Assembly: GCA_021778515.1 (NCBI GenBank) | Contig: JAJYCJ010000010.1 | Coordinates: 1-55,593, forward strand | Origin: Acidobacteriota bacterium | GTDB taxonomy: Bacteria; Acidobacteriota; UBA4820; DSQY01 | Reading direction: 5' to 3' | Length of the DNA stretch: 55,593 bases | Part shown: piece by piece, positions 1 to 55,593 of the stretch | Position numbering within the stretch: position 1 is the stretch's first letter | Layout of the letters: every line of letters starts with the position of its first letter | Notes under the pieces: model-generated | Database searches by the model: none | What the model saw: the letters and a program-made list of their open reading frames with translations, nothing else | Told to the model about the DNA's origin: nothing | Program-made: the position numbers and the translations under genes

Positions 1-1
1 C

Positions 2-946
2 AGCGACTACGTGATCGTCGTGGAGGAGCTCTCCCGCGTGGACCCCTCCGTCGGCATCAGCGTGGCCGCCCACAACTCGCTCTGCAGCAACCACATCTAC
101 CTGTGGGGCACGGACGAGCAGAGGCGACGCTTCCTCCCCCGGCTCGCCTCGGGCGAGGTCGTGGGCGCCTGGGCGCTGACCGAACCCGGCTCCGGCTCCG
201 ACGCGGCGGGGCTGAGGACCACCGCCGTGCGCAAGGGCGACGGGTGGGTCCTCAACGGCAACAAGACCTTCTGCACCCACGCCACCATCGGCGGCATCGC
301 CGTGGTCATGGTGCTCACGGACAAGAGCGATCCCCACCACGGGGTGACGGCCTTCGTCATCGAGAAGGGCACGCCCGGCTTCCGCTCAGGAAAGCGCGAG
401 AAGAAGCTCGGGCTGAGGGCCTCGGACACCAGCGAGCTCATCCTGGAGGACTGCTACGTTCCTGACGAGAACCGGCTCGGCGAGGTGAACCAGGGCTTCC
501 AGAACGCGCTCGCGGTCCTGGACGGCGGACGGATCTCCATCGCCTCGCTGTCCCTCGGCGGCGCGCAGGGGGCCTTCGATACGGCGCTGGCCTACTCCCA
601 GCAGCGGGAGGCCTTCGGGCAGAAGATCTGCGAGTTCCAGGCCATCCAGTGGGCCCTGGCCGACATGGCCACGCGCATCGAGGCGGCCCGGCTGCTCACC
701 ATGCAGGCGGCGGCCAAGAAGGACAAGGGCCAGCGGGTGACCAAGCTCTCGGCCATGGCCAAGCTCTACGCCGCCGAGGTTTCGGTGTGGGCCGGCGAAA
801 GGGCCGTGCAGATCCTGGGAGGCTACGGCTTCACCGAAGATTTCCTGGCGGAGAAGTTCTACCGCGACTCGAAGCTGAACACCATCGGCGAGGGGACGAG
901 CGAGGTCCAGCGGCTGGTCATCGCGCGCCAGCTCCTGAAAGAATAG
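2..946 (+). CDS. Acyl-CoA dehydrogenase (5'-truncated by window edge)
   Basis: Open frame from window edge; '[19 protein letters not shown]', '[40 protein letters not shown]' are ACAD family signatures. Confidence 0.95.
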
Positions 947-1051
947 GGGGCCTGAGGGCCCGCGCGGAGACGGGCTCCGCCGGGTTGACCCGGAGAAGGG
1001 CGCCCCCCGGGAAGAGGCTGAAGAACCGCATTCGATCAGGGAGGACTGCCC

Positions 1052-2005
1052 TTGCATCCCTTGTCAGAAAAGGTCGTCGCCGGCGACAGGCGGGCCCTCG
1101 CGCGCTGCCTGAGCGTGGTGGAGGACCGCCGGGAGGGATACCTCGACATCCTGGGCGATCTGTACCGGCGCGCGGGCCGGGGCCGAATCATCGGCATCAC
1201 GGGCCCTCCCGGGGCCGGCAAGTCCACCCTGGTGGACAAGCTCATCGGGGCCTACCGCGAACAGAACCTGACGGTCGCCGTGGCCGCGGTGGACCCCTCC
1301 TCGGCCTTCTCCGGCGGGGCCATCCTGGGTGACCGCATCCGGATGCAGGGGCGGGCCCTGGACGAGGGCGTCTTCATCCGCTCCATGGCCACCCGCGGCC
1401 ACATGGGAGGGCTCTCCGGCGCCACGGGCGACGCCCTCACCGTCCTGGACGCCGCCGGCTTCGACGTGATCCTCGTGGAGACGGTGGGCGTGGGCCAGGA
1501 CGAGGTGGACATCGTGCGCGAGGCGGACACGGTGCTCGTGCTGCTCGTGCCCGGCATGGGGGACGACATCCAGGTGATCAAGGCCGGCATCATGGAGATC
1601 GCCGACGTCTTCGTCATCAACAAGGCCGACCGCGACGGCGTGGACCGGGTGGAACGGGAGCTGCACAGCGCGCTCACGCTGGCGGGCGAGGAGCTGGCCT
1701 GGACGCCTCCCATCCTCAAGACCGTGGCCTACCGGGGCGAAGGCGTCCCCGAGCTGGTGGCGGCGGTGGAGAAACACCGGGAGCACCTCGCCGCGAGCGA
1801 GGAGGGCCGGGGCCGCCTCCTGCTCAAGTTCACGCAGAAGTTCAGCGACCTTCTGGCGGAGGGCTTCCTGACGAGGCTGCGGGAGCGCTGGCTCCCGCCC
1901 GAGGAGGAGCGGCGCCTGCTGGAGGCCTTCGTGCGGAGGGAGGCGGACCCCTACACGGCCTCCGACGAGATCCTGCGCCGGATCTGCTGGGAGGTGCGGC
2001 CTTGA
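1052..2005 (+). CDS. meaB: Methylmalonyl-CoA mutase-associated GTPase MeaB (ArgK family)
   Basis: P-loop 'GITGPPGAGKSTLVDKL', 'VDPSSAFSGGAILGDRIRM', 'MATRGHMGGLSGAT', 'VINKADRDG'; TTG start with GGAGG upstream. Confidence 0.93.
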   Translation: MHPLSEKVVAGDRRALARCLSVVEDRREGYLDILGDLYRRAGRGRIIGITGPPGAGKSTLVDKLIGAYREQNLTVAVAAVDPSSAFSGGAILGDRIRMQGRALDEGVFIRSMATRGHMGGLSGATGDALTVLDAAGFDVILVETVGVGQDEVDIVREADTVLVLLVPGMGDDIQVIKAGIMEIADVFVINKADRDGVDRVERELHSALTLAGEELAWTPPILKTVAYRGEGVPELVAAVEKHREHLAASEEGRGRLLLKFTQKFSDLLAEGFLTRLRERWLPPEEERRLLEAFVRREADPYTASDEILRRICWEVRP

Positions 2006-2400
2006 AACTCGACCATGTGGGCGTCGCCGTCGAGAACCTGGATGCCGCCGGCCGCCTCTACGAGGCCCTGGGCCTGGCCTGCGCCGGCCGCGAAGAGGTG
2101 GAGGAGCAGAAGGTGGAGGTGGCCTTCTATCCCCTCGGCGAGACCCGGCTGGAGCTGCTCCAGTCCACGGACCCCGAGGGACCCATCGGGAAATTCATCG
2201 CCAGGAAGGGACCGGGGCTTCACCACCTCTGCGTGGAGGTTCCCGACGTGGCGGCGGCGCTGGAGCGATTGGCCGCCGAGGGGTTCCAGCTCATCGACCG
2301 GGTTCCCCGCACGGGCGCCGGCGGCTGCAAGGTGGCCTTCGTCCACCCCAAATCCACGGGAGGAGTCCTGCTTGAGCTCTCCGAAAAGCCCCGAAAGTAG
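2002..2400 (+). CDS. mce: Methylmalonyl-CoA epimerase (glyoxalase/VOC fold)
   Basis: 'LDHVGVAVENLDAAGRLYEALGL', 'GPGLHHLCVEVPDV', 'LIDRVPRTGAGGCKVAFVHPKSTGGVLLELSE'; overlaps meaB stop by 4 nt. Confidence 0.93.
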   Translation: MKLDHVGVAVENLDAAGRLYEALGLACAGREEVEEQKVEVAFYPLGETRLELLQSTDPEGPIGKFIARKGPGLHHLCVEVPDVAAALERLAAEGFQLIDRVPRTGAGGCKVAFVHPKSTGGVLLELSEKPRK

Positions 2401-2470
2401 GACACGGCCTGGCTCCCGCCCCCGGGGCGCGGCCCAGCGCCACTCGGCCGCGGCCGGGCCGGGTAGCTGC

Positions 2471-2776
2471 GTGATCTTGCACCTGCGCGACCCGCGGGAG
2501 AAGAGCTGGGGCCTGCTCCTCAGGATGGACCCCACGGGCGTCTGGGTGCGGGGGATCGACCTGGCCTCCGTGGAGGACTGGGCCCGCCAGGTGGCCGCCG
2601 GCGCGGGCGAAACCATGGGGCTGGCCACCTTCTTCGTTCCCTACGCGAGGCTGGAGAAGATCGTGCTGGATGAGCCGCTGGGCCCCGTTCCGTCGCTGGC
2701 CCAGCGCTTCGAACAGATCACCGGCGTGGCCCTCCTGGCACACCTTGATCCCAAATCCCGCGATTGGACGCAGTAG
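2471..2776 (+). CDS. Conserved-looking hypothetical protein (~101 aa)
   Basis: GTG start in the open frame after mce; coherent composition 'VILHLRDPREKSWGLLLRMDPTGVWVRGIDLASVEDWARQV...'; last codons and stop lie within repeat-B copy 1. Confidence 0.6.
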   Translation: MILHLRDPREKSWGLLLRMDPTGVWVRGIDLASVEDWARQVAAGAGETMGLATFFVPYARLEKIVLDEPLGPVPSLAQRFEQITGVALLAHLDPKSRDWTQ

Positions 2777-3075
2777 TGGCGCCGGAAAGCAGAATGAAAG
2801 TGGTTTTCATGAAAGACGGTTTTCGCCCGCCAAGGGATTTGGGTTGCCTCCGACCCCGGACTTGATCCGGGGGAGGAAGCCCCAAGGGTGGGGTGGGGCC
2901 CCGACGGGCTTTGCCCGTGGGGCGGGGCCCAGGAGGGCAATACGACGATTCGACAGGCTTGGCCTGCGATTCGGAGAAGGAAGCCCTTGGCCCTCCCCGT
3001 CCAAGAGACAACGCCTTTCCACCGTGTACACGAGACCCGGCCGAAGTCACCCGCATTTCAATCGCAGAACTTGGG
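2750..3075. repeat. Repeat family B, copy 1 (326 bp, terminal inverted repeats)
   Basis: Left end CCCAAATCCCGCGATTG (2750-2766), right end CAATCGCAGAACTTGGG (3059-3075); colinear with copies at 17741 and 50908. Confidence 0.9.
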
Positions 3076-3119
3076 TTGATGGCGGCGATTGACCCGCCGG
3101 AGCACGCAGGGAGTTGCCC

Positions 3120-3392
3120 ATGTACGATCCCGCCGACGAGAAAGTGGACGCGCTCTTTGGCGCCCTCACCACGCTGCTGCAAGGGCTCCAGCCGGCCCTG
3201 GTGAAAAAGTTGCTCTCCCGGCTCTTCGAGGAGATGGCCCTCCACGAGATCCTCGCCGAGCGGGCCGCGGGCCGACCGCTGCCCGCGGAGGCCGTGGAGG
3301 AGGGGCTGGCCGAACACTGGGAGCGGGTGGAGGAGCTGCGCAACGACAAGGCCGCCGCCTTCCTCCACTCCATCCAGATGGAGGAGTTCTGA
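3120..3392 (+). CDS. Small hypothetical protein (~90 aa)
   Basis: 'MYDPADEKVDALFGALTTLLQGLQPALVKKLLSRLFEEMALHEILAERAAGRPLPAEAVEEGLAEHWERVEELRNDKAAAFLHSIQMEEF'; AGGGAG SD-like sequence upstream of ATG. Confidence 0.6.
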   Translation: MYDPADEKVDALFGALTTLLQGLQPALVKKLLSRLFEEMALHEILAERAAGRPLPAEAVEEGLAEHWERVEELRNDKAAAFLHSIQMEEF

Positions 3393-3615
3393 AGGGCGGC
3401 GGAGGGTGGAGGCGCCCACGGTGCCTTTCCCTTCTCCACCCTCCATAGTCCACCGGATCACTACTCCGATACCAATGTGGTTGACTCTCTGCAAAGGGCA
3501 GCTTCGAAGTGGGGATGGGAGAGCAGCGAGGCCGAAGCCTGAGCCTGCCCCCGCGAAGGCGGGGGGGACTGCTTGCGAAACCAGCCCACCGCGGTGGGCT
3601 TTGCCCAGCCGAGCG

Positions 3616-3649
3616 CCGAGAGGGAAGGGGCTAGCCCTTTCCCTCTCGG
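3616..3649 (+). terminator. Strong hairpin / possible terminator between the 3120 gene and maeB
   Basis: CCGAGAGGGAAGGG-GCTAG-CCCTTTCCCTCTCGG, 14-bp stem with one bulge; preceded by an 18-bp palindrome AGCCCACCGCGGTGGGCT (3583-3600). Confidence 0.5.
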
Positions 3650-3759
3650 ATTAGTAAAATCGGAGTATAATCACCTTCTGTCCAGTGGTGCCGGAAGACG
3701 GAGAGAGCCCGGAATCCTCGGGCCTTTCCTTGTGCGCAATATGAAGATGGAGGTCTTTG

Positions 3760-6006
3760 ATGGCTATTCGTGATCAGGAAGCGCTTGATTACCATTCTGT
3801 CGGGCGGCCGGGCAAGACGGAGGTGGTCCCCACCAAACCGTGCCTGACGGCCCGCGATCTCTCCTTGGCCTACACACCGGGAGTGGCTGTGCCGTGCCTG
3901 GCCATCGAGAAGAACCCCGAGGACGCCTACAAGTACACCAACAAGGGCAACCTCGTGGCGGTGCTCTCGAACGGCACGGCCGTGCTGGGCCTGGGCGACA
4001 TCGGAGCCGTGTCGGGCAAGCCCGTCATGGAGGGCAAGGGCGTGCTCTTCAAGCGGTTCGCCCACGTGGACGTGTTCGACATCGAGGTGAACACCCACGA
4101 CCCCGACGAGATCATCAAGGTGGCCCAGCTCCTGGAGCCCACATTCGGGGGCATCAACCTGGAGGACATCAAGGCCCCCGAGTGCTTCTACATCGAGGAG
4201 ACCCTCAAGAAGACCATGAAGATCCCGGTCTTCCACGACGACCAGCACGGCACGGCCATCATCTCGGGCGCGGCGCTGCTCAACGCGCTGGAGCTGGCGG
4301 GCAAGACGTTCAAGGACATCCGCGTCGTGGTCTCGGGCGCCGGGGCCGCCGCCGTCGCCTGCGCCAAGTTCTACGAGCAGCTGGGCGTGCCCAACGAGAA
4401 CTTCCTCCTGGTGGACACCAAGGGGGTGGTGTACAAGGGCCGCAAGGAGGGGATGAACCCCTTCAAGGAGCACTTCGCCCAGGAGACGAAGCTCCGCACC
4501 CTCGCCGACGCCATGAAGGGGGCCGACGTCTTCCTCGGCTGCTCGGTGAAGGGGCTGGTCACCCAGGACATGGTCCGCTCCATGGCCAAGAACCCCATCG
4601 TCTTCGCCATGGCCAACCCCGACCCGGAGATCACCTACCCCGACGCCAAGGCGGCCCGCGGCGACGTCATCATGGCCACCGGCCGGTCGGACTATCCGAA
4701 CCAGGTGAACAACGTGCTCGGCTTCCCCTTCATCTTCCGCGGCGCCCTCGACGTCCGCGCCACGGCCATCAACGAGGAGATGAAGATGGCCGCGAGCCGC
4801 GCCCTGGCCGCCCTGGCCAAGGAGCCCGTGCCCGAGAGCGTCTGCGCGGCCTACGGCGGCGAGCGCTTCCAGTTCGGCCCCGACTACATCATCCCCAAGC
4901 CCTTCGACCCCCGCGTCCTCGTCTGGGAGGCCTCGGCAGTCGCCAGGGCCGCGTGCGAGACGGGCGTGGCCAAGCAGCCCATCACCGATTGGGACGCCTA
5001 CCGGGCCCGCCTCGAGGGAATGACCAGCAAGAGCCAGCAGGTCATGCGCACCATCGTCACCAAGGCGCGCCAGGCTCCTAGGCGCGTGGTCTTCCCTGAG
5101 GGCGAGAACCAGAAGGTTGTGGAGGCGGCGCGCCAGCTCGTGGAAGAGGGGCTCGCCCGGCCCATCCTCCTGGGCGACCCCGAGGTGATCGGCGCCAAGG
5201 CCAAGCAGATCGGCCTCGACCTGACCAAGCTCACGGTCATCGACCCCACCCACTCCCCGCTCGTGGAGGAGTTCGCCAAGGAGCTCTACGCCCTTCGCTG
5301 CCGCAAGGGCTACACGCCGAAGCGGGTCGAGTACTACTCCCGCCGGCCCATCCACCAGGCCATGATGATGATGCGCATGGGCATGGCCGACGGCATGGTG
5401 GCGGGCATCGAGCGCTCCTACGTGGAGACGATCCAGTTCGTGCTGCCCCTGGCCGAGCTCAAGCCCGGCATCACCCGCGCCGTGGGCATGCACCTGCTGC
5501 TGGTCGAGGGCAAGGTCTTCCTCTTCGCCGATACCACTCTCAACATCGAGCCGGACGCGGCCCAGCTCGCGGAGATCGCGGTGCAGGCCGCCGAGGTGGC
5601 CCGCCACTTCAACATGGAGCCGCGCATCGCCATGCTCTCCTTCTCCAACTTCGGGGACAACGACCATCCCAAAGCCCGCAAGGTCCGCCAGGCGGTGGAG
5701 ATGCTGCACAAGGACCACCCCGAGCTGGTGGTGGACGGCGAGATGCACGGCGACGTGGCCCTGCTTCCCGACTACGCCGCGGCCAACTACCCGACCTCCC
5801 TCATCAAGGGGGACGCCAACGTCCTCATCTTCCCCGACCTGCAGAGCGGCAACATCGCCTACAAGCTCGTCACCCACATCAGCAAGGGCGAGGTCATCGG
5901 GCCCCTCATCATCGGCCTGAAATCCCCCGTCAACATCGTCTCCTTCCACTCCGACGTCAGGGACATCGTCACTATGGCCGCCATCTCGGCCTCCCAGGCG
6001 GAGTGA
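3760..6006 (+). CDS. maeB: NADP-dependent malic enzyme with C-terminal phosphotransacetylase-like domain (MaeB type)
   Basis: N-terminal '[73 protein letters not shown]'; C-terminal PTA-like '[32 protein letters not shown]...'; GGAGG upstream. Confidence 0.95.
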
Positions 6007-6050
6007 GGGGATAGAGACAGGGAAATAGAGAAACAGAGAAACAGGGAGAA

Positions 6051-6080
6051 GAGACGGGCCGCCTCCGGGCGGCCCGTCTC
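6051..6080 (+). terminator. Hairpin downstream of maeB
   Basis: GAGACGGGCCGCC-TCC-GGGCGGCCCGTCTC, 13-bp perfect stem; no clear U tract. Confidence 0.6.
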
Positions 6081-6171
6081 GCTCTCTGCGGCACGCTTCC
6101 CGGTGCCCTCCGCCTCCGCCCGCCTGCACCCGAAGGTCCCATCCGCCCGCAGCGGCCGATGCATCAGCATC

Positions 6172-6188
6172 CAATCGCGGGATTTGGG
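6172..6188. repeat. Solo right-end of repeat family B
   Basis: CAATCGCGGGATTTGGG, identical to right TIR of copy 3 (51217-51233), with no body or left end nearby. Confidence 0.7.
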
Positions 6189-6416
6189 TCTAACAGCCCT
6201 TGGCGCCGAGGACACCCAGGCGCACGGAGAATCCCAGCGACGGGGTGGCGATCCGGGGAGAGACCGCAGGAAGGCCGGCTTGATCATGTCTCCGATGCGG
6301 GTTACTGTACCGTCGAGAACACCAGCGAGCCTTGATGGCCGCCGGGCTGGGGTGAGCGGGAAGGTCTCCCGTTCCTCGCGCTCGTCGGCAGGCTTCAGGA
6401 GGGAGGTCGGCCGCTC

Positions 6417-7730
6417 ATGGGGCACCTCGCAGGGAAGGACGTCTTTCGCAAGGTCGGAAAGAAGATTGACGGCCTCGGCGTGCGGGTCCATTGGAACGAG
6501 GCCCTGCACCGCATCGTGAGGGAGATCTTCTCGGAGGCGGAGGCGGACCTCTACGTTCGGATGCCCTACGGCCTCTCGCCCCTTGACCGGCTGGAGCGCG
6601 TCACCGGCATCGAGCCGGCCAGGCTCCGGACCATGCTGGAGGCCATGGCCGACAAGGGACTGGTGCTGGACATCTGGGCCAAGGACGCCTACTACTACAT
6701 GCCCAGCCCGCTGTTCGTCGGCCTCTTCGAGTTCACGATGATGCGCACCGACGCCGGGGCCAACCCGGCCCTCATGGCCAGGCTCTTCCACGAGTACCTG
6801 GGCGACGGCCTCGTCTATCGGCGGAACTCCGGCGGCGCCGCCTCGGTCGGGCCCCTGCGCGCTCTCCCGCACGAGGGGACCGTTCAGGAGGGCGTGGAGG
6901 TCCTCGACTACGAGAAGGCCACCGCCCTCGTCGCCGCCGCCAGCCGCTTCTCCATAGGCCTGTGTTCCTGCCGGCACCAGAAGGAGCACCTGGGCGAGCG
7001 CCAGTGCCCGGACCCGCTGGAGATGTGCACGAGCATGGACAAGGGGGCCGACTTCCTCATCCGCCATCAAATGGCGAGGGAGATATCGAGGGGCGAGATG
7101 CTCGACCACCTCGCCCGGTCGCGCGAGCGCGGCCTCGTGCTGTGCGCCGACAACGTGCGGGCGAAGGTCGGCTTCATCTGCAACTGCTGCCCCTGCTGCT
7201 GCGAAGTCATGCGGGGCATCAGCCGATTCGGCTACCCCCACACCGTCGTCACGTCGAGCTTCATCGCCCACTCCAACGCGGCGGCGTGCAGCGGGTGCGC
7301 CAAGTGCGCCAAGGCCTGCCCCATCCAAGCCATCACCATGAGGCCGGTGGCGGCCGCCGCCGAGGGCAAGAAGAAGAAGCAGGAGCCGGTCGTGGACACC
7401 GCCCTCTGCATGGGATGCGGCGTGTGCGCGCTGGACTGCTCGACGGGCGCCATGAGGCTCGACAAGCGCGGGCAACGCGTGATCCATCCCGAGACGACCT
7501 TCGAGCGGGTCGTGCTGCAGTGCCTGGACCACGGCACCCTTCAGAACCTCATCTTCGACGACCCCGGCAGCGTCAGCCAGGACGCCATGCGCGCCATCCT
7601 CGGGGCCTTCCTCGCCCTCCCTCCCGTCAAGAAGGGCCTCATGAGCGACGTGCTCCGCTCGCGCTTCCTCGGCGCCATGAAGAGCGCCGTGGTGGCCCGC
7701 CAGGACAAGGCGGACCTGCTAGAACTCTAG
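6417..7730 (+). CDS. 4Fe-4S ferredoxin-type iron-sulfur protein
   Basis: Two clusters 'CSGCAKCAKACP' and 'CMGCGVCALDCS', Cys-rich 'FICNCCPCCCEVMRGI'. Confidence 0.85.
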   Translation: MGHLAGKDVFRKVGKKIDGLGVRVHWNEALHRIVREIFSEAEADLYVRMPYGLSPLDRLERVTGIEPARLRTMLEAMADKGLVLDIWAKDAYYYMPSPLFVGLFEFTMMRTDAGANPALMARLFHEYLGDGLVYRRNSGGAASVGPLRALPHEGTVQEGVEVLDYEKATALVAAASRFSIGLCSCRHQKEHLGERQCPDPLEMCTSMDKGADFLIRHQMAREISRGEMLDHLARSRERGLVLCADNVRAKVGFICNCCPCCCEVMRGISRFGYPHTVVTSSFIAHSNAAACSGCAKCAKACPIQAITMRPVAAAAEGKKKKQEPVVDTALCMGCGVCALDCSTGAMRLDKRGQRVIHPETTFERVVLQCLDHGTLQNLIFDDPGSVSQDAMRAILGAFLALPPVKKGLMSDVLRSRFLGAMKSAVVARQDKADLLEL

Positions 7731-8994
7731 CCGGCCGAGGGGGTCGTCGCCGCCGGGCCGAATGAACGGGAGGCAGGTTCGGGAGATCGGCAGGGCGGGC
7801 GGAACCGGCGAAGCGGCGCCGCTCCTCGACGGCTCCGGCCCGGCCAAAATTCGGTGAGGATAGGCGCCCCGCCCAGCTGCCCGCGAAGGTCCTCATCCGC
7901 CCATGGTCGCCGATGCTCCTATCGGCCGATCCCCTCCAGCGGGGGAATGCCCGGACCGCGCGCCGTGTCCCCGGAATCCCACGCGGCGCGATGAGCGAAA
8001 TGTGGCAACGAACGACCTGACCCTCAACTCACCAACTCAGGCGAACCGATTGCAGCTACCGACTAGGCGCCTAGCAGGCCCGTTGGGAAAGAGCGGAGCC
8101 GTAACTGGGGGCTGGATGGTTCAGCCGGGAGGAATCGGCCCACAGCCGCCTCACAGTGACACCCCCCGTCCCCCTTCTTGAGGAGAAACCGCCCGGCGAA
8201 TTGTGGCCGGGCTTGGCTCTGAAACCGCAAAAGGCAAAAGGGGGGCGACCGCGGGGTTCAGCGGGACTTGTTCGTGTCCGTATCCGCTGGTAGATCCCGA
8301 TGTCGGTGAGGGGGCTCTGGTCGCTTGGTGGGGGAGCTAGATTCCGAAAAGCGACCTTTAGAAAGCACTGTGGGCGATTTTTCGGACCTGCAGCCCAGGA
8401 TCCTGCGGGGCACCCTTCGCGTTCCACGTGGGGGGCACTGCTATCTCCGCTTACACCACCACGTTTGCATTCGTGTTCTCAAGCAGGAATGCGCTATCGG
8501 CCTGGGGCCCGCGTACGCCCTTCCACCGCCCACCCGCTTCCCAGAGCAGAGCGCATCCGATTGTGATGGCGATCATCATGGCCGCCATACGTGTTCGGCT
8601 TCTCTTCAATCATCTAGGTCCCGGGCCACACTGTGGGCAGCGGGTGGCGGGACGAATCGCACTTCGGCCGCACGGCATGGGTACTCCGGTATCGAGCATG
8701 GAGTGGGGCGGACTGCCCGGTGGCTGTCTCGCGACGTTTACAGTACGTCTCAACAAGTTTACAGGTGCGAGGGGGCATCGCCGGCGCCCGATCTGCAAAC
8801 TATTGATAGCAAGCCCGCTCCCACCGGCGCCCCCGGATGCTCCGGTGGCATCGCTCTTGCGCTGTCCTGCGGAAGCATCGGCTGATGCGGGCGAGGTGGT
8901 TCCAGCAGGCCAGGAGGGCTGGGAGCCACCTGCATGCTGTGACGGAGTTGGAGGGTGACTGAGAAGGCGCGCCGCGCCCAGTGCGGGCGGCCAC

Positions 8995-11900
8995 ATGGGG
9001 AGATGGAGAATGGACGGCAAACACGCGGAGTGCAGGTTCTTCGGGGTCAACGGATTAGCCCTATTCAAGCACGGGGTGGCGGCCAGCCTTGTGGCGCTGG
9101 GTCTCGCCTTGCTGGCGGGGGTTCCGGCGCTCGCTGGTACCGACGTGTGGACTAGCAACGGGCCGTACGGCGGCCAAATCATGGCCCTGGCCATCAACCC
9201 GCAGAGCCCCAGTACGCTGTACGCGGGTACCAGTGGCGGCGTCTTTGAAAGCACCGATAGCGGGGCCACCTGGAGCGCCATCAACAACGGCTTGGGCAAC
9301 CTTGGTGTTAACTCCTTGGCGATTAACTCACAGAACCCGTCTACGCTTTACGCGGGAACCGATGGGGGCGTATACGAGAGCACCGACGGCGGGGCGAATT
9401 GGACCGCAATTAACAACGGCCTGACGAATCTCAACGTGCAGGCCCTGGCCATCAATCCCCAGACCCCGTCTACGCTCTACGCGGGCACATACCAGGGTGG
9501 TGTCTTTGAGAGTACCGACGGGGGGGCCACCTGGGCCACCGTCAACAACGGATTGATCAACACCTACGTTTGGGCCTTGGCCATCAACCCCCAGAACCCC
9601 GCTACGCTCTACGCGGGCACCCTGGGAAGCGGCGTATTCGAAAGCACCGACGGGGGGGCCACCTGGGCCGCCAACAACAGCGGATTATTAGGCAACGTTT
9701 ATGCCCTGGCGATTAACCCGCAGAACCCCACCACAGTGTACGCGGGCACCCAAGGCGGCGTCTTTGAGAGCACTGATGGCGGGGCCACCTGGGCCGCCAT
9801 GGACAGCGGATTAAGCTATACCAACGTTCATGCCCTGGCGATTAACCCGCAGAACCCCACCACGCTGTACGCGGGTACCCTGGGGGGCGGCGGGGTCTTT
9901 CAGAGCACCGACGGGGGGACAACCTGGAGCGTGATCCAGAACGGCTTGAGCGACGATAGTGTTTACTCCTTGGCGATCAACCCCCAGAACCCGTCTACGC
10001 TGTACGCGGGCACCTTGGCCGGCGGGGTCTTTCAGAGCACCGATGGCGGAGCCACCTGGAACGCCATCAACAACGGTTTGGGCCACTACTGCAACGTTTA
10101 CTCCCTGGCCATCAATCCCCAGACCTCGTCTACGCTCTACGCGGGCACATACCAGGGTGGTGTCTTTGAGAGCACTGATGGCGGGGCCACCTGGAACGCC
10201 ATCAACAGCGGATTAAGCTATACCAACGTTTATGCCCTGGCGATTAACCCGCAGAACCCCACCACGCTGTACGTGGGTACCCTGTGGGGCGGCGTCTTTG
10301 AGAGCACCGACGGGGGGGCCACCTGGGCCGCCAACAACAGCGGATTAAGCAATACCAACGTTTATGCCCTGGCGATTAACCCGCAGAACCCCACCACAGT
10401 GTACGCGGGCACCCAAGGCGGCGTCTTTGAGAGCACTGATGGCGGGGCCACCTGGAACGCGAGCTTGGTCTGGGGGTATGTTTTCACCTTGGCCATCAAT
10501 CCGCAGAACCCCACCACGGTGTACGCGGGAACCCAAGGGGGCGTATTTGAGAGTACCGACGGGGGGGCAACCTGGATCACCGTCAACAACGGATTTAACG
10601 GATTGTCCAGCACCAACGTTAGGGCCCTGGTGATCAACCCGCAGAGCCCCACAACGCTGTACGCCGGTACCGATGGCGGCGCCTATGAGAGCACCAATGG
10701 AGGGGAGACCTGGAGCGCCATCAACAACGGCTTGGGTAACCTCGGTGTTCTCTCCTTGGCGATTAACCCGCAGAACCCCACCACAGTGTACGCGGGCACC
10801 CAAGGCGGCCCCGTCTTTTCCATCACCCTCACAACGACCTGCACCCTCTCCTGCACAGCCACCGTGCCCAGCACGGGCCAGGTGAACGCGCCCATCTCCT
10901 TCCAATCGACGGCTACGCCCTCGGCGGGCTGCACGGGCACGCCCACGTACTCTTGGAACTTCGGCGACGGTGGCACCTCCACCGAGCAGAACGCGACGCA
11001 CGCGTACAGCACGGCGAATACCTACAACTGGACCATGACCGCCTCCCTGCCCAGCGGAGCGACGTGCCAGAAGACGGGCACCATCACCATTACCGCGACC
11101 CCACCAACCACCGGCGGTCTTGCGGGAACGATCGGGATCTGGGACGGTACGACGATGTGGCCGCTGGATGGGAGCGCGGTCAAGAGCATTGCGGTCACCC
11201 TGACCGACCTGTCGGGGAACAACCCCCGCCAGGCGACCGTCACCGGTGCCTCCTATTCCATCACCGGCGTTCCGGCCGGGACCTACAACGTGACCGCCTC
11301 CATCATCTACATCGACAACGTAACGGTGAGCAACGTGGCGAACTGCCTAGGCGATCAAGGCTGTAACGCCTCCGCGCTGGCGAAGACGACCACCTTCACG
11401 GTACAGGCTTCGGTCTCAGCCGCAAGCACGACGCATTTTGACCTGCGCCTGCCCCTCCCTATAGTGATGCTTCACGGCGTTCGAAGCTGCTATCAGATGT
11501 GGTACAGCCCTGATGTGACCGACCAGGGCCACTGGGATAACTACGCACGCAGCCATGGGCGGATCGTGTTCACGCCTAACTATACCTGGTACGGCTTAGC
11601 CGCTTGGTCATATCGAGCGGATGAAGTCGTAAACCAAGTGAGCAGCGACTTCCAGTCCCTCTCCCATGCCGTTACGGGTTCGTCTTATCCACCCTGGTAT
11701 ATCATCGCGCACAGCATGGGCGGCCTTGTTTCACGGGTAATCGTGTCGGGGCCGTCCGCACACGATCCGCTTGTTGAAAAGCTAGCCGGCATTTACGAAC
11801 TGGGCACGCCCAATAGCGGTTCGGACTTTTGGGGGCTAGCACCATACACTTGTCTCAGTTTCCTGGATACAGACTCCATAGAAGGTTACTACGACGACAA

Positions 11901-14900
11901 CCACTCGTTCCAAAAGGGATTCAATACCGACTATCCCAACCTCGGCACCGTTCCTGTGCAGACGTTTGTGGGCAGCATTTGTGCGCCTAACGTGGCGGGG
12001 TGCATTCCACTGCCGACGGACTTTGTGGTTTCTCACGACTCAACAAGGCACATTTGGAGACGACTGGAGACTTTCGCTTCCGATGGCTCGGTAGAGCTGA
12101 TGGTGAACGTCGACAGTCAAGGCTCTCCGCTTCTTATGACAGAGGAAGAGCCTCTCCCCCTCTTTCACTGGGATGAAGGCAGCCCTCTGGATCTCGGCAC
12201 CCTCAATACTATCCTCGGGAGTACCCTGGCAAGGGCTGCGCACGGGCCACACTCTGGCGCCACGCATTATCCAGCAACCCCCACCCAGGCATCCATTACA
12301 TCCGCCCCCCAGCTCTTTACTGTCGTTAACTCGGCCGTCACCCTCCCGGCAGGCGAAGCCCAGACCGTTTCTTTCTCCATTTCGGGGACCGATAGCCTGG
12401 TCGTGAGCATTCTGTGGGGCTCTTCTTCAGGAACGGCCACGCTGATCAGCCCCGCCGGAACGCCGGTGAACTTCTCGGATCCTTCCTCGAACGAAGGGGC
12501 CGATTACAGCGGCGGTGGATACTCCGGCATGTCGCTCCTCAACCCCGCTCCGGGGACATGGAAGGTGTCTCTGACCAGCCCATCGGGTGGTCCCGCGGCA
12601 GTGTTCGTTCAGGAGGACGGCGTCTTCGGGTTGCAGTCGGCTGTGGCACAGGGGCTGCTACCACTGGGCAGCAAGGCCCACCTGGTCGGCGTATGGAGCG
12701 GCGATTCCTCCCTCGTCTCAGGAGCGTCCGAAGCGGCAACGGTATACGACGCCAACGGCAGCGTCGTCGCGACGGTGCCCCTTTACGACGACGGCCAGCA
12801 CTCGGACGGGGCCCCAGGCGACGGCACCTTTGGGGGGGACACGCCCGCCATCAGCGTCCCCGGACACTACACGGTAGTCCTACAGGCCGAAGGCTCCTAC
12901 AACGGTGTACCGTTCATGCGGTGGGCTTCGAGCGCCTTCGATGTGCAGGGCTCTTCTCCCATCTTCACGGGGCAGTTCTCCGACTCCGCCGTGGACGGCA
13001 ACGGGACCGGCACGGTGGACACCCTTCAGGAGACCATTGGGCTGAACCTTCCGGCGGCGGGCGACTTCACGGTAGTGGGCGATTTGGTGGATAGCCAAGG
13101 GTATCCGGTGGCCCATGCAGTGGCCGCCGTCCAGGCCACCGTTGCCGGCGCCGCCACGGCCGACCTCAATTTCTTTGTTCTGGGGGTGGCTTGCGGCCAT
13201 TTCAGCGGTCCCCTCTCAGTCACCAACCTGCGCGTAGAAGACGGTTCTAGCCTGGCGCTGCTGGATGTGTGGACCAGTACCGTTCAGACGCAGAGTTACG
13301 ACGGAGCGGCGTTCGGATGCAACTCTAGCCAGAACGTCGGTCCGACGATCAACGGCCTCTCACCAAACGTGGCCATGCCGGGACAGACCAAGAACGTGGT
13401 GGTCAGCGGCACGGGCTTCCAGAATGGCTGCACGGTGGCTTTTTCGGGTTCGGGGGTAAGCTCTGGCACGGTGCAGTGGCTAGAGGACGGCGCCCTCGTG
13501 GTCTCGACGCAGGTCGCCAGTTCGGCGGCACCGGGCAGCTACGATGTCACGATCACTAACCCCGACGGCAAGAGCGTCACAGGAAGCGGCCTCTTCATAG
13601 TGGCGGCTGACCAGCCGCCCACCGTGACCTTCACGAGCCCATCCGATGGCCAGACCGTGCAGGGAACAGTCATCGTCTCGGCCAGCGCGGCCGACGACGG
13701 GAGTGTCTCCGAGGTGGACTTCTTCGTCGATGGGACCCAGACCGCGGCGGTCAGCGCCTTCCCCTACCGGTTCACCTGGGATACGACGTTAGTGACTCCA
13801 GGGCAGCACACACTAACTGCGGCAGCGACGGATGATGCGGGTCTCGGCAGCCAGGCGACCATCACGGTGACCGTCTCCCAAGCCAGCACTCCCCTCTCCG
13901 TCACGGTCTCCGCACAGCCCTCTTCCGGACCTCCGCCGCTGGCCGTGACGCTGAACGCCATTGCCTCCGGCGGCACGCCCCCCTACACCTACACCTGGAA
14001 CTTCGGCGACGGCTCGGGCGCGGCTACGGGTCGGCAGGTGAGCCACACCTACGCCGGGGAAGGGAACTTCGCGGCGACGGTCACCGTGCAGGACGGCGCC
14101 GGGGCGAATACCACCGGGGCGGCTTCCATTCATGTGGGCTACCCCTTCACCGTGGGGGCCGCGGCCGACCCCACCTCTGGACCGGCTCCCCTCGCCGTTC
14201 ATTTCATGGGAGGCGCGGACAACGGCACACCCCCCTATACCTACGATTGGGACTTCGGAGACGGTTCTCCCCATGCTTCCACCTTGGTTGCGGATCACAC
14301 CTACGCCACGGCCGGCACCTATACCGCCACCTTCTCGGCCAAAGACTCGGGCGGCGCCTGGCGCTCCAAGAGCCTGACCATTTCGGTGGAAACCCCGCAG
14401 CCCTTGCAGGTGAGCGCCACGGCCGACACAACCTCCGGGACGGCCCCTCTAGCCGTCACCCTCACGGCGTCGGCCTCCGGCGGGACCGCTCCCTACAGCT
14501 ACGCCTGGTCCTTTGGGGACGGGGAGTCCACCTCCGGCAATCCAGAGGCCCATACCTACGCTTCGGCGGGGAGCTTCACGGCCACCGTAACAGCGACCGA
14601 CAGCTCCACCCCGGCCAAGACGGCGACCGCCTCGGTCACGATTCAGGTGACCAGCCCCATCAACCCGCCCCTGCTCTCCGGCGTCATCAAAACCACGGCC
14701 CCGTTCCGGCTCAAGATCTCCGGCGGAAACTTCCATCCCGACGTGAAGGTGTACATCGGATCCGATGTCGCTCCGTGGAGCAAGGTCGTCTACAAGAGCA
14801 GCGGTCTGCTGGTCGTGAAGGGCGGCGCGTCGCTGAAGGCGCGTTTCGCCAAGGGGGCGCCGCAGAAGCTGACGGTCGTGAACGGCGACGGCGGCAGCGC

Positions 14901-14922
14901 GTCCATCCAGTTCACGAGGTAG
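8995..14922 (+). CDS. Secreted multidomain protein: BNR/sialidase-like beta-propeller repeats, PKD domains, alpha/beta-hydrolase (lipase-like) domain, Ig-like domains, C-terminal IPT-like module
   Basis: Repeats of '[37 protein letters not shown]'; PKD '[20 protein letters not shown]'; lipase nucleophile '[12 protein letters not shown]'; 3 more PKD domains; signal peptide-like N-terminus. Confidence 0.9.
9178..10815 (+). repeat. 12 full plus 1 truncated in-frame BNR-type repeats (~129-138 bp each)
   Basis: Counted from 'LAINPQxPxTLYAGT' recurrences; stretches of near-identical DNA between units. Confidence 0.92.
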
Positions 14923-14947
14923 GACCACCTCTTTGTTGGGTAGCTTC

Positions 14948-14971
14948 GGGGGCAGGCTTCGGCCTGCCCCC
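14948..14971 (+). terminator. UUCG-capped hairpin after the 8995 gene
   Basis: GGGGGCAGGC-TTCG-GCCTGCCCCC, 10-bp perfect stem. Confidence 0.7.
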
Positions 14972-15049
14972 ATCCTTCCGAAGGGCGCACTCTACGAGAG
15001 GCAGAGGCCTCGGAAACCGTTTGGAAGGCGTCCATTTGGAGGTGTAACG

Positions 15050-15445
15050 ATGAGGACTTCACGATTCTTCGAAAGGAGGTGCCGGGGACACGGCCATTGG
15101 ATGATCGCTTTCACGAAGAGCTTGCGTCGGGCCGCGAGGGCCCTAGAAAGGGACAAGATGATCTTCCATCCGAAGAACCTCCACCACATCCTGGTGGCCG
15201 GCGCTGTCGCCGTCACCGTAGCCGTGGTGCTTTCCTACCTCGCGCCTGCCCCCAAAGCCTTGCACTTCGCAGTCAGGCAGAACCTTCTCGTGCTCTATCC
15301 GGCGAGCCCCATCCCCCAAGATGCCAACCATTCGTACCTCATCCTCATGGATCAGGATACTGGGCGCATTTGGGCCTACAAGGATTTGACCAGCAAGCCG
15401 ATCCTGATGGGCACAATGCGCATCGGTGAGGCGATGCAACAGTAG
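15050..15445 (+). CDS. Hypothetical membrane protein (one TM)
   Basis: ATG with GGAGGTGT upstream; 'HHILVAGAVAVTVAVVLSYLAPAP' TM segment followed by short extracytoplasmic region. Confidence 0.5.
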   Translation: MRTSRFFERRCRGHGHWMIAFTKSLRRAARALERDKMIFHPKNLHHILVAGAVAVTVAVVLSYLAPAPKALHFAVRQNLLVLYPASPIPQDANHSYLILMDQDTGRIWAYKDLTSKPILMGTMRIGEAMQQ

Positions 15446-16051
15446 GCCTGCACCGAACCAATCGACAGCAGACAAATGGAGATAGCGCTGCCACGCTGCA
15501 CCGCCTTGCCGGACCCCGCCTGGACGGGATGGCGGTTGGCTGGGCATGTTGGTCATCTGAGAGGAGGTGGAGCGATGGCCCATGGTGAGCGTCTGGCTGG
15601 CTGCGTAGGCAGGCGAAGCGGGAGACCGGGCAGGCGGGGGAGCTTGAAGCGTAGGAGCTCAGCGTGAGGTAGCCGCAACTCTTCCTGGGGGGCGGCGCCC
15701 TGGTGGAGAATGTGGCGGTGAGTCCGCCGGCGTTCTCGTTGGAAGACGTCAAGCCGCCTAGGCGGTGGGCATCACGCTGTCCATGCCCGTGCCACTCGGC
15801 TCAATCCCGTGAGAACATGGGGCAACGCACCAGAGGCGCCCAAGAGCGCGGGAGAGGCTGCCGAAAAGGCCGCGAAGGCGGGGCGTACTCCTGCCGAATC
15901 GCCCCGAAGTCCTGAAATCCGCTCCGAAGCCTTGCAGCGCCGCTCCCGACTGGCCCACGGGCGCCCGCCGGTCCAGAGTGTTTGCAGGGCACGAGCGCGG
16001 CCGTTGACGGGCCCGCCCTCCGGCTCGTACGCTCAGGAGCACGGAGGCGGC

Positions 16052-17770
16052 ATGGAGCGCGAGCGGATCGTGGGGGCCCTGGAGGCGCTGGCGGCGCTCT
16101 CCGAGCTGCTGGGGGAGAACCCGTTCAAGGCGCGGGCCTACGCCAACGCGGCCAGGACTCTCTCCAAGGCCTCGCGGCCGGTGGAGAGCTGGGGCGAGCC
16201 CGGCGTGCTGGAGGCCCTGCCCGGCGTGGGGAAGGCCATCGCCGAGAAGGTGCGCGAGCAGATCGCCACGGGCTCCGTGCACAAGCTGGAGGAGCTGCGG
16301 GCCAAGGTGCCGCCGGGCGTTAGGGAGCTCGTGGGGGTGCCGGGCCTCGGCCCGAAGAAGGCGGGGGTGCTCTGGCGCCAGCTCGGGCTCCAGTCGGCGG
16401 GCGAACTGGAGTACGCCTGCCTCGAGAACCGCCTCGTCTCCCTGCCGGGCTTCGGGCCCAAGACCCAGGCCAAGGTGCTGGAGGGGGTGCGTCTTCTCGC
16501 GGGCCGCCGGGGCAAGCTGCTCCTCCCCTCAGCGCTGGCGGCCCAGGCCGCCCTGGCCGCTCGGGTGGAGAGGGCCGCACGCGGCGCGCGCTGGCTCTTC
16601 GCGGGGGAGGCGGCGCGCCTCTGCCCCGTGGTGTCGGGCCTGGAGGTCGTTTTGGAAGCCGGCCGGGCGGAGGAGGCCGCGGCGGCCATGGGTCTCTCTC
16701 GGGCGGCGCCGGGCCTGTTTGTGGGGGAGAGCCCCGAGGGCGCGCCCCTGCGCCTCCGGGCCGCGGCCGCCGAGGGCCTGGGGTCGGCGGCGGTGTGGTT
16801 CGCCTCCGGGGAGCCCTTCCGCGAGGCCCTGCGCGCCGAGCTGGCCCGCAGCGGCCTGGCCTGGACGGAGGAGGGCCTTCTGCGGGAGGGCCGGGCCGTC
16901 CCCGCGCCCTCGGAGGAGGCCTTCTGGCGGGCGGCCGCGCGCTCGCCCATACCTCCCGAATGCCGGGAGTTGCCGGAGGCGCTGGAGGCGGACCTGTCGG
17001 AGGTCGTCGCCGAGGGCGATCTCCGGGGCGCCTTCCACGTGCACACCGACTGGAGTGACGGCGGCGCCACGCTGGAGGAGATGGTGGCCGCGGCGGAGGC
17101 GCTGGGCTGGGAGTACCTGGGCCTCTGCGACCACTCCGCCAGCGCCGTCTATGCCCACGGACTCGACCCGGAGAGGTTGGTGGCCCAGCGGGCGGCCATC
17201 GCCGACACGCAGGCGCGCCACCCCGGCATCGCCCTCTTCGCGGGCGTGGAGTCGGACATCCTGGGCGGGGGCGAGCTGGACTACTCCGATGAGCTGTTGG
17301 CCGCGCTGGACCTGGTGGTGGCCTCGGTGCACGGCCGCTTCGGCCTGGACGAGGAGGCCCAGACGACGCGCCTCGTGCGGGCCGTCTCCCATCCCGCCAC
17401 GACCATGCTCGGCCACCCGACGGGCAGGCTGCTCCTCTCCCGGGAGCCCTACGCTTACCGCTGGGAGGAGGTCGAGGAGGCACTGGTGTCCGCCGGCGCG
17501 GCCGTGGAGCTGAACGCCAACCCGCACCGGCTGGACGTGGACTGGACGCGCCTGCCCTCGCTGCGCCGGCGGGGCGTCCGTGTGGCGGTGAACCCGGACG
17601 CCCACTCGGTGGCGGGGCTGGCGGACGTCCGGTACGGGATCTGGGCGGCGCGCAAGGGGCTGGCGCGGCGCGGGGACATTCTGAACACGCTGGATCGAGA
17701 GGCCGTCGGGGCGTGGCTTCGGTCGAAAAAGGCGCGCCGACCCCAATCCCGCGATGGAGGAGGGGAATAG
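16052..17770 (+). CDS. polX: PolX-family protein (HhH + degenerate pol-beta-like domain + PHP)
   Basis: HhH 'VPGLGPKKAGVLWRQLG', 'LPGFGPKTQAKVLEGVR'; PHP motifs 'FHVHTDWSDG', 'CDHSASA', 'GVESDI', 'SVHGRF', 'GHPTGR', 'NPDAHS'; GGAGGC SD before ATG 16052. Confidence 0.85.
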   Translation: MERERIVGALEALAALSELLGENPFKARAYANAARTLSKASRPVESWGEPGVLEALPGVGKAIAEKVREQIATGSVHKLEELRAKVPPGVRELVGVPGLGPKKAGVLWRQLGLQSAGELEYACLENRLVSLPGFGPKTQAKVLEGVRLLAGRRGKLLLPSALAAQAALAARVERAARGARWLFAGEAARLCPVVSGLEVVLEAGRAEEAAAAMGLSRAAPGLFVGESPEGAPLRLRAAAAEGLGSAAVWFASGEPFREALRAELARSGLAWTEEGLLREGRAVPAPSEEAFWRAAARSPIPPECRELPEALEADLSEVVAEGDLRGAFHVHTDWSDGGATLEEMVAAAEALGWEYLGLCDHSASAVYAHGLDPERLVAQRAAIADTQARHPGIALFAGVESDILGGGELDYSDELLAALDLVVASVHGRFGLDEEAQTTRLVRAVSHPATTMLGHPTGRLLLSREPYAYRWEEVEEALVSAGAAVELNANPHRLDVDWTRLPSLRRRGVRVAVNPDAHSVAGLADVRYGIWAARKGLARRGDILNTLDREAVGAWLRSKKARRPQSRDGGGE

Positions 17771-18065
17771 CCGTGGAAGGCGCGACAGATCACGCACAGT
17801 GGAAAAGGGTGTCACACCCACTGAGGGATTGGGGGCCATCGACCCCGGACTGGATCCGGGGGAAGAGGGCATCAAGGGAGAGGTGGGGCCCCATCGGGCT
17901 TTGCCCGTGGGGCGGGGCCCCGCAGGGCAATCTCCCGAACCGCCGGGCTTAGCTCGCGGTTCGGGGGGGCAAGGCCATGGCCCTCCCCGTCCAGGGGACA
18001 ACGCCTCTCTGCCGTGAACCCGAGCGGTAGCCGGAGGCACCCGCGTTTCCATCGCGGAATTTGGG
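17741..18065. repeat. Repeat family B, copy 2 (325 bp)
   Basis: Left end CCCCAATCCCGCGATGG, right end CCATCGCGGAATTTGGG; colinear with copies 1 and 3. Confidence 0.88.
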
Positions 18066-18278
18066 GCCGAGGATGACGCCGCGCCGGCCTTTGGGGTATT
18101 GTAGGGTGACGGTTTCGCCCGAAGGGGGTCGCGCGATGGACTCGGCACACGCTCAGCACTCAGCGCCAGTTCCCGAGGCCGGAGCGCCTCCCGCGGGGCG
18201 GCGCCCCGTGAGGTCCCTCCTCTTCTCATCCTTCATCCTTCATCGATCATCGCCTTTTCTTCCACAGGGAGCCGGCCG

Positions 18279-19571
18279 ATGAACTGGAAAGCCTTCTTCG
18301 GATTCATTGCCCTCGTGGTGCTCTTCGTGGCCGGCGTCGGCCTGCTCATGTTCCTGCGGCGCCCCTCGGCCATGACCTTCTTCTTCACGGCCGACACCCA
18401 GGGCTACCTGGTGCCCTGCGGGTGCAAGGTGATCCCCGCCGGAGGGCTGGCGCGGCGCGCCACCGTGCTGGATGCCCTCAGAAAGAGCAACGGCGGCGAG
18501 CGGGTCGTCCCCGTCGAGGTGACCCACGGCTTTGCGGACCGGGGGCCGGGCCGCGCCCTGCTCAACGAGGAGATGGGGCGGTTCTTCGCGAGGGAGGGCT
18601 ACCTCGTGGGCCTGGGAAGCTACGACCTCCTCCTCGGGATCCCGGCCCTGCGCGAGGCCGCGCCCGGCGTGCCGCTCTATTTGGCGGGCGAGAAGGGGCT
18701 TCCCGGCTCGAAGGAGTTCCGGCTGGGCGGCTGGGGATGGGGCCCCATCGGCGACCAGGGGGCCCGGCTTCGCGTGATCTTCCTGGCCGAAACCGCGCCC
18801 GGAGGCGTGTCCATCGGTGACCCGCTGGAGGCCTACCGCCGGGAGGTCGCCGAGCATCCCTCGGAGAGGACCATCGTGGTGGGCCAGCTCAGCCCCAAAA
18901 CGCTGACGGAGCTGTTCAAGATGCAGCCTCCCCCTCTGCTGGTGGTGGCCCAGTGGCAGACCGACGTGACCAGCATGCCCCAGGCCGTCGGGCCGTCCTG
19001 GGTGCTCTTCATGGGTGACCGGGGCCGAAGGTCGGCCACGGCGAGGATCCAGTGGACGGGGAAGGAGTTCAACGTCCTGCCCACCATCCGCTACCTGGGC
19101 CCCGAAGTGGCCTCGGTGCCCGCCGTCGAGCGGGAGGTCGCGCAGGTGCTCGACCAGGTGGCGGCGGTGAACAAGGCCGCCCTGGCCAAGCTCTCCCACC
19201 CGGCCGCCCCCGGCCGCGCCTACGTGGGCTCCGCCGGCTGCAAGACCTGCCACGCCGAGGCGCACAAGACCTGGTCCCTCTCCAGCCACGCCAGGGCCAC
19301 GGCGGACCTCGCCATCGACCACCAGCAGCAGAACCCCGCGTGCCTCCAGTGCCACGCCACCGCGCTGGGCGAGCCGGGCGGCTATCCCCAGGCCTCGGTG
19401 GACCTGGCCGGCGTGGGGTGCGAGGCCTGCCACGGCCCCGGCGAGGGCCACCCCGGCCGGGCCATGGAGATGCAGCCCGCCGGCCCCCAGGCCTGCGGAG
19501 CCTGCCACACGCCCCGCGATTCTCCCCTGTTCGACGCGGCGGGCTACTGGAAGCTCATTCAGCACAAATAG
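18279..19571 (+). CDS. Tetraheme c-type cytochrome with N-terminal metallophosphatase/UshA-like region
   Basis: Four CxxCH motifs (CKTCH, CLQCH, CEACH, CGACH); N-terminal TM then 'FFFTADTQGYLVPCGCKVIPAGGLARRATVLDALRK'. Confidence 0.85.
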   Translation: MNWKAFFGFIALVVLFVAGVGLLMFLRRPSAMTFFFTADTQGYLVPCGCKVIPAGGLARRATVLDALRKSNGGERVVPVEVTHGFADRGPGRALLNEEMGRFFAREGYLVGLGSYDLLLGIPALREAAPGVPLYLAGEKGLPGSKEFRLGGWGWGPIGDQGARLRVIFLAETAPGGVSIGDPLEAYRREVAEHPSERTIVVGQLSPKTLTELFKMQPPPLLVVAQWQTDVTSMPQAVGPSWVLFMGDRGRRSATARIQWTGKEFNVLPTIRYLGPEVASVPAVEREVAQVLDQVAAVNKAALAKLSHPAAPGRAYVGSAGCKTCHAEAHKTWSLSSHARATADLAIDHQQQNPACLQCHATALGEPGGYPQASVDLAGVGCEACHGPGEGHPGRAMEMQPAGPQACGACHTPRDSPLFDAAGYWKLIQHK

Positions 19572-20434
19572 GAAGGGGGCCGGCTCGGCGGCGGCAGGGC
19601 GAAGGTCCCTCCCGCCGTGAGCGTCACCCCTTGGCCTCCTCAAGCGCGCTTCTGGCACGGGGTCCCGCCATCGCAGGAGCGCTCTCCAGAGCGCGATTCG
19701 TCCAAGACGCCACCGCCCTCACCGCGGCGAGCCGGCCGATCGCTTTCGGCGCCCGGGCCAGGAGGCGGCGTCGCCGGGGCGAAAGGCTGGATTGTTGAAC
19801 TGGCATTGAATAGGACTTGTTCAGACATGACGGGACTGGCCTCTTCGGCGTTCTGGCCTTTCGCCCCGCCGCCGCGCGCGTCCTGGCTCGCCCTTCGGGC
19901 GGCCGGCTCTTGTGACTTCGAAGGACCGCCCACCCCCCCTCCCTGGGTGCGCCGATGGCGGCGGACCTTCTGCGTTGTCAGTATCGGCGCCCACATCCTC
20001 AGCGTACGCAAAGTACGCTTGCGGTGTGGTCGCCTCACCTTCCTAGCATAAGGCCCACCGGCGTTGGGACGCCGCTTTCCGCCTTGAGCGGCAAGCGGGT
20101 GGCGCGACGCCAGGGGAAGGGGAGCGGGGGAACGGGGAGGTTCGCCCGCGCAGAGGGCATCCCGCGTGAGAGCAAGGAGGGGCCTCGGCCCCTGTCACCC
20201 CTTGGCCCTCTCCAGCGGTCTCCCTGCACGGGGTCCCGCGGTTGAAGGGACGCGCCTTCCTCCCTCCGGTGGAAGGCATTGCGCAACTCCGGCGCGCCCC
20301 CGCACTCAGGGGAGGCCTTGGGGCAGCCGCCGGGGCGCGCACAGATCAGGCTTTTCTTCGCGTTCGGCGATTCTTCTCGGTGCCTCTGTGTCTCTGTGGT
20401 GAATGGAGGTGGGTTCGGGTCCCTCTTCGGCGGT

Positions 20435-23400
20435 CTATCGGCTGAAGGGCAGGACCCCGGATCGCCCGCCGTCCGGGTTGACGATGCGCACCCAGACGGG
20501 GCTGCCCTCCGGCAGCATGGCCTTGAGATCGCCCCCCCCTTTGGCGATCAGCTCGGAGGCTTTTCTGAACTGGGTCCGCGGGGCGGGGGTTTCTGCCAGG
20601 AGCACCTGGCTGCCCTCCTGAAAGCCCGAGCCCGAGACGAGGAGCCGGAACGGCGATCCCAGTTTGCGGACCGCCGTGAGGGCGGGGTTGTCCAGCGTGA
20701 CTCCGACGGGATCGGAGGTGGTCTTCTGCCCGGCCGTGTCCGTCGCGCGGGCGGTGAGGGTGTGCGGCCCGGCCATTCCCGCGCTGTCCCAGTCGATCTG
20801 CCAGGGCTGGGTTTCCGCCCTGCCTACCGGCGTGCCGTCCACGAGGAAGGTGACCTCGGACACGCCCCGGTCGTCGGTCGCCGCGGCGGCGAGACGGACC
20901 GTCCCGTGGACGCTGGCTCCAGCCTGGGGCGTCGAGACCGTCACCTGGGGGGGCTCGTCCGAGGTGCCCTTGCACGGATCGGGAACTCCAGCGCCGGTGA
21001 TCTCGAGGTCGTCCAGCTCGAAGCCGTCGAACTCCGCTCCCGGATCGGTGGTAAGCCGCCACCGGATGCGGACCCGCCGGCCCGCGTACGGGGAGAGGTC
21101 CTGGGTGTACGGGGTCCACGGCGTGAGGCAGGCGTTCCCGGCGGGACCGGTGAAACATCCCTGGGAGGCGGGGTAGGCGCAGGCGTTGATGGGCGGGTCT
21201 TCCGTGAGGGAGAGGGTCCCGGGGTAGCCGCCCGCGGGCACGAGGGTCTGCCACGTGGAACCGGCGTCGGCCGAGATCTCCACCACCACGCCGTCGTAGT
21301 CGACCTCCAGGTTGTACCTGGCCCAGTAGGTCAATTGGGGCGTCCCCTCCTGCAGCGGAAGCTCGGGCGTGGTCAGGGAGGCGCAGAGGTTGGCCGGGTA
21401 GGTCCGGCCGTCCTGCGCGCTCCGGTAGCAGAGGCCTCCTGACGCGGTGTGGTTGTCCTGGCGGGTCACGGTCCAGGGCGGCTCGGCGCGCAGGAGCGCC
21501 GCGGTATCGCCGCCGTCGTCCGTCCAGGTGCCCGGCGAGAAGGTCCCCGCGGTGGGGGTCACGCTCAGCCACCGCGCGTTGGCCTCCTCGTTGCCGCCGT
21601 TGGCGGGGCCGCCGTTCAGCCTCGTCCCATCCTCCGCCCGCACCACGTAGTAATAGGTGATGCCGGAGAGCACGGTGGAGTCCGTGAAGGTGGTGCCAGT
21701 CAGGCCGCTGGCGACCCGGCTGACCGCCGAGGGGGTGAAGTAGGGGTCGCTCCCGCGGTAGACGTTGTAGGCCACGCCCGGGGCGAGGGGGCAACTGGAG
21801 GCTCCGGGCAGCCAGGAGAGCACCACGGAGCAGGTGGGACCGGAGGGGCTGCCGTCGGCCGTCCGCACGCCGTCGAAGGTGGGGGCGAGGGTGCAGTTGC
21901 CCGCAAAGGCCGCGAAAGCGCAGGGCGAGGCGGGCCCCTCCCCGCAACCGTCCTGCGCGCGCACCCGATAGCCGTAGCCGAATCCGCCCTGCACCAGGGT
22001 GTCGCGAAAGCTCGAACCGTCGGTCTCGGCGAGGAAGTGGAAAGAGCCGGCCTCGGCTGGGGAGTCTCCGCAGGCCCGTTCGATGCGGTAGCGGGGCGCG
22101 CCCGTGGCGGGCCACGAGAGAGCGATGGCTCCCTCCCCGGCATCCGTGGCGGTGAGGGAGACGGGGGGCTCGGGGGCATCCTGGCAGTCGGCGTAGGTCG
22201 CCACGAGCGCGTAGCCCTGGCGGTCCGAGCCGGCTTCGGAGGGGGTGCCGGGAACGGAGGCCCCGCGCACGGCGACGGTCCAGGTTCCGGCCGAGGGCGC
22301 CGGAACCAGCACCTCCTCCACGGTGTTGAGGGCGTCGGGTGTTCCGCCGGGGACGGAGGCGCCCTCCGAGAAGACGTTGCCCAGGTAGCGCACGCCGTCG
22401 GGACCGGTGACCTCCAGGTCCAGGTCGTTGACCAGCGCCGGCCCCGAGACCGGGGAGGCTTCGGGGTCGGTCCAGGCGAGCGTCACCTTCAGGGGCGTGC
22501 CCGAGGAGAGCCCCACTGCGAACCGGTCCTCCTCCCCCGTGGCGAGGCCGGCCCCGTTCCTCTTGTCCCAGACCCTGAGCCTGCGGGGGCCTCGGCGGGG
22601 TGAGGCGAAGGCGCAGACGGCGTCCAGCCGCACCCGGCCCCAGCCTTCGCTCTCGTTGGGGATGTCCGGCGCGGCCACGTCCATGGCGCCGTTGACGAGG
22701 GCGGCCTTGATCAGGGCCCCGCTGGGAGTGAGGGAGTCCGCCGGGTTGCGGAGGCCCGAAGGGTAGAAGCCGTCGGTGAAGTACTGGCGCAGGAGGAGGG
22801 CTGCGCCGGCGGCCGTGGGCGCAGCCATGGAGGTGCCGCTCATGATCGTGGTGCCGCAGTTCATGGAGGAGTGGGAGTCGTCCCCGAGCGCCGAGTTGAT
22901 CACCTGGCCGGGCGCGCAGAGGTCGGGCTTCATGCGGCCGTCCAGGGTGGGGCCTCGGGAGGAGAAGCCGGTCACGGCGTCGGCGCCGTAATCGCCGTTG
23001 GTCACGGCTCCCACGGTGATGCAGTCCTTGGCGGCCGCGGGAGAGCCCACGGTCCCGGTCTCCGGGCCGGCGTTCCCGCAGGCGAAGAAGAGCTGGAACT
23101 CCTCGTGGCGATAGAGGAACCGGTCCACCCAGAGGCAGTCGTCGGTGTAGATTCCGGCGGTGTCGGAGCCCCACGAGTCGGAATGGATGCGCGCACCCGC
23201 GTTGAAGGCCTGCTGGTAGATGATCTGGTTGTCCGTGGCCAGCCCGGCGAGGGTGCCCGACCCCTCGTTGCCCGCGTCCTGGAAGAAGATCTTGGCATTC
23301 GGCGCCATGCCGTCGCCGAAGTCGTGGCCTCCCGAGGTCGGGGTGGAGGGCGTGGCGTAGTTGTCCCCGGCCACGCTGCCGGTGGTGTGGGTCCCGTGGT

Positions 23401-24409
23401 TGAAGAAGGCGAGTCCGTCGTAGGGCGTGGCCCCGGGCAGGACGTCGTAGCCCACCACCTTGCGCGTGAGGTCCAGGGGGCCGGCCGCCGGGGGAAGGGG
23501 CGACTGGGCCTCGGTGACCCCTTCGGGGCCATAGATGAAGAAGCACTCGTCGCTGTCCAGGCCCGAGTCGGCCACGGCGGCGATCTGCCCCGTGCCGGTG
23601 AGGCCCTGGTTCCAGAGGGTGGCCGAGAGCGCATAGGCGGTCCGGTTCGCCGTGTCGAAGCTCTGCACCACCCAGATGGAGTCGTCGTTCCTGACATGGG
23701 GCGGAAGCCAAGGGTCCACGCTCCACACGGCCGCGTCCCCGGCCGCCGCCGCCACCACGGCCGGCAGCACGGCGGACGGAGGGAGGAACCGAAGCAAGGC
23801 CCCATCCTCAGAGGAGCCCAGGACCTGCGCGCCGGCCAGATCGGGGAAGGCGGAGCGCAGCCGCCCCAGCGCCTCCCACGGGTCCTCGCCCGGGAAGAGG
23901 CGGACGGAGAGAAACGGCGCCCGTTCCCACGAGACCGTCAGCGCGGGCGATATCTTCTCGTCGGGGAGGTAGGGGCCGATCCAGCGAAGCTCGGGCATGG
24001 CCTCCAGCACCGAGAGGCCGGAGGCGTCCGCTCGGGCCAGGCAGGCGTTCGAGGAAATGCGGTCCAGGAACCGGAGGCCGGGGCGCTCGACGGCCTTCAG
24101 GTCGGACAGGCGGATCTGCCGGCGGAACTGCACGAGGTAGACGGCCCGCGGCCCGGCCGGCGGCGACGCCGGGCGAATCCTCGCGCGGGGCTTGGCCGAG
24201 GTGAGCGGATCGAAGGCGCCGGATCGCAGGAGGATGGTCCCCCCATCCACCCGCGCGGCCGACCTCCGAAGGGCCTCCGAACGGAGAGCCGCGGCGGCGG
24301 CGGGCGGAAGCTCCTGCGCCGCTGCTCCCAGGGGCAGGCCGGCGTTGAGGCGCTGTGTCGCCGGCCATCCAACCAGGCACAGGACCATCAGGGTCCCCAA
24401 ACCCCGCAT
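20435..24409 (-). CDS. Subtilisin-like S8 serine peptidase, secreted, with Ig-like and C-terminal IPT-like module
   Basis: Catalytic motifs 'AVADSGLDSDE', 'NHGTHTTGSVAGD', 'SGTSMAAPTAAGAALL'; N-terminal signal peptide. Confidence 0.93.
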   Translation of the reverse strand: MRGLGTLMVLCLVGWPATQRLNAGLPLGAAAQELPPAAAAALRSEALRRSAARVDGGTILLRSGAFDPLTSAKPRARIRPASPPAGPRAVYLVQFRRQIRLSDLKAVERPGLRFLDRISSNACLARADASGLSVLEAMPELRWIGPYLPDEKISPALTVSWERAPFLSVRLFPGEDPWEALGRLRSAFPDLAGAQVLGSSEDGALLRFLPPSAVLPAVVAAAAGDAAVWSVDPWLPPHVRNDDSIWVVQSFDTANRTAYALSATLWNQGLTGTGQIAAVADSGLDSDECFFIYGPEGVTEAQSPLPPAAGPLDLTRKVVGYDVLPGATPYDGLAFFNHGTHTTGSVAGDNYATPSTPTSGGHDFGDGMAPNAKIFFQDAGNEGSGTLAGLATDNQIIYQQAFNAGARIHSDSWGSDTAGIYTDDCLWVDRFLYRHEEFQLFFACGNAGPETGTVGSPAAAKDCITVGAVTNGDYGADAVTGFSSRGPTLDGRMKPDLCAPGQVINSALGDDSHSSMNCGTTIMSGTSMAAPTAAGAALLLRQYFTDGFYPSGLRNPADSLTPSGALIKAALVNGAMDVAAPDIPNESEGWGRVRLDAVCAFASPRRGPRRLRVWDKRNGAGLATGEEDRFAVGLSSGTPLKVTLAWTDPEASPVSGPALVNDLDLEVTGPDGVRYLGNVFSEGASVPGGTPDALNTVEEVLVPAPSAGTWTVAVRGASVPGTPSEAGSDRQGYALVATYADCQDAPEPPVSLTATDAGEGAIALSWPATGAPRYRIERACGDSPAEAGSFHFLAETDGSSFRDTLVQGGFGYGYRVRAQDGCGEGPASPCAFAAFAGNCTLAPTFDGVRTADGSPSGPTCSVVLSWLPGASSCPLAPGVAYNVYRGSDPYFTPSAVSRVASGLTGTTFTDSTVLSGITYYYVVRAEDGTRLNGGPANGGNEEANARWLSVTPTAGTFSPGTWTDDGGDTAALLRAEPPWTVTRQDNHTASGGLCYRSAQDGRTYPANLCASLTTPELPLQEGTPQLTYWARYNLEVDYDGVVVEISADAGSTWQTLVPAGGYPGTLSLTEDPPINACAYPASQGCFTGPAGNACLTPWTPYTQDLSPYAGRRVRIRWRLTTDPGAEFDGFELDDLEITGAGVPDPCKGTSDEPPQVTVSTPQAGASVHGTVRLAAAATDDRGVSEVTFLVDGTPVGRAETQPWQIDWDSAGMAGPHTLTARATDTAGQKTTSDPVGVTLDNPALTAVRKLGSPFRLLVSGSGFQEGSQVLLAETPAPRTQFRKASELIAKGGGDLKAMLPEGSPVWVRIVNPDGGRSGVLPFSR

Positions 24410-24539
24410 CGTTTTTCTCCCGAAGGCACTCCCATGCTACCGCCGTGCGAGGCATTTCTCAAGGCCCCTGTGAGCCGGCCCGCCTCGGTTGCGCCCGACG
24501 GCTGGACAACGGGGAGGGAAGGACTTACTATGGACTGCC

Positions 24540-26090
24540 ATGGTGCGTCGAGCCGCTCTGCTGATGATATTGTTCCTGATCGCCCTGGGCATGGCCGGTG
24601 ACTGGCCGAGCCAGGATCTGCGCCCGGGCGGCGGCGACCAGGCCAAGGCCGCCGAGAACCTGTACCTGCAAGTGGCCGACCTGGTCGAGACCCGCGGCTA
24701 CGAGAAGCCGCCGGGGCAGGATCTCCTCAGCGATTCCCTGGACGGCATGCTCCACAGCCTCGACCCGCACAGCAACTATTACTCGCCCCAGACCTTCAGG
24801 GATCTCATGGAGGACCAGGAGGGTAAGTTCTCGGGGCTCGGCATGCTGGTGGCCAAGCCGAGCGCCACCTCCCCCCTCCTGGTGGTGAACCCCATCCCCG
24901 ACACCCCGGCCTGGCGGGCCGGCATCCGGGCGGGCGACGTGATCCTCGAGGTGGACGGCCAGCCCACCGACAAGATGAGCAGCCGAGACGCGGTGCGAAA
25001 GCTCAAGGGCCCCGACGGGACCCTCGTGACCATCAAGGTGGGCCGGGGGTCGGCGCCGCCCGAGGTGATGACCCTCAAGCGGGCGCCCATCCCCAAGCAC
25101 ACCGTGCCCTACGCCTTCATGCTGAAGGACGGCGAGGGCTACGTGAAGATCAACACCTTCGGCCAGACCACGGCCGACGAGCTGGCGGAGAACCTGGACC
25201 GCCTGAGGGATGAGGGGATGACCTCTCTCATCCTGGACCTTAGGGACAATCCGGGAGGGGCGCTGAAGGCGGCCGTGGACGTGGCCTCCATGTTCCTCTC
25301 GCGGGGCCAGGAGGTGGTGAGCATCCGGGGCCGCTACGCCGGGGTCGTCCGGCGCTACGTGGCCTACAAGGACGGCGCCTACTCCAAGATCCCCATGGTG
25401 GTGCTCATCGACCTGGGGTCGGCCAGCGCCTCGGAGATCGTGACCGGCGCCCTGCAGGACCACGACAGGGCCGAGGTGGTGGGCGTGCGCTCCTGGGGCA
25501 AGGGGCTCGTGCAGACGCTGACACCGCTGGACAACGACGGCGCGGTGGCCATCACCACGGCGCGGTACTACACGCCCTCCGGGAGGCTGATCCAGCGTGA
25601 CTACAGCCACTCCTACGACGCCTACTACTTCCCCGACGAGCAGCCCAAGGGGGTGGACGAGCCCGTCGAGCCCAAGCCGGAGGCGCACACCGACAACGGC
25701 CGCCCCGTCTACGGCGGCGGCGGCATCGCGCCCGACGTCAAGGTGGAGGCCATGGAGATTCCGGCCCTGGCCCAGCGCCTCGAGAGGCAGAGGGCCTTCC
25801 TGGAGTTCGCCGCCAAGGAGGCCGAGCAGGGGCACCTGGACGCGGCGCGGGCCGAGTCTCCCGAGATGCTGGACGCCTTCAAGGCCTACCTCGCCCAGCA
25901 GAAGATCACCTACACGCCCGACGAGTGGAAGGCCAGCGAGGCCTACGTCCGCTGCGCCCTGGGCCGCGAGGCCATGACCATGCTCGAGGGCCAGGCGGCC
26001 GGCTACAGGGCCATGATCCCCATGGACGTGCAGCTCCAGAAGGCCGAGCAGATCCTTCAGAGCTTGACCCAGCAGAAGAAGGCGGCGTGA
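24540..26090 (+). CDS. ctpA: S41 C-terminal processing peptidase (PDZ + protease)
   Basis: 'LDPHSNYYSPQTFRDLMEDQEGKFSGLGM', PDZ 'AWRAGIRAGDVILEVDGQP', 'LIDLGSASASEIVTGALQDHDRAEVVG', 'SWGKGLVQT'. Alternative TTG start at 24489. Confidence 0.93.
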   Translation: MVRRAALLMILFLIALGMAGDWPSQDLRPGGGDQAKAAENLYLQVADLVETRGYEKPPGQDLLSDSLDGMLHSLDPHSNYYSPQTFRDLMEDQEGKFSGLGMLVAKPSATSPLLVVNPIPDTPAWRAGIRAGDVILEVDGQPTDKMSSRDAVRKLKGPDGTLVTIKVGRGSAPPEVMTLKRAPIPKHTVPYAFMLKDGEGYVKINTFGQTTADELAENLDRLRDEGMTSLILDLRDNPGGALKAAVDVASMFLSRGQEVVSIRGRYAGVVRRYVAYKDGAYSKIPMVVLIDLGSASASEIVTGALQDHDRAEVVGVRSWGKGLVQTLTPLDNDGAVAITTARYYTPSGRLIQRDYSHSYDAYYFPDEQPKGVDEPVEPKPEAHTDNGRPVYGGGGIAPDVKVEAMEIPALAQRLERQRAFLEFAAKEAEQGHLDAARAESPEMLDAFKAYLAQQKITYTPDEWKASEAYVRCALGREAMTMLEGQAAGYRAMIPMDVQLQKAEQILQSLTQQKKAA

Positions 26091-27427
26091 TGTTCGAGCG
26101 ATTGACCGATCGCATCCAGGGCGCCATCCGAGGCCTGCGCGGCCAGGGGAAGATCACCGAGGGAAACATCCAGGAGGGGCTCCGGTCCGTCCGCCTCGCG
26201 CTCCTGGAGGCGGACGTCCACGTCTCGGTGGTGCGGGACCTCCTGGAGGGCGTGAAGACCAGGGCCCTGGGCGAGGAGGTCCTCCAGAGCCTGTCCCCCG
26301 ACCAGCACTTCATCAAGATCCTCTACGACGAGCTGCAGCGCGTGCTGGGCGAGGGTTCGGCCCGCCTCAAGTTCCCCGACATGCCGCCGGGCATCCTCAT
26401 GCTGGTGGGCCTCCAGGGATCCGGAAAGACCACCACCGCGGGCAAGCTCGCGCGGCACTTCCTGGCGGACGGCCATCCCTGCCTGCTCGTCCCGGCGGAC
26501 GTCTACCGCCCCGCCGCAAGGCAGCAGCTCGAAACGGTCGGGAAGGCCGTGGGGGCCGAGATCTTCCAGCCGGAGCCGGGAGACGGCCCCGTGGCCATCT
26601 GCAAGAAGGCCGTCGCGGAAGCGAGGCGCAAGGGCAGCCACAGGGTGATCATCGACACGGCCGGCCGCCTCAACATCGACGAGGTGCTCATGGAGGAGCT
26701 GGCCCAGATCGTCCGGGCGGTCGCGCCCCACGAGAGCCTCTACGTGGCCGATGCCATGGCGGGCCAGAGCGCCATGGCGACGGTGAAGGCCTTCCACGAG
26801 AAGGTGGACCTGACGGGGGTCATCCTCAGCAAGGCCGACGGCGACGCCAGAGGGGGAGCCATCCTCTCAGTCAAGGCGGTCACGGGGCTCCCCGTGAAGT
26901 TCGTCGGCGTGGGCGAGAAGTACGACGCCCTGGAGGCCTTTTACCCGGACCGCATGGCCTCGCGCATCCTGGGCATGGGGGACGTGCTGAGCCTCATCGA
27001 GAAGGCGCAGTCCACCGTGGACGCCAAGGAGGCGGAGGAGATGGCCCGCCGCCTCAAGAAGGCCGAGTTCACGCTGGAGGACTTCCGATCCCAGCTCAGG
27101 CAGATGCGCAAGATGGGCCCCCTCGAACAGGTGCTCGGCATGATCCCCGGCCTGGGCGCCATGCGCGGCGTGGACCCCTCGCAGATCGACGAGAGGCGCC
27201 TCAGGCGGGTGGAGGCCATCCTCGACAGCATGACCGCCTACGAGCGGGACCACCACCAGGTCATCAACGGAAGCCGGCGAAAGCGCATCGCGCTGGGGGC
27301 GGGGGTCGCCGTGTCCGAGGTCAACCAGGTCCTCAAGCAGTACCTGACCATGCGCAAGATGATGCTCCAGTTCAGGAAGGCCGGTTTGAAGGGCATGCGG
27401 CGCATGCTCGGTGGAGTCGGGCGCTAA
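26090..27427 (+). CDS. ffh: Signal recognition particle protein Ffh/SRP54
   Basis: 'GLQGSGKTTTAGKLA', 'DTAGRLNIDEVLMEEL', 'SKADGDARGGA', C-terminal M domain 'GSRRKRIALGAG...'; start overlaps ctpA stop. Confidence 0.96.
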   Translation: MFERLTDRIQGAIRGLRGQGKITEGNIQEGLRSVRLALLEADVHVSVVRDLLEGVKTRALGEEVLQSLSPDQHFIKILYDELQRVLGEGSARLKFPDMPPGILMLVGLQGSGKTTTAGKLARHFLADGHPCLLVPADVYRPAARQQLETVGKAVGAEIFQPEPGDGPVAICKKAVAEARRKGSHRVIIDTAGRLNIDEVLMEELAQIVRAVAPHESLYVADAMAGQSAMATVKAFHEKVDLTGVILSKADGDARGGAILSVKAVTGLPVKFVGVGEKYDALEAFYPDRMASRILGMGDVLSLIEKAQSTVDAKEAEEMARRLKKAEFTLEDFRSQLRQMRKMGPLEQVLGMIPGLGAMRGVDPSQIDERRLRRVEAILDSMTAYERDHHQVINGSRRKRIALGAGVAVSEVNQVLKQYLTMRKMMLQFRKAGLKGMRRMLGGVGR

Positions 27428-27468
27428 GGGAGTGCCCGCCACGCCTGGCCCCTGAATCATCAGCGGCG

Positions 27469-27497
27469 TTGACAGCCCCATGCCGGGGTGCTACCAT
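27469..27497 (+). promoter_or_regulatory. Candidate sigma70 promoter for the kinase gene
   Basis: TTGACA (27469-27474), 17-nt spacer, TACCAT (27492-27497), 44 nt before ATG 27541. Confidence 0.55.
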
Positions 27498-27540
27498 TGG
27501 CCCACCTGCATCATAGGCTTCTCTGGGGAGAAGGGGAGGC

Positions 27541-30500
27541 ATGACGAAGAAACGGGTTCTCATCGTCGATTACGAGCCGAAGCTTCTGGACCGCCTGCAA
27601 TCGCAGCTGCCGGCGGACCAGTTCGAGGTAGCCACCGCGCAGGACGGCTTCGCCGCCCTCGAGGTCTTCGACAGCTTCCATCCTGACCTGGTCTTCCTCC
27701 GGACCATGCTGCCCAAGAAGCACGGTTTCCAGGTCTGCCAGGAGATGGTCGAACGCTCCGGTTCCCGCCGCGTCCCCATCGTCATGCACTGCAGCATCTA
27801 CAAGAGCAGGAAGTACCGCAACGACGCCATGAAGATCTACGGCGCCGCCGAGTATCTGGAGGATCCCATCTCGCCGGAGACCCTCCAGGGCGTGCTGCGG
27901 GATCTGCTCGACAAAAAGCCCGCGGTCCCCGCGCCCGCCGCCAAGGGACCCGGCCTGCCCGATCTGGCCATGCCGAGCCCTCCCAAGGCCTCCAAGCCGA
28001 AGGGCGGCGCCGGCTTCGACGTGGACAAGACCCTCGAGGACACGCTCTCGGGCATCAACCTGGGCTTGAAGAAGACCAGAAAGCCGTCGGTGGAAGAGAC
28101 GGTCCCCATCGCCGATATTCCCTCCCTCGAACCTCCGCCTCCGCCTCCGCCCGCCGCCCCACCTCGCGAGGCTCCGCAGGCGGTCGAACAGGGAGTCACG
28201 TCGGAGGAGCTCTTCGGGGAGGTAATTCACGATGTGATCGAGCCGGGCCAGGCTTCGCAGCCCCCTGCGGCCGAGGCGCCCCCGGCCGCCGGAACCCCGG
28301 CCGCGCCCCCGCCTCCCGCGCCCCCGCCTCCGCCCGTGCAGGCCAGCCCCGCCCAGGAGGCGCCGCGAAGGATGCCCGTGGTGGACGTGAACGCGGCCCT
28401 CGGAGAGCGCCTGCTGGCCGCTCCGAGGGGCGAAGATACGGCGGTCCGCCGGATGAACGCCAGGAGCCAGTCCGACCTCAACCGGAAGCTGGAGGAGACC
28501 CTCTCCGGCGTGAAGCTCGGCGCCAGGGACGGCCACCGCCCCGCCGCGCCCGCGGCGCCCGCTCCGGCGCCCGTCGAGGCCAAGGCCGCTCCGGCGGCTC
28601 CGGCACCCGCTCCCGAACCTCCCAAGGAGGAGGCGGCGCCTGCTCCGGCGCCCGTCGTCCCGCCGCCCCAGGCCCAGCCGGAGGCTCCGCAGCCCCCCGC
28701 GGCGGCCCCGCCGAAGGCCGAGGCGCCCCAGCCCCCCGCGCCCGCTCCGGAGGCGCCCAAGGCGGCCGAGCCCCAGGCGCCGAAAGAGAAGGCAGGCGTC
28801 GGCGAGGAGGGGATCCCCTACGGCCAATACATCCTCATAGACAGAATCGCCGTCGGCGGGATGGCCGAGCTCTTCAAGGCCCGCCAGAACGGACTGGAAG
28901 GATTCAAGCGGATCGTGGCCATCAAGCGCATCCTGCCGCACCTGGCCGCCAACCAGGAATTCGTCACCATGTTCATCGACGAAGCCAAGCTGGCGGCCCA
29001 GCTGAACCATCCCAACATCGGTCACATCTACGACCTGGGCAAGCTGGAAGACTCCTATTTCATCGCCATGGAGTACGTGGAGGGCAAGGACCTGCGGGCC
29101 ATCATGAGGGAGATCGAGGAGCGCAAGCGCCTCATGCCCATCCGCGTGGCCACCTTCATCGCCCAGAAGGTCTGCTCGGCCCTCCAGTACGCCCACCAGG
29201 CGAGGGACATGGACGGCAAGGCCATGGACCTCGTGCACCGCGACGTCTCTCCCCAGAACATCATCATCTCCACGAGCGGAGAGGTGAAGCTCGTGGACTT
29301 CGGCATCGCCAAGGCCGCCTCCAAGGCCAGCCACACGGTCTCCGGGGCCCTCAAGGGCAAGCTGCTCTATATGTCGCCCGAGCAGGCCTGGGGCAAGACC
29401 GTAGACCGGCGCGGGGACATCTTCTCCCTGGGCACCGTGATGTCCGAGATGCTCACGGGAAGGAAGCTCTTCTACGGCGATTCGGAGATGTCCATCCTGG
29501 AGAAGGTCCGGGAAGCCAAGGTGGTGCCGCCCAAGGAGAGCCGCCCGGAGGTCCCCGATGCCCTCCAGCGGATCATCCTCAGGGCCCTCCAGCGTGACCC
29601 CGAGCGCCGCTACCGGGACTGCAAGGCGATGCAGGCCGAACTCGAGAAGTTCGCCTACGGCGAGTGGGAGACGTTGCCCTCCGCCTACGACGCGGCGGCC
29701 TTCCTCACCGATATTTTCCCGGAGGTCTATAGGCGCGAGATCCTGGAGGTCCTCAAGAGGGAGCCGGAGGAGCCCGCCGAAGCGGCCGCCGACACAGGTG
29801 CCGAGGCCGCCGAGAAGGCCGAGGCCGCCGCCAGGGCCAAGGCGCCCAAGTCCGAGCGTGGGAAGTACGCGCCCGGAAAGAGGGATCGGGCCAAGTCCGC
29901 CGAGCCGCCGGCTCCGCCGGAGGCCGCCAAGCCGGCCGCCCCCAAGCCTCCCGAACCGGCCCCGGCGCCCAAGCCGGCTCCGCCCCCGCCGCCGCCTCCA
30001 ACTCCGCCTCCCGTCCCCAAGCAGGAGGAGCGGGCGCCCGAGATGTTCGGCAGCATGGTGGCAGAGAAATCGGAGGGCGGAAAGAAAAACCTGCTCCTCT
30101 TCGGCGGCATCGCGGCTGCCCTGCTGGTCGTCGTGGTGGTGGCCGTCTTCGTGATGACGGGGAAGAAGAAGCCCGCGGAGGCGACTCCGCCTTCCCCTGC
30201 TCCCGCCGCCGCGGCCACCTCGGCGGAAACGGCGGCCAAGCCGGTGGAGGCTCCGCCGCCGGTCATCGAGGCGCCCAAGCCGACGCCGCCGCCGGCCGCC
30301 GCTCCTCCCGCGACGGACGCCCAGCTCGCCAGCGCGAAGCGGTCGGCCACGAGGACCCTCGGCGAGCTCGCCAATGGGATCGCCGCGCTGGAGAAGGGCG
30401 ATGCCGGCAAGTACGCCTCGGCCTCGCTGGATTCCCTCAAGAGGAGCGACGCGAACCTGTCGGATTCGCTGAGGCGGGCCAAGACCGTCGAGGAGTACCA

Positions 30501-31014
30501 GGCGGTCCAGGAGGGCGGCCAGAAGGCGCTGCCCCTCGTCAACCAGGTGAGGGACCAGGTCAACCAGGCCAAGACGGCGGAGGCGGCGCAGGCCGCCGAG
30601 GCCGCCAAGAAGGCGGAACAGGAGCAGGCCGCTCAGAAGGCCGCCGAAGCCGCCCAGAAGGCGCAGGAGGCGGCCAAGACCCAGGCGGCCTCGGCCAGCA
30701 AGGTCAAAACCGGCGACTTCGTGCAGCTCTGGGCGGTGGATATGAAGCCGCGGATCATCAATTCGGTCCAGGCGCAGTACACCTCCTTGGCCCGCGCCAA
30801 CCGGGTGCAGGGCACCATCTACGTTCAGGCAGAGATCGACGAAACGGGCAAGGTGACCAGCGCTCAGGTGGTCCGCGGCCCGAAGCCGGACTACGGGCTG
30901 GACGAGGAGTGCGTGAAGGCGGCCCTGAAATCCCGTTATTCCCCCGCGATCAAAGACGGCGTTCCCGTGAAGACGGCCATTACCTATCCGGTGGTGTTCA
31001 AGATCGGCCAGTAG
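27541..31014 (+). CDS. Fusion protein: receiver-like domain, Pro/Ala linker, Ser/Thr protein kinase, TM, TonB C-terminal-like domain
   Basis: REC-like 'KRVLIVDYEPKLLDRL...'; kinase 'GGMAELFKA', 'VAIKRI', 'HRDVSPQNII', 'VDFGIAK', 'MSPEQ'; TM 'LLLFGGIAAALLVVVVVAVFVM'; C-terminal 'NRVQGTIYVQAEIDETGKVTSAQVVRG...DEECVKAALKSRYSPAIKDGVPVKTAITYPVVFKI'. Confidence 0.92.
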   Translation: MTKKRVLIVDYEPKLLDRLQSQLPADQFEVATAQDGFAALEVFDSFHPDLVFLRTMLPKKHGFQVCQEMVERSGSRRVPIVMHCSIYKSRKYRNDAMKIYGAAEYLEDPISPETLQGVLRDLLDKKPAVPAPAAKGPGLPDLAMPSPPKASKPKGGAGFDVDKTLEDTLSGINLGLKKTRKPSVEETVPIADIPSLEPPPPPPPAAPPREAPQAVEQGVTSEELFGEVIHDVIEPGQASQPPAAEAPPAAGTPAAPPPPAPPPPPVQASPAQEAPRRMPVVDVNAALGERLLAAPRGEDTAVRRMNARSQSDLNRKLEETLSGVKLGARDGHRPAAPAAPAPAPVEAKAAPAAPAPAPEPPKEEAAPAPAPVVPPPQAQPEAPQPPAAAPPKAEAPQPPAPAPEAPKAAEPQAPKEKAGVGEEGIPYGQYILIDRIAVGGMAELFKARQNGLEGFKRIVAIKRILPHLAANQEFVTMFIDEAKLAAQLNHPNIGHIYDLGKLEDSYFIAMEYVEGKDLRAIMREIEERKRLMPIRVATFIAQKVCSALQYAHQARDMDGKAMDLVHRDVSPQNIIISTSGEVKLVDFGIAKAASKASHTVSGALKGKLLYMSPEQAWGKTVDRRGDIFSLGTVMSEMLTGRKLFYGDSEMSILEKVREAKVVPPKESRPEVPDALQRIILRALQRDPERRYRDCKAMQAELEKFAYGEWETLPSAYDAAAFLTDIFPEVYRREILEVLKREPEEPAEAAADTGAEAAEKAEAAARAKAPKSERGKYAPGKRDRAKSAEPPAPPEAAKPAAPKPPEPAPAPKPAPPPPPPPTPPPVPKQEERAPEMFGSMVAEKSEGGKKNLLLFGGIAAALLVVVVVAVFVMTGKKKPAEATPPSPAPAAAATSAETAAKPVEAPPPVIEAPKPTPPPAAAPPATDAQLASAKRSATRTLGELANGIAALEKGDAGKYASASLDSLKRSDANLSDSLRRAKTVEEYQAVQEGGQKALPLVNQVRDQVNQAKTAEAAQAAEAAKKAEQEQAAQKAAEAAQKAQEAAKTQAASASKVKTGDFVQLWAVDMKPRIINSVQAQYTSLARANRVQGTIYVQAEIDETGKVTSAQVVRGPKPDYGLDEECVKAALKSRYSPAIKDGVPVKTAITYPVVFKIGQ

Positions 31015-31030
31015 GGAGAAGGAGGCGGCT

Positions 31031-31255
31031 GTGGCGACCACTCTCACCGACAAGCAGAAGAAGTTCTACGAAGACGCCCATAGGCAGACCAAGGAAGAGA
31101 TCAAGGAGATCGATTCCTCCATCGAAGAGGAGCTGGCCAAGGTGAAGGAGCGGCTCGCCCAGCTTCAGGAAGCCAAGAAGGCGGCCCTCCAGATGCACGC
31201 CGCCGCCTGCATGAGGCTCAGCCTCAAGAACGAGTTCGAGGAGGAGAGCGAGTAG
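31031..31255 (+). CDS. Small coiled-coil hypothetical protein (74 aa)
   Basis: GTG start, GGAGG upstream; 'DKQKKFYEDAHRQTKEEIKEIDSSIEEELAKVKERLAQLQEAKKAALQMHAAACMRLSLKNEFEEE'. Confidence 0.7.
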   Translation: MATTLTDKQKKFYEDAHRQTKEEIKEIDSSIEEELAKVKERLAQLQEAKKAALQMHAAACMRLSLKNEFEEESE

Positions 31256-31272
31256 GCTTTTTCCGCAGCCAT

Positions 31273-31431
31273 CCAAGGTGCCCCGACCGGGGTGAAAAGG
31301 GAAGGCCGTGAAATTCGGCCGCGGCCCCGCCACTGTGAGCGGCGACGAAAGCGGCGATGAGCCACTGCCTCGGCAAGAGAGGTGGGAAGGCGCCGTCGGT
31401 AGGATGACCCGCAAGCCAGGAGACCTGCCTG
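31273..31431 (+). promoter_or_regulatory. Cobalamin riboswitch
   Basis: Conserved string set: 'ggtgccccg', 'ggtgaaaagggaa', 'gtgaaattcggccgcggccccgccactgtga', 'gccactgcc', 'gggaaggcg', 'gatgacccgcaagccaggagacctgcc' (B12 box). Confidence 0.95.
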
Positions 31432-31512
31432 AGGATGCCCGATTGGGTGGCCCCTCGTGGGAGGGGAACCGAACCGTGCGCCCCCGGAAGCCCCGGTTCA
31501 TCGGAGGTTTTC

Positions 31513-32454
31513 GTGAGGCGCATTCGGCTTTTTAAGGCACCCATCTCCAGCTCCGCGGCCCGGCGGCGGCCGCTTGGGCCCGCCCGGTTTCGCGCCGCCT
31601 CCCCGGCGGGGCTCCTCCTCCTCGCCTCCTTCGCGGTGCTCTGTTTGCCTTTCCTCGCGAGTTGCGGCAGCGGCCACTCCGCCGCCAAGGCGGCGGTGCA
31701 CGGCCGCTGGGTCAGCCTGTCGCCCAGCATGACGGAGATCCTCTTCGCGGTGGGGGCCGGCGGGAAGGTGGCCGGCGTCTGCGCTCCGGCGAGCTATCCG
31801 CCCGAGGCGCGCGCGCTTCCCGCGGTGGCCTCCTGGGACCGGGTGGACGTGGAGGCGATTCTCTCCCTGCATCCCCGGGCCTGCTTCACGGTGGAAGGGA
31901 TGCAGAGCCCCGAGGTCCTGGCCACGGTGAGGCGGCTGGGCGTGCCGGTCCTGGTCTACCCCATGCGGAACCTGAACGATCTCTGGCGGTGCATGATGGA
32001 CGTGGGAACGCGAACCGGCCACGGGAGGGAGGCCGGAGAGCTGGTGCACGCCCTTCGGTCGCGCGTGAGCGCTTCCTCCCCGGCGGTCGGTGAACCGAGG
32101 CTGAGTGCCGTCGTCATCGTGGGGCTGGATCCGCTGGTGGCCGCCGGGCGAGGCTCCTTTCTGGACGGCGTGCTCCAGGCGGCCGGGTACGAGAACGCGC
32201 TCGGCGCCGTGGCTGAGAGTTATCCGGCCCTCTCCGTGGAGCGGGTGGCCGAGGCGGAGCCGGAGGTCTTGATCATGCCCCAGGGAGAGATCCCCACCGA
32301 CCTCGGGAACGCCTTCGCGGCGCGGCTGCGAAAGCTGGAGGGCAAGCCCGTCCGCGAGGTCTGGGTGCCGGCCGACCTCCTCGTGCGCCCGGGGCCTCGA
32401 ACCGTGGAGGCCATCGAGGCGCTGGCCGCGGCCCGTCGGGGAGTGGCGCCGTGA
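31513..32454 (+). CDS. btuF: B12-type periplasmic substrate-binding lipoprotein (BtuF-like)
   Basis: Lipobox 'LASCGSG'; 'RWVSLSPSMTEILFAVGAGGKVAGVC', 'SWDRVDVEAILSLHPRACF'; follows cobalamin riboswitch; GTG start with GGAGG. Confidence 0.87.
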   Translation: MRRIRLFKAPISSSAARRRPLGPARFRAASPAGLLLLASFAVLCLPFLASCGSGHSAAKAAVHGRWVSLSPSMTEILFAVGAGGKVAGVCAPASYPPEARALPAVASWDRVDVEAILSLHPRACFTVEGMQSPEVLATVRRLGVPVLVYPMRNLNDLWRCMMDVGTRTGHGREAGELVHALRSRVSASSPAVGEPRLSAVVIVGLDPLVAAGRGSFLDGVLQAAGYENALGAVAESYPALSVERVAEAEPEVLIMPQGEIPTDLGNAFAARLRKLEGKPVREVWVPADLLVRPGPRTVEAIEALAAARRGVAP

Positions 32455-33413
32455 GGGCCCGCGAGCGCTGGGCCCTGGGCTTGGCCGCCGCCTGCGCGGC
32501 GGGGACCTTCGCCGCCGCCATGACCCTGGGGCTTCCCGAGACGACCGGGGGTCTGGCCGCGCGGATCCTCTGGTCGGTCCGCCTGCCGGAGGCGCTCACC
32601 GCGCTCATCGTGGGAGGCGGGCTGGGCCTGTCCGGCCTCCTGTTCCAGCTGGTGCTCCGGAACCCGCTCGCGGACCCTTACGTGCTGGGCGTGGCGGGAG
32701 GATCGACCTTCGCCGCCGTGGGGGCGACGCTCTTCCTCGGCACGGCCGCGGCGGGCGGGGGCATGGCGCTGCGTGGGGCCGCCGCCCTGGTGGGCGGCCT
32801 GCTCACGCTGGCGGGCCTCATGAAGCTGGCCGGCGGCAAGCCGGAGACCCTCCTGCTGGGCGGCGTCGTGGCCAACACGGCCTTCGCGGCGGGCGCGCGG
32901 ATGCTCACCGTATGGCTCTCGCCCGAGCAGCTGGCCTACGTGACGACGTTCCTCGTCGGCTTCATCCCCACCCCGCCGACGGCCATTCCTCTCCTGCTGG
33001 GCATTCCCTGCCTCTACACGCTGGCCCGGTTCATGCCCAGGGGAAGGGGGCTGGACCTGCTGCTCCTCTCGGACGACGAGGCGCGCGCCACGGGGCTGGA
33101 GGTGGGGCGGGTGCGCCGCGAGGCCCTCCTGCTGGCCACCGTTCTGGCGGCCGCGGCGGTCACGCTCTGCGGCATGCTCGGCTTCGTGGGGCTCGTGGTG
33201 CCGCACCTGGCCCGCCTGACCGCCGGCCGCCGCCACCGCGTCCTGGTGCCCGCCTCCTTCCTGCTCGGCGCCGCCTTTCTCCTGGCGGCGCTCACTGCGG
33301 GGAAGCTCGTCGGAGGCTCCTGGCTGGCGCCGGTCGGCGTCTACACCAGCCTCGTGGGGGCTCCCGTCTTCCTGGTCCTGCTCGTCCGCTCCAGCCGGAG
33401 GGAGCTGCCGTGA
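32451..33413 (+). CDS. btuC: FecCD/BtuC-family ABC transporter permease
   Basis: 'RLPEALTALIVGGGLGLSGLLFQLVLRNPLADPYVLGVAGGS', 'GFVGLVVPHLARLTAGRRHRVLVPASFLLGAAFLL'. Confidence 0.93.
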   Translation: MRARERWALGLAAACAAGTFAAAMTLGLPETTGGLAARILWSVRLPEALTALIVGGGLGLSGLLFQLVLRNPLADPYVLGVAGGSTFAAVGATLFLGTAAAGGGMALRGAAALVGGLLTLAGLMKLAGGKPETLLLGGVVANTAFAAGARMLTVWLSPEQLAYVTTFLVGFIPTPPTAIPLLLGIPCLYTLARFMPRGRGLDLLLLSDDEARATGLEVGRVRREALLLATVLAAAAVTLCGMLGFVGLVVPHLARLTAGRRHRVLVPASFLLGAAFLLAALTAGKLVGGSWLAPVGVYTSLVGAPVFLVLLVRSSRRELP

Positions 33414-34249
33414 TCGAGCTGAGAAAGGTCCACTTCGCCTATCCGGGAGCGCATCGGCTGTTGAGAGGCGCCGACCTCGAGATCCGGCCGGGGGAGGTGG
33501 TGGCCCTGGCGGGTCCCAACGGAGCTGGGAAGAGCACCCTCCTGCGCATCGCCGCGGGCCTTCTGGCCCCTTCGGAGGGAGAGGCCCTCCTGGAGGGACG
33601 GCCCGTCGAGAGCTGGTCGCGGGTCGCGAGGGCCAAGCAACTCGCCTACGTGGCCCAGAGCCCCAAGACCCCGGAGGAGTGGCGGGTGAGCGAGATCGTG
33701 GAGCTGGGCGACTACCCCCACCGCGAGCAGCCCCCGGCCCCCAGGCCGCTGGCCGTCCGGCTGGAGGAGGTTCGGAGGAGGCTGGGCCTGGCCCCGGTCT
33801 GGGAGCGGAGGGCCGACAGCCTGAGCGGCGGCGAGGCTCAGAAGGTCTCCCTCGCCCGGGCCCTGGTTCAGGACACCCGGAACCTCGTGCTGGACGAGCC
33901 TGCGAGCCACCTGGACCTGGCCAATCAGATGGTTCTCTTCCGGAGCCTCTCCGAACTGGCCGCCCAGGGGCGCTCGGTCCTCCTGGCCACGCACGACGTG
34001 AACCTCTCGCGCCTCTTCGGGCAGAGGCTCGTGCTGCTCAACGGCGAGGGGGTCGTGAAGCCGATGCCGGAGGGAGCCGAGGAGCAGGGCCGGCTGCTGC
34101 GCCAGGCCTTCGGCGTCGCCTTCAGGCCCGTGGAGCTTTCGGGGACCCTCTGCTGGTTTCCCGATCCTCGTGGGGAGAGGCCGGCGTCACAGACGCCGGG
34201 TGCGGGCGAAGGCGAGGAGGGCGGGCCGGCGGGGCCCGACGGACGATGA
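33410..34249 (+). CDS. btuD: ABC transporter ATP-binding protein (BtuD/FecE-like)
   Basis: Walker A 'GPNGAGKST', signature 'LSGGEAQKVSLARAL', Walker B 'NLVLDEPASHLDLA'; GTG overlaps btuC stop. Confidence 0.93.
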   Translation: MIELRKVHFAYPGAHRLLRGADLEIRPGEVVALAGPNGAGKSTLLRIAAGLLAPSEGEALLEGRPVESWSRVARAKQLAYVAQSPKTPEEWRVSEIVELGDYPHREQPPAPRPLAVRLEEVRRRLGLAPVWERRADSLSGGEAQKVSLARALVQDTRNLVLDEPASHLDLANQMVLFRSLSELAAQGRSVLLATHDVNLSRLFGQRLVLLNGEGVVKPMPEGAEEQGRLLRQAFGVAFRPVELSGTLCWFPDPRGERPASQTPGAGEGEEGGPAGPDGR

Positions 34250-34370
34250 CGGCCAGATCGGGCCGGTGCGAGGATGCGTCTTTGCGTGGAAAGCGGCCCC
34301 CGGCCGGGGCCAGTGGAGATGCGGACGGGGCCGGGCGCGGTCCGCACCCTTTGATGATGGGAGACGAAGG

Positions 34371-36380
34371 ATGAGAGCCAGAATCGCGGTGACGTGCACC
34401 CTCCTCGCGGCGGCCATGGTCAGCCCCGTGGCCGCCCAGGACGCCCAGAAGCTCCTGGAGAACTACGGCACGGTCGTCACCGTCTTCGGAGAACGCATAC
34501 CCGTGGAGGAGCGGCAGATTCTGAACACGGCGGCGGGCGTCACGGTCATCACCCGAGAGGCCATCCAGAAGATGGGGGCGACGACCGTCCAGCAGGTCCT
34601 GGAGAGCCTTCCGGGCGTGGTCCTGCACAACATCACCGGCAATCCCGTGGAGAGCAGCGCGGACCTTCGCGGCTTCCCCGACGGCGCGAGCATGGCCGTC
34701 TTTCTGGACGGCGTCCGCCTGAACGACATTCAGGACAACAGCGTCCGCTGGGACCTCATCCCCCTCGAGGACGTGGAGCGCATCGAGATCTACCCGGGCG
34801 CCTCCGGACCGCTCTACGGCGGGGGCGCCCTGGCGGGAGTCGTGAACATCGTGACGAGGCGGGACCCGGGCATCCCGCGGCTCGACCTCAAGGCGGAGGC
34901 CGGCTCCTTCGGCCAGCGGGAGGCGAGGACCCACGCCTCCGGCAGCTTCGGCCCCTGGGAGTTCTACACCACCGCGACCCAGAGGCACGCCAAGGGCTGG
35001 CGCGAGAACGACGGCTACCGGCTGGACGACGGGCTGGTGCGCCTGAGCTACACCCCGGACAGCTCCAACCAGCTCGCCCTCCTCGTGAAGTACTCCGGAG
35101 GGGCCATCAGCGATCCCGGCTCGCTGACGGCCCAGGAGATGGCCCGGAATCCCCGTCAGGACCCCTACAACCGCTACGACGGGACCCGCGGCCGGGAATA
35201 CCTGGCCAGCCTCCGCTACGCCTTTACCCCCGCCAGCGGCTGGACCTTCTCGGCCCAGGCCTACGGACGCCGCCAGGACCGCGACACGCTCACCACCGGC
35301 CGCTACGGCTCCGGCTTCCTGGGGTCGGATCAGGAGGATCTCCAGGGCGTTCTCACCGACGCGAGCCGCACCTGGAAGCGGGGGCGCTGGAGCTTCTCCG
35401 CCTCCGGCGGCGCGGACCTCTCCTCGGGAACCGTGAGCGCCGACGGCTTCTATACCGACATCTACGGGCAGAACAAGCGCCCGGCGAGCCGGAGCGACCT
35501 GAGCCAGCACAACTCGGGCGCCTATCTCCAGGGCGACCTGGGCTGGGGCGATCTGCACCTCGTCGTGGGCGCGAGGACCGACCGCAGCGCCTACGGCTAT
35601 TCGGACCTCTTCAGCGCCCGGAACGACGAGGAGCGGGTCTTCAGGGAATCCACCTGGCGCTCGGGCCTGCTCTGGCACACGGGGCCGTGGTCCTCCCTCT
35701 TCCTGACTTACTCGGAGGGCTACCGCATCCCCTCCGTCGTGGAGCTCTTCGCATACCCGGGCTTCTACTCCAATCCCGGCCTGCGCTCCACCCGGGCGGG
35801 GGATTGGGAGGGGGGATGGCGCTACCTAAAAGAGGGATGGCGCTTCAGCGTGACGGGCTTCCGCATGCACATGACCGACGAGGTGGTCTACGTGCTCACC
35901 CATCCCAAGCTCTTCATCGGCGAGAACATGAACGTGGGGCGCTCCACCCGCAAGGGCGTCGAGGCGGAGGCGCACATCCCCCTGCCGGCGGGCTTCGCTT
36001 TCCACCTCACGGGTTCCTACCTGGAGAGCGAGGTGACGGCGGGGCCGTACGCGGGACACCGCCTGCCCATGGTGCCCAGGGGCTCGGGCACGGCGGGGCT
36101 CTCCTGGTCCAATCCGGACCTGAGCGTGGAGCTCTACGGCCACTGGGTCGGCCCGCAGGTGCTGGACAACGACCTGCTCAACCAGCAGCCTGACCTGCCG
36201 GGGTACTCCACGCTGGATTTAAGCGTGCGCTACGCCTTCCGCGCCATGACGGTTCAGGGGACGGTCACGAACCTCCTCGACCGGCGTTTCGCCAACCGGG
36301 GCATCACCAACGGCGCCACGAACTACTTCAACCCGGCCTACCCCCAGGCGGTGCGGATCTCGTTCATGTGGAGCTTCTAG
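34371..36380 (+). CDS. btuB: TonB-dependent outer-membrane receptor (BtuB-like)
   Basis: Plug 'GVTVITREAIQKMGATTVQQVLESLPGVVLHNITGNPVESSADLRGFPDGASMAVFLDGVRLND'; 'IEIYPGASGPLYGGGALAGVVNIVTRR'; C-terminal aromatic 'ISFMWSF'. Confidence 0.92.
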   Translation: MRARIAVTCTLLAAAMVSPVAAQDAQKLLENYGTVVTVFGERIPVEERQILNTAAGVTVITREAIQKMGATTVQQVLESLPGVVLHNITGNPVESSADLRGFPDGASMAVFLDGVRLNDIQDNSVRWDLIPLEDVERIEIYPGASGPLYGGGALAGVVNIVTRRDPGIPRLDLKAEAGSFGQREARTHASGSFGPWEFYTTATQRHAKGWRENDGYRLDDGLVRLSYTPDSSNQLALLVKYSGGAISDPGSLTAQEMARNPRQDPYNRYDGTRGREYLASLRYAFTPASGWTFSAQAYGRRQDRDTLTTGRYGSGFLGSDQEDLQGVLTDASRTWKRGRWSFSASGGADLSSGTVSADGFYTDIYGQNKRPASRSDLSQHNSGAYLQGDLGWGDLHLVVGARTDRSAYGYSDLFSARNDEERVFRESTWRSGLLWHTGPWSSLFLTYSEGYRIPSVVELFAYPGFYSNPGLRSTRAGDWEGGWRYLKEGWRFSVTGFRMHMTDEVVYVLTHPKLFIGENMNVGRSTRKGVEAEAHIPLPAGFAFHLTGSYLESEVTAGPYAGHRLPMVPRGSGTAGLSWSNPDLSVELYGHWVGPQVLDNDLLNQQPDLPGYSTLDLSVRYAFRAMTVQGTVTNLLDRRFANRGITNGATNYFNPAYPQAVRISFMWSF

Positions 36381-36402
36381 CGCGCAAGGGTCGAGGAGCG
36401 AT

Positions 36403-36464
36403 TCACCACGGAGAACACGGAGAGCACGGAGTGGGCTGAGGCAGGAGCGCTCTCCCGAGCGCGA
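36403..36464. repeat. Composite repeat: CACGGAG-type repeat followed by REP element
   Basis: 'accacggagaacacggagagcacggag...gcaggagcgctctcccgagcgcgacaggtc'. Confidence 0.75.
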
Positions 36465-36512
36465 CAGGTCTTCGGGACGCTGGACGCGCGTTGTTCCCAG
36501 TTCTGTTCGGGC

Positions 36513-36632
36513 GTCATCCCGTGGGCGGCATCGAAGGGCTTCCTGCACGGGATCCCGCCGATACGAGTCTGCGCGGTTTTGAATCCAACGAGATTCTGAG
36601 CAAGGTGCCCCTCGACGCAGCCCTCAGGATGA
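36513..36632. repeat. Repeat family A (GTCAT...ATGAC, ~120 bp)
   Basis: 'gtcatcccgtgggcggcatcgaagggcttcctgcacgggatcccgcc...agattctgagcaaggtgcccctcgacgcagccctcaggatgac'. Confidence 0.75.
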
Positions 36633-36715
36633 CCTGTCTGTGCGACGGGTGACCTGCGCGGCTCGGGACGCGAGGCGCGGGATGCGAGGGGGGGGACGCG
36701 AGGCACGAGGAGGGA

Positions 36716-36780
36716 TTCACCACGGAGGACACGGAGAGCACGGAGAAGACTGAGGTAGGAGCGCTCTCCCGAGGGCGACA
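36716..36780. repeat. Composite repeat, second copy (CACGGAG repeat + REP)
   Basis: 'accacggaggacacggagagcacggag...gtaggagcgctctcccgagggcgacaggtc'. Confidence 0.75.
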
Positions 36781-37054
36781 GGTCCGCGAGACGCTAAACG
36801 CGAGAGGCGCGGCGCACAGGAGCCGGGAAAGGACTGCCGAGAAACGCAGCCGTTGTCCTCGATGGCGGTCTCGTGCCCTCCTCACTCCTCACTTCCCCCG
36901 GGCCGGGCAGCGGTTTGACGGTGCCAAGCGCCTATGGTAGAGTCTTTTACTCTGTCCGGATTAGGATCGATTCCAGGGAGAACGGCGACTCGAAGCGGGG
37001 TCAAAGACGGGAGGACGGGCTCGGCGGGAAGGCATTTCCCAGAGTCGGGTGTTC

Positions 37055-37888
37055 ATGATGACCTTTCAGGGCTCACTCAAGGAACTGCACCTGCCAGACG
37101 TCATCCAGCTCGTCTCCGTGTCGGGCAAGACCGGGTGCTTCCACCTCGACCGAGAGGGTGAGGCGGGCTCCATCTACCTGGAAAACGGCCGCATCGTCCA
37201 CGCTTCCCTGGGAAAGCTCGCGGGTGAGGAGGCCGTCTACGCCCTCTCCACCTGGTCCGAGGGCAGCTTCCACTTCCGCCCGGGTGACGCGGCCCCCGCC
37301 CACACCATCACCAAGAACAACACCAACCTCCTCATGGAAGCGGCGCGCCGGATGGACGAGTGGCGCGTGCTCTCCAAGAAGATCCCCTCCCTGGACAGGG
37401 TGCCCCGCTTTCAGGTCCCCGAGGGCAAGCAGGGACAGATCAACCTGAACACCCAGGAGTGGCTCATCCTCAGCAAGATCGACGGCCAGGCCGACATCGA
37501 AACCATCGCCGAGCGGCTCGAACTCTCCACCTTCGAGGTCGCCAAGCTCCTGTACGGACTGGTCACCATGGGGCTGATCGTGCTGGACGCGCCGGCCCCC
37601 CGGCCCGCCGCTGGCCCCGACGAGGTGGAGGACCGCCTCCTCCGCCTGCTGGAGCGCCTGCGGGACGAAGCCTTCGCCGTCCTGGGCGAGGCGGGCAGGC
37701 CCGTGGTCCAGATGGCCTTCGCCGAGGCCGACCACGGAGTCCGCGATGGGCAGGGCACGGAGGCCGTGCAGTCCATGTGCCAGACGGTCATCCAGCACGC
37801 CGCCCAGTCCGGTGGCCCCGACGTCCAGCGCCAGGTGGCCGAGCGCTTCCGGGACATCCTCTCCTCCTGGAACGCCGGAGCCTTTTGA
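37055..37888 (+). CDS. DUF4388 domain-containing protein
   Basis: 'FQGSLKELHLPDVIQLVSVSGKTGCFHLDREGEAGSIYLENGRIVHASLGKLAGEEAVYALSTWSEGSFHF' typical DUF4388 (PatA-like) N-terminus. Confidence 0.85.
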   Translation: MMTFQGSLKELHLPDVIQLVSVSGKTGCFHLDREGEAGSIYLENGRIVHASLGKLAGEEAVYALSTWSEGSFHFRPGDAAPAHTITKNNTNLLMEAARRMDEWRVLSKKIPSLDRVPRFQVPEGKQGQINLNTQEWLILSKIDGQADIETIAERLELSTFEVAKLLYGLVTMGLIVLDAPAPRPAAGPDEVEDRLLRLLERLRDEAFAVLGEAGRPVVQMAFAEADHGVRDGQGTEAVQSMCQTVIQHAAQSGGPDVQRQVAERFRDILSSWNAGAF

Positions 37889-37981
37889 TCCGTTGTTGAC
37901 AACCGGGAAGGGGCCCGAGGCCGCGCCGAGGACGAAGGGCGGCGGGTGCTCGGCCGCGCCCGGAGGGATTCCGGAGGTTCG

Positions 37982-38617
37982 ATGCGCACCCTGATCGTGG
38001 TCCGCCACGGCGAGACGGAGTGGAACTCGGAGAAACGGATCCAGGGCTCCGTCGACGTGCCGCTCTCGCCGAAGGGCATCGGCCAGGCGGAGGCCCTCGC
38101 CGAGACCATGGCCGGGGAGGCGTGGCGCTTCGACCGGGTCTACACGTCGGATCTCGACCGCTCCCGAACCACGGGCCAGATCCTCGCCGACCGCCTGGAC
38201 ATCCCCGTGCTCGTCACCTCGCCGCTCCTGCGCGAGCTTGACTGCGGCCTGTGGGAGGGCCGGGCCATCGAGGATCTGCGCACCCATGAGCCGGAGGCCT
38301 ACGCCTCGTGGCTGGACGACCCCGAGTGGGCCATTCCCGGGGGCGAGTCGGTCTCGGAGCTGTACGGGCGGGTGGTCACCTTCTTCCTGGAGCAGAATGC
38401 CACTCTGGAGGGCTGCCGCGACGTACTCCTGGTGGCCCACGGCCTGGCGAACCGCATGATCCTGGCGGCGCTCATGAGGATAGAGCCCCAGCGCGCCCGG
38501 TACTTCACTCAGGACAACACGGCCATCAACGCCTTCAGTTGGCACTCCAACGGGCGGATCTACTGCGAGGCGTGGAACGCCACCTGCCACCTGGAGCGGC
38601 AGAGCGAGGACGTGTGA
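37982..38617 (+). CDS. Histidine phosphatase family protein (phosphoglycerate mutase-like)
   Basis: 'VVRHGETEWNSEKRIQG', 'YTSDLDRSRTTGQIL', 'RELDCGLWEGR', 'LLVAHGLANR'. Confidence 0.93.
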   Translation: MRTLIVVRHGETEWNSEKRIQGSVDVPLSPKGIGQAEALAETMAGEAWRFDRVYTSDLDRSRTTGQILADRLDIPVLVTSPLLRELDCGLWEGRAIEDLRTHEPEAYASWLDDPEWAIPGGESVSELYGRVVTFFLEQNATLEGCRDVLLVAHGLANRMILAALMRIEPQRARYFTQDNTAINAFSWHSNGRIYCEAWNATCHLERQSEDV

Positions 38618-38787
38618 CGGGCGTCGCTCCGGCTTAACCACAGAGGCACAGAGGGGAGAATGACCAGAGGACGGGGAAGCGGCAGGGCGGAGGGATCAGG
38701 GAAGTCCGTGGGAGCCGTCGCCCGACGGCGACCGCCCCTGGCGTCACCGCCGCCGTCTCGTGCCGTCCTCCCTAGGGAGGACCGACC

Positions 38788-40935
38788 ATGTTGACGGCCG
38801 TATCCGCGTGGCAGGAGGCCCTGTCGGCCGAGATCGAGGCCCGCTTCGGAGTGGCGCTCGATCCCGCCCAGATCCCCTTCACCTTTCCGCCCAAGACCGA
38901 GCTGGGAGACGCGGCCACCACCGTGGCCTTCGCGCTGGCCAAGACCCTGCGGCGACCGCCGGCCGAGATCGCCGGCGCCCTCGCGGGAACCCGCCTTCCG
39001 GGCGTGCGCGAGATCCGGACCGCGGGCGGCTACATGAACCTCTTCCTGGACCGGGGCTGGGCGGTGGAGCGCCTGCTCTCCCGCGGCTTCCTTCCCGCGG
39101 GCCTCGAGGGCAAGATCATCGTCGAGCACACCAACATCAATCCCAACAAGGCCGCCCACGTAGGCCACCTGCGCAACGCCGTCCTCGGCGACACCCTCGT
39201 GCGCTGCCTGCGCTACCTCGGCCGGCAGGTGGAGGTCCAGAACTACATCGACGACACCGGAGTCCAGGTGGCCGACGTGGTCGTGGGGTTCCAGCGCATC
39301 CTGGGTTGGAAGTTAAGAGACGTCAGAAGCCTTATCGCATTGATGAGGGACTTCACGGCGGCGAATGGTACCTACGTCCATCTGCAGGACTTGATCTTCA
39401 GTTGGTATGGCTTTTGGACGGCCGACAACCTCAAGCGGTTTGGGCTTGATGGACTCATCCCTGAACAGGCGTGCGCGCTACCTTATCCACCGGTCTACGA
39501 TTACTTCCATGGTGCCATGGGCCGTTTCGATGCCTTCTGTTGGGGGCTCTATGCTCGCGTGGCGCCCTGGTACGCCCAGTCAGAAGAGAACAAGGCAGCG
39601 CGCCTGGACACGCTCCACCTCATGGAGGAGGGCGGCAACGAGACGGCCGAGATGGCCGCCCTCGTGGCCGAGGAGATGGTCCGCTGTCACCTCTGCACCA
39701 TGGAGCGCCTCGGCATCCGCTACGACGTCCTGCCCCACGAGAGCGACATCCTGAAGATCGGCTTCTGGGCCTCCTGCTTCGAGAAGCTCAAGACCTCGGG
39801 CGCCGTCCACCGCGTGCCCGCCGACTCGGAGGACAAGAACCGCGGCTGCTGGGTCATGGCCCTCCAGGAGTCGGAGGAGTTCAAGGGCATGTCCGACGCC
39901 GACAAGGTCATCGTCCGCTCCAACGGCACCGTGACCTACATCGGCAAGGACATGGCCTACCAGCTCTGGAAGTTCGGCCTGCTGGGCCGGGACTTCCACT
40001 ACCGGCCGTTCCCCGGCTCGCCCTATCCCATCTGGCGCACCGACGCCGTCTCCTCGGAACCCGGCGCTCCGTCGTGCGGGGGCGGGCGTGCGGTCTACAA
40101 CGTCATCGACGTGCGCCAGTCCTACCTCCAGAAGATCGTGAAGGAGGGGCTCCGGCAGATGGGCCACGAGAAGGAGGCCGAGCGCTCCGTCCACTTCGCC
40201 TACGAGATGGTGGCGCTGGCCACCAAGTTCGTGCGCTCCGAGATGGAGAAGGGCGCCCACTTCGAGCTCTCCGAGGAGGAGCTGGCCAAGCCCTTCGTGG
40301 AGATGTCGGGCCGGAAGGGGCTCGGCTTCCAGGCCGACCTCCTGCTGGACCGGATGAAGGACCGCGCCCTCGCCGAGATCGAGACCCGCGAGCCCGAGCT
40401 GGCGACGACCGACCGGGCGCAGTGGGAACACCGCGCCGAGGCCCTGGCCACCGCCGCCCTGCGCTTCTACATGGTCAAGTACAACAAAAACCAGGTGGTG
40501 GCCTTCGACCTCGAACAGGCCCTCGCCTTCGAGGGAGACACCGGCCCCTACCTCCAGTACGCCTGCGTGCGGGCCGAGAACATCCTCCGAAAGGCCGCCG
40601 AGCAGGGCCTCGCCGTGCCCGACCCCGCCGACCCCTCCGCGCTCTCCGAGTGCGCCCCGCACTTCGACGAGGAGGGCTGGGGCCTGCTCTCGCTCTTCCT
40701 GCGCGTGCCCATCCAGGTGAAGATGGCCGTGGACTCCCTCGACCTGAACATCGTGGCCCGCCAGCTCTACGACGCCGCCCAGGCCTTCCACGCCTACTAC
40801 CACCACTTCCCCGTCATCCAGGAGCCCGACCCCGCCAGGCGCTCCGCCCGCCTCCTCACCGTAGCCCTCTTCGCCCGTCTGCTCCGCGAGGGCCTCGACC
40901 AGCTCCTCGGCATCCCCGTCCCCGAGAGGATGTGA
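38788..40935 (+). CDS. argS: Arginyl-tRNA synthetase
   Basis: HIGH-like 'HTNINPNKAAHVGHLRNAVLGDTLVR', 'QNYIDDTGVQVADVVVGF', 'EMSGRKGLGFQADLLLD', C-terminal DALR-type anticodon-binding region. Confidence 0.95.
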   Translation: MLTAVSAWQEALSAEIEARFGVALDPAQIPFTFPPKTELGDAATTVAFALAKTLRRPPAEIAGALAGTRLPGVREIRTAGGYMNLFLDRGWAVERLLSRGFLPAGLEGKIIVEHTNINPNKAAHVGHLRNAVLGDTLVRCLRYLGRQVEVQNYIDDTGVQVADVVVGFQRILGWKLRDVRSLIALMRDFTAANGTYVHLQDLIFSWYGFWTADNLKRFGLDGLIPEQACALPYPPVYDYFHGAMGRFDAFCWGLYARVAPWYAQSEENKAARLDTLHLMEEGGNETAEMAALVAEEMVRCHLCTMERLGIRYDVLPHESDILKIGFWASCFEKLKTSGAVHRVPADSEDKNRGCWVMALQESEEFKGMSDADKVIVRSNGTVTYIGKDMAYQLWKFGLLGRDFHYRPFPGSPYPIWRTDAVSSEPGAPSCGGGRAVYNVIDVRQSYLQKIVKEGLRQMGHEKEAERSVHFAYEMVALATKFVRSEMEKGAHFELSEEELAKPFVEMSGRKGLGFQADLLLDRMKDRALAEIETREPELATTDRAQWEHRAEALATAALRFYMVKYNKNQVVAFDLEQALAFEGDTGPYLQYACVRAENILRKAAEQGLAVPDPADPSALSECAPHFDEEGWGLLSLFLRVPIQVKMAVDSLDLNIVARQLYDAAQAFHAYYHHFPVIQEPDPARRSARLLTVALFARLLREGLDQLLGIPVPERM

Positions 40936-40975
40936 CACCGAAGGCTTCATTCGTTGGGCCGCGTTTCCATTTCGC

Positions 40976-41098
40976 GTCATTCCGTGGGCTCCCTCGAAGG
41001 CCCGCTAGCACGGAATCCTGCCGCCACAAGACCGCGCGGTTGCTGGGCATGGCGGGATCCTGAGCGAGCGGCGCTCTGGAGCGGCCCTCAGGATGACG
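40976..41098. repeat. Repeat family A copy
   Basis: 'gtcattccgtgggctccctcgaaggcccgctagcacggaatcctgccgcc...ggatcctgagcgagcggcgctctggagcggccctcaggatgac'. Confidence 0.8.
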
Positions 41099-41110
41099 GG
41101 AACGCGGCAA

Positions 41111-41413
41111 TCACTTCATCCAACGTGCGGAGAGATCCAGCCAATCCGGATTGGCGCTTTCGACCAGACGGATCTTCCAAGCCCTATGCCAGTTCTTGAT
41201 CTGCTTCTCTCTTGTGATGGCCGCCCTGATATCCGTCGCGACTTCATAGAAGACGAGCCTTGTGCAATGGTACCGGCTGGCGAAGCTCTTGGGATCGCAG
41301 TGCGTCCGATGCTCCCAGAGCCGTCTGGCGAGATCGGCAGTCACGCCGGTGTACAGGACCGTGCGGCGCTCATTGGTCAGGATATACACCGCCGCAAAGG
41401 CACCCCGTCGCAT
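41111..41413 (-). CDS. GIY-YIG nuclease superfamily protein
   Basis: 'AAVYILTNERRTVLYTGVTADLARRLWEHR' GIY-YIG-like (VYI...YTG), 'FYEVATDIRAAITREKQIKNWHRAWKIRLVESANPDWLDL'. Confidence 0.88.
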   Translation of the reverse strand: MRRGAFAAVYILTNERRTVLYTGVTADLARRLWEHRTHCDPKSFASRYHCTRLVFYEVATDIRAAITREKQIKNWHRAWKIRLVESANPDWLDLSARWMK

Positions 41414-41549
41414 ACCTGGTCTCCGCTTTTTCCGAAGGATACCACGGCGCGTCACTCCGTGGGCGCCTTCAAGGGGCCCCTCGCACAGCCGGCCCGTGGC
41501 GGACCCCAAGGGGTTCCTGGCACGGGGGAGCTGGCCGTTGCGAACAGGC

Positions 41550-41671
41550 GTCATTCCGTGGCCTCCTTCAAAGGGTTGCTTACAGGGAATCCCGCCGAAC
41601 CAAAGACCGCGCGAGTCTTGGCCCGGCGGGATCCTGAGCCAGAAGCCCTCTGGAGTCTGCCTCAGGATGAC
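41550..41671. repeat. Repeat family A copy (preceded by a partial copy from 41451)
   Basis: 'gtcattccgtggcctccttcaaagggttgcttacagggaatcccgcc...gatcctgagccagaagccctctggagtctgcctcaggatgac'. Confidence 0.8.
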
Positions 41672-41718
41672 TCCGCTGCGCGTTTTTCCTGTATACTTTG
41701 TGGTGAAAAGGGAGGCCG

Positions 41719-42603
41719 ATGGCGAAGATCCTGTTGGTCGTGAATCCCGTTGCCGGCCGGGGGAAGGCGCTGCGCGCACTGCCGAAGATCGAGGCGCGCC
41801 TGCGGGAACTCGGCATCGAGTACGACCTCAGGCGGACCGAATACCCGGACCACGCCGCCGAGATATCGCGGCGGGCCGCCGAGGAGGGCTACGACATCGT
41901 GGCCTGCGTGGGCGGCGACGGAACCGTGAGCGAGACGGGCCGAGGGCTCATCGGCACCCAGACCGCGCTGGCCCTGCTCCCCGAGGGGACGGGCAACGAC
42001 TTCGCCCGCGCGCTGGGGGTCTACCGGAAGCTCGACCTGGCCATCCGCGCGCTCAAAGAGGGCACGATCGAGCCCATCGACGTGGGCCGCTTCGGCCCCC
42101 ACACCTTCCTGAACACCGTGGGCGTGGGCTTCGACGGGCAGGTCACCCACGACAACCTGAAGGTCAAGAAGCTCACGGGCATCCTCTCCTACCTCGTGGT
42201 CGTCATGAAGATCCTGCCCACCTACAAAAACCCCTCCTTCCACCTCAAGGCGCGCGACTGGGAGTTCAAGAGCAAGGGGGTCTTGGTGGAGTTCGGGAAC
42301 GGCCAGTGCGCCGGCGGGGGCTTCTTCCTCACGCCCCACGCCGACCTCCAGGACGGCCTACTGGACGTGACCCTGCTGGGGGACTACGGCCCCATGCAGC
42401 GCTTCGTGGCCCTGCCCATGGTGCTCCTCAGGCGCATGAAGATGCTCAAGGGCGTCCAGTCCTTCAAGACCGACATCCTCCAGATCGCCGTGGACCGGCC
42501 CACCTACATCCACGTGGACGGCAACCTCCGCCAGATGACCGAGCCCGCCATCGTCGAGATCCTCCCCAAGGCCCTCAGGGTGGTCTTCCCGCCGAAGGGG
42601 TGA
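41719..42603 (+). CDS. Diacylglycerol kinase catalytic-domain / YegS-like lipid kinase
   Basis: 'LLVVNPVAGRGKA', 'VACVGGDGTVSETGRGL', 'LLPEGTGNDFARALG', 'VDGNLRQMTEPAIVEILPKALRVVFP'. Confidence 0.93.
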   Translation: MAKILLVVNPVAGRGKALRALPKIEARLRELGIEYDLRRTEYPDHAAEISRRAAEEGYDIVACVGGDGTVSETGRGLIGTQTALALLPEGTGNDFARALGVYRKLDLAIRALKEGTIEPIDVGRFGPHTFLNTVGVGFDGQVTHDNLKVKKLTGILSYLVVVMKILPTYKNPSFHLKARDWEFKSKGVLVEFGNGQCAGGGFFLTPHADLQDGLLDVTLLGDYGPMQRFVALPMVLLRRMKMLKGVQSFKTDILQIAVDRPTYIHVDGNLRQMTEPAIVEILPKALRVVFPPKG

Positions 42604-42683
42604 GGCGCGAGACGCTGGACGCAGAGAAGCACTCACCACGGAGAGCACGGAGAGCACGGAGGATGAGGGGGCTGAAGGGGCTG

Positions 42684-42747
42684 AGGAGCGGAGGGGCCGA
42701 GGAGCGGAGGAGCGGAGGAGCGGAGGAGCAGAGGAGCAGAGGAGCCA
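42684..42747. repeat. 9-bp short tandem repeat (GAGGAGCGG-like)
   Basis: 'gaggagcggaggggccgaggagcggaggagcggaggagcggaggagcagaggagcagaggagcc'. Confidence 0.8.
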
Positions 42748-42772
42748 GGATGGCGCCCATGCCCCGTTCCCT

Positions 42773-42893
42773 GTCATTCTGAGGGCCGCCCCCGGAGGGC
42801 TCCCCAGGAAGAATCTCATGCGGCGCCCAGGCATTTCCAGGCTCATGAGATCCCCCCGCGTGCGGCCCTTCGCAAAGGCGCCCTCAGGATGAC
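42773..42893. repeat. Repeat family A-like element (GTCAT...ATGAC)
   Basis: 'gtcattctgagggccgcccccggagggctcc...ccctcaggatgac'. Confidence 0.6.
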
Positions 42894-42931
42894 GCCACCC
42901 CGGCGGGGCCCGGCGGCGACCTTTCACGAGG

Positions 42932-42998
42932 TCGCGATCAGGCGATCGCTCCCATGACCACCGGCCTCTCCCCTGTGGGAGCCGTCGCCCGACGGCGA
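42932..42998. repeat. BIME-like inverted REP pair, left of TA module
   Basis: 67 bp 'tcgcgatcaggcgatcgctcccatgaccaccggcctctcccctgtgggagccgtcgcccgacggcga'; ~65/67 identical to 43779-43845. Confidence 0.88.
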
Positions 42999-43131
42999 CG
43001 TGAGCATGAAGGCGTTCGCGATCGGCCAGCGGTGCTCCCCTGAGCGGAGGATCCGCGGGACAAGGTCGGCTGAGCGCCCTTCTTGCGCTCGATCTGATCC
43101 CCGGCCTATATTGCCTCCACGGAGGGTCCAC

Positions 43132-43422
43132 ATGGGCATCCCAGAACGCCTGGCGGAGCGCCGGGAAGAAATCCTGGCCGTCGCGGAGCGCCACGGCGCC
43201 TCCAACGTGCGCGTGTTTGGGTCGGTGGCCCGGGGAGAGGCGCGGCCGGAGAGCGACGTGGACCTTCTCGTGGACTTTTCGCCCCGCGCCAGCCTGATGG
43301 ACCAAGTTGCCTTACTTCAGGAATTGGAGGACCTGTTGGCGGCTAGGGTGGACGTCGTCAGCGCCAATGCCCTGCACTGGTACATTCGGGACAGGGTTCT
43401 CGCGGAGGCTGTACCCCTATGA
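43132..43422 (+). CDS. mntA: MNT-domain nucleotidyltransferase antitoxin (MntA-like)
   Basis: 'ASNVRVFGSVARGEARPESDVDLLVDF' GSxxRG...SDxDL minimal nucleotidyltransferase motif; ATGA overlap with next gene. Confidence 0.92.
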   Translation: MGIPERLAERREEILAVAERHGASNVRVFGSVARGEARPESDVDLLVDFSPRASLMDQVALLQELEDLLAARVDVVSANALHWYIRDRVLAEAVPL

Positions 43423-43751
43423 GGGATGACCGCCTCTATCTCATCCATATGAGCGAATCCATCGAGACCATCGTGGCCTACACCTTGGAGGGCCGCGAGG
43501 TGTTCATGGCATCGAAACTCATCCAGGATGCCGTCATCCGAAACTTCGAAGTCTTGGGCGAAGCTGCCAAGCACGTTTCGGACGCCTTCAAGGCAGAGCA
43601 CCCGGAGCTGCCCTGGAAACAGGTCGCAGGTTTCAGGGACGTGCTCATCCATGACTATATGGGGGTGGACCTCGAACGAATCTGGGCCGGCATTGAGGGG
43701 GACCTGCCTCCTCTGAGGGCGAGCCTCTCTTCCATCCTTTCAAAACAGTAG
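43419..43751 (+). CDS. hepT: HEPN (DUF86) RNase toxin (HepT-like)
   Basis: 'IRNFEVLGEAAKHVSDAFKAEHPELPWKQVAGFRDVLIHDYMGVDLERIW'; RX4HXY motif 'RDVLIHDY'. Confidence 0.93.
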   Translation: MRDDRLYLIHMSESIETIVAYTLEGREVFMASKLIQDAVIRNFEVLGEAAKHVSDAFKAEHPELPWKQVAGFRDVLIHDYMGVDLERIWAGIEGDLPPLRASLSSILSKQ

Positions 43752-43778
43752 TGGCCGGCCAGAGCAGAGAGAAGGCGA

Positions 43779-43845
43779 TCGCGATCAGGCGATCGCTCCT
43801 ACGACCACCGGCCTCTCCCCTGTGGGAGCCGTCGCCCGACGGCGA
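43779..43845. repeat. BIME-like inverted REP pair, right of TA module
   Basis: 'tcgcgatcaggcgatcgctcctacgaccaccggcctctcccctgtgggagccgtcgcccgacggcga'. Confidence 0.88.
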
Positions 43846-43978
43846 GGCAGCCTCCAAGAAGTGAAGGCCGCTCTTGCGGGCCGGGTCCCGATGACCTGAA
43901 GCGGCCCCCGATCGCCTCATTCCGTTGGCTTCCTCGACGAGCTCCAGGCACGGGGGAATCCCGCCGTTGAGAATGGGC

Positions 43979-44098
43979 GTCATTCCGTGGGCTTCTTCGA
44001 AGGGTTGCTTACACGGAATCCCGCCGTTGCAAGACCGCCCGGTTCTTGCCCGGCGGGATCATGAGCCAGAAGCCCTTTGGAGACTGCCTCAGGATGAC
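43979..44098. repeat. Repeat family A copy (preceded by a partial copy at ~43914-43978)
   Basis: 'gtcattccgtgggcttcttcgaagggttgcttacacggaatcccgccgttgcaagaccgcccggttcttgcccggcgggatcatgagccagaagccctttggagactgcctcaggatgac'. Confidence 0.85.
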
Positions 44099-44106
44099 TC
44101 CTTCGC

Positions 44107-44268
44107 GTCCTTCCGTGGGCTTCTCCGAAGATCTCCTGACGGTGCCTGCCCCGTGGCGAGCCTCGAAGGGCTTCTGACACGGGGGAATCCCGCCGATGAA
44201 AGACCGCGCGGTCTTGATCATACCGGGATCCTGAGCAAGGTGCCCCTCGAAGGAGCCCTCAGGATGAC
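44107..44268. repeat. Repeat family A copy (rearranged, with doubled 5' half)
   Basis: 'gtccttccgtgggcttctccgaag...agcctcgaagggcttctgacacgggggaatcccgcc...cgggatcctgagcaaggtgcccctcgaaggagccctcaggatgac'. Confidence 0.7.
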
Positions 44269-44390
44269 GGGTCTGTTCGGCGGGCAGGGCGCGGCGCCAC
44301 GGCGATTCGGGGTGGCCCATGCCAGACTGCGGAGCGACTGTGCGGGACTGCGGAGCGGCCTTGCGGGACTCCGGACATAGTTCCCGGCTT

Positions 44391-44419
44391 ACCTCATCAC
44401 CTCATCACCTCATCACCTC
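44391..44419. repeat. 8-bp microsatellite (CTCATCAC)n
   Basis: 'cctcatcacctcatcacctcatcacctcc'. Confidence 0.85.
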
Positions 44420-44598
44420 CAATGCCGAAGGCCGGCCTCGCGGCCGGCCCTCTCGTTCCCGTCATCCACAGGCCTCCCCTGCGAAGGCTCGCCCGAAGGG
44501 ATCTCAATCGCCGATCCTGCACGACCTCCGCCTGAGATCCCTCCCAAGCGTCGCTTCGAAGCGGCCCCTCGGGATGGCGCTTCGCGCCGGCGCCGGCG

Positions 44599-45903
44599 TT
44601 ACGGCTCCGTCCTTCGCACCACCTTCACGGGCTGGGTCCACCACTCGGTGCCGTCCATGTCCGTCGCCTTCACCTTCAGGAAGACCTTCCTCTTGCCGAT
44701 CTCCTTCGGGAAGGGGAAGCTCGCCGTGTAGACGTGGCTGTCACCCATGGGCGAGGTGAGCGTGCCGTTGATCGGCACGTACGGCCCCCCCACCAGCTTC
44801 GAGGCGTACACCTGGTAGAACCCCAGCCCGCCCTCCGCGTTGCTCCGCCACGTCGCCGTCACCGTCCCCATCGCCAGCTTCGCGTCGAAGCCCGCGAAGA
44901 CACCCGCGGGCGTGGGGCCGACTTGGACGGACGGAGGGCCGATGAAATCAGTTTGCATTGCAAAACCGCCCGTGGGTGGCGTCCAGCCGTCGAAGAGAAG
45001 GGCCGCCGCCAAGAAACTAGCCGTACCAGACGGAATGGGACCTGGAATGGTTACAGTGAGCGAGGTTTGGGTGTCCGTCCCCGAGGTTCCCCAGCTATAG
45101 AAGCCCGTTGTGCCGTTGGTGGCGCTGGCGGCCAAGGTCCAATTGGAGGTGAGATAACCCGAAGGTGCTACGGGGCTAGAGGTGCCACTAGGGTTATGCC
45201 AGTAATATATAGCAATACCACTTACCAAATTGCTCAAGCCCGTCGCGGTGTCATAGTACCCCTTTAGATCGGTGGTCGGGCTACCCGATGCAGTTGTCGC
45301 GGTGATTTGGGGCCAGGACACAGTAATGTTATAAGACCCATCCGAGTTTGTAGCCGAGTTAGTAATAGTGAGGGCTGGGAGAGCGATTGGCGCGCAAACG
45401 TTTTGCCCGTGGCCTGAAGAAGCGCTTCCGTTGATGATATGATCATACATGAAGTTTCCGCTTGAATCTCCGTTTACGCTCATGAGTAGATACTGTGTGT
45501 TCCCGCCATTTGGCACAGAATAAAGGAAGACCGTTCGTCCACAAGGAACCAAATTTATCGTGTCCCAGGCGGAGGGTTGTGGCGCCACGAAGGTGGCGCT
45601 GCCGTAGGCTCCACTGTCCCCCCAAGCAAAGTAAGGGAAAACATTACCTGAGGCCTGTCCAGAGGCGGTAATCATATGTGATGTTGTCATGGTATGGCTA
45701 TTGTCAGAAGCGCCCAACCCGGCTATCCAAAATTTGGTAAGTATGTCAGTGCCGGGGGCGCCATAGGTACAAGTTTGATACCCGTAGGCGTTCTCGATGA
45801 GCGCACTGGGTTGTTGTGCACACTGAGCGAGAACTGTGTGACCCCAGGCGGTCAAGCAGAAGAATGTAACCAGAAGGCCAGGAAAATGTTGCCGTCGCCG
45901 CAT
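44599..45903 (-). CDS. Secreted protein of unknown function, paralogue of the 47958 protein
   Basis: Signal peptide 'RRRQHFPGLLVTFFCLTAWGHTVLAQ'; shares 'DILTKFWIAG', 'TVFLYSVPNGGNTQYLLM', 'LPALTI...DLKGYYD...GIAIYY...ALLFDG' with the 47958 product. Confidence 0.8.
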   Translation of the reverse strand: MRRRQHFPGLLVTFFCLTAWGHTVLAQCAQQPSALIENAYGYQTCTYGAPGTDILTKFWIAGLGASDNSHTMTTSHMITASGQASGNVFPYFAWGDSGAYGSATFVAPQPSAWDTINLVPCGRTVFLYSVPNGGNTQYLLMSVNGDSSGNFMYDHIINGSASSGHGQNVCAPIALPALTITNSATNSDGSYNITVSWPQITATTASGSPTTDLKGYYDTATGLSNLVSGIAIYYWHNPSGTSSPVAPSGYLTSNWTLAASATNGTTGFYSWGTSGTDTQTSLTVTIPGPIPSGTASFLAAALLFDGWTPPTGGFAMQTDFIGPPSVQVGPTPAGVFAGFDAKLAMGTVTATWRSNAEGGLGFYQVYASKLVGGPYVPINGTLTSPMGDSHVYTASFPFPKEIGKRKVFLKVKATDMDGTEWWTQPVKVVRRTEP

Positions 45904-45914
45904 CTTAACCTCCC

Positions 45915-46502
45915 TCAATAGTGAGCCGGCTGCCAAGTTGAGGCGGTGCTTACATTGATAATCAAGGCTTCTCCCGGAGTGATATTGAAATTGATCCCCC
46001 TGACGCCATTCCAGGCTTGATAGCTTCCGCTAGCGTTGTCCCATCGCTTAACGGCAGCGCAATTGGGAACTTGGTTAAAAAGATCGGAGGCGGTGGCAGC
46101 CGTTATGTTGTATGGGATAGAGACAATATTAGCCCATCCGGCTGTGAGAGGTTGCTGAAACGCTGGATCATGCGAGCCAACGACTATCCAGGTTGAGTTT
46201 GTACTGACATTTATAATATAGCCTTCTCCTTCCACCACAGGAAAATCGTTCCCCCTTACTCCGTTCCAAGCTTGATATGACCCGGTAGAATTGTCCCATC
46301 GTTTAACGGCGGCGCAGTTGGGAATATCGTTAAAAAGAGAAGCGGCATTGGTATAGGAATTGAAGTAGGGAAGGGAAACATAATTCGCCCAACCGGCCGT
46401 AAGTGGTATCGCAATTTTGAACCCCATATTGCTGCCCACGGCAACGGTGCTGATGAGGATCATGCTAGCCGCGGCAAGCGCTAAGATGCCTTTTGTCTTC
46501 AT
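45915..46502 (-). CDS. Secreted protein with two tandem copies of an ~80-aa domain
   Basis: N-terminal signal 'MKTKGILALAAASMILISTVAVGSNMGFKIA'; repeated 'LTAGWANxVSxPY...LFNxxPNCAAVKRWDNxxGSYQAWNGVRGxxFxxxxGExxIINVSTxSTW'. Confidence 0.85.
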   Translation of the reverse strand: MKTKGILALAAASMILISTVAVGSNMGFKIAIPLTAGWANYVSLPYFNSYTNAASLFNDIPNCAAVKRWDNSTGSYQAWNGVRGNDFPVVEGEGYIINVSTNSTWIVVGSHDPAFQQPLTAGWANIVSIPYNITAATASDLFNQVPNCAAVKRWDNASGSYQAWNGVRGINFNITPGEALIINVSTASTWQPAHY

Positions 46503-46669
46503 ACGCAACCTCCTGCAACTAATGAAGACTGTCATCCGCTTGACCTCTCCAAGTTACCACCGATCTGTTTCTTCGCCGATGTCCTCTCGTGCAGGAAACC
46601 TTTGACCTCTTCGACCACCAGTCTTCGGCCACAAGCCCCTGCGTTTTCGACAGCTTTTCAGCTTCCTCC

Positions 46670-47134
46670 TCAAAGGTCTTGTTGTCCCAACTCATAGCGG
46701 ATAGAGGCCAACAGGGCTTGCGTCAATTCTTCAGCTTCTTGGAGGGCAAGGTCAGGGGTCGAGCCCTCAAAGTGAAGGCGGGCTGTGCTGGGGGGGGGGT
46801 GGACTACAGTCACAACCCTACGCTCTTCGCTTCTCATGGAGGCCAATAGCCTCGTCGTCAGCTCTTTAGCTTCTTGGAGGGCAAGGTCAGGGGTCGAGCC
46901 AGTGAACTCAAGGCTTGCTTTGACGGGAAGACGCCCCCTCGACTCCGAGAACAGCGGTATGACTTGCAAGGTACTTCCGTTTGCCGCCACTTCCGATCGA
47001 ATGCCCCCCTGGCGGTATAATGTGAGGTATACGACCACGGTCCTATTCTCCTTGTAGGGTCTGGCAGCCCCCGCTGGGAGGCTTGGCCGCCGTAACTCCC
47101 CTTGATCCACCTTGAAAGCTCCTTCAGACTCCAA
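46670..47134 (-). CDS. Hypothetical protein with duplicated 'GSTPDLALQEAxELT' motif
   Basis: Coherent frame overlapping the end of 47124-47678 by 11 nt; internal duplication; G10 tract at 46790-46799. Confidence 0.6.
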   Translation of the reverse strand: MESEGAFKVDQGELRRPSLPAGAARPYKENRTVVVYLTLYRQGGIRSEVAANGSTLQVIPLFSESRGRLPVKASLEFTGSTPDLALQEAKELTTRLLASMRSEERRVVTVVHPPPSTARLHFEGSTPDLALQEAEELTQALLASIRYELGQQDL

Positions 47135-47678
47135 TTTTCGGTTCCACTCTGTAGAAAAGGAGGGAAGCGGAACTGGCTTCGCTGTCCGTCCAGTGGTTTC
47201 CCTTCACGATGCCGGCGATATTGCACTGGTCGAAGCGCGGCGAGGTGCACCGGTAGATGACGTATTCGCGGTCGGGTGCGCCCTTCCATTGGAGCTCGAT
47301 GCCCCCGTCTTTCTTCGCCAGCGAAATGTCCGGCGCGGGCCCCTCAGGTGTGGTACGCGAGGGGGAGGTTCGAGCGCTGGGCTTGGCGACTCCTATTGGA
47401 TGGGGCGATAAGGAGAGGGTGCGGGAAGGCGGGGCCACCGTCTGAGTGGGGAGTGGCGCCGACGCTTTCGATGCCATCCGGTGCGGGGCCACCTGCTGGT
47501 CCAAGCGGGGGACAAGAAGGCTCCCGGCGGCGAGCAGCAGGAGAGCCGCCCCGGCCCAGGTGGTGATTTTCACGGCTCGCGCTCTGCGCAAAGCTCGGTG
47601 GCGCACGGCGCCGAGAGCGGCCTCGGCGCGCCGGGTCATCTCGTCCTCTTGGAAATCTCCAGGAAGCCACTCGTCCAT
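47124..47678 (-). CDS. Hypothetical single-TM protein with extracytoplasmic FnIII-like region
   Basis: 'AVKITTWAGAALLLLAAGSLLVPRL' TM; 'DISLAKKDGGIELQWKGAPDREYVIYRCTSPRFDQCNIAGIVKGNHWTDSEASSASLLFYRVEPKIG'. Confidence 0.7.
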   Translation of the reverse strand: MDEWLPGDFQEDEMTRRAEAALGAVRHRALRRARAVKITTWAGAALLLLAAGSLLVPRLDQQVAPHRMASKASAPLPTQTVAPPSRTLSLSPHPIGVAKPSARTSPSRTTPEGPAPDISLAKKDGGIELQWKGAPDREYVIYRCTSPRFDQCNIAGIVKGNHWTDSEASSASLLFYRVEPKIGV

Positions 47679-47957
47679 GACCGCCTCCAACTCTCTATAC
47701 CTCCGTGCCGCCCCCCCTGTTCAATGGGCGGGTGGGGCCTCCGTCTCAGGGCAAGAAAGAAATCATCTCAAAGCTGAGATAAACGGGGGGCGTCCGCTTT
47801 ATCAGATTTGGCCGCAAGAGAGGGCCCAAAGCCTTTCCGCACGGTATGTTTAGGCGGCATGGCCGGATTCCGGGGACGCCTTGGCACGGCCTCTGCAATG
47901 AGGAGGGTGGATCTCGAAGAACCTTCGAGGCTGGGACGGATAAAGGAGGCCCTGACC

Positions 47958-49646
47958 ATGAAACGGACAATCCAAACCCTGACGATGATCGGAATCTTCC
48001 TGGCTGCTTTTCTCATCCCCGCCTCAACGTGGGCTGGTTGCGGCACGAGCATGATCATTCTGAATTCGGCGACGGGCGGCCAGATGAACGTCGTGGGCAC
48101 CCTGGACGACGGCACGGGAACTGGCACGATCATGACCAAGTTCTGGCTCCAGGGCCAGAGTGCCCAGCACAACAGCGGTGCGCTCCAGACCATCTATCAG
48201 GTGCAAGACTGGAGCGCGAACAGCTACTACGTTTGGTCAGACTGGGGCGACGCGGCCGTGGTGGGCGACTGCCCGCCCTCCAGCGGAGCGACGATCTTCC
48301 TCTACTCCATCGCCAATGGCGGCAATGCCCAGTACATTCTCCTCAGGGCCGGCTATTCCAGCGCCTATGCTGGCTGGGACTTCGACGCGATCACGAACGG
48401 TAACGGGACGCTGGGGGCGAACACCGAGTCCCCTCTGCCCATCCCCGCGCTGACGCTGGTGTCGCAGACGACGGTCGGGGGGATGACCAATCTGAACCTG
48501 ACGTGGACGCCGATCGCGAACCTGAAGGGCTTCTACGACGTGGACCCGGGGACGAACCTGATCACGGGCGTGGCGGTGCGCTACTTTCAGGGCAACGCGG
48601 CGCCGACCTCTTATAAGACGGCAAACTGGCCGGTGGCGGGCGTGGTGAGCTTCGGCGCTGCCGGGAGCGACCCGGGGCACGCGGCGGTGCAGGTGCCCGA
48701 GACGCCGAGCGGCATGGTGACCTACGTGGCGCTGTCGGTCCTCTTCGACGGCGGGGCGCCGGGCGGCTTCACCGAGACGGCCTTCGTGGGCGCGCCGACG
48801 CTGGTGGGCGGTTCGGCTCCTCCGGCGTGCCAGGTGACCTGCTCGGCCACCGGGCCCTCTTCGGTCCTGCTGGGCGACGCGGCCCAGTTCTCCTCCACGG
48901 TCTCCGCGACGAACTGCGCCACCGGGACGCCCGCCTTCGCCTGGAGCTTCGGCGACGGCTCCACCTCCACCGAGCAGAACCCCTCCCACACCTACGCCCA
49001 GACGGGCTCCTACGCCTGGAGCGTGGTCGTGACTCAGGACGGCGAGAGCTGCTCCAGCTCGGGCACGACGGCGGTGACGGTGCCCCCCTGCACGGTGACC
49101 AGCTCGGCCAGCGTGCCGGCGAGCGCCGTGGCGGGGACGGCGGTTGCCTTCTCGGCCTCGGTGGCGGCGAGCTACTGCTCGGGGACGCCGAGCTACGCCT
49201 GGACCTTCGGCGACGGCGGCACGGCCTCCATCCAGAACCCCTCCCACACCTACGCCAGCGCCGGCACCTACGCCTGGAGCGTGACCGCCACGGTGGGCGG
49301 ACAGTCCTCCACGAGCTCGGGCACCATCACCGTGACCGCGCCCCCTCCCCCGCCGGTCTCCATCTCCTTCGCCTCCATCACGGCCAGCGCCTATAAGAGG
49401 TCCGTGACTGTGACCTGGACCATGAGCGCCGAGGTGGGCGTCAGCTCCTACCAGGTGCAGGCGAGCAGCAGCGCCGGCGGCCCCTTCAGCGCCGTGTCCC
49501 CCGCGATCAACCCCGGCGGCGGCAGCTACAGCTACACGATCCAGAACACGAAGATGACCTATTTCAGGGTGGCCGCTCTGGGCACCGACGGCAGCACCGT
49601 CACCAGCTCCGTGGTGAGCACCCTCAAGACCGGAATACGCAAGTAA
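47958..49646 (+). CDS. Secreted protein with two PKD domains; paralogue of the 44599 gene product
   Basis: Signal peptide 'MKRTIQTLTMIGIFLAAFLIPASTWAG'; PKD 'FAWSFGDGSTSTEQNPSHTYAQTGSYAWSV' and 'YAWTFGDGGTASIQNPSHTYASAGTYAWSV'. Confidence 0.88.
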   Translation: MKRTIQTLTMIGIFLAAFLIPASTWAGCGTSMIILNSATGGQMNVVGTLDDGTGTGTIMTKFWLQGQSAQHNSGALQTIYQVQDWSANSYYVWSDWGDAAVVGDCPPSSGATIFLYSIANGGNAQYILLRAGYSSAYAGWDFDAITNGNGTLGANTESPLPIPALTLVSQTTVGGMTNLNLTWTPIANLKGFYDVDPGTNLITGVAVRYFQGNAAPTSYKTANWPVAGVVSFGAAGSDPGHAAVQVPETPSGMVTYVALSVLFDGGAPGGFTETAFVGAPTLVGGSAPPACQVTCSATGPSSVLLGDAAQFSSTVSATNCATGTPAFAWSFGDGSTSTEQNPSHTYAQTGSYAWSVVVTQDGESCSSSGTTAVTVPPCTVTSSASVPASAVAGTAVAFSASVAASYCSGTPSYAWTFGDGGTASIQNPSHTYASAGTYAWSVTATVGGQSSTSSGTITVTAPPPPPVSISFASITASAYKRSVTVTWTMSAEVGVSSYQVQASSSAGGPFSAVSPAINPGGGSYSYTIQNTKMTYFRVAALGTDGSTVTSSVVSTLKTGIRK

Positions 49647-49718
49647 GCCAAGCAACCCATGAGGGGTTAGGGCAAGAAAACACCCTCATGCATCGGATTA
49701 GGGCCTCCATTCCTTCAG

Positions 49719-49747
49719 GGCCGGCGAAAGCCGGCCTTCTTTCTTTT
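49719..49747 (+). terminator. Rho-independent terminator after the 47958 gene
   Basis: GGCCGGC-GAAA-GCCGGCC followed by TTCTTTCTTTT. Confidence 0.85.
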
Positions 49748-49901
49748 GGGGGGAGAGGAGAAGGGGATGTCCACAGAGGCACAGAGGCACGGAGGCCAGA
49801 AGAATGGGGATTGGGGATTTGGAAAGACGCCGGGGGGCAAGGAGCGAAACTCGGTGGGTGGGCCTTCTTCCGAGGGGAAAAAGCCGTGCGATCAGGCCGG
49901 G

Positions 49902-50111
49902 GCGCCATGTCCTCCCGGGAGTAAGGTGCACAGACGCTCCCGCGCGCCATGTTCCCCCGGGAGTAAGGTGCACAAGTCGTCCGGCGCACCCTGTTCCCCC
50001 GGGAGTAAGGCGCACAAGTCGTCCGGCGCACCCTGTTCCCCCGGGAGTAAGGTGCACAAGTCCTCCCGCGCACCATGTTCCCGTGGGAGTAAGCCGAGCG
50101 GTCGCGATGGC
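49902..50111. repeat. 42-bp tandem array, 5 units
   Basis: Unit starts at 49902, 49944, 49986, 50028, 50070; consensus gcgccatgttcccccgggagtaaggtgcacaagtcgtccggc. Confidence 0.93.
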
Positions 50112-50181
50112 GCGCCATTGTCCAGGCGGAACAGGCCGGCCGCCTCGTTGCGCCTCCCGTGTCGCGTCTGGCGTCTCGCTG

Positions 50182-50667
50182 CTACGGCCGTGTACCGGCG
50201 CTGGGGGTGGCGGGCGCGCTGGCAACGTGGCTGACGCCGATGCCCTCCTCGAAGACGAGGCGCCCGCCGTAGAAGGCGGTGACGGCCACGAGGACGGCCA
50301 CGGCGAGGGCGAGGACGGCGATCGTCCAGAGGCTCTGGCCCTCGTACTCCTTCCTGATGAGGGCGATGCCGGAAAGGATCCCCAGGGCGATGAGGGCGGC
50401 CATGGAGTAGAGGCCGAGGTCCTCGTGGCGGTCCAGCAGGGCCGGGGCGCGCATGAACTGGGCCTGGTCCTCCATCACCGAGCGGGCCACCTCGCCCGTG
50501 ATGTAGGTGGGGATGGAGAGAACGGCCGCCAGGCAGAGGACGATGAGCCCGGCGCGGACGGTGAGGGGCTGGCGGCGCAGGGTGCCCCAGCCCAGGAGGC
50601 CCGTGCCCACGAGGCTGAGGGCGACGGGGAAGTGGACGAACATGGGGTGGAGGTAGGCGAGGTTCAT
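50182..50667 (-). CDS. DUF2231-like integral membrane protein
   Basis: 'MNLAYLHPMFVHFPVALSLVGTGLLGWGTL', four hydrophobic segments. Confidence 0.8.
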   Translation of the reverse strand: MNLAYLHPMFVHFPVALSLVGTGLLGWGTLRRQPLTVRAGLIVLCLAAVLSIPTYITGEVARSVMEDQAQFMRAPALLDRHEDLGLYSMAALIALGILSGIALIRKEYEGQSLWTIAVLALAVAVLVAVTAFYGGRLVFEEGIGVSHVASAPATPSAGTRP

Positions 50668-50724
50668 GAGCGTATTGAAGCACAACGGAACGGAAAGCGG
50701 AATTCGGAAGGCGAAAAGAAGATC

Positions 50725-50801
50725 ACCACAGAGGCACAGAGGCACAGAGAAATGTGCGGTTGGGGAAGAGGCGGGAAGTAGGAGCGCTCTCCAGAGCGCG
50801 A
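50725..50801. repeat. Composite CACAGAGG repeat followed by REP
   Basis: 'accacagaggcacagaggcacagag...gtaggagcgctctccagagcgcga'. Confidence 0.75.
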
Positions 50802-50821
50802 ACGGGGGATGCGGTGAGGAG

Positions 50822-50872
50822 GTGATGAGGTTAGGAGGTGATGAGGTGATGAGGTGATGAGGTGATGAGGGC
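50822..50872. repeat. 8-bp microsatellite (GTGATGAG)n
   Basis: 'gtgatgaggttaggaggtgatgaggtgatgaggtgatgaggtgatgagg'; reverse complement of the 44391 unit. Confidence 0.85.
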
Positions 50873-50907
50873 GAGGGGAGGCCTTCGAAGGGGTAGGAGA
50901 TAGAAAG

Positions 50908-51233
50908 CCCAAATCCCGCGATTGGACATTGGAGCGGCTCCGAAAGGCTCATGGATGGTAGTTTCCGTGGAAGGCGATCTTCACCCGCCAAGGGATTTGG
51001 GTTGCCTCCGACCCCGGACTTGATCCGAGGGAGGAAGCCCCGAGGGTGGGGTGGGGCCCCAGCGGGCTTTGCCCGTGGGGCGGGGCCCCGGAGGGCAACG
51101 CGACGATTCGTCAGGCTTGGCCTGCGAATCGGAGAGAGAAGCCCTTGGCCCTCCCCGTCCAAGAGACAATGTCTCCCCCCCGTGAACCTTAACCATAGCC
51201 GAAGCCACCCGCATTTCAATCGCGGGATTTGGG
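50908..51233. repeat. Repeat family B, copy 3 (326 bp, perfect 17-bp TIRs)
   Basis: CCCAAATCCCGCGATTG ... CAATCGCGGGATTTGGG. Confidence 0.92.
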
Positions 51234-51410
51234 AAAGAGATAGTTGCAGGTTGCGGGTTGAAGGTTTCAGGTCGCGGGTTGAATGGAGGTTGAAGGTGAG
51301 CTGTCGTGGGAGCGGCCTGCGGGGGGCGATCTGGTCTCCGCGGCGAGACGCGGGGAGCGCTTTTCTCCCTGGTCCCCTGGTCTTCTAGTCACCCACAATC
51401 GGTCCCCGGC

Positions 51411-52445
51411 TCACGCCCTTCCCCACACGAGCATGGCGTCGCCGTAAGAGTAGAAGCGGTAACCGCGGGCCACGGCTTCGGCGTAGGCGGCCAGGGTGCG
51501 CTCGCGGCCGGCGAGGGCGGAGACGAGCATGATGAGGGTGGAGCCGGGGAGGTGGAAATTGGTGACGAGGCCGGTCACGGCGCGGAATTCGAAGCCGGGG
51601 CGGATGAAGAGGTCGGTCTCGAACTCGCCGGCCTCAAAGCGCGGGAAGCGGCGGAGCTGGTCCTCCAGGGTGCGCGTGACGGTGGTGCCCACGGCTACGA
51701 TGCGGCGGCCGGCCGACAGGGCGCGGTTGAGGGCGGCGGCCGTCTCCGCGCCGAGGGCGTAGGGCTCGAAGTCCATGCGGTGGTCCACCACGCGCTCCGC
51801 GGTGACCGGCTTGAAGGTGCCGGGGCCCACGTCCAGGCGGATGGAGGCCAGCTCGACCCCCCGCGTCCGCAGGGCCGCGAGCACGCGCGGGGTGAAGTGC
51901 AGGCCGGCGGTGGGGGCGGCCACGGACCGGCCCTCGCGGGCGTAGACGGTCTGGTAGCGGCGCGCGTCCCGCCGGTCGTCCTCGCGGGCGATGTAGGGCG
52001 GAAGGGGCACGTGGCCGAAGCGGCGCAGGAGCTGCTCCATGGTGGCGCCCACGGCCCTGACCAGGCGGCGCCCCTCGCCCAGGCGGTCCACCAGCTCGAT
52101 CCCGCGGCCCTTCTCGTCGAAGAGAATCGTGTCGCCCGGCCTGAGCCGCTTGCCGGGTTTCACCATGGCCTCCCATTCCCCCGGTTGCGAGGCCGGACGC
52201 AGGAGGAAGACCTCGGCGCGGCCGCCCCCCCTGCGATTCCCCAGGAGGCGGGCCCGCACCACGCGGCTGTGGTTCACGACGAGCAGGTCACCGGGCGCCA
52301 GAAGGTCCGGCAGTTCGCGGAAGCCGCGGTGGAGGAAGGGGCCTTCCGGAGGCAGAACGAGCAGGCGCGAGGCGTCCCGGGGCTTGGCCGGGACCTGGGC
52401 GATGCGCTCGGGGGGCAGGTCGTAGTGGAAGTCGCGCAGGTCCAT
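51411..52445 (-). CDS. queA: S-adenosylmethionine:tRNA ribosyltransferase-isomerase
   Basis: 'DFHYDLPPERIAQVPAKPRDASRLLVL', 'NHSRVVRARLLGNR', 'PTAGLHFTPRVL', 'FHLPGSTLIMLVSALAGRE'. Confidence 0.96.
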   Translation of the reverse strand: MDLRDFHYDLPPERIAQVPAKPRDASRLLVLPPEGPFLHRGFRELPDLLAPGDLLVVNHSRVVRARLLGNRRGGGRAEVFLLRPASQPGEWEAMVKPGKRLRPGDTILFDEKGRGIELVDRLGEGRRLVRAVGATMEQLLRRFGHVPLPPYIAREDDRRDARRYQTVYAREGRSVAAPTAGLHFTPRVLAALRTRGVELASIRLDVGPGTFKPVTAERVVDHRMDFEPYALGAETAAALNRALSAGRRIVAVGTTVTRTLEDQLRRFPRFEAGEFETDLFIRPGFEFRAVTGLVTNFHLPGSTLIMLVSALAGRERTLAAYAEAVARGYRFYSYGDAMLVWGRA

Positions 52446-52601
52446 AGAGGGAGAGGATAAAGGGAAACGGCGCCGACGGGAAGGGGGGGAGCTAGGGGTG
52501 GGAAGTGAGGAGTGGGAAGTGAGGAGTGAGAAGTTAAGAGTTAAGTGTAAAGGTGACGGGTGGAGGTGTCTCCCATCTCCCGTCTCCGGTCTCCCGACCC
52601 G

Positions 52602-54002
52602 CTACCTCTTCCCCGGCCGCTTCGCCCACTCCCGGAGGAAGGCCTCGGCGGCGGGGGCGTCGGTGATCGCGCCGTCCACCTGGCGCTCCATGAGGGCGTC
52701 GAGGGCCTGCCCCAGCTCGGGGCCTGGCCGCTGGAGGCCGAGGAGGTCCATGGCGCGCAGGCCGTCCACGAGTTTGGGCAGGCGGCGGAGCTCGGGGCCG
52801 TCGCTGGCGGCCATGGCCATGATCTGCCGCGAGAGATCGCGAAGCTGGGCGAGGTTGGATTCCATCTCGGCGCCCCTGGCGGCGGATTTGTCGGCGTAGG
52901 CGAGGGCCAGCAGGAGGGGCAGGAGGTCGCCCATGGAATGGATCAGGCGCCTCAGGGGGGTCCTGCCGGGTTCGGACTTGATGAGGGCCAGCGGCCGGAG
53001 GTGGTTGAGGCAGAGGTCGGAGACATCCTGCGCCTCGGCGTTGGAGAACCGAAGGCGGTGCAGAACGTTACGGGCGATCTCGGCGGACGGCTTGGGGTGG
53101 CCGTAGAAGTGCACGTTCCCCTCGGCGTCCACGGTGCGGGTGTCGGCCTTGCCCGCGTCGTGGAAGAGCAGGGCGATGCGCAGGAGGGAGAGCTGGCCGG
53201 TGTCCAGGGGCGGCAGGCCCAGCTCCGGGAGCCAGGCGGGAGAGCCGTCGAGCTGTTCGAGGGCCACCAGGGTGTGCTCCAGCACGTCGGCGTGGTGATA
53301 GTGGTTCTGTTGCAGTCCCTTCAGGCGCTCCAGCTCGGGCACGAGGACGAAGAGCACCTCCGAGGCCGCCATGAGGCGCACGGCCTCGCCCGCCCTGGGG
53401 GAGGCGAAGAGGTGCTCCAACTCCAGCTGGAGGCGCTCCGTGGGCACCCCGAGCAGGGCGTCGCGCTGCGCGGAGGCGGTCCGCTCCGTCTCGGGATCGA
53501 GACGGAAGGCCGGGAGCTGGGCCACCATGCGGAAGGCCTTGAGGATCCGAACCGGATCGTCGAGGAAGGCGCCGGGCGAGGCCATCCGGATGCGCCCCTC
53601 CGCCAGATCGTGGAAGCCTCCCGTGGGGTCCAGGAAGCGGCGCGCCTCCACGTCGTAGGCGATGGAGTTGATGGTGAAGTCCCGCCGGTTCAGGTCCGCC
53701 TCCAGGCTGCCGTCGTGAAGGCCCACCCAGTCCAGGCGCAGCTCGTCCAGCGGGATGCGGTAGGTGGGCGTGGCCTCCTTGCCGAGGGGCACCACGTGGC
53801 TTCCGTACCGCTTCGCGAAGAAGAGCGCCATGTCGTAGGGATGCAGGGTGGCGAAATCCAGGTCGACGGGCTGGAGGTCGAGGGCCAGGTCCCGGATCGC
53901 CCCGCCGACCAGGTAGACGGGCTCGCCCCTCTCGAGGCCGGCCTCCAGGATGGCCGGGATCAACGGGTGCTCCTGGATGCGGTCGCGGGTCCTGTCGCGC
54001 AT
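52602..54002 (-). CDS. CCA tRNA nucleotidyltransferase / poly(A) polymerase family with HD domain
   Basis: 'VYLVGGAIRDLALDLQPVDLDFAT', 'RRDFTINSIAYD', 'DDPVRILKAFRMVAQ', 'LLFHDAGK'. Confidence 0.93.
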   Translation of the reverse strand: MRDRTRDRIQEHPLIPAILEAGLERGEPVYLVGGAIRDLALDLQPVDLDFATLHPYDMALFFAKRYGSHVVPLGKEATPTYRIPLDELRLDWVGLHDGSLEADLNRRDFTINSIAYDVEARRFLDPTGGFHDLAEGRIRMASPGAFLDDPVRILKAFRMVAQLPAFRLDPETERTASAQRDALLGVPTERLQLELEHLFASPRAGEAVRLMAASEVLFVLVPELERLKGLQQNHYHHADVLEHTLVALEQLDGSPAWLPELGLPPLDTGQLSLLRIALLFHDAGKADTRTVDAEGNVHFYGHPKPSAEIARNVLHRLRFSNAEAQDVSDLCLNHLRPLALIKSEPGRTPLRRLIHSMGDLLPLLLALAYADKSAARGAEMESNLAQLRDLSRQIMAMAASDGPELRRLPKLVDGLRAMDLLGLQRPGPELGQALDALMERQVDGAITDAPAAEAFLREWAKRPGKR

Positions 54003-54314
54003 GGTGACCTCCCTTCGCCGCCTTGCTGGTTAAGTATAGGGTCCGCCTCGCGGGGGCGCCAAGATGGACCCGTGCGAAGTGAAAAGGGTGAGTTGCGACT
54101 GAACATAGGAAGGCTTGAGGGGTCCCGTCGTGCTATATTGGGCCGAATCGGACGGGGGCTGGCGAGAGGGTGGCCTGGGTGCTCTCCGGCCGCGCCGGGC
54201 CGGAAGTCCGTGGAGGGGCTGAATGGTGGCGGAGCGTGATCCCAGGGGACGCGGTGAAAGAGGGTCTTTACCGAGAGCCGGGTCAGCCTGTGGGCGCTGG
54301 AGCGCCGATCGATC

Positions 54315-55274
54315 ATGAGTGAGGCCGCCCCGGTTCGAGCCGATCTGCACGTGCACACCCGCTACTCGGGCTGGCGGCACCTGCGGTTCATCCATCCCCG
54401 CGACTGCTACAGCGAGCCCAAGGCCGTCTACGACGCCGCCCTCGCGAGGGGCATGCGCTTCGTGGCGATCACCGACCACGACGCGGTGGAGGGGGCGCTG
54501 CGGCTCCTCGAAGAGCCCGGCGTGGACCCCCGGCGGGTCATCGCGGGCGAGGAGGTGGAGGCCCTCTTCCCCGAGACGGGGCAGTGGGTCCACGTGAACG
54601 TCCTGGGCATCACCGAGGGGGACCACCGGCGGCTCCAGGCGCTCAAGGCCGACGTCCGGGACGTGGCGGCCTACTGCCGCGAGAGGGGCCTGCTGTACGT
54701 GCTGAACCATCCCTTCCAGTCCTACCTGGGCCAGAAGCCCCTGGAGGCCTACATCGAGGATCTGCTGGGCCTCTTCAGCCACGTGGAGGGCCTCAACGGC
54801 GGCGTCCCGGAGCTTCAGAACAGGGCCGTCACCGAGCTCTGCCGGGCCGCCGCGGCGCGGGGCCTGGAGCTGACGCAGGCGGGCGGATCGGACGCGCACC
54901 GGCTCGGCCGGGTGGGCGCGGCGTGGACCCAGGCGCGGGCCGAGACGGCACAGGAGTTCCTGCGGGAGGTGCGGGCGGGGCGCTGCACGGTCGGCGGGAG
55001 CACGGCGGGCACCCTCGGCCTCCTCCGGGACGTCTACGCCGTGGTGGCCGCCTACTACGGGCGCCTCTATTCGGGTCGCGGAGAGGCCCCCGGCGCGGCG
55101 GCCTACGCGCTGGACGCGGGGTTCGCCACCCTGAGCCTGCCCGCCGCCCTCCTCGGGCTGCCCGCCGCCATCGTCGTGGCCAGCCAGATCAGGCAGAAGG
55201 CGGTCTCCAGGCGCGTGCTCGCGCGACTTTCCGGGTTGGACTGGCCCAGGCTCCTGGCCGCGGCCGGCGCCTGA
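54315..55274 (+). CDS. PHP domain-containing metal-dependent phosphoesterase
   Basis: 'ADLHVHTRYSG', 'ITDHDAVEG', 'GEEVEALFPETGQWVHVNVLG', 'LNHPFQS', 'GGSDAHRLGRVG'. Confidence 0.92.
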   Translation: MSEAAPVRADLHVHTRYSGWRHLRFIHPRDCYSEPKAVYDAALARGMRFVAITDHDAVEGALRLLEEPGVDPRRVIAGEEVEALFPETGQWVHVNVLGITEGDHRRLQALKADVRDVAAYCRERGLLYVLNHPFQSYLGQKPLEAYIEDLLGLFSHVEGLNGGVPELQNRAVTELCRAAAARGLELTQAGGSDAHRLGRVGAAWTQARAETAQEFLREVRAGRCTVGGSTAGTLGLLRDVYAVVAAYYGRLYSGRGEAPGAAAYALDAGFATLSLPAALLGLPAAIVVASQIRQKAVSRRVLARLSGLDWPRLLAAAGA

Positions 55275-55397
55275 ATCGGCGGCGCCTCGTGGTAGCATGG
55301 GCCGAGACCGGCGAGGATGGCGCGGAGAGGCCCTTCGGGCGCTTTCCCCGAGAGCCCGGACGGGCGGGTCCCTGAAGACGTGAAGCGAGGCGTGACG

Positions 55398-55593
55398 ATG
55401 AAGATGCAGCTCATCTACCCGAGCTGGCCGAAGCTGGAACGACAGACGGAGTTTCACCTGCCGCCGCACGGCCCCGTGGTGTTCGCCGCCGAGGTGCCCG
55501 AGGAGGTGGAGCTGAGCTTCACCGACGAGAACCTCCAGGAGGTGGACTACTCCGAGGGAGCGGACCTGGTGGCCCTCAGCGTCATGCTCACGA
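55398..55593 (+). CDS. N-terminus of a probable B12-binding-domain radical SAM protein (truncated by window)
   Basis: 'MKMQLIYPSWPKLERQTEFHLPPHGPVVFAAEVPEEVELSFTDENLQEVDYSEGADLVALSVMLT' resembles the N-terminal B12-binding domain of such radical SAM enzymes. Confidence 0.65.
   Translation, partial: MKMQLIYPSWPKLERQTEFHLPPHGPVVFAAEVPEEVELSFTDENLQEVDYSEGADLVALSVMLT

Follow-up and report, generated by a model that had tools for sequence, protein, structure and literature searches.

Repeat B of an acidobacterial genome: an apparently new family of IS1380-type MITEs in which one terminal repeat is matched to two partners

Repeat B, which is present in three copies in the window (a stretch of 55,593 nucleotides from an Acidobacteriota bacterium, contig 165 of a draft genome of 3.34 Mb in 176 contigs), appears to be a new family of IS1380-type MITEs. 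What looked like an RNA switch thus becomes a family of mobile elements that occurs in eight or more genomes within a single acidobacterial family and is tied to an IS1380 transposase. The element has an unusual and testable property: The two halves of a single terminal inverted repeat (TIR) are matched to two different partners. The best explanation overall, to which we assign a probability of roughly 0.72, is a MITE that is moved by an IS1380-family transposase and that carries a local stem-loop at its left end.

Repeat B as a short mobile element

Repeat B is almost certainly a MITE, i.e., a short non-autonomous transposable element, of ~326 bp, as judged from its TIRs, the duplications that flank it (TSDs), and an empty orthologous site. 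The ends carry 17-bp TIRs, which are perfect in copy 3 (CCCAAATCCCGCGATTG ... CAATCGCGGGATTTGGG). Across the 3.34-Mb genome, 231 such ends (115 + 116) were found at up to three mismatches, versus 4 (3 + 1) for a reversed control, and pairing of the ends yielded elements that were mostly 255 to 340 bp long with short flanking duplications. About 64 copies within this size range, too short to hold a transposase, were extracted from the source genome. Exact duplications of 4 to 7 bp flanked 46 of 63 copies (5 bp in 33, 4 bp in 9, 6 bp in 3, and 7 bp in 1), compared to ~1 expected from shuffled flank pairs. In a genome of the same genus (G001), the site of copy 1 was found to be empty, with an uninterrupted gene end. 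The copies in the window and their parts are as follows:

2750..3075, + strand: MITE copy 1, 326 bp; TSD TTGAT on both sides; empty orthologous site in G001
2750..2766, + strand: left TIR of copy 1, CCCAAATCCCGCGATTG; complementary to the box at positions 1-10 and to the right end at 11-17
2834..2843, + strand: internal box of copy 1, GGGATTTGGG; partial copy of the TIR, the third in the element, oriented like the right end
3059..3075, + strand: right TIR of copy 1, CAATCGCAGAACTTGGG; 3 mismatches to the left TIR of copy 1
17741..18065, + strand: MITE copy 2, 325 bp, C:G subfamily; TSD GCCGA on both sides
17741..17757, + strand: left TIR of copy 2, CCCCAATCCCGCGATGG
17825..17834, + strand: internal box of copy 2, GGGATTGGGG; co-varies with the left arm
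18049..18065, + strand: right TIR of copy 2, CCATCGCGGAATTTGGG; position 4 does not follow the left arm
50908..51233, + strand: MITE copy 3, 326 bp; perfect 17-bp TIRs; 4-bp flanking repeat AAAG
50908..50924, + strand: left TIR of copy 3, CCCAAATCCCGCGATTG
50992..51001, + strand: internal box of copy 3, GGGATTTGGG
51217..51233, + strand: right TIR of copy 3, CAATCGCGGGATTTGGG

Two open reading frames of the window, at 2015-2776 and 15809-17770, terminate inside the element (2750-2776 and 17741-17770, respectively) and take their final codons and stop from it; at the copy 1 site of G001, the gene closes with sequence of its own. One perfect TIR end (CAATCGCGGGATTTGGG) lies alone at 6172-6188, where the sequence on its interior side is not that of the MITE and no partner end was found. 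Many contigs of the source genome (G000) begin or end 100 to 220 bp within a MITE copy, and the element family thus fragments the assembly.

An IS1380-family partner

One TIR end of the source genome, the right end of an IS1380-family transposon at G000:C36:528-544, did not border MITE interior and instead follows an open reading frame that has a match to NF033539, a model of IS1380 transposases, at its C terminus (E = 1.8e-7). L183, the closest transposase relative, comes from an Acidobacteria MAG (WY3.bin59; contig JAKAJA010000025.1, 11,886 bp), where we observed a complete IS1380 element of 1,604 bp that is bounded by CCCGCCTTCCGCGATTG and CAATCGCGGGATTTGGG, with CTATT flanking both outer sides, and whose transposase matches NF033539 at E = 8e-92 and PF13701 at E = 1.1e-38. 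A scan of genome contigs with the transposase fragment returned two loci only. In the source genome itself, no intact IS1380 copy was found, only a C-terminal piece truncated at a contig end and a decayed remnant. A PDB sequence search with the IS1380 transposase gave no match.

Like IS1380 (NCBIfam NF033539, Pfam PF13701), the MITE has the 17-bp end CAATCGCGGGATTTGGG, duplications of ~5 bp, and an asymmetry between its ends as in the L183 insertion sequence. Unlike IS1380, it contains an internal box and several hairpins and has no transposase gene, and it is for this last reason a derivative of IS1380 and not a member of the IS1380 insertion sequences. Beyond the ends, we found no homology between the interiors of the two. 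They share only their ends, and we therefore treat mobilisation of the MITE in trans by an IS1380-family transposase as an inference. The element also resembles Correia elements, the Tn3-derived TIMEs, and the IS1182-derived MITEPye1 in being short, multicopy, and strongly foldable, in having TIRs and TSDs, and in lying mostly beside or between genes, but it belongs with a different transposase family and has a third, partial TIR copy whose selective pairing partner is the outer part of the left end. Foldable transcripts are a well-known trait of bacterial MITEs (PMC4133298, PMC11578231). In the accessible portions of the open-licence literature on IS1380 with MITEs, and on MITEs in Acidobacteria, neither this element nor an IS1380-derived bacterial MITE was found to be described.

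Matches of the left arm to the box and to the right end

The first-pass annotation had described the left arm of repeat B as complementary to an internal box, and this was borne out: CCCAAATCCC at 2750-2759 is complementary to the box GGGATTTGGG in copy 1, and the same pair recurs in copy 3 (50908-50917 with 50992-51001). The box of copy 1 does exist, although at 2834-2843, one base away from the 2833-2842 first given for it. In copy 2, the two sides have indeed changed together, with CCCCAATCCC at 17741-17750 facing GGGATTGGGG at 17825-17834. Matches at up to one mismatch numbered 18 in the window, versus 5.2 expected, and no shuffle reached 18.

We then quantified the matches in an alignment of 82 complete MITE copies from the source genome and from other genomes of the same family. 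Conservation is among the highest in three blocks, at positions 1-17, 85-94 (the box), and 310-326, each of which stands out from its flanks; the box is 95 to 100% conserved at nearly all positions across the genera of the family, compared to 45 to 90% in most of the preceding 60 nt. Drift of the box away from the left arm, which would have spoken against the proposed pairing, was rare: Left positions 1-10 were Watson-Crick complementary to the box in 95.8% of the scored cells (785 of 819), and the pair between left position 4 and box position 91 (L4/B91) was concordant in 78 of 82 copies (A:T in 54 and C:G in 24, with 4 others). The same ten positions matched the right end at 83.3%, with a C.A mismatch at 8/319 in 72 copies and a C.T mismatch at 4/323 in 23, and right-end position 323 remained T in most copies while L4/B91 changed. 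Left positions 11-17 displayed the opposite preference, matching the right end at 94.7% and the sequence before the box at only 33%, as the box is without the inner TIR half GCGATTG. The left arm is thus partitioned, positions 1-10 going with the box and 11-17 with the right end, and covariation was seen in both matches. Several copies, among them copy 3, also match the right end perfectly over the outer ten positions of the left arm, since left and right ends are both transposon TIRs.

Compensatory changes with both partners, as had been proposed, were observed, but independent events are few. On a tree of the interior sequence with weak to modest support, only ~2-3 coupled changes of L4/B91 were counted. 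A second compensated pair was observed in one copy (G006 L312), where CACCAATCCC goes with GGGATTGGTG (CACC.../...GGTG), giving two covarying pairs in the box helix overall. A sequence-only model of the left module found further copies in eight genomes of the family, almost all of which retain CCCCAATCCC with GGGATTGGGG. The distance from left end to box varied (52, 82-86, and 100 nt), with the complementarity still perfect. The pairing was broken in some copies (C37, C26, C151, L276, L270, and L265), in the last three without compensation. The box of older subfamilies is longer, reaching further into a TIR-like sequence (CCATCAAGGGATTGGGG). Two MITEs with the same ends and exact TSDs have no box at all (L181:2347-2494, 148 bp; L218:1501-1637, 137 bp), and the box is therefore not essential for movement. 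Taken with these exceptions, the near pairing between left end and box is a real and conserved feature of the left end of the MITE.

The constant mismatch at 8/319 looks like an inherited identity of the two ends, because the ends of the L183 insertion sequence differ likewise (left ...TTCC, right ...TCCC). We had also considered a structural origin of this mismatch, a reading that was replaced by inherited end asymmetry as found in L183, which is a single IS copy.

Explanations for the internal box

In the explanation that we favor, an IS1380-family transposase would recognise the 17-bp ends and move the MITE in trans, leaving duplications of ~5 bp. Between left positions 11-17 and the right end, the pairing is simply the inverted-repeat symmetry of the transposon, the inner TIR half being matched at both ends for recognition by a single transposase. 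The box is a conserved but partial copy of that end sequence and has stayed complementary to the ten outermost nucleotides of the left end; the leading explanation is that in single-stranded nucleic acid these two stretches fold on each other into a local left-end stem-loop. Their complementarity might be kept by selection, by template-switch copying between the hairpin arms, or by both. Direct pairing between left end and box is the simplest account, because the inner half of the TIR is missing from the box and the changes are not mirrored in the right end. That such a stem-loop explains the box is nevertheless a tentative proposal, to which we give slightly less than even odds. As to the function of the stem-loop, we can only guess that it might, for instance, shield the end from read-through transcripts or shape mRNA 3' ends. 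It seems rather improbable that it is a dedicated left-end structure of an IS1380-type element, built from a duplicated piece of TIR, with pairing between tip and box controlling the exposure of the end or the fate of the transcript; one TIR would then have two jobs, with its inner half serving protein recognition and its outer half nucleic-acid folding.

The strongest competing explanation, which we consider unlikely, sees in the box a binding site of the transposase that is subterminal and asymmetric, comparable to those at piggyBac ends; the same protein domain would bind the left end and the box, without any pairing between them. PiggyBac requires asymmetric ends with internal repeats (PMC7351741), and the literature treats it as a relative of IS1380, which has served as its outgroup (PMC10813416); like the MITE, it has a subterminal repeat structure and two non-equivalent ends. 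The 19-bp repeat of piggyBac, however, is a palindrome bound by a cysteine-rich domain, whereas the box of the MITE complements the tip of the end from 85 nt inside. In favor of a binding site, the box is conserved as strongly as the TIRs, no strand bias was seen in the helices, and the MITE shares the asymmetry of its ends with the L183 insertion sequence, whose right end (CCCAAATCCC) resembles the left end of the MITE and whose left end (...TTCC) resembles the right one. Against it, GCGATTG is missing from the box, position 4 has changed jointly in the left end and the box and not in the right end, the spacing is variable, and copies without a box have been mobile. Moreover, in G007, apparently the genome of L183, the MITE reads CCCC and the insertion sequence CCCA, such that position 4 is not matched to the transposase. 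The narrower idea that the box is a transposase site equal to the ends was weakened by the absence of the inner TIR half. Repeat B offers a clean system for asking whether subterminal repeats of MITEs act as folding elements or as protein sites.

Less probable again is that the box is a functionless remnant, left by an older and shorter element or by a nested insertion, with its complementarity persisting only through the descent of subfamilies from a few master copies and through template-switch correction of hairpin arms. The TIR-like extension of the box in older subfamilies, the small number of independent coupled events, and the occurrence of copies without a box would all fit such a relic. 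But the box has stayed nearly invariant across the genera of the family next to a much more variable upstream stretch, and the decay of its extension has left exactly 10 nt in place, both of which argue against it.

Last, the first-pass annotation had read the two pairings as a pseudoknot or a two-state RNA, whose left arm would pair now in the box helix and now in the far helix, and this reading we regard as very improbable: The far match is the TIR of a transposon, as the TSDs, the empty site, and the shared ends of an IS1380 element show, and therefore requires no RNA pairing. In support of an RNA switch, the left arm is divided between two matches that are both conserved, the fold of the MITE is more stable than that of shuffled sequences (z ~ -6 on either strand), and the interior hairpins covary, with 12 pairs changed on both sides among 25 divergent copies versus 4-5 when slid on the + strand. 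Both strands of the MITE fold about equally well, however, and signs of an RNA sense strand were absent, with 9 G.U versus 10 A.C in the left/box helix and 15 G.U versus 28 A.C among strand-neutral pairs, where no bias to the + strand was seen. Genes read into the left and the right end at similar numbers (28 versus 26, using a crude codon-usage gene caller), with no orientation bias, and no constant neighboring gene was observed beside the element. Because the internal hairpins covary, it is probable that the element folds in one single-stranded form or another and that this folding either matters or is imposed on it. In a comparison with Rfam, the element had no match; the only match in the window was a cobalamin riboswitch elsewhere, at 31259-31446 (RF00174, 121.7 bits). 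The window also contains, at 49897-50106, a 42-bp unit in five tandem copies.
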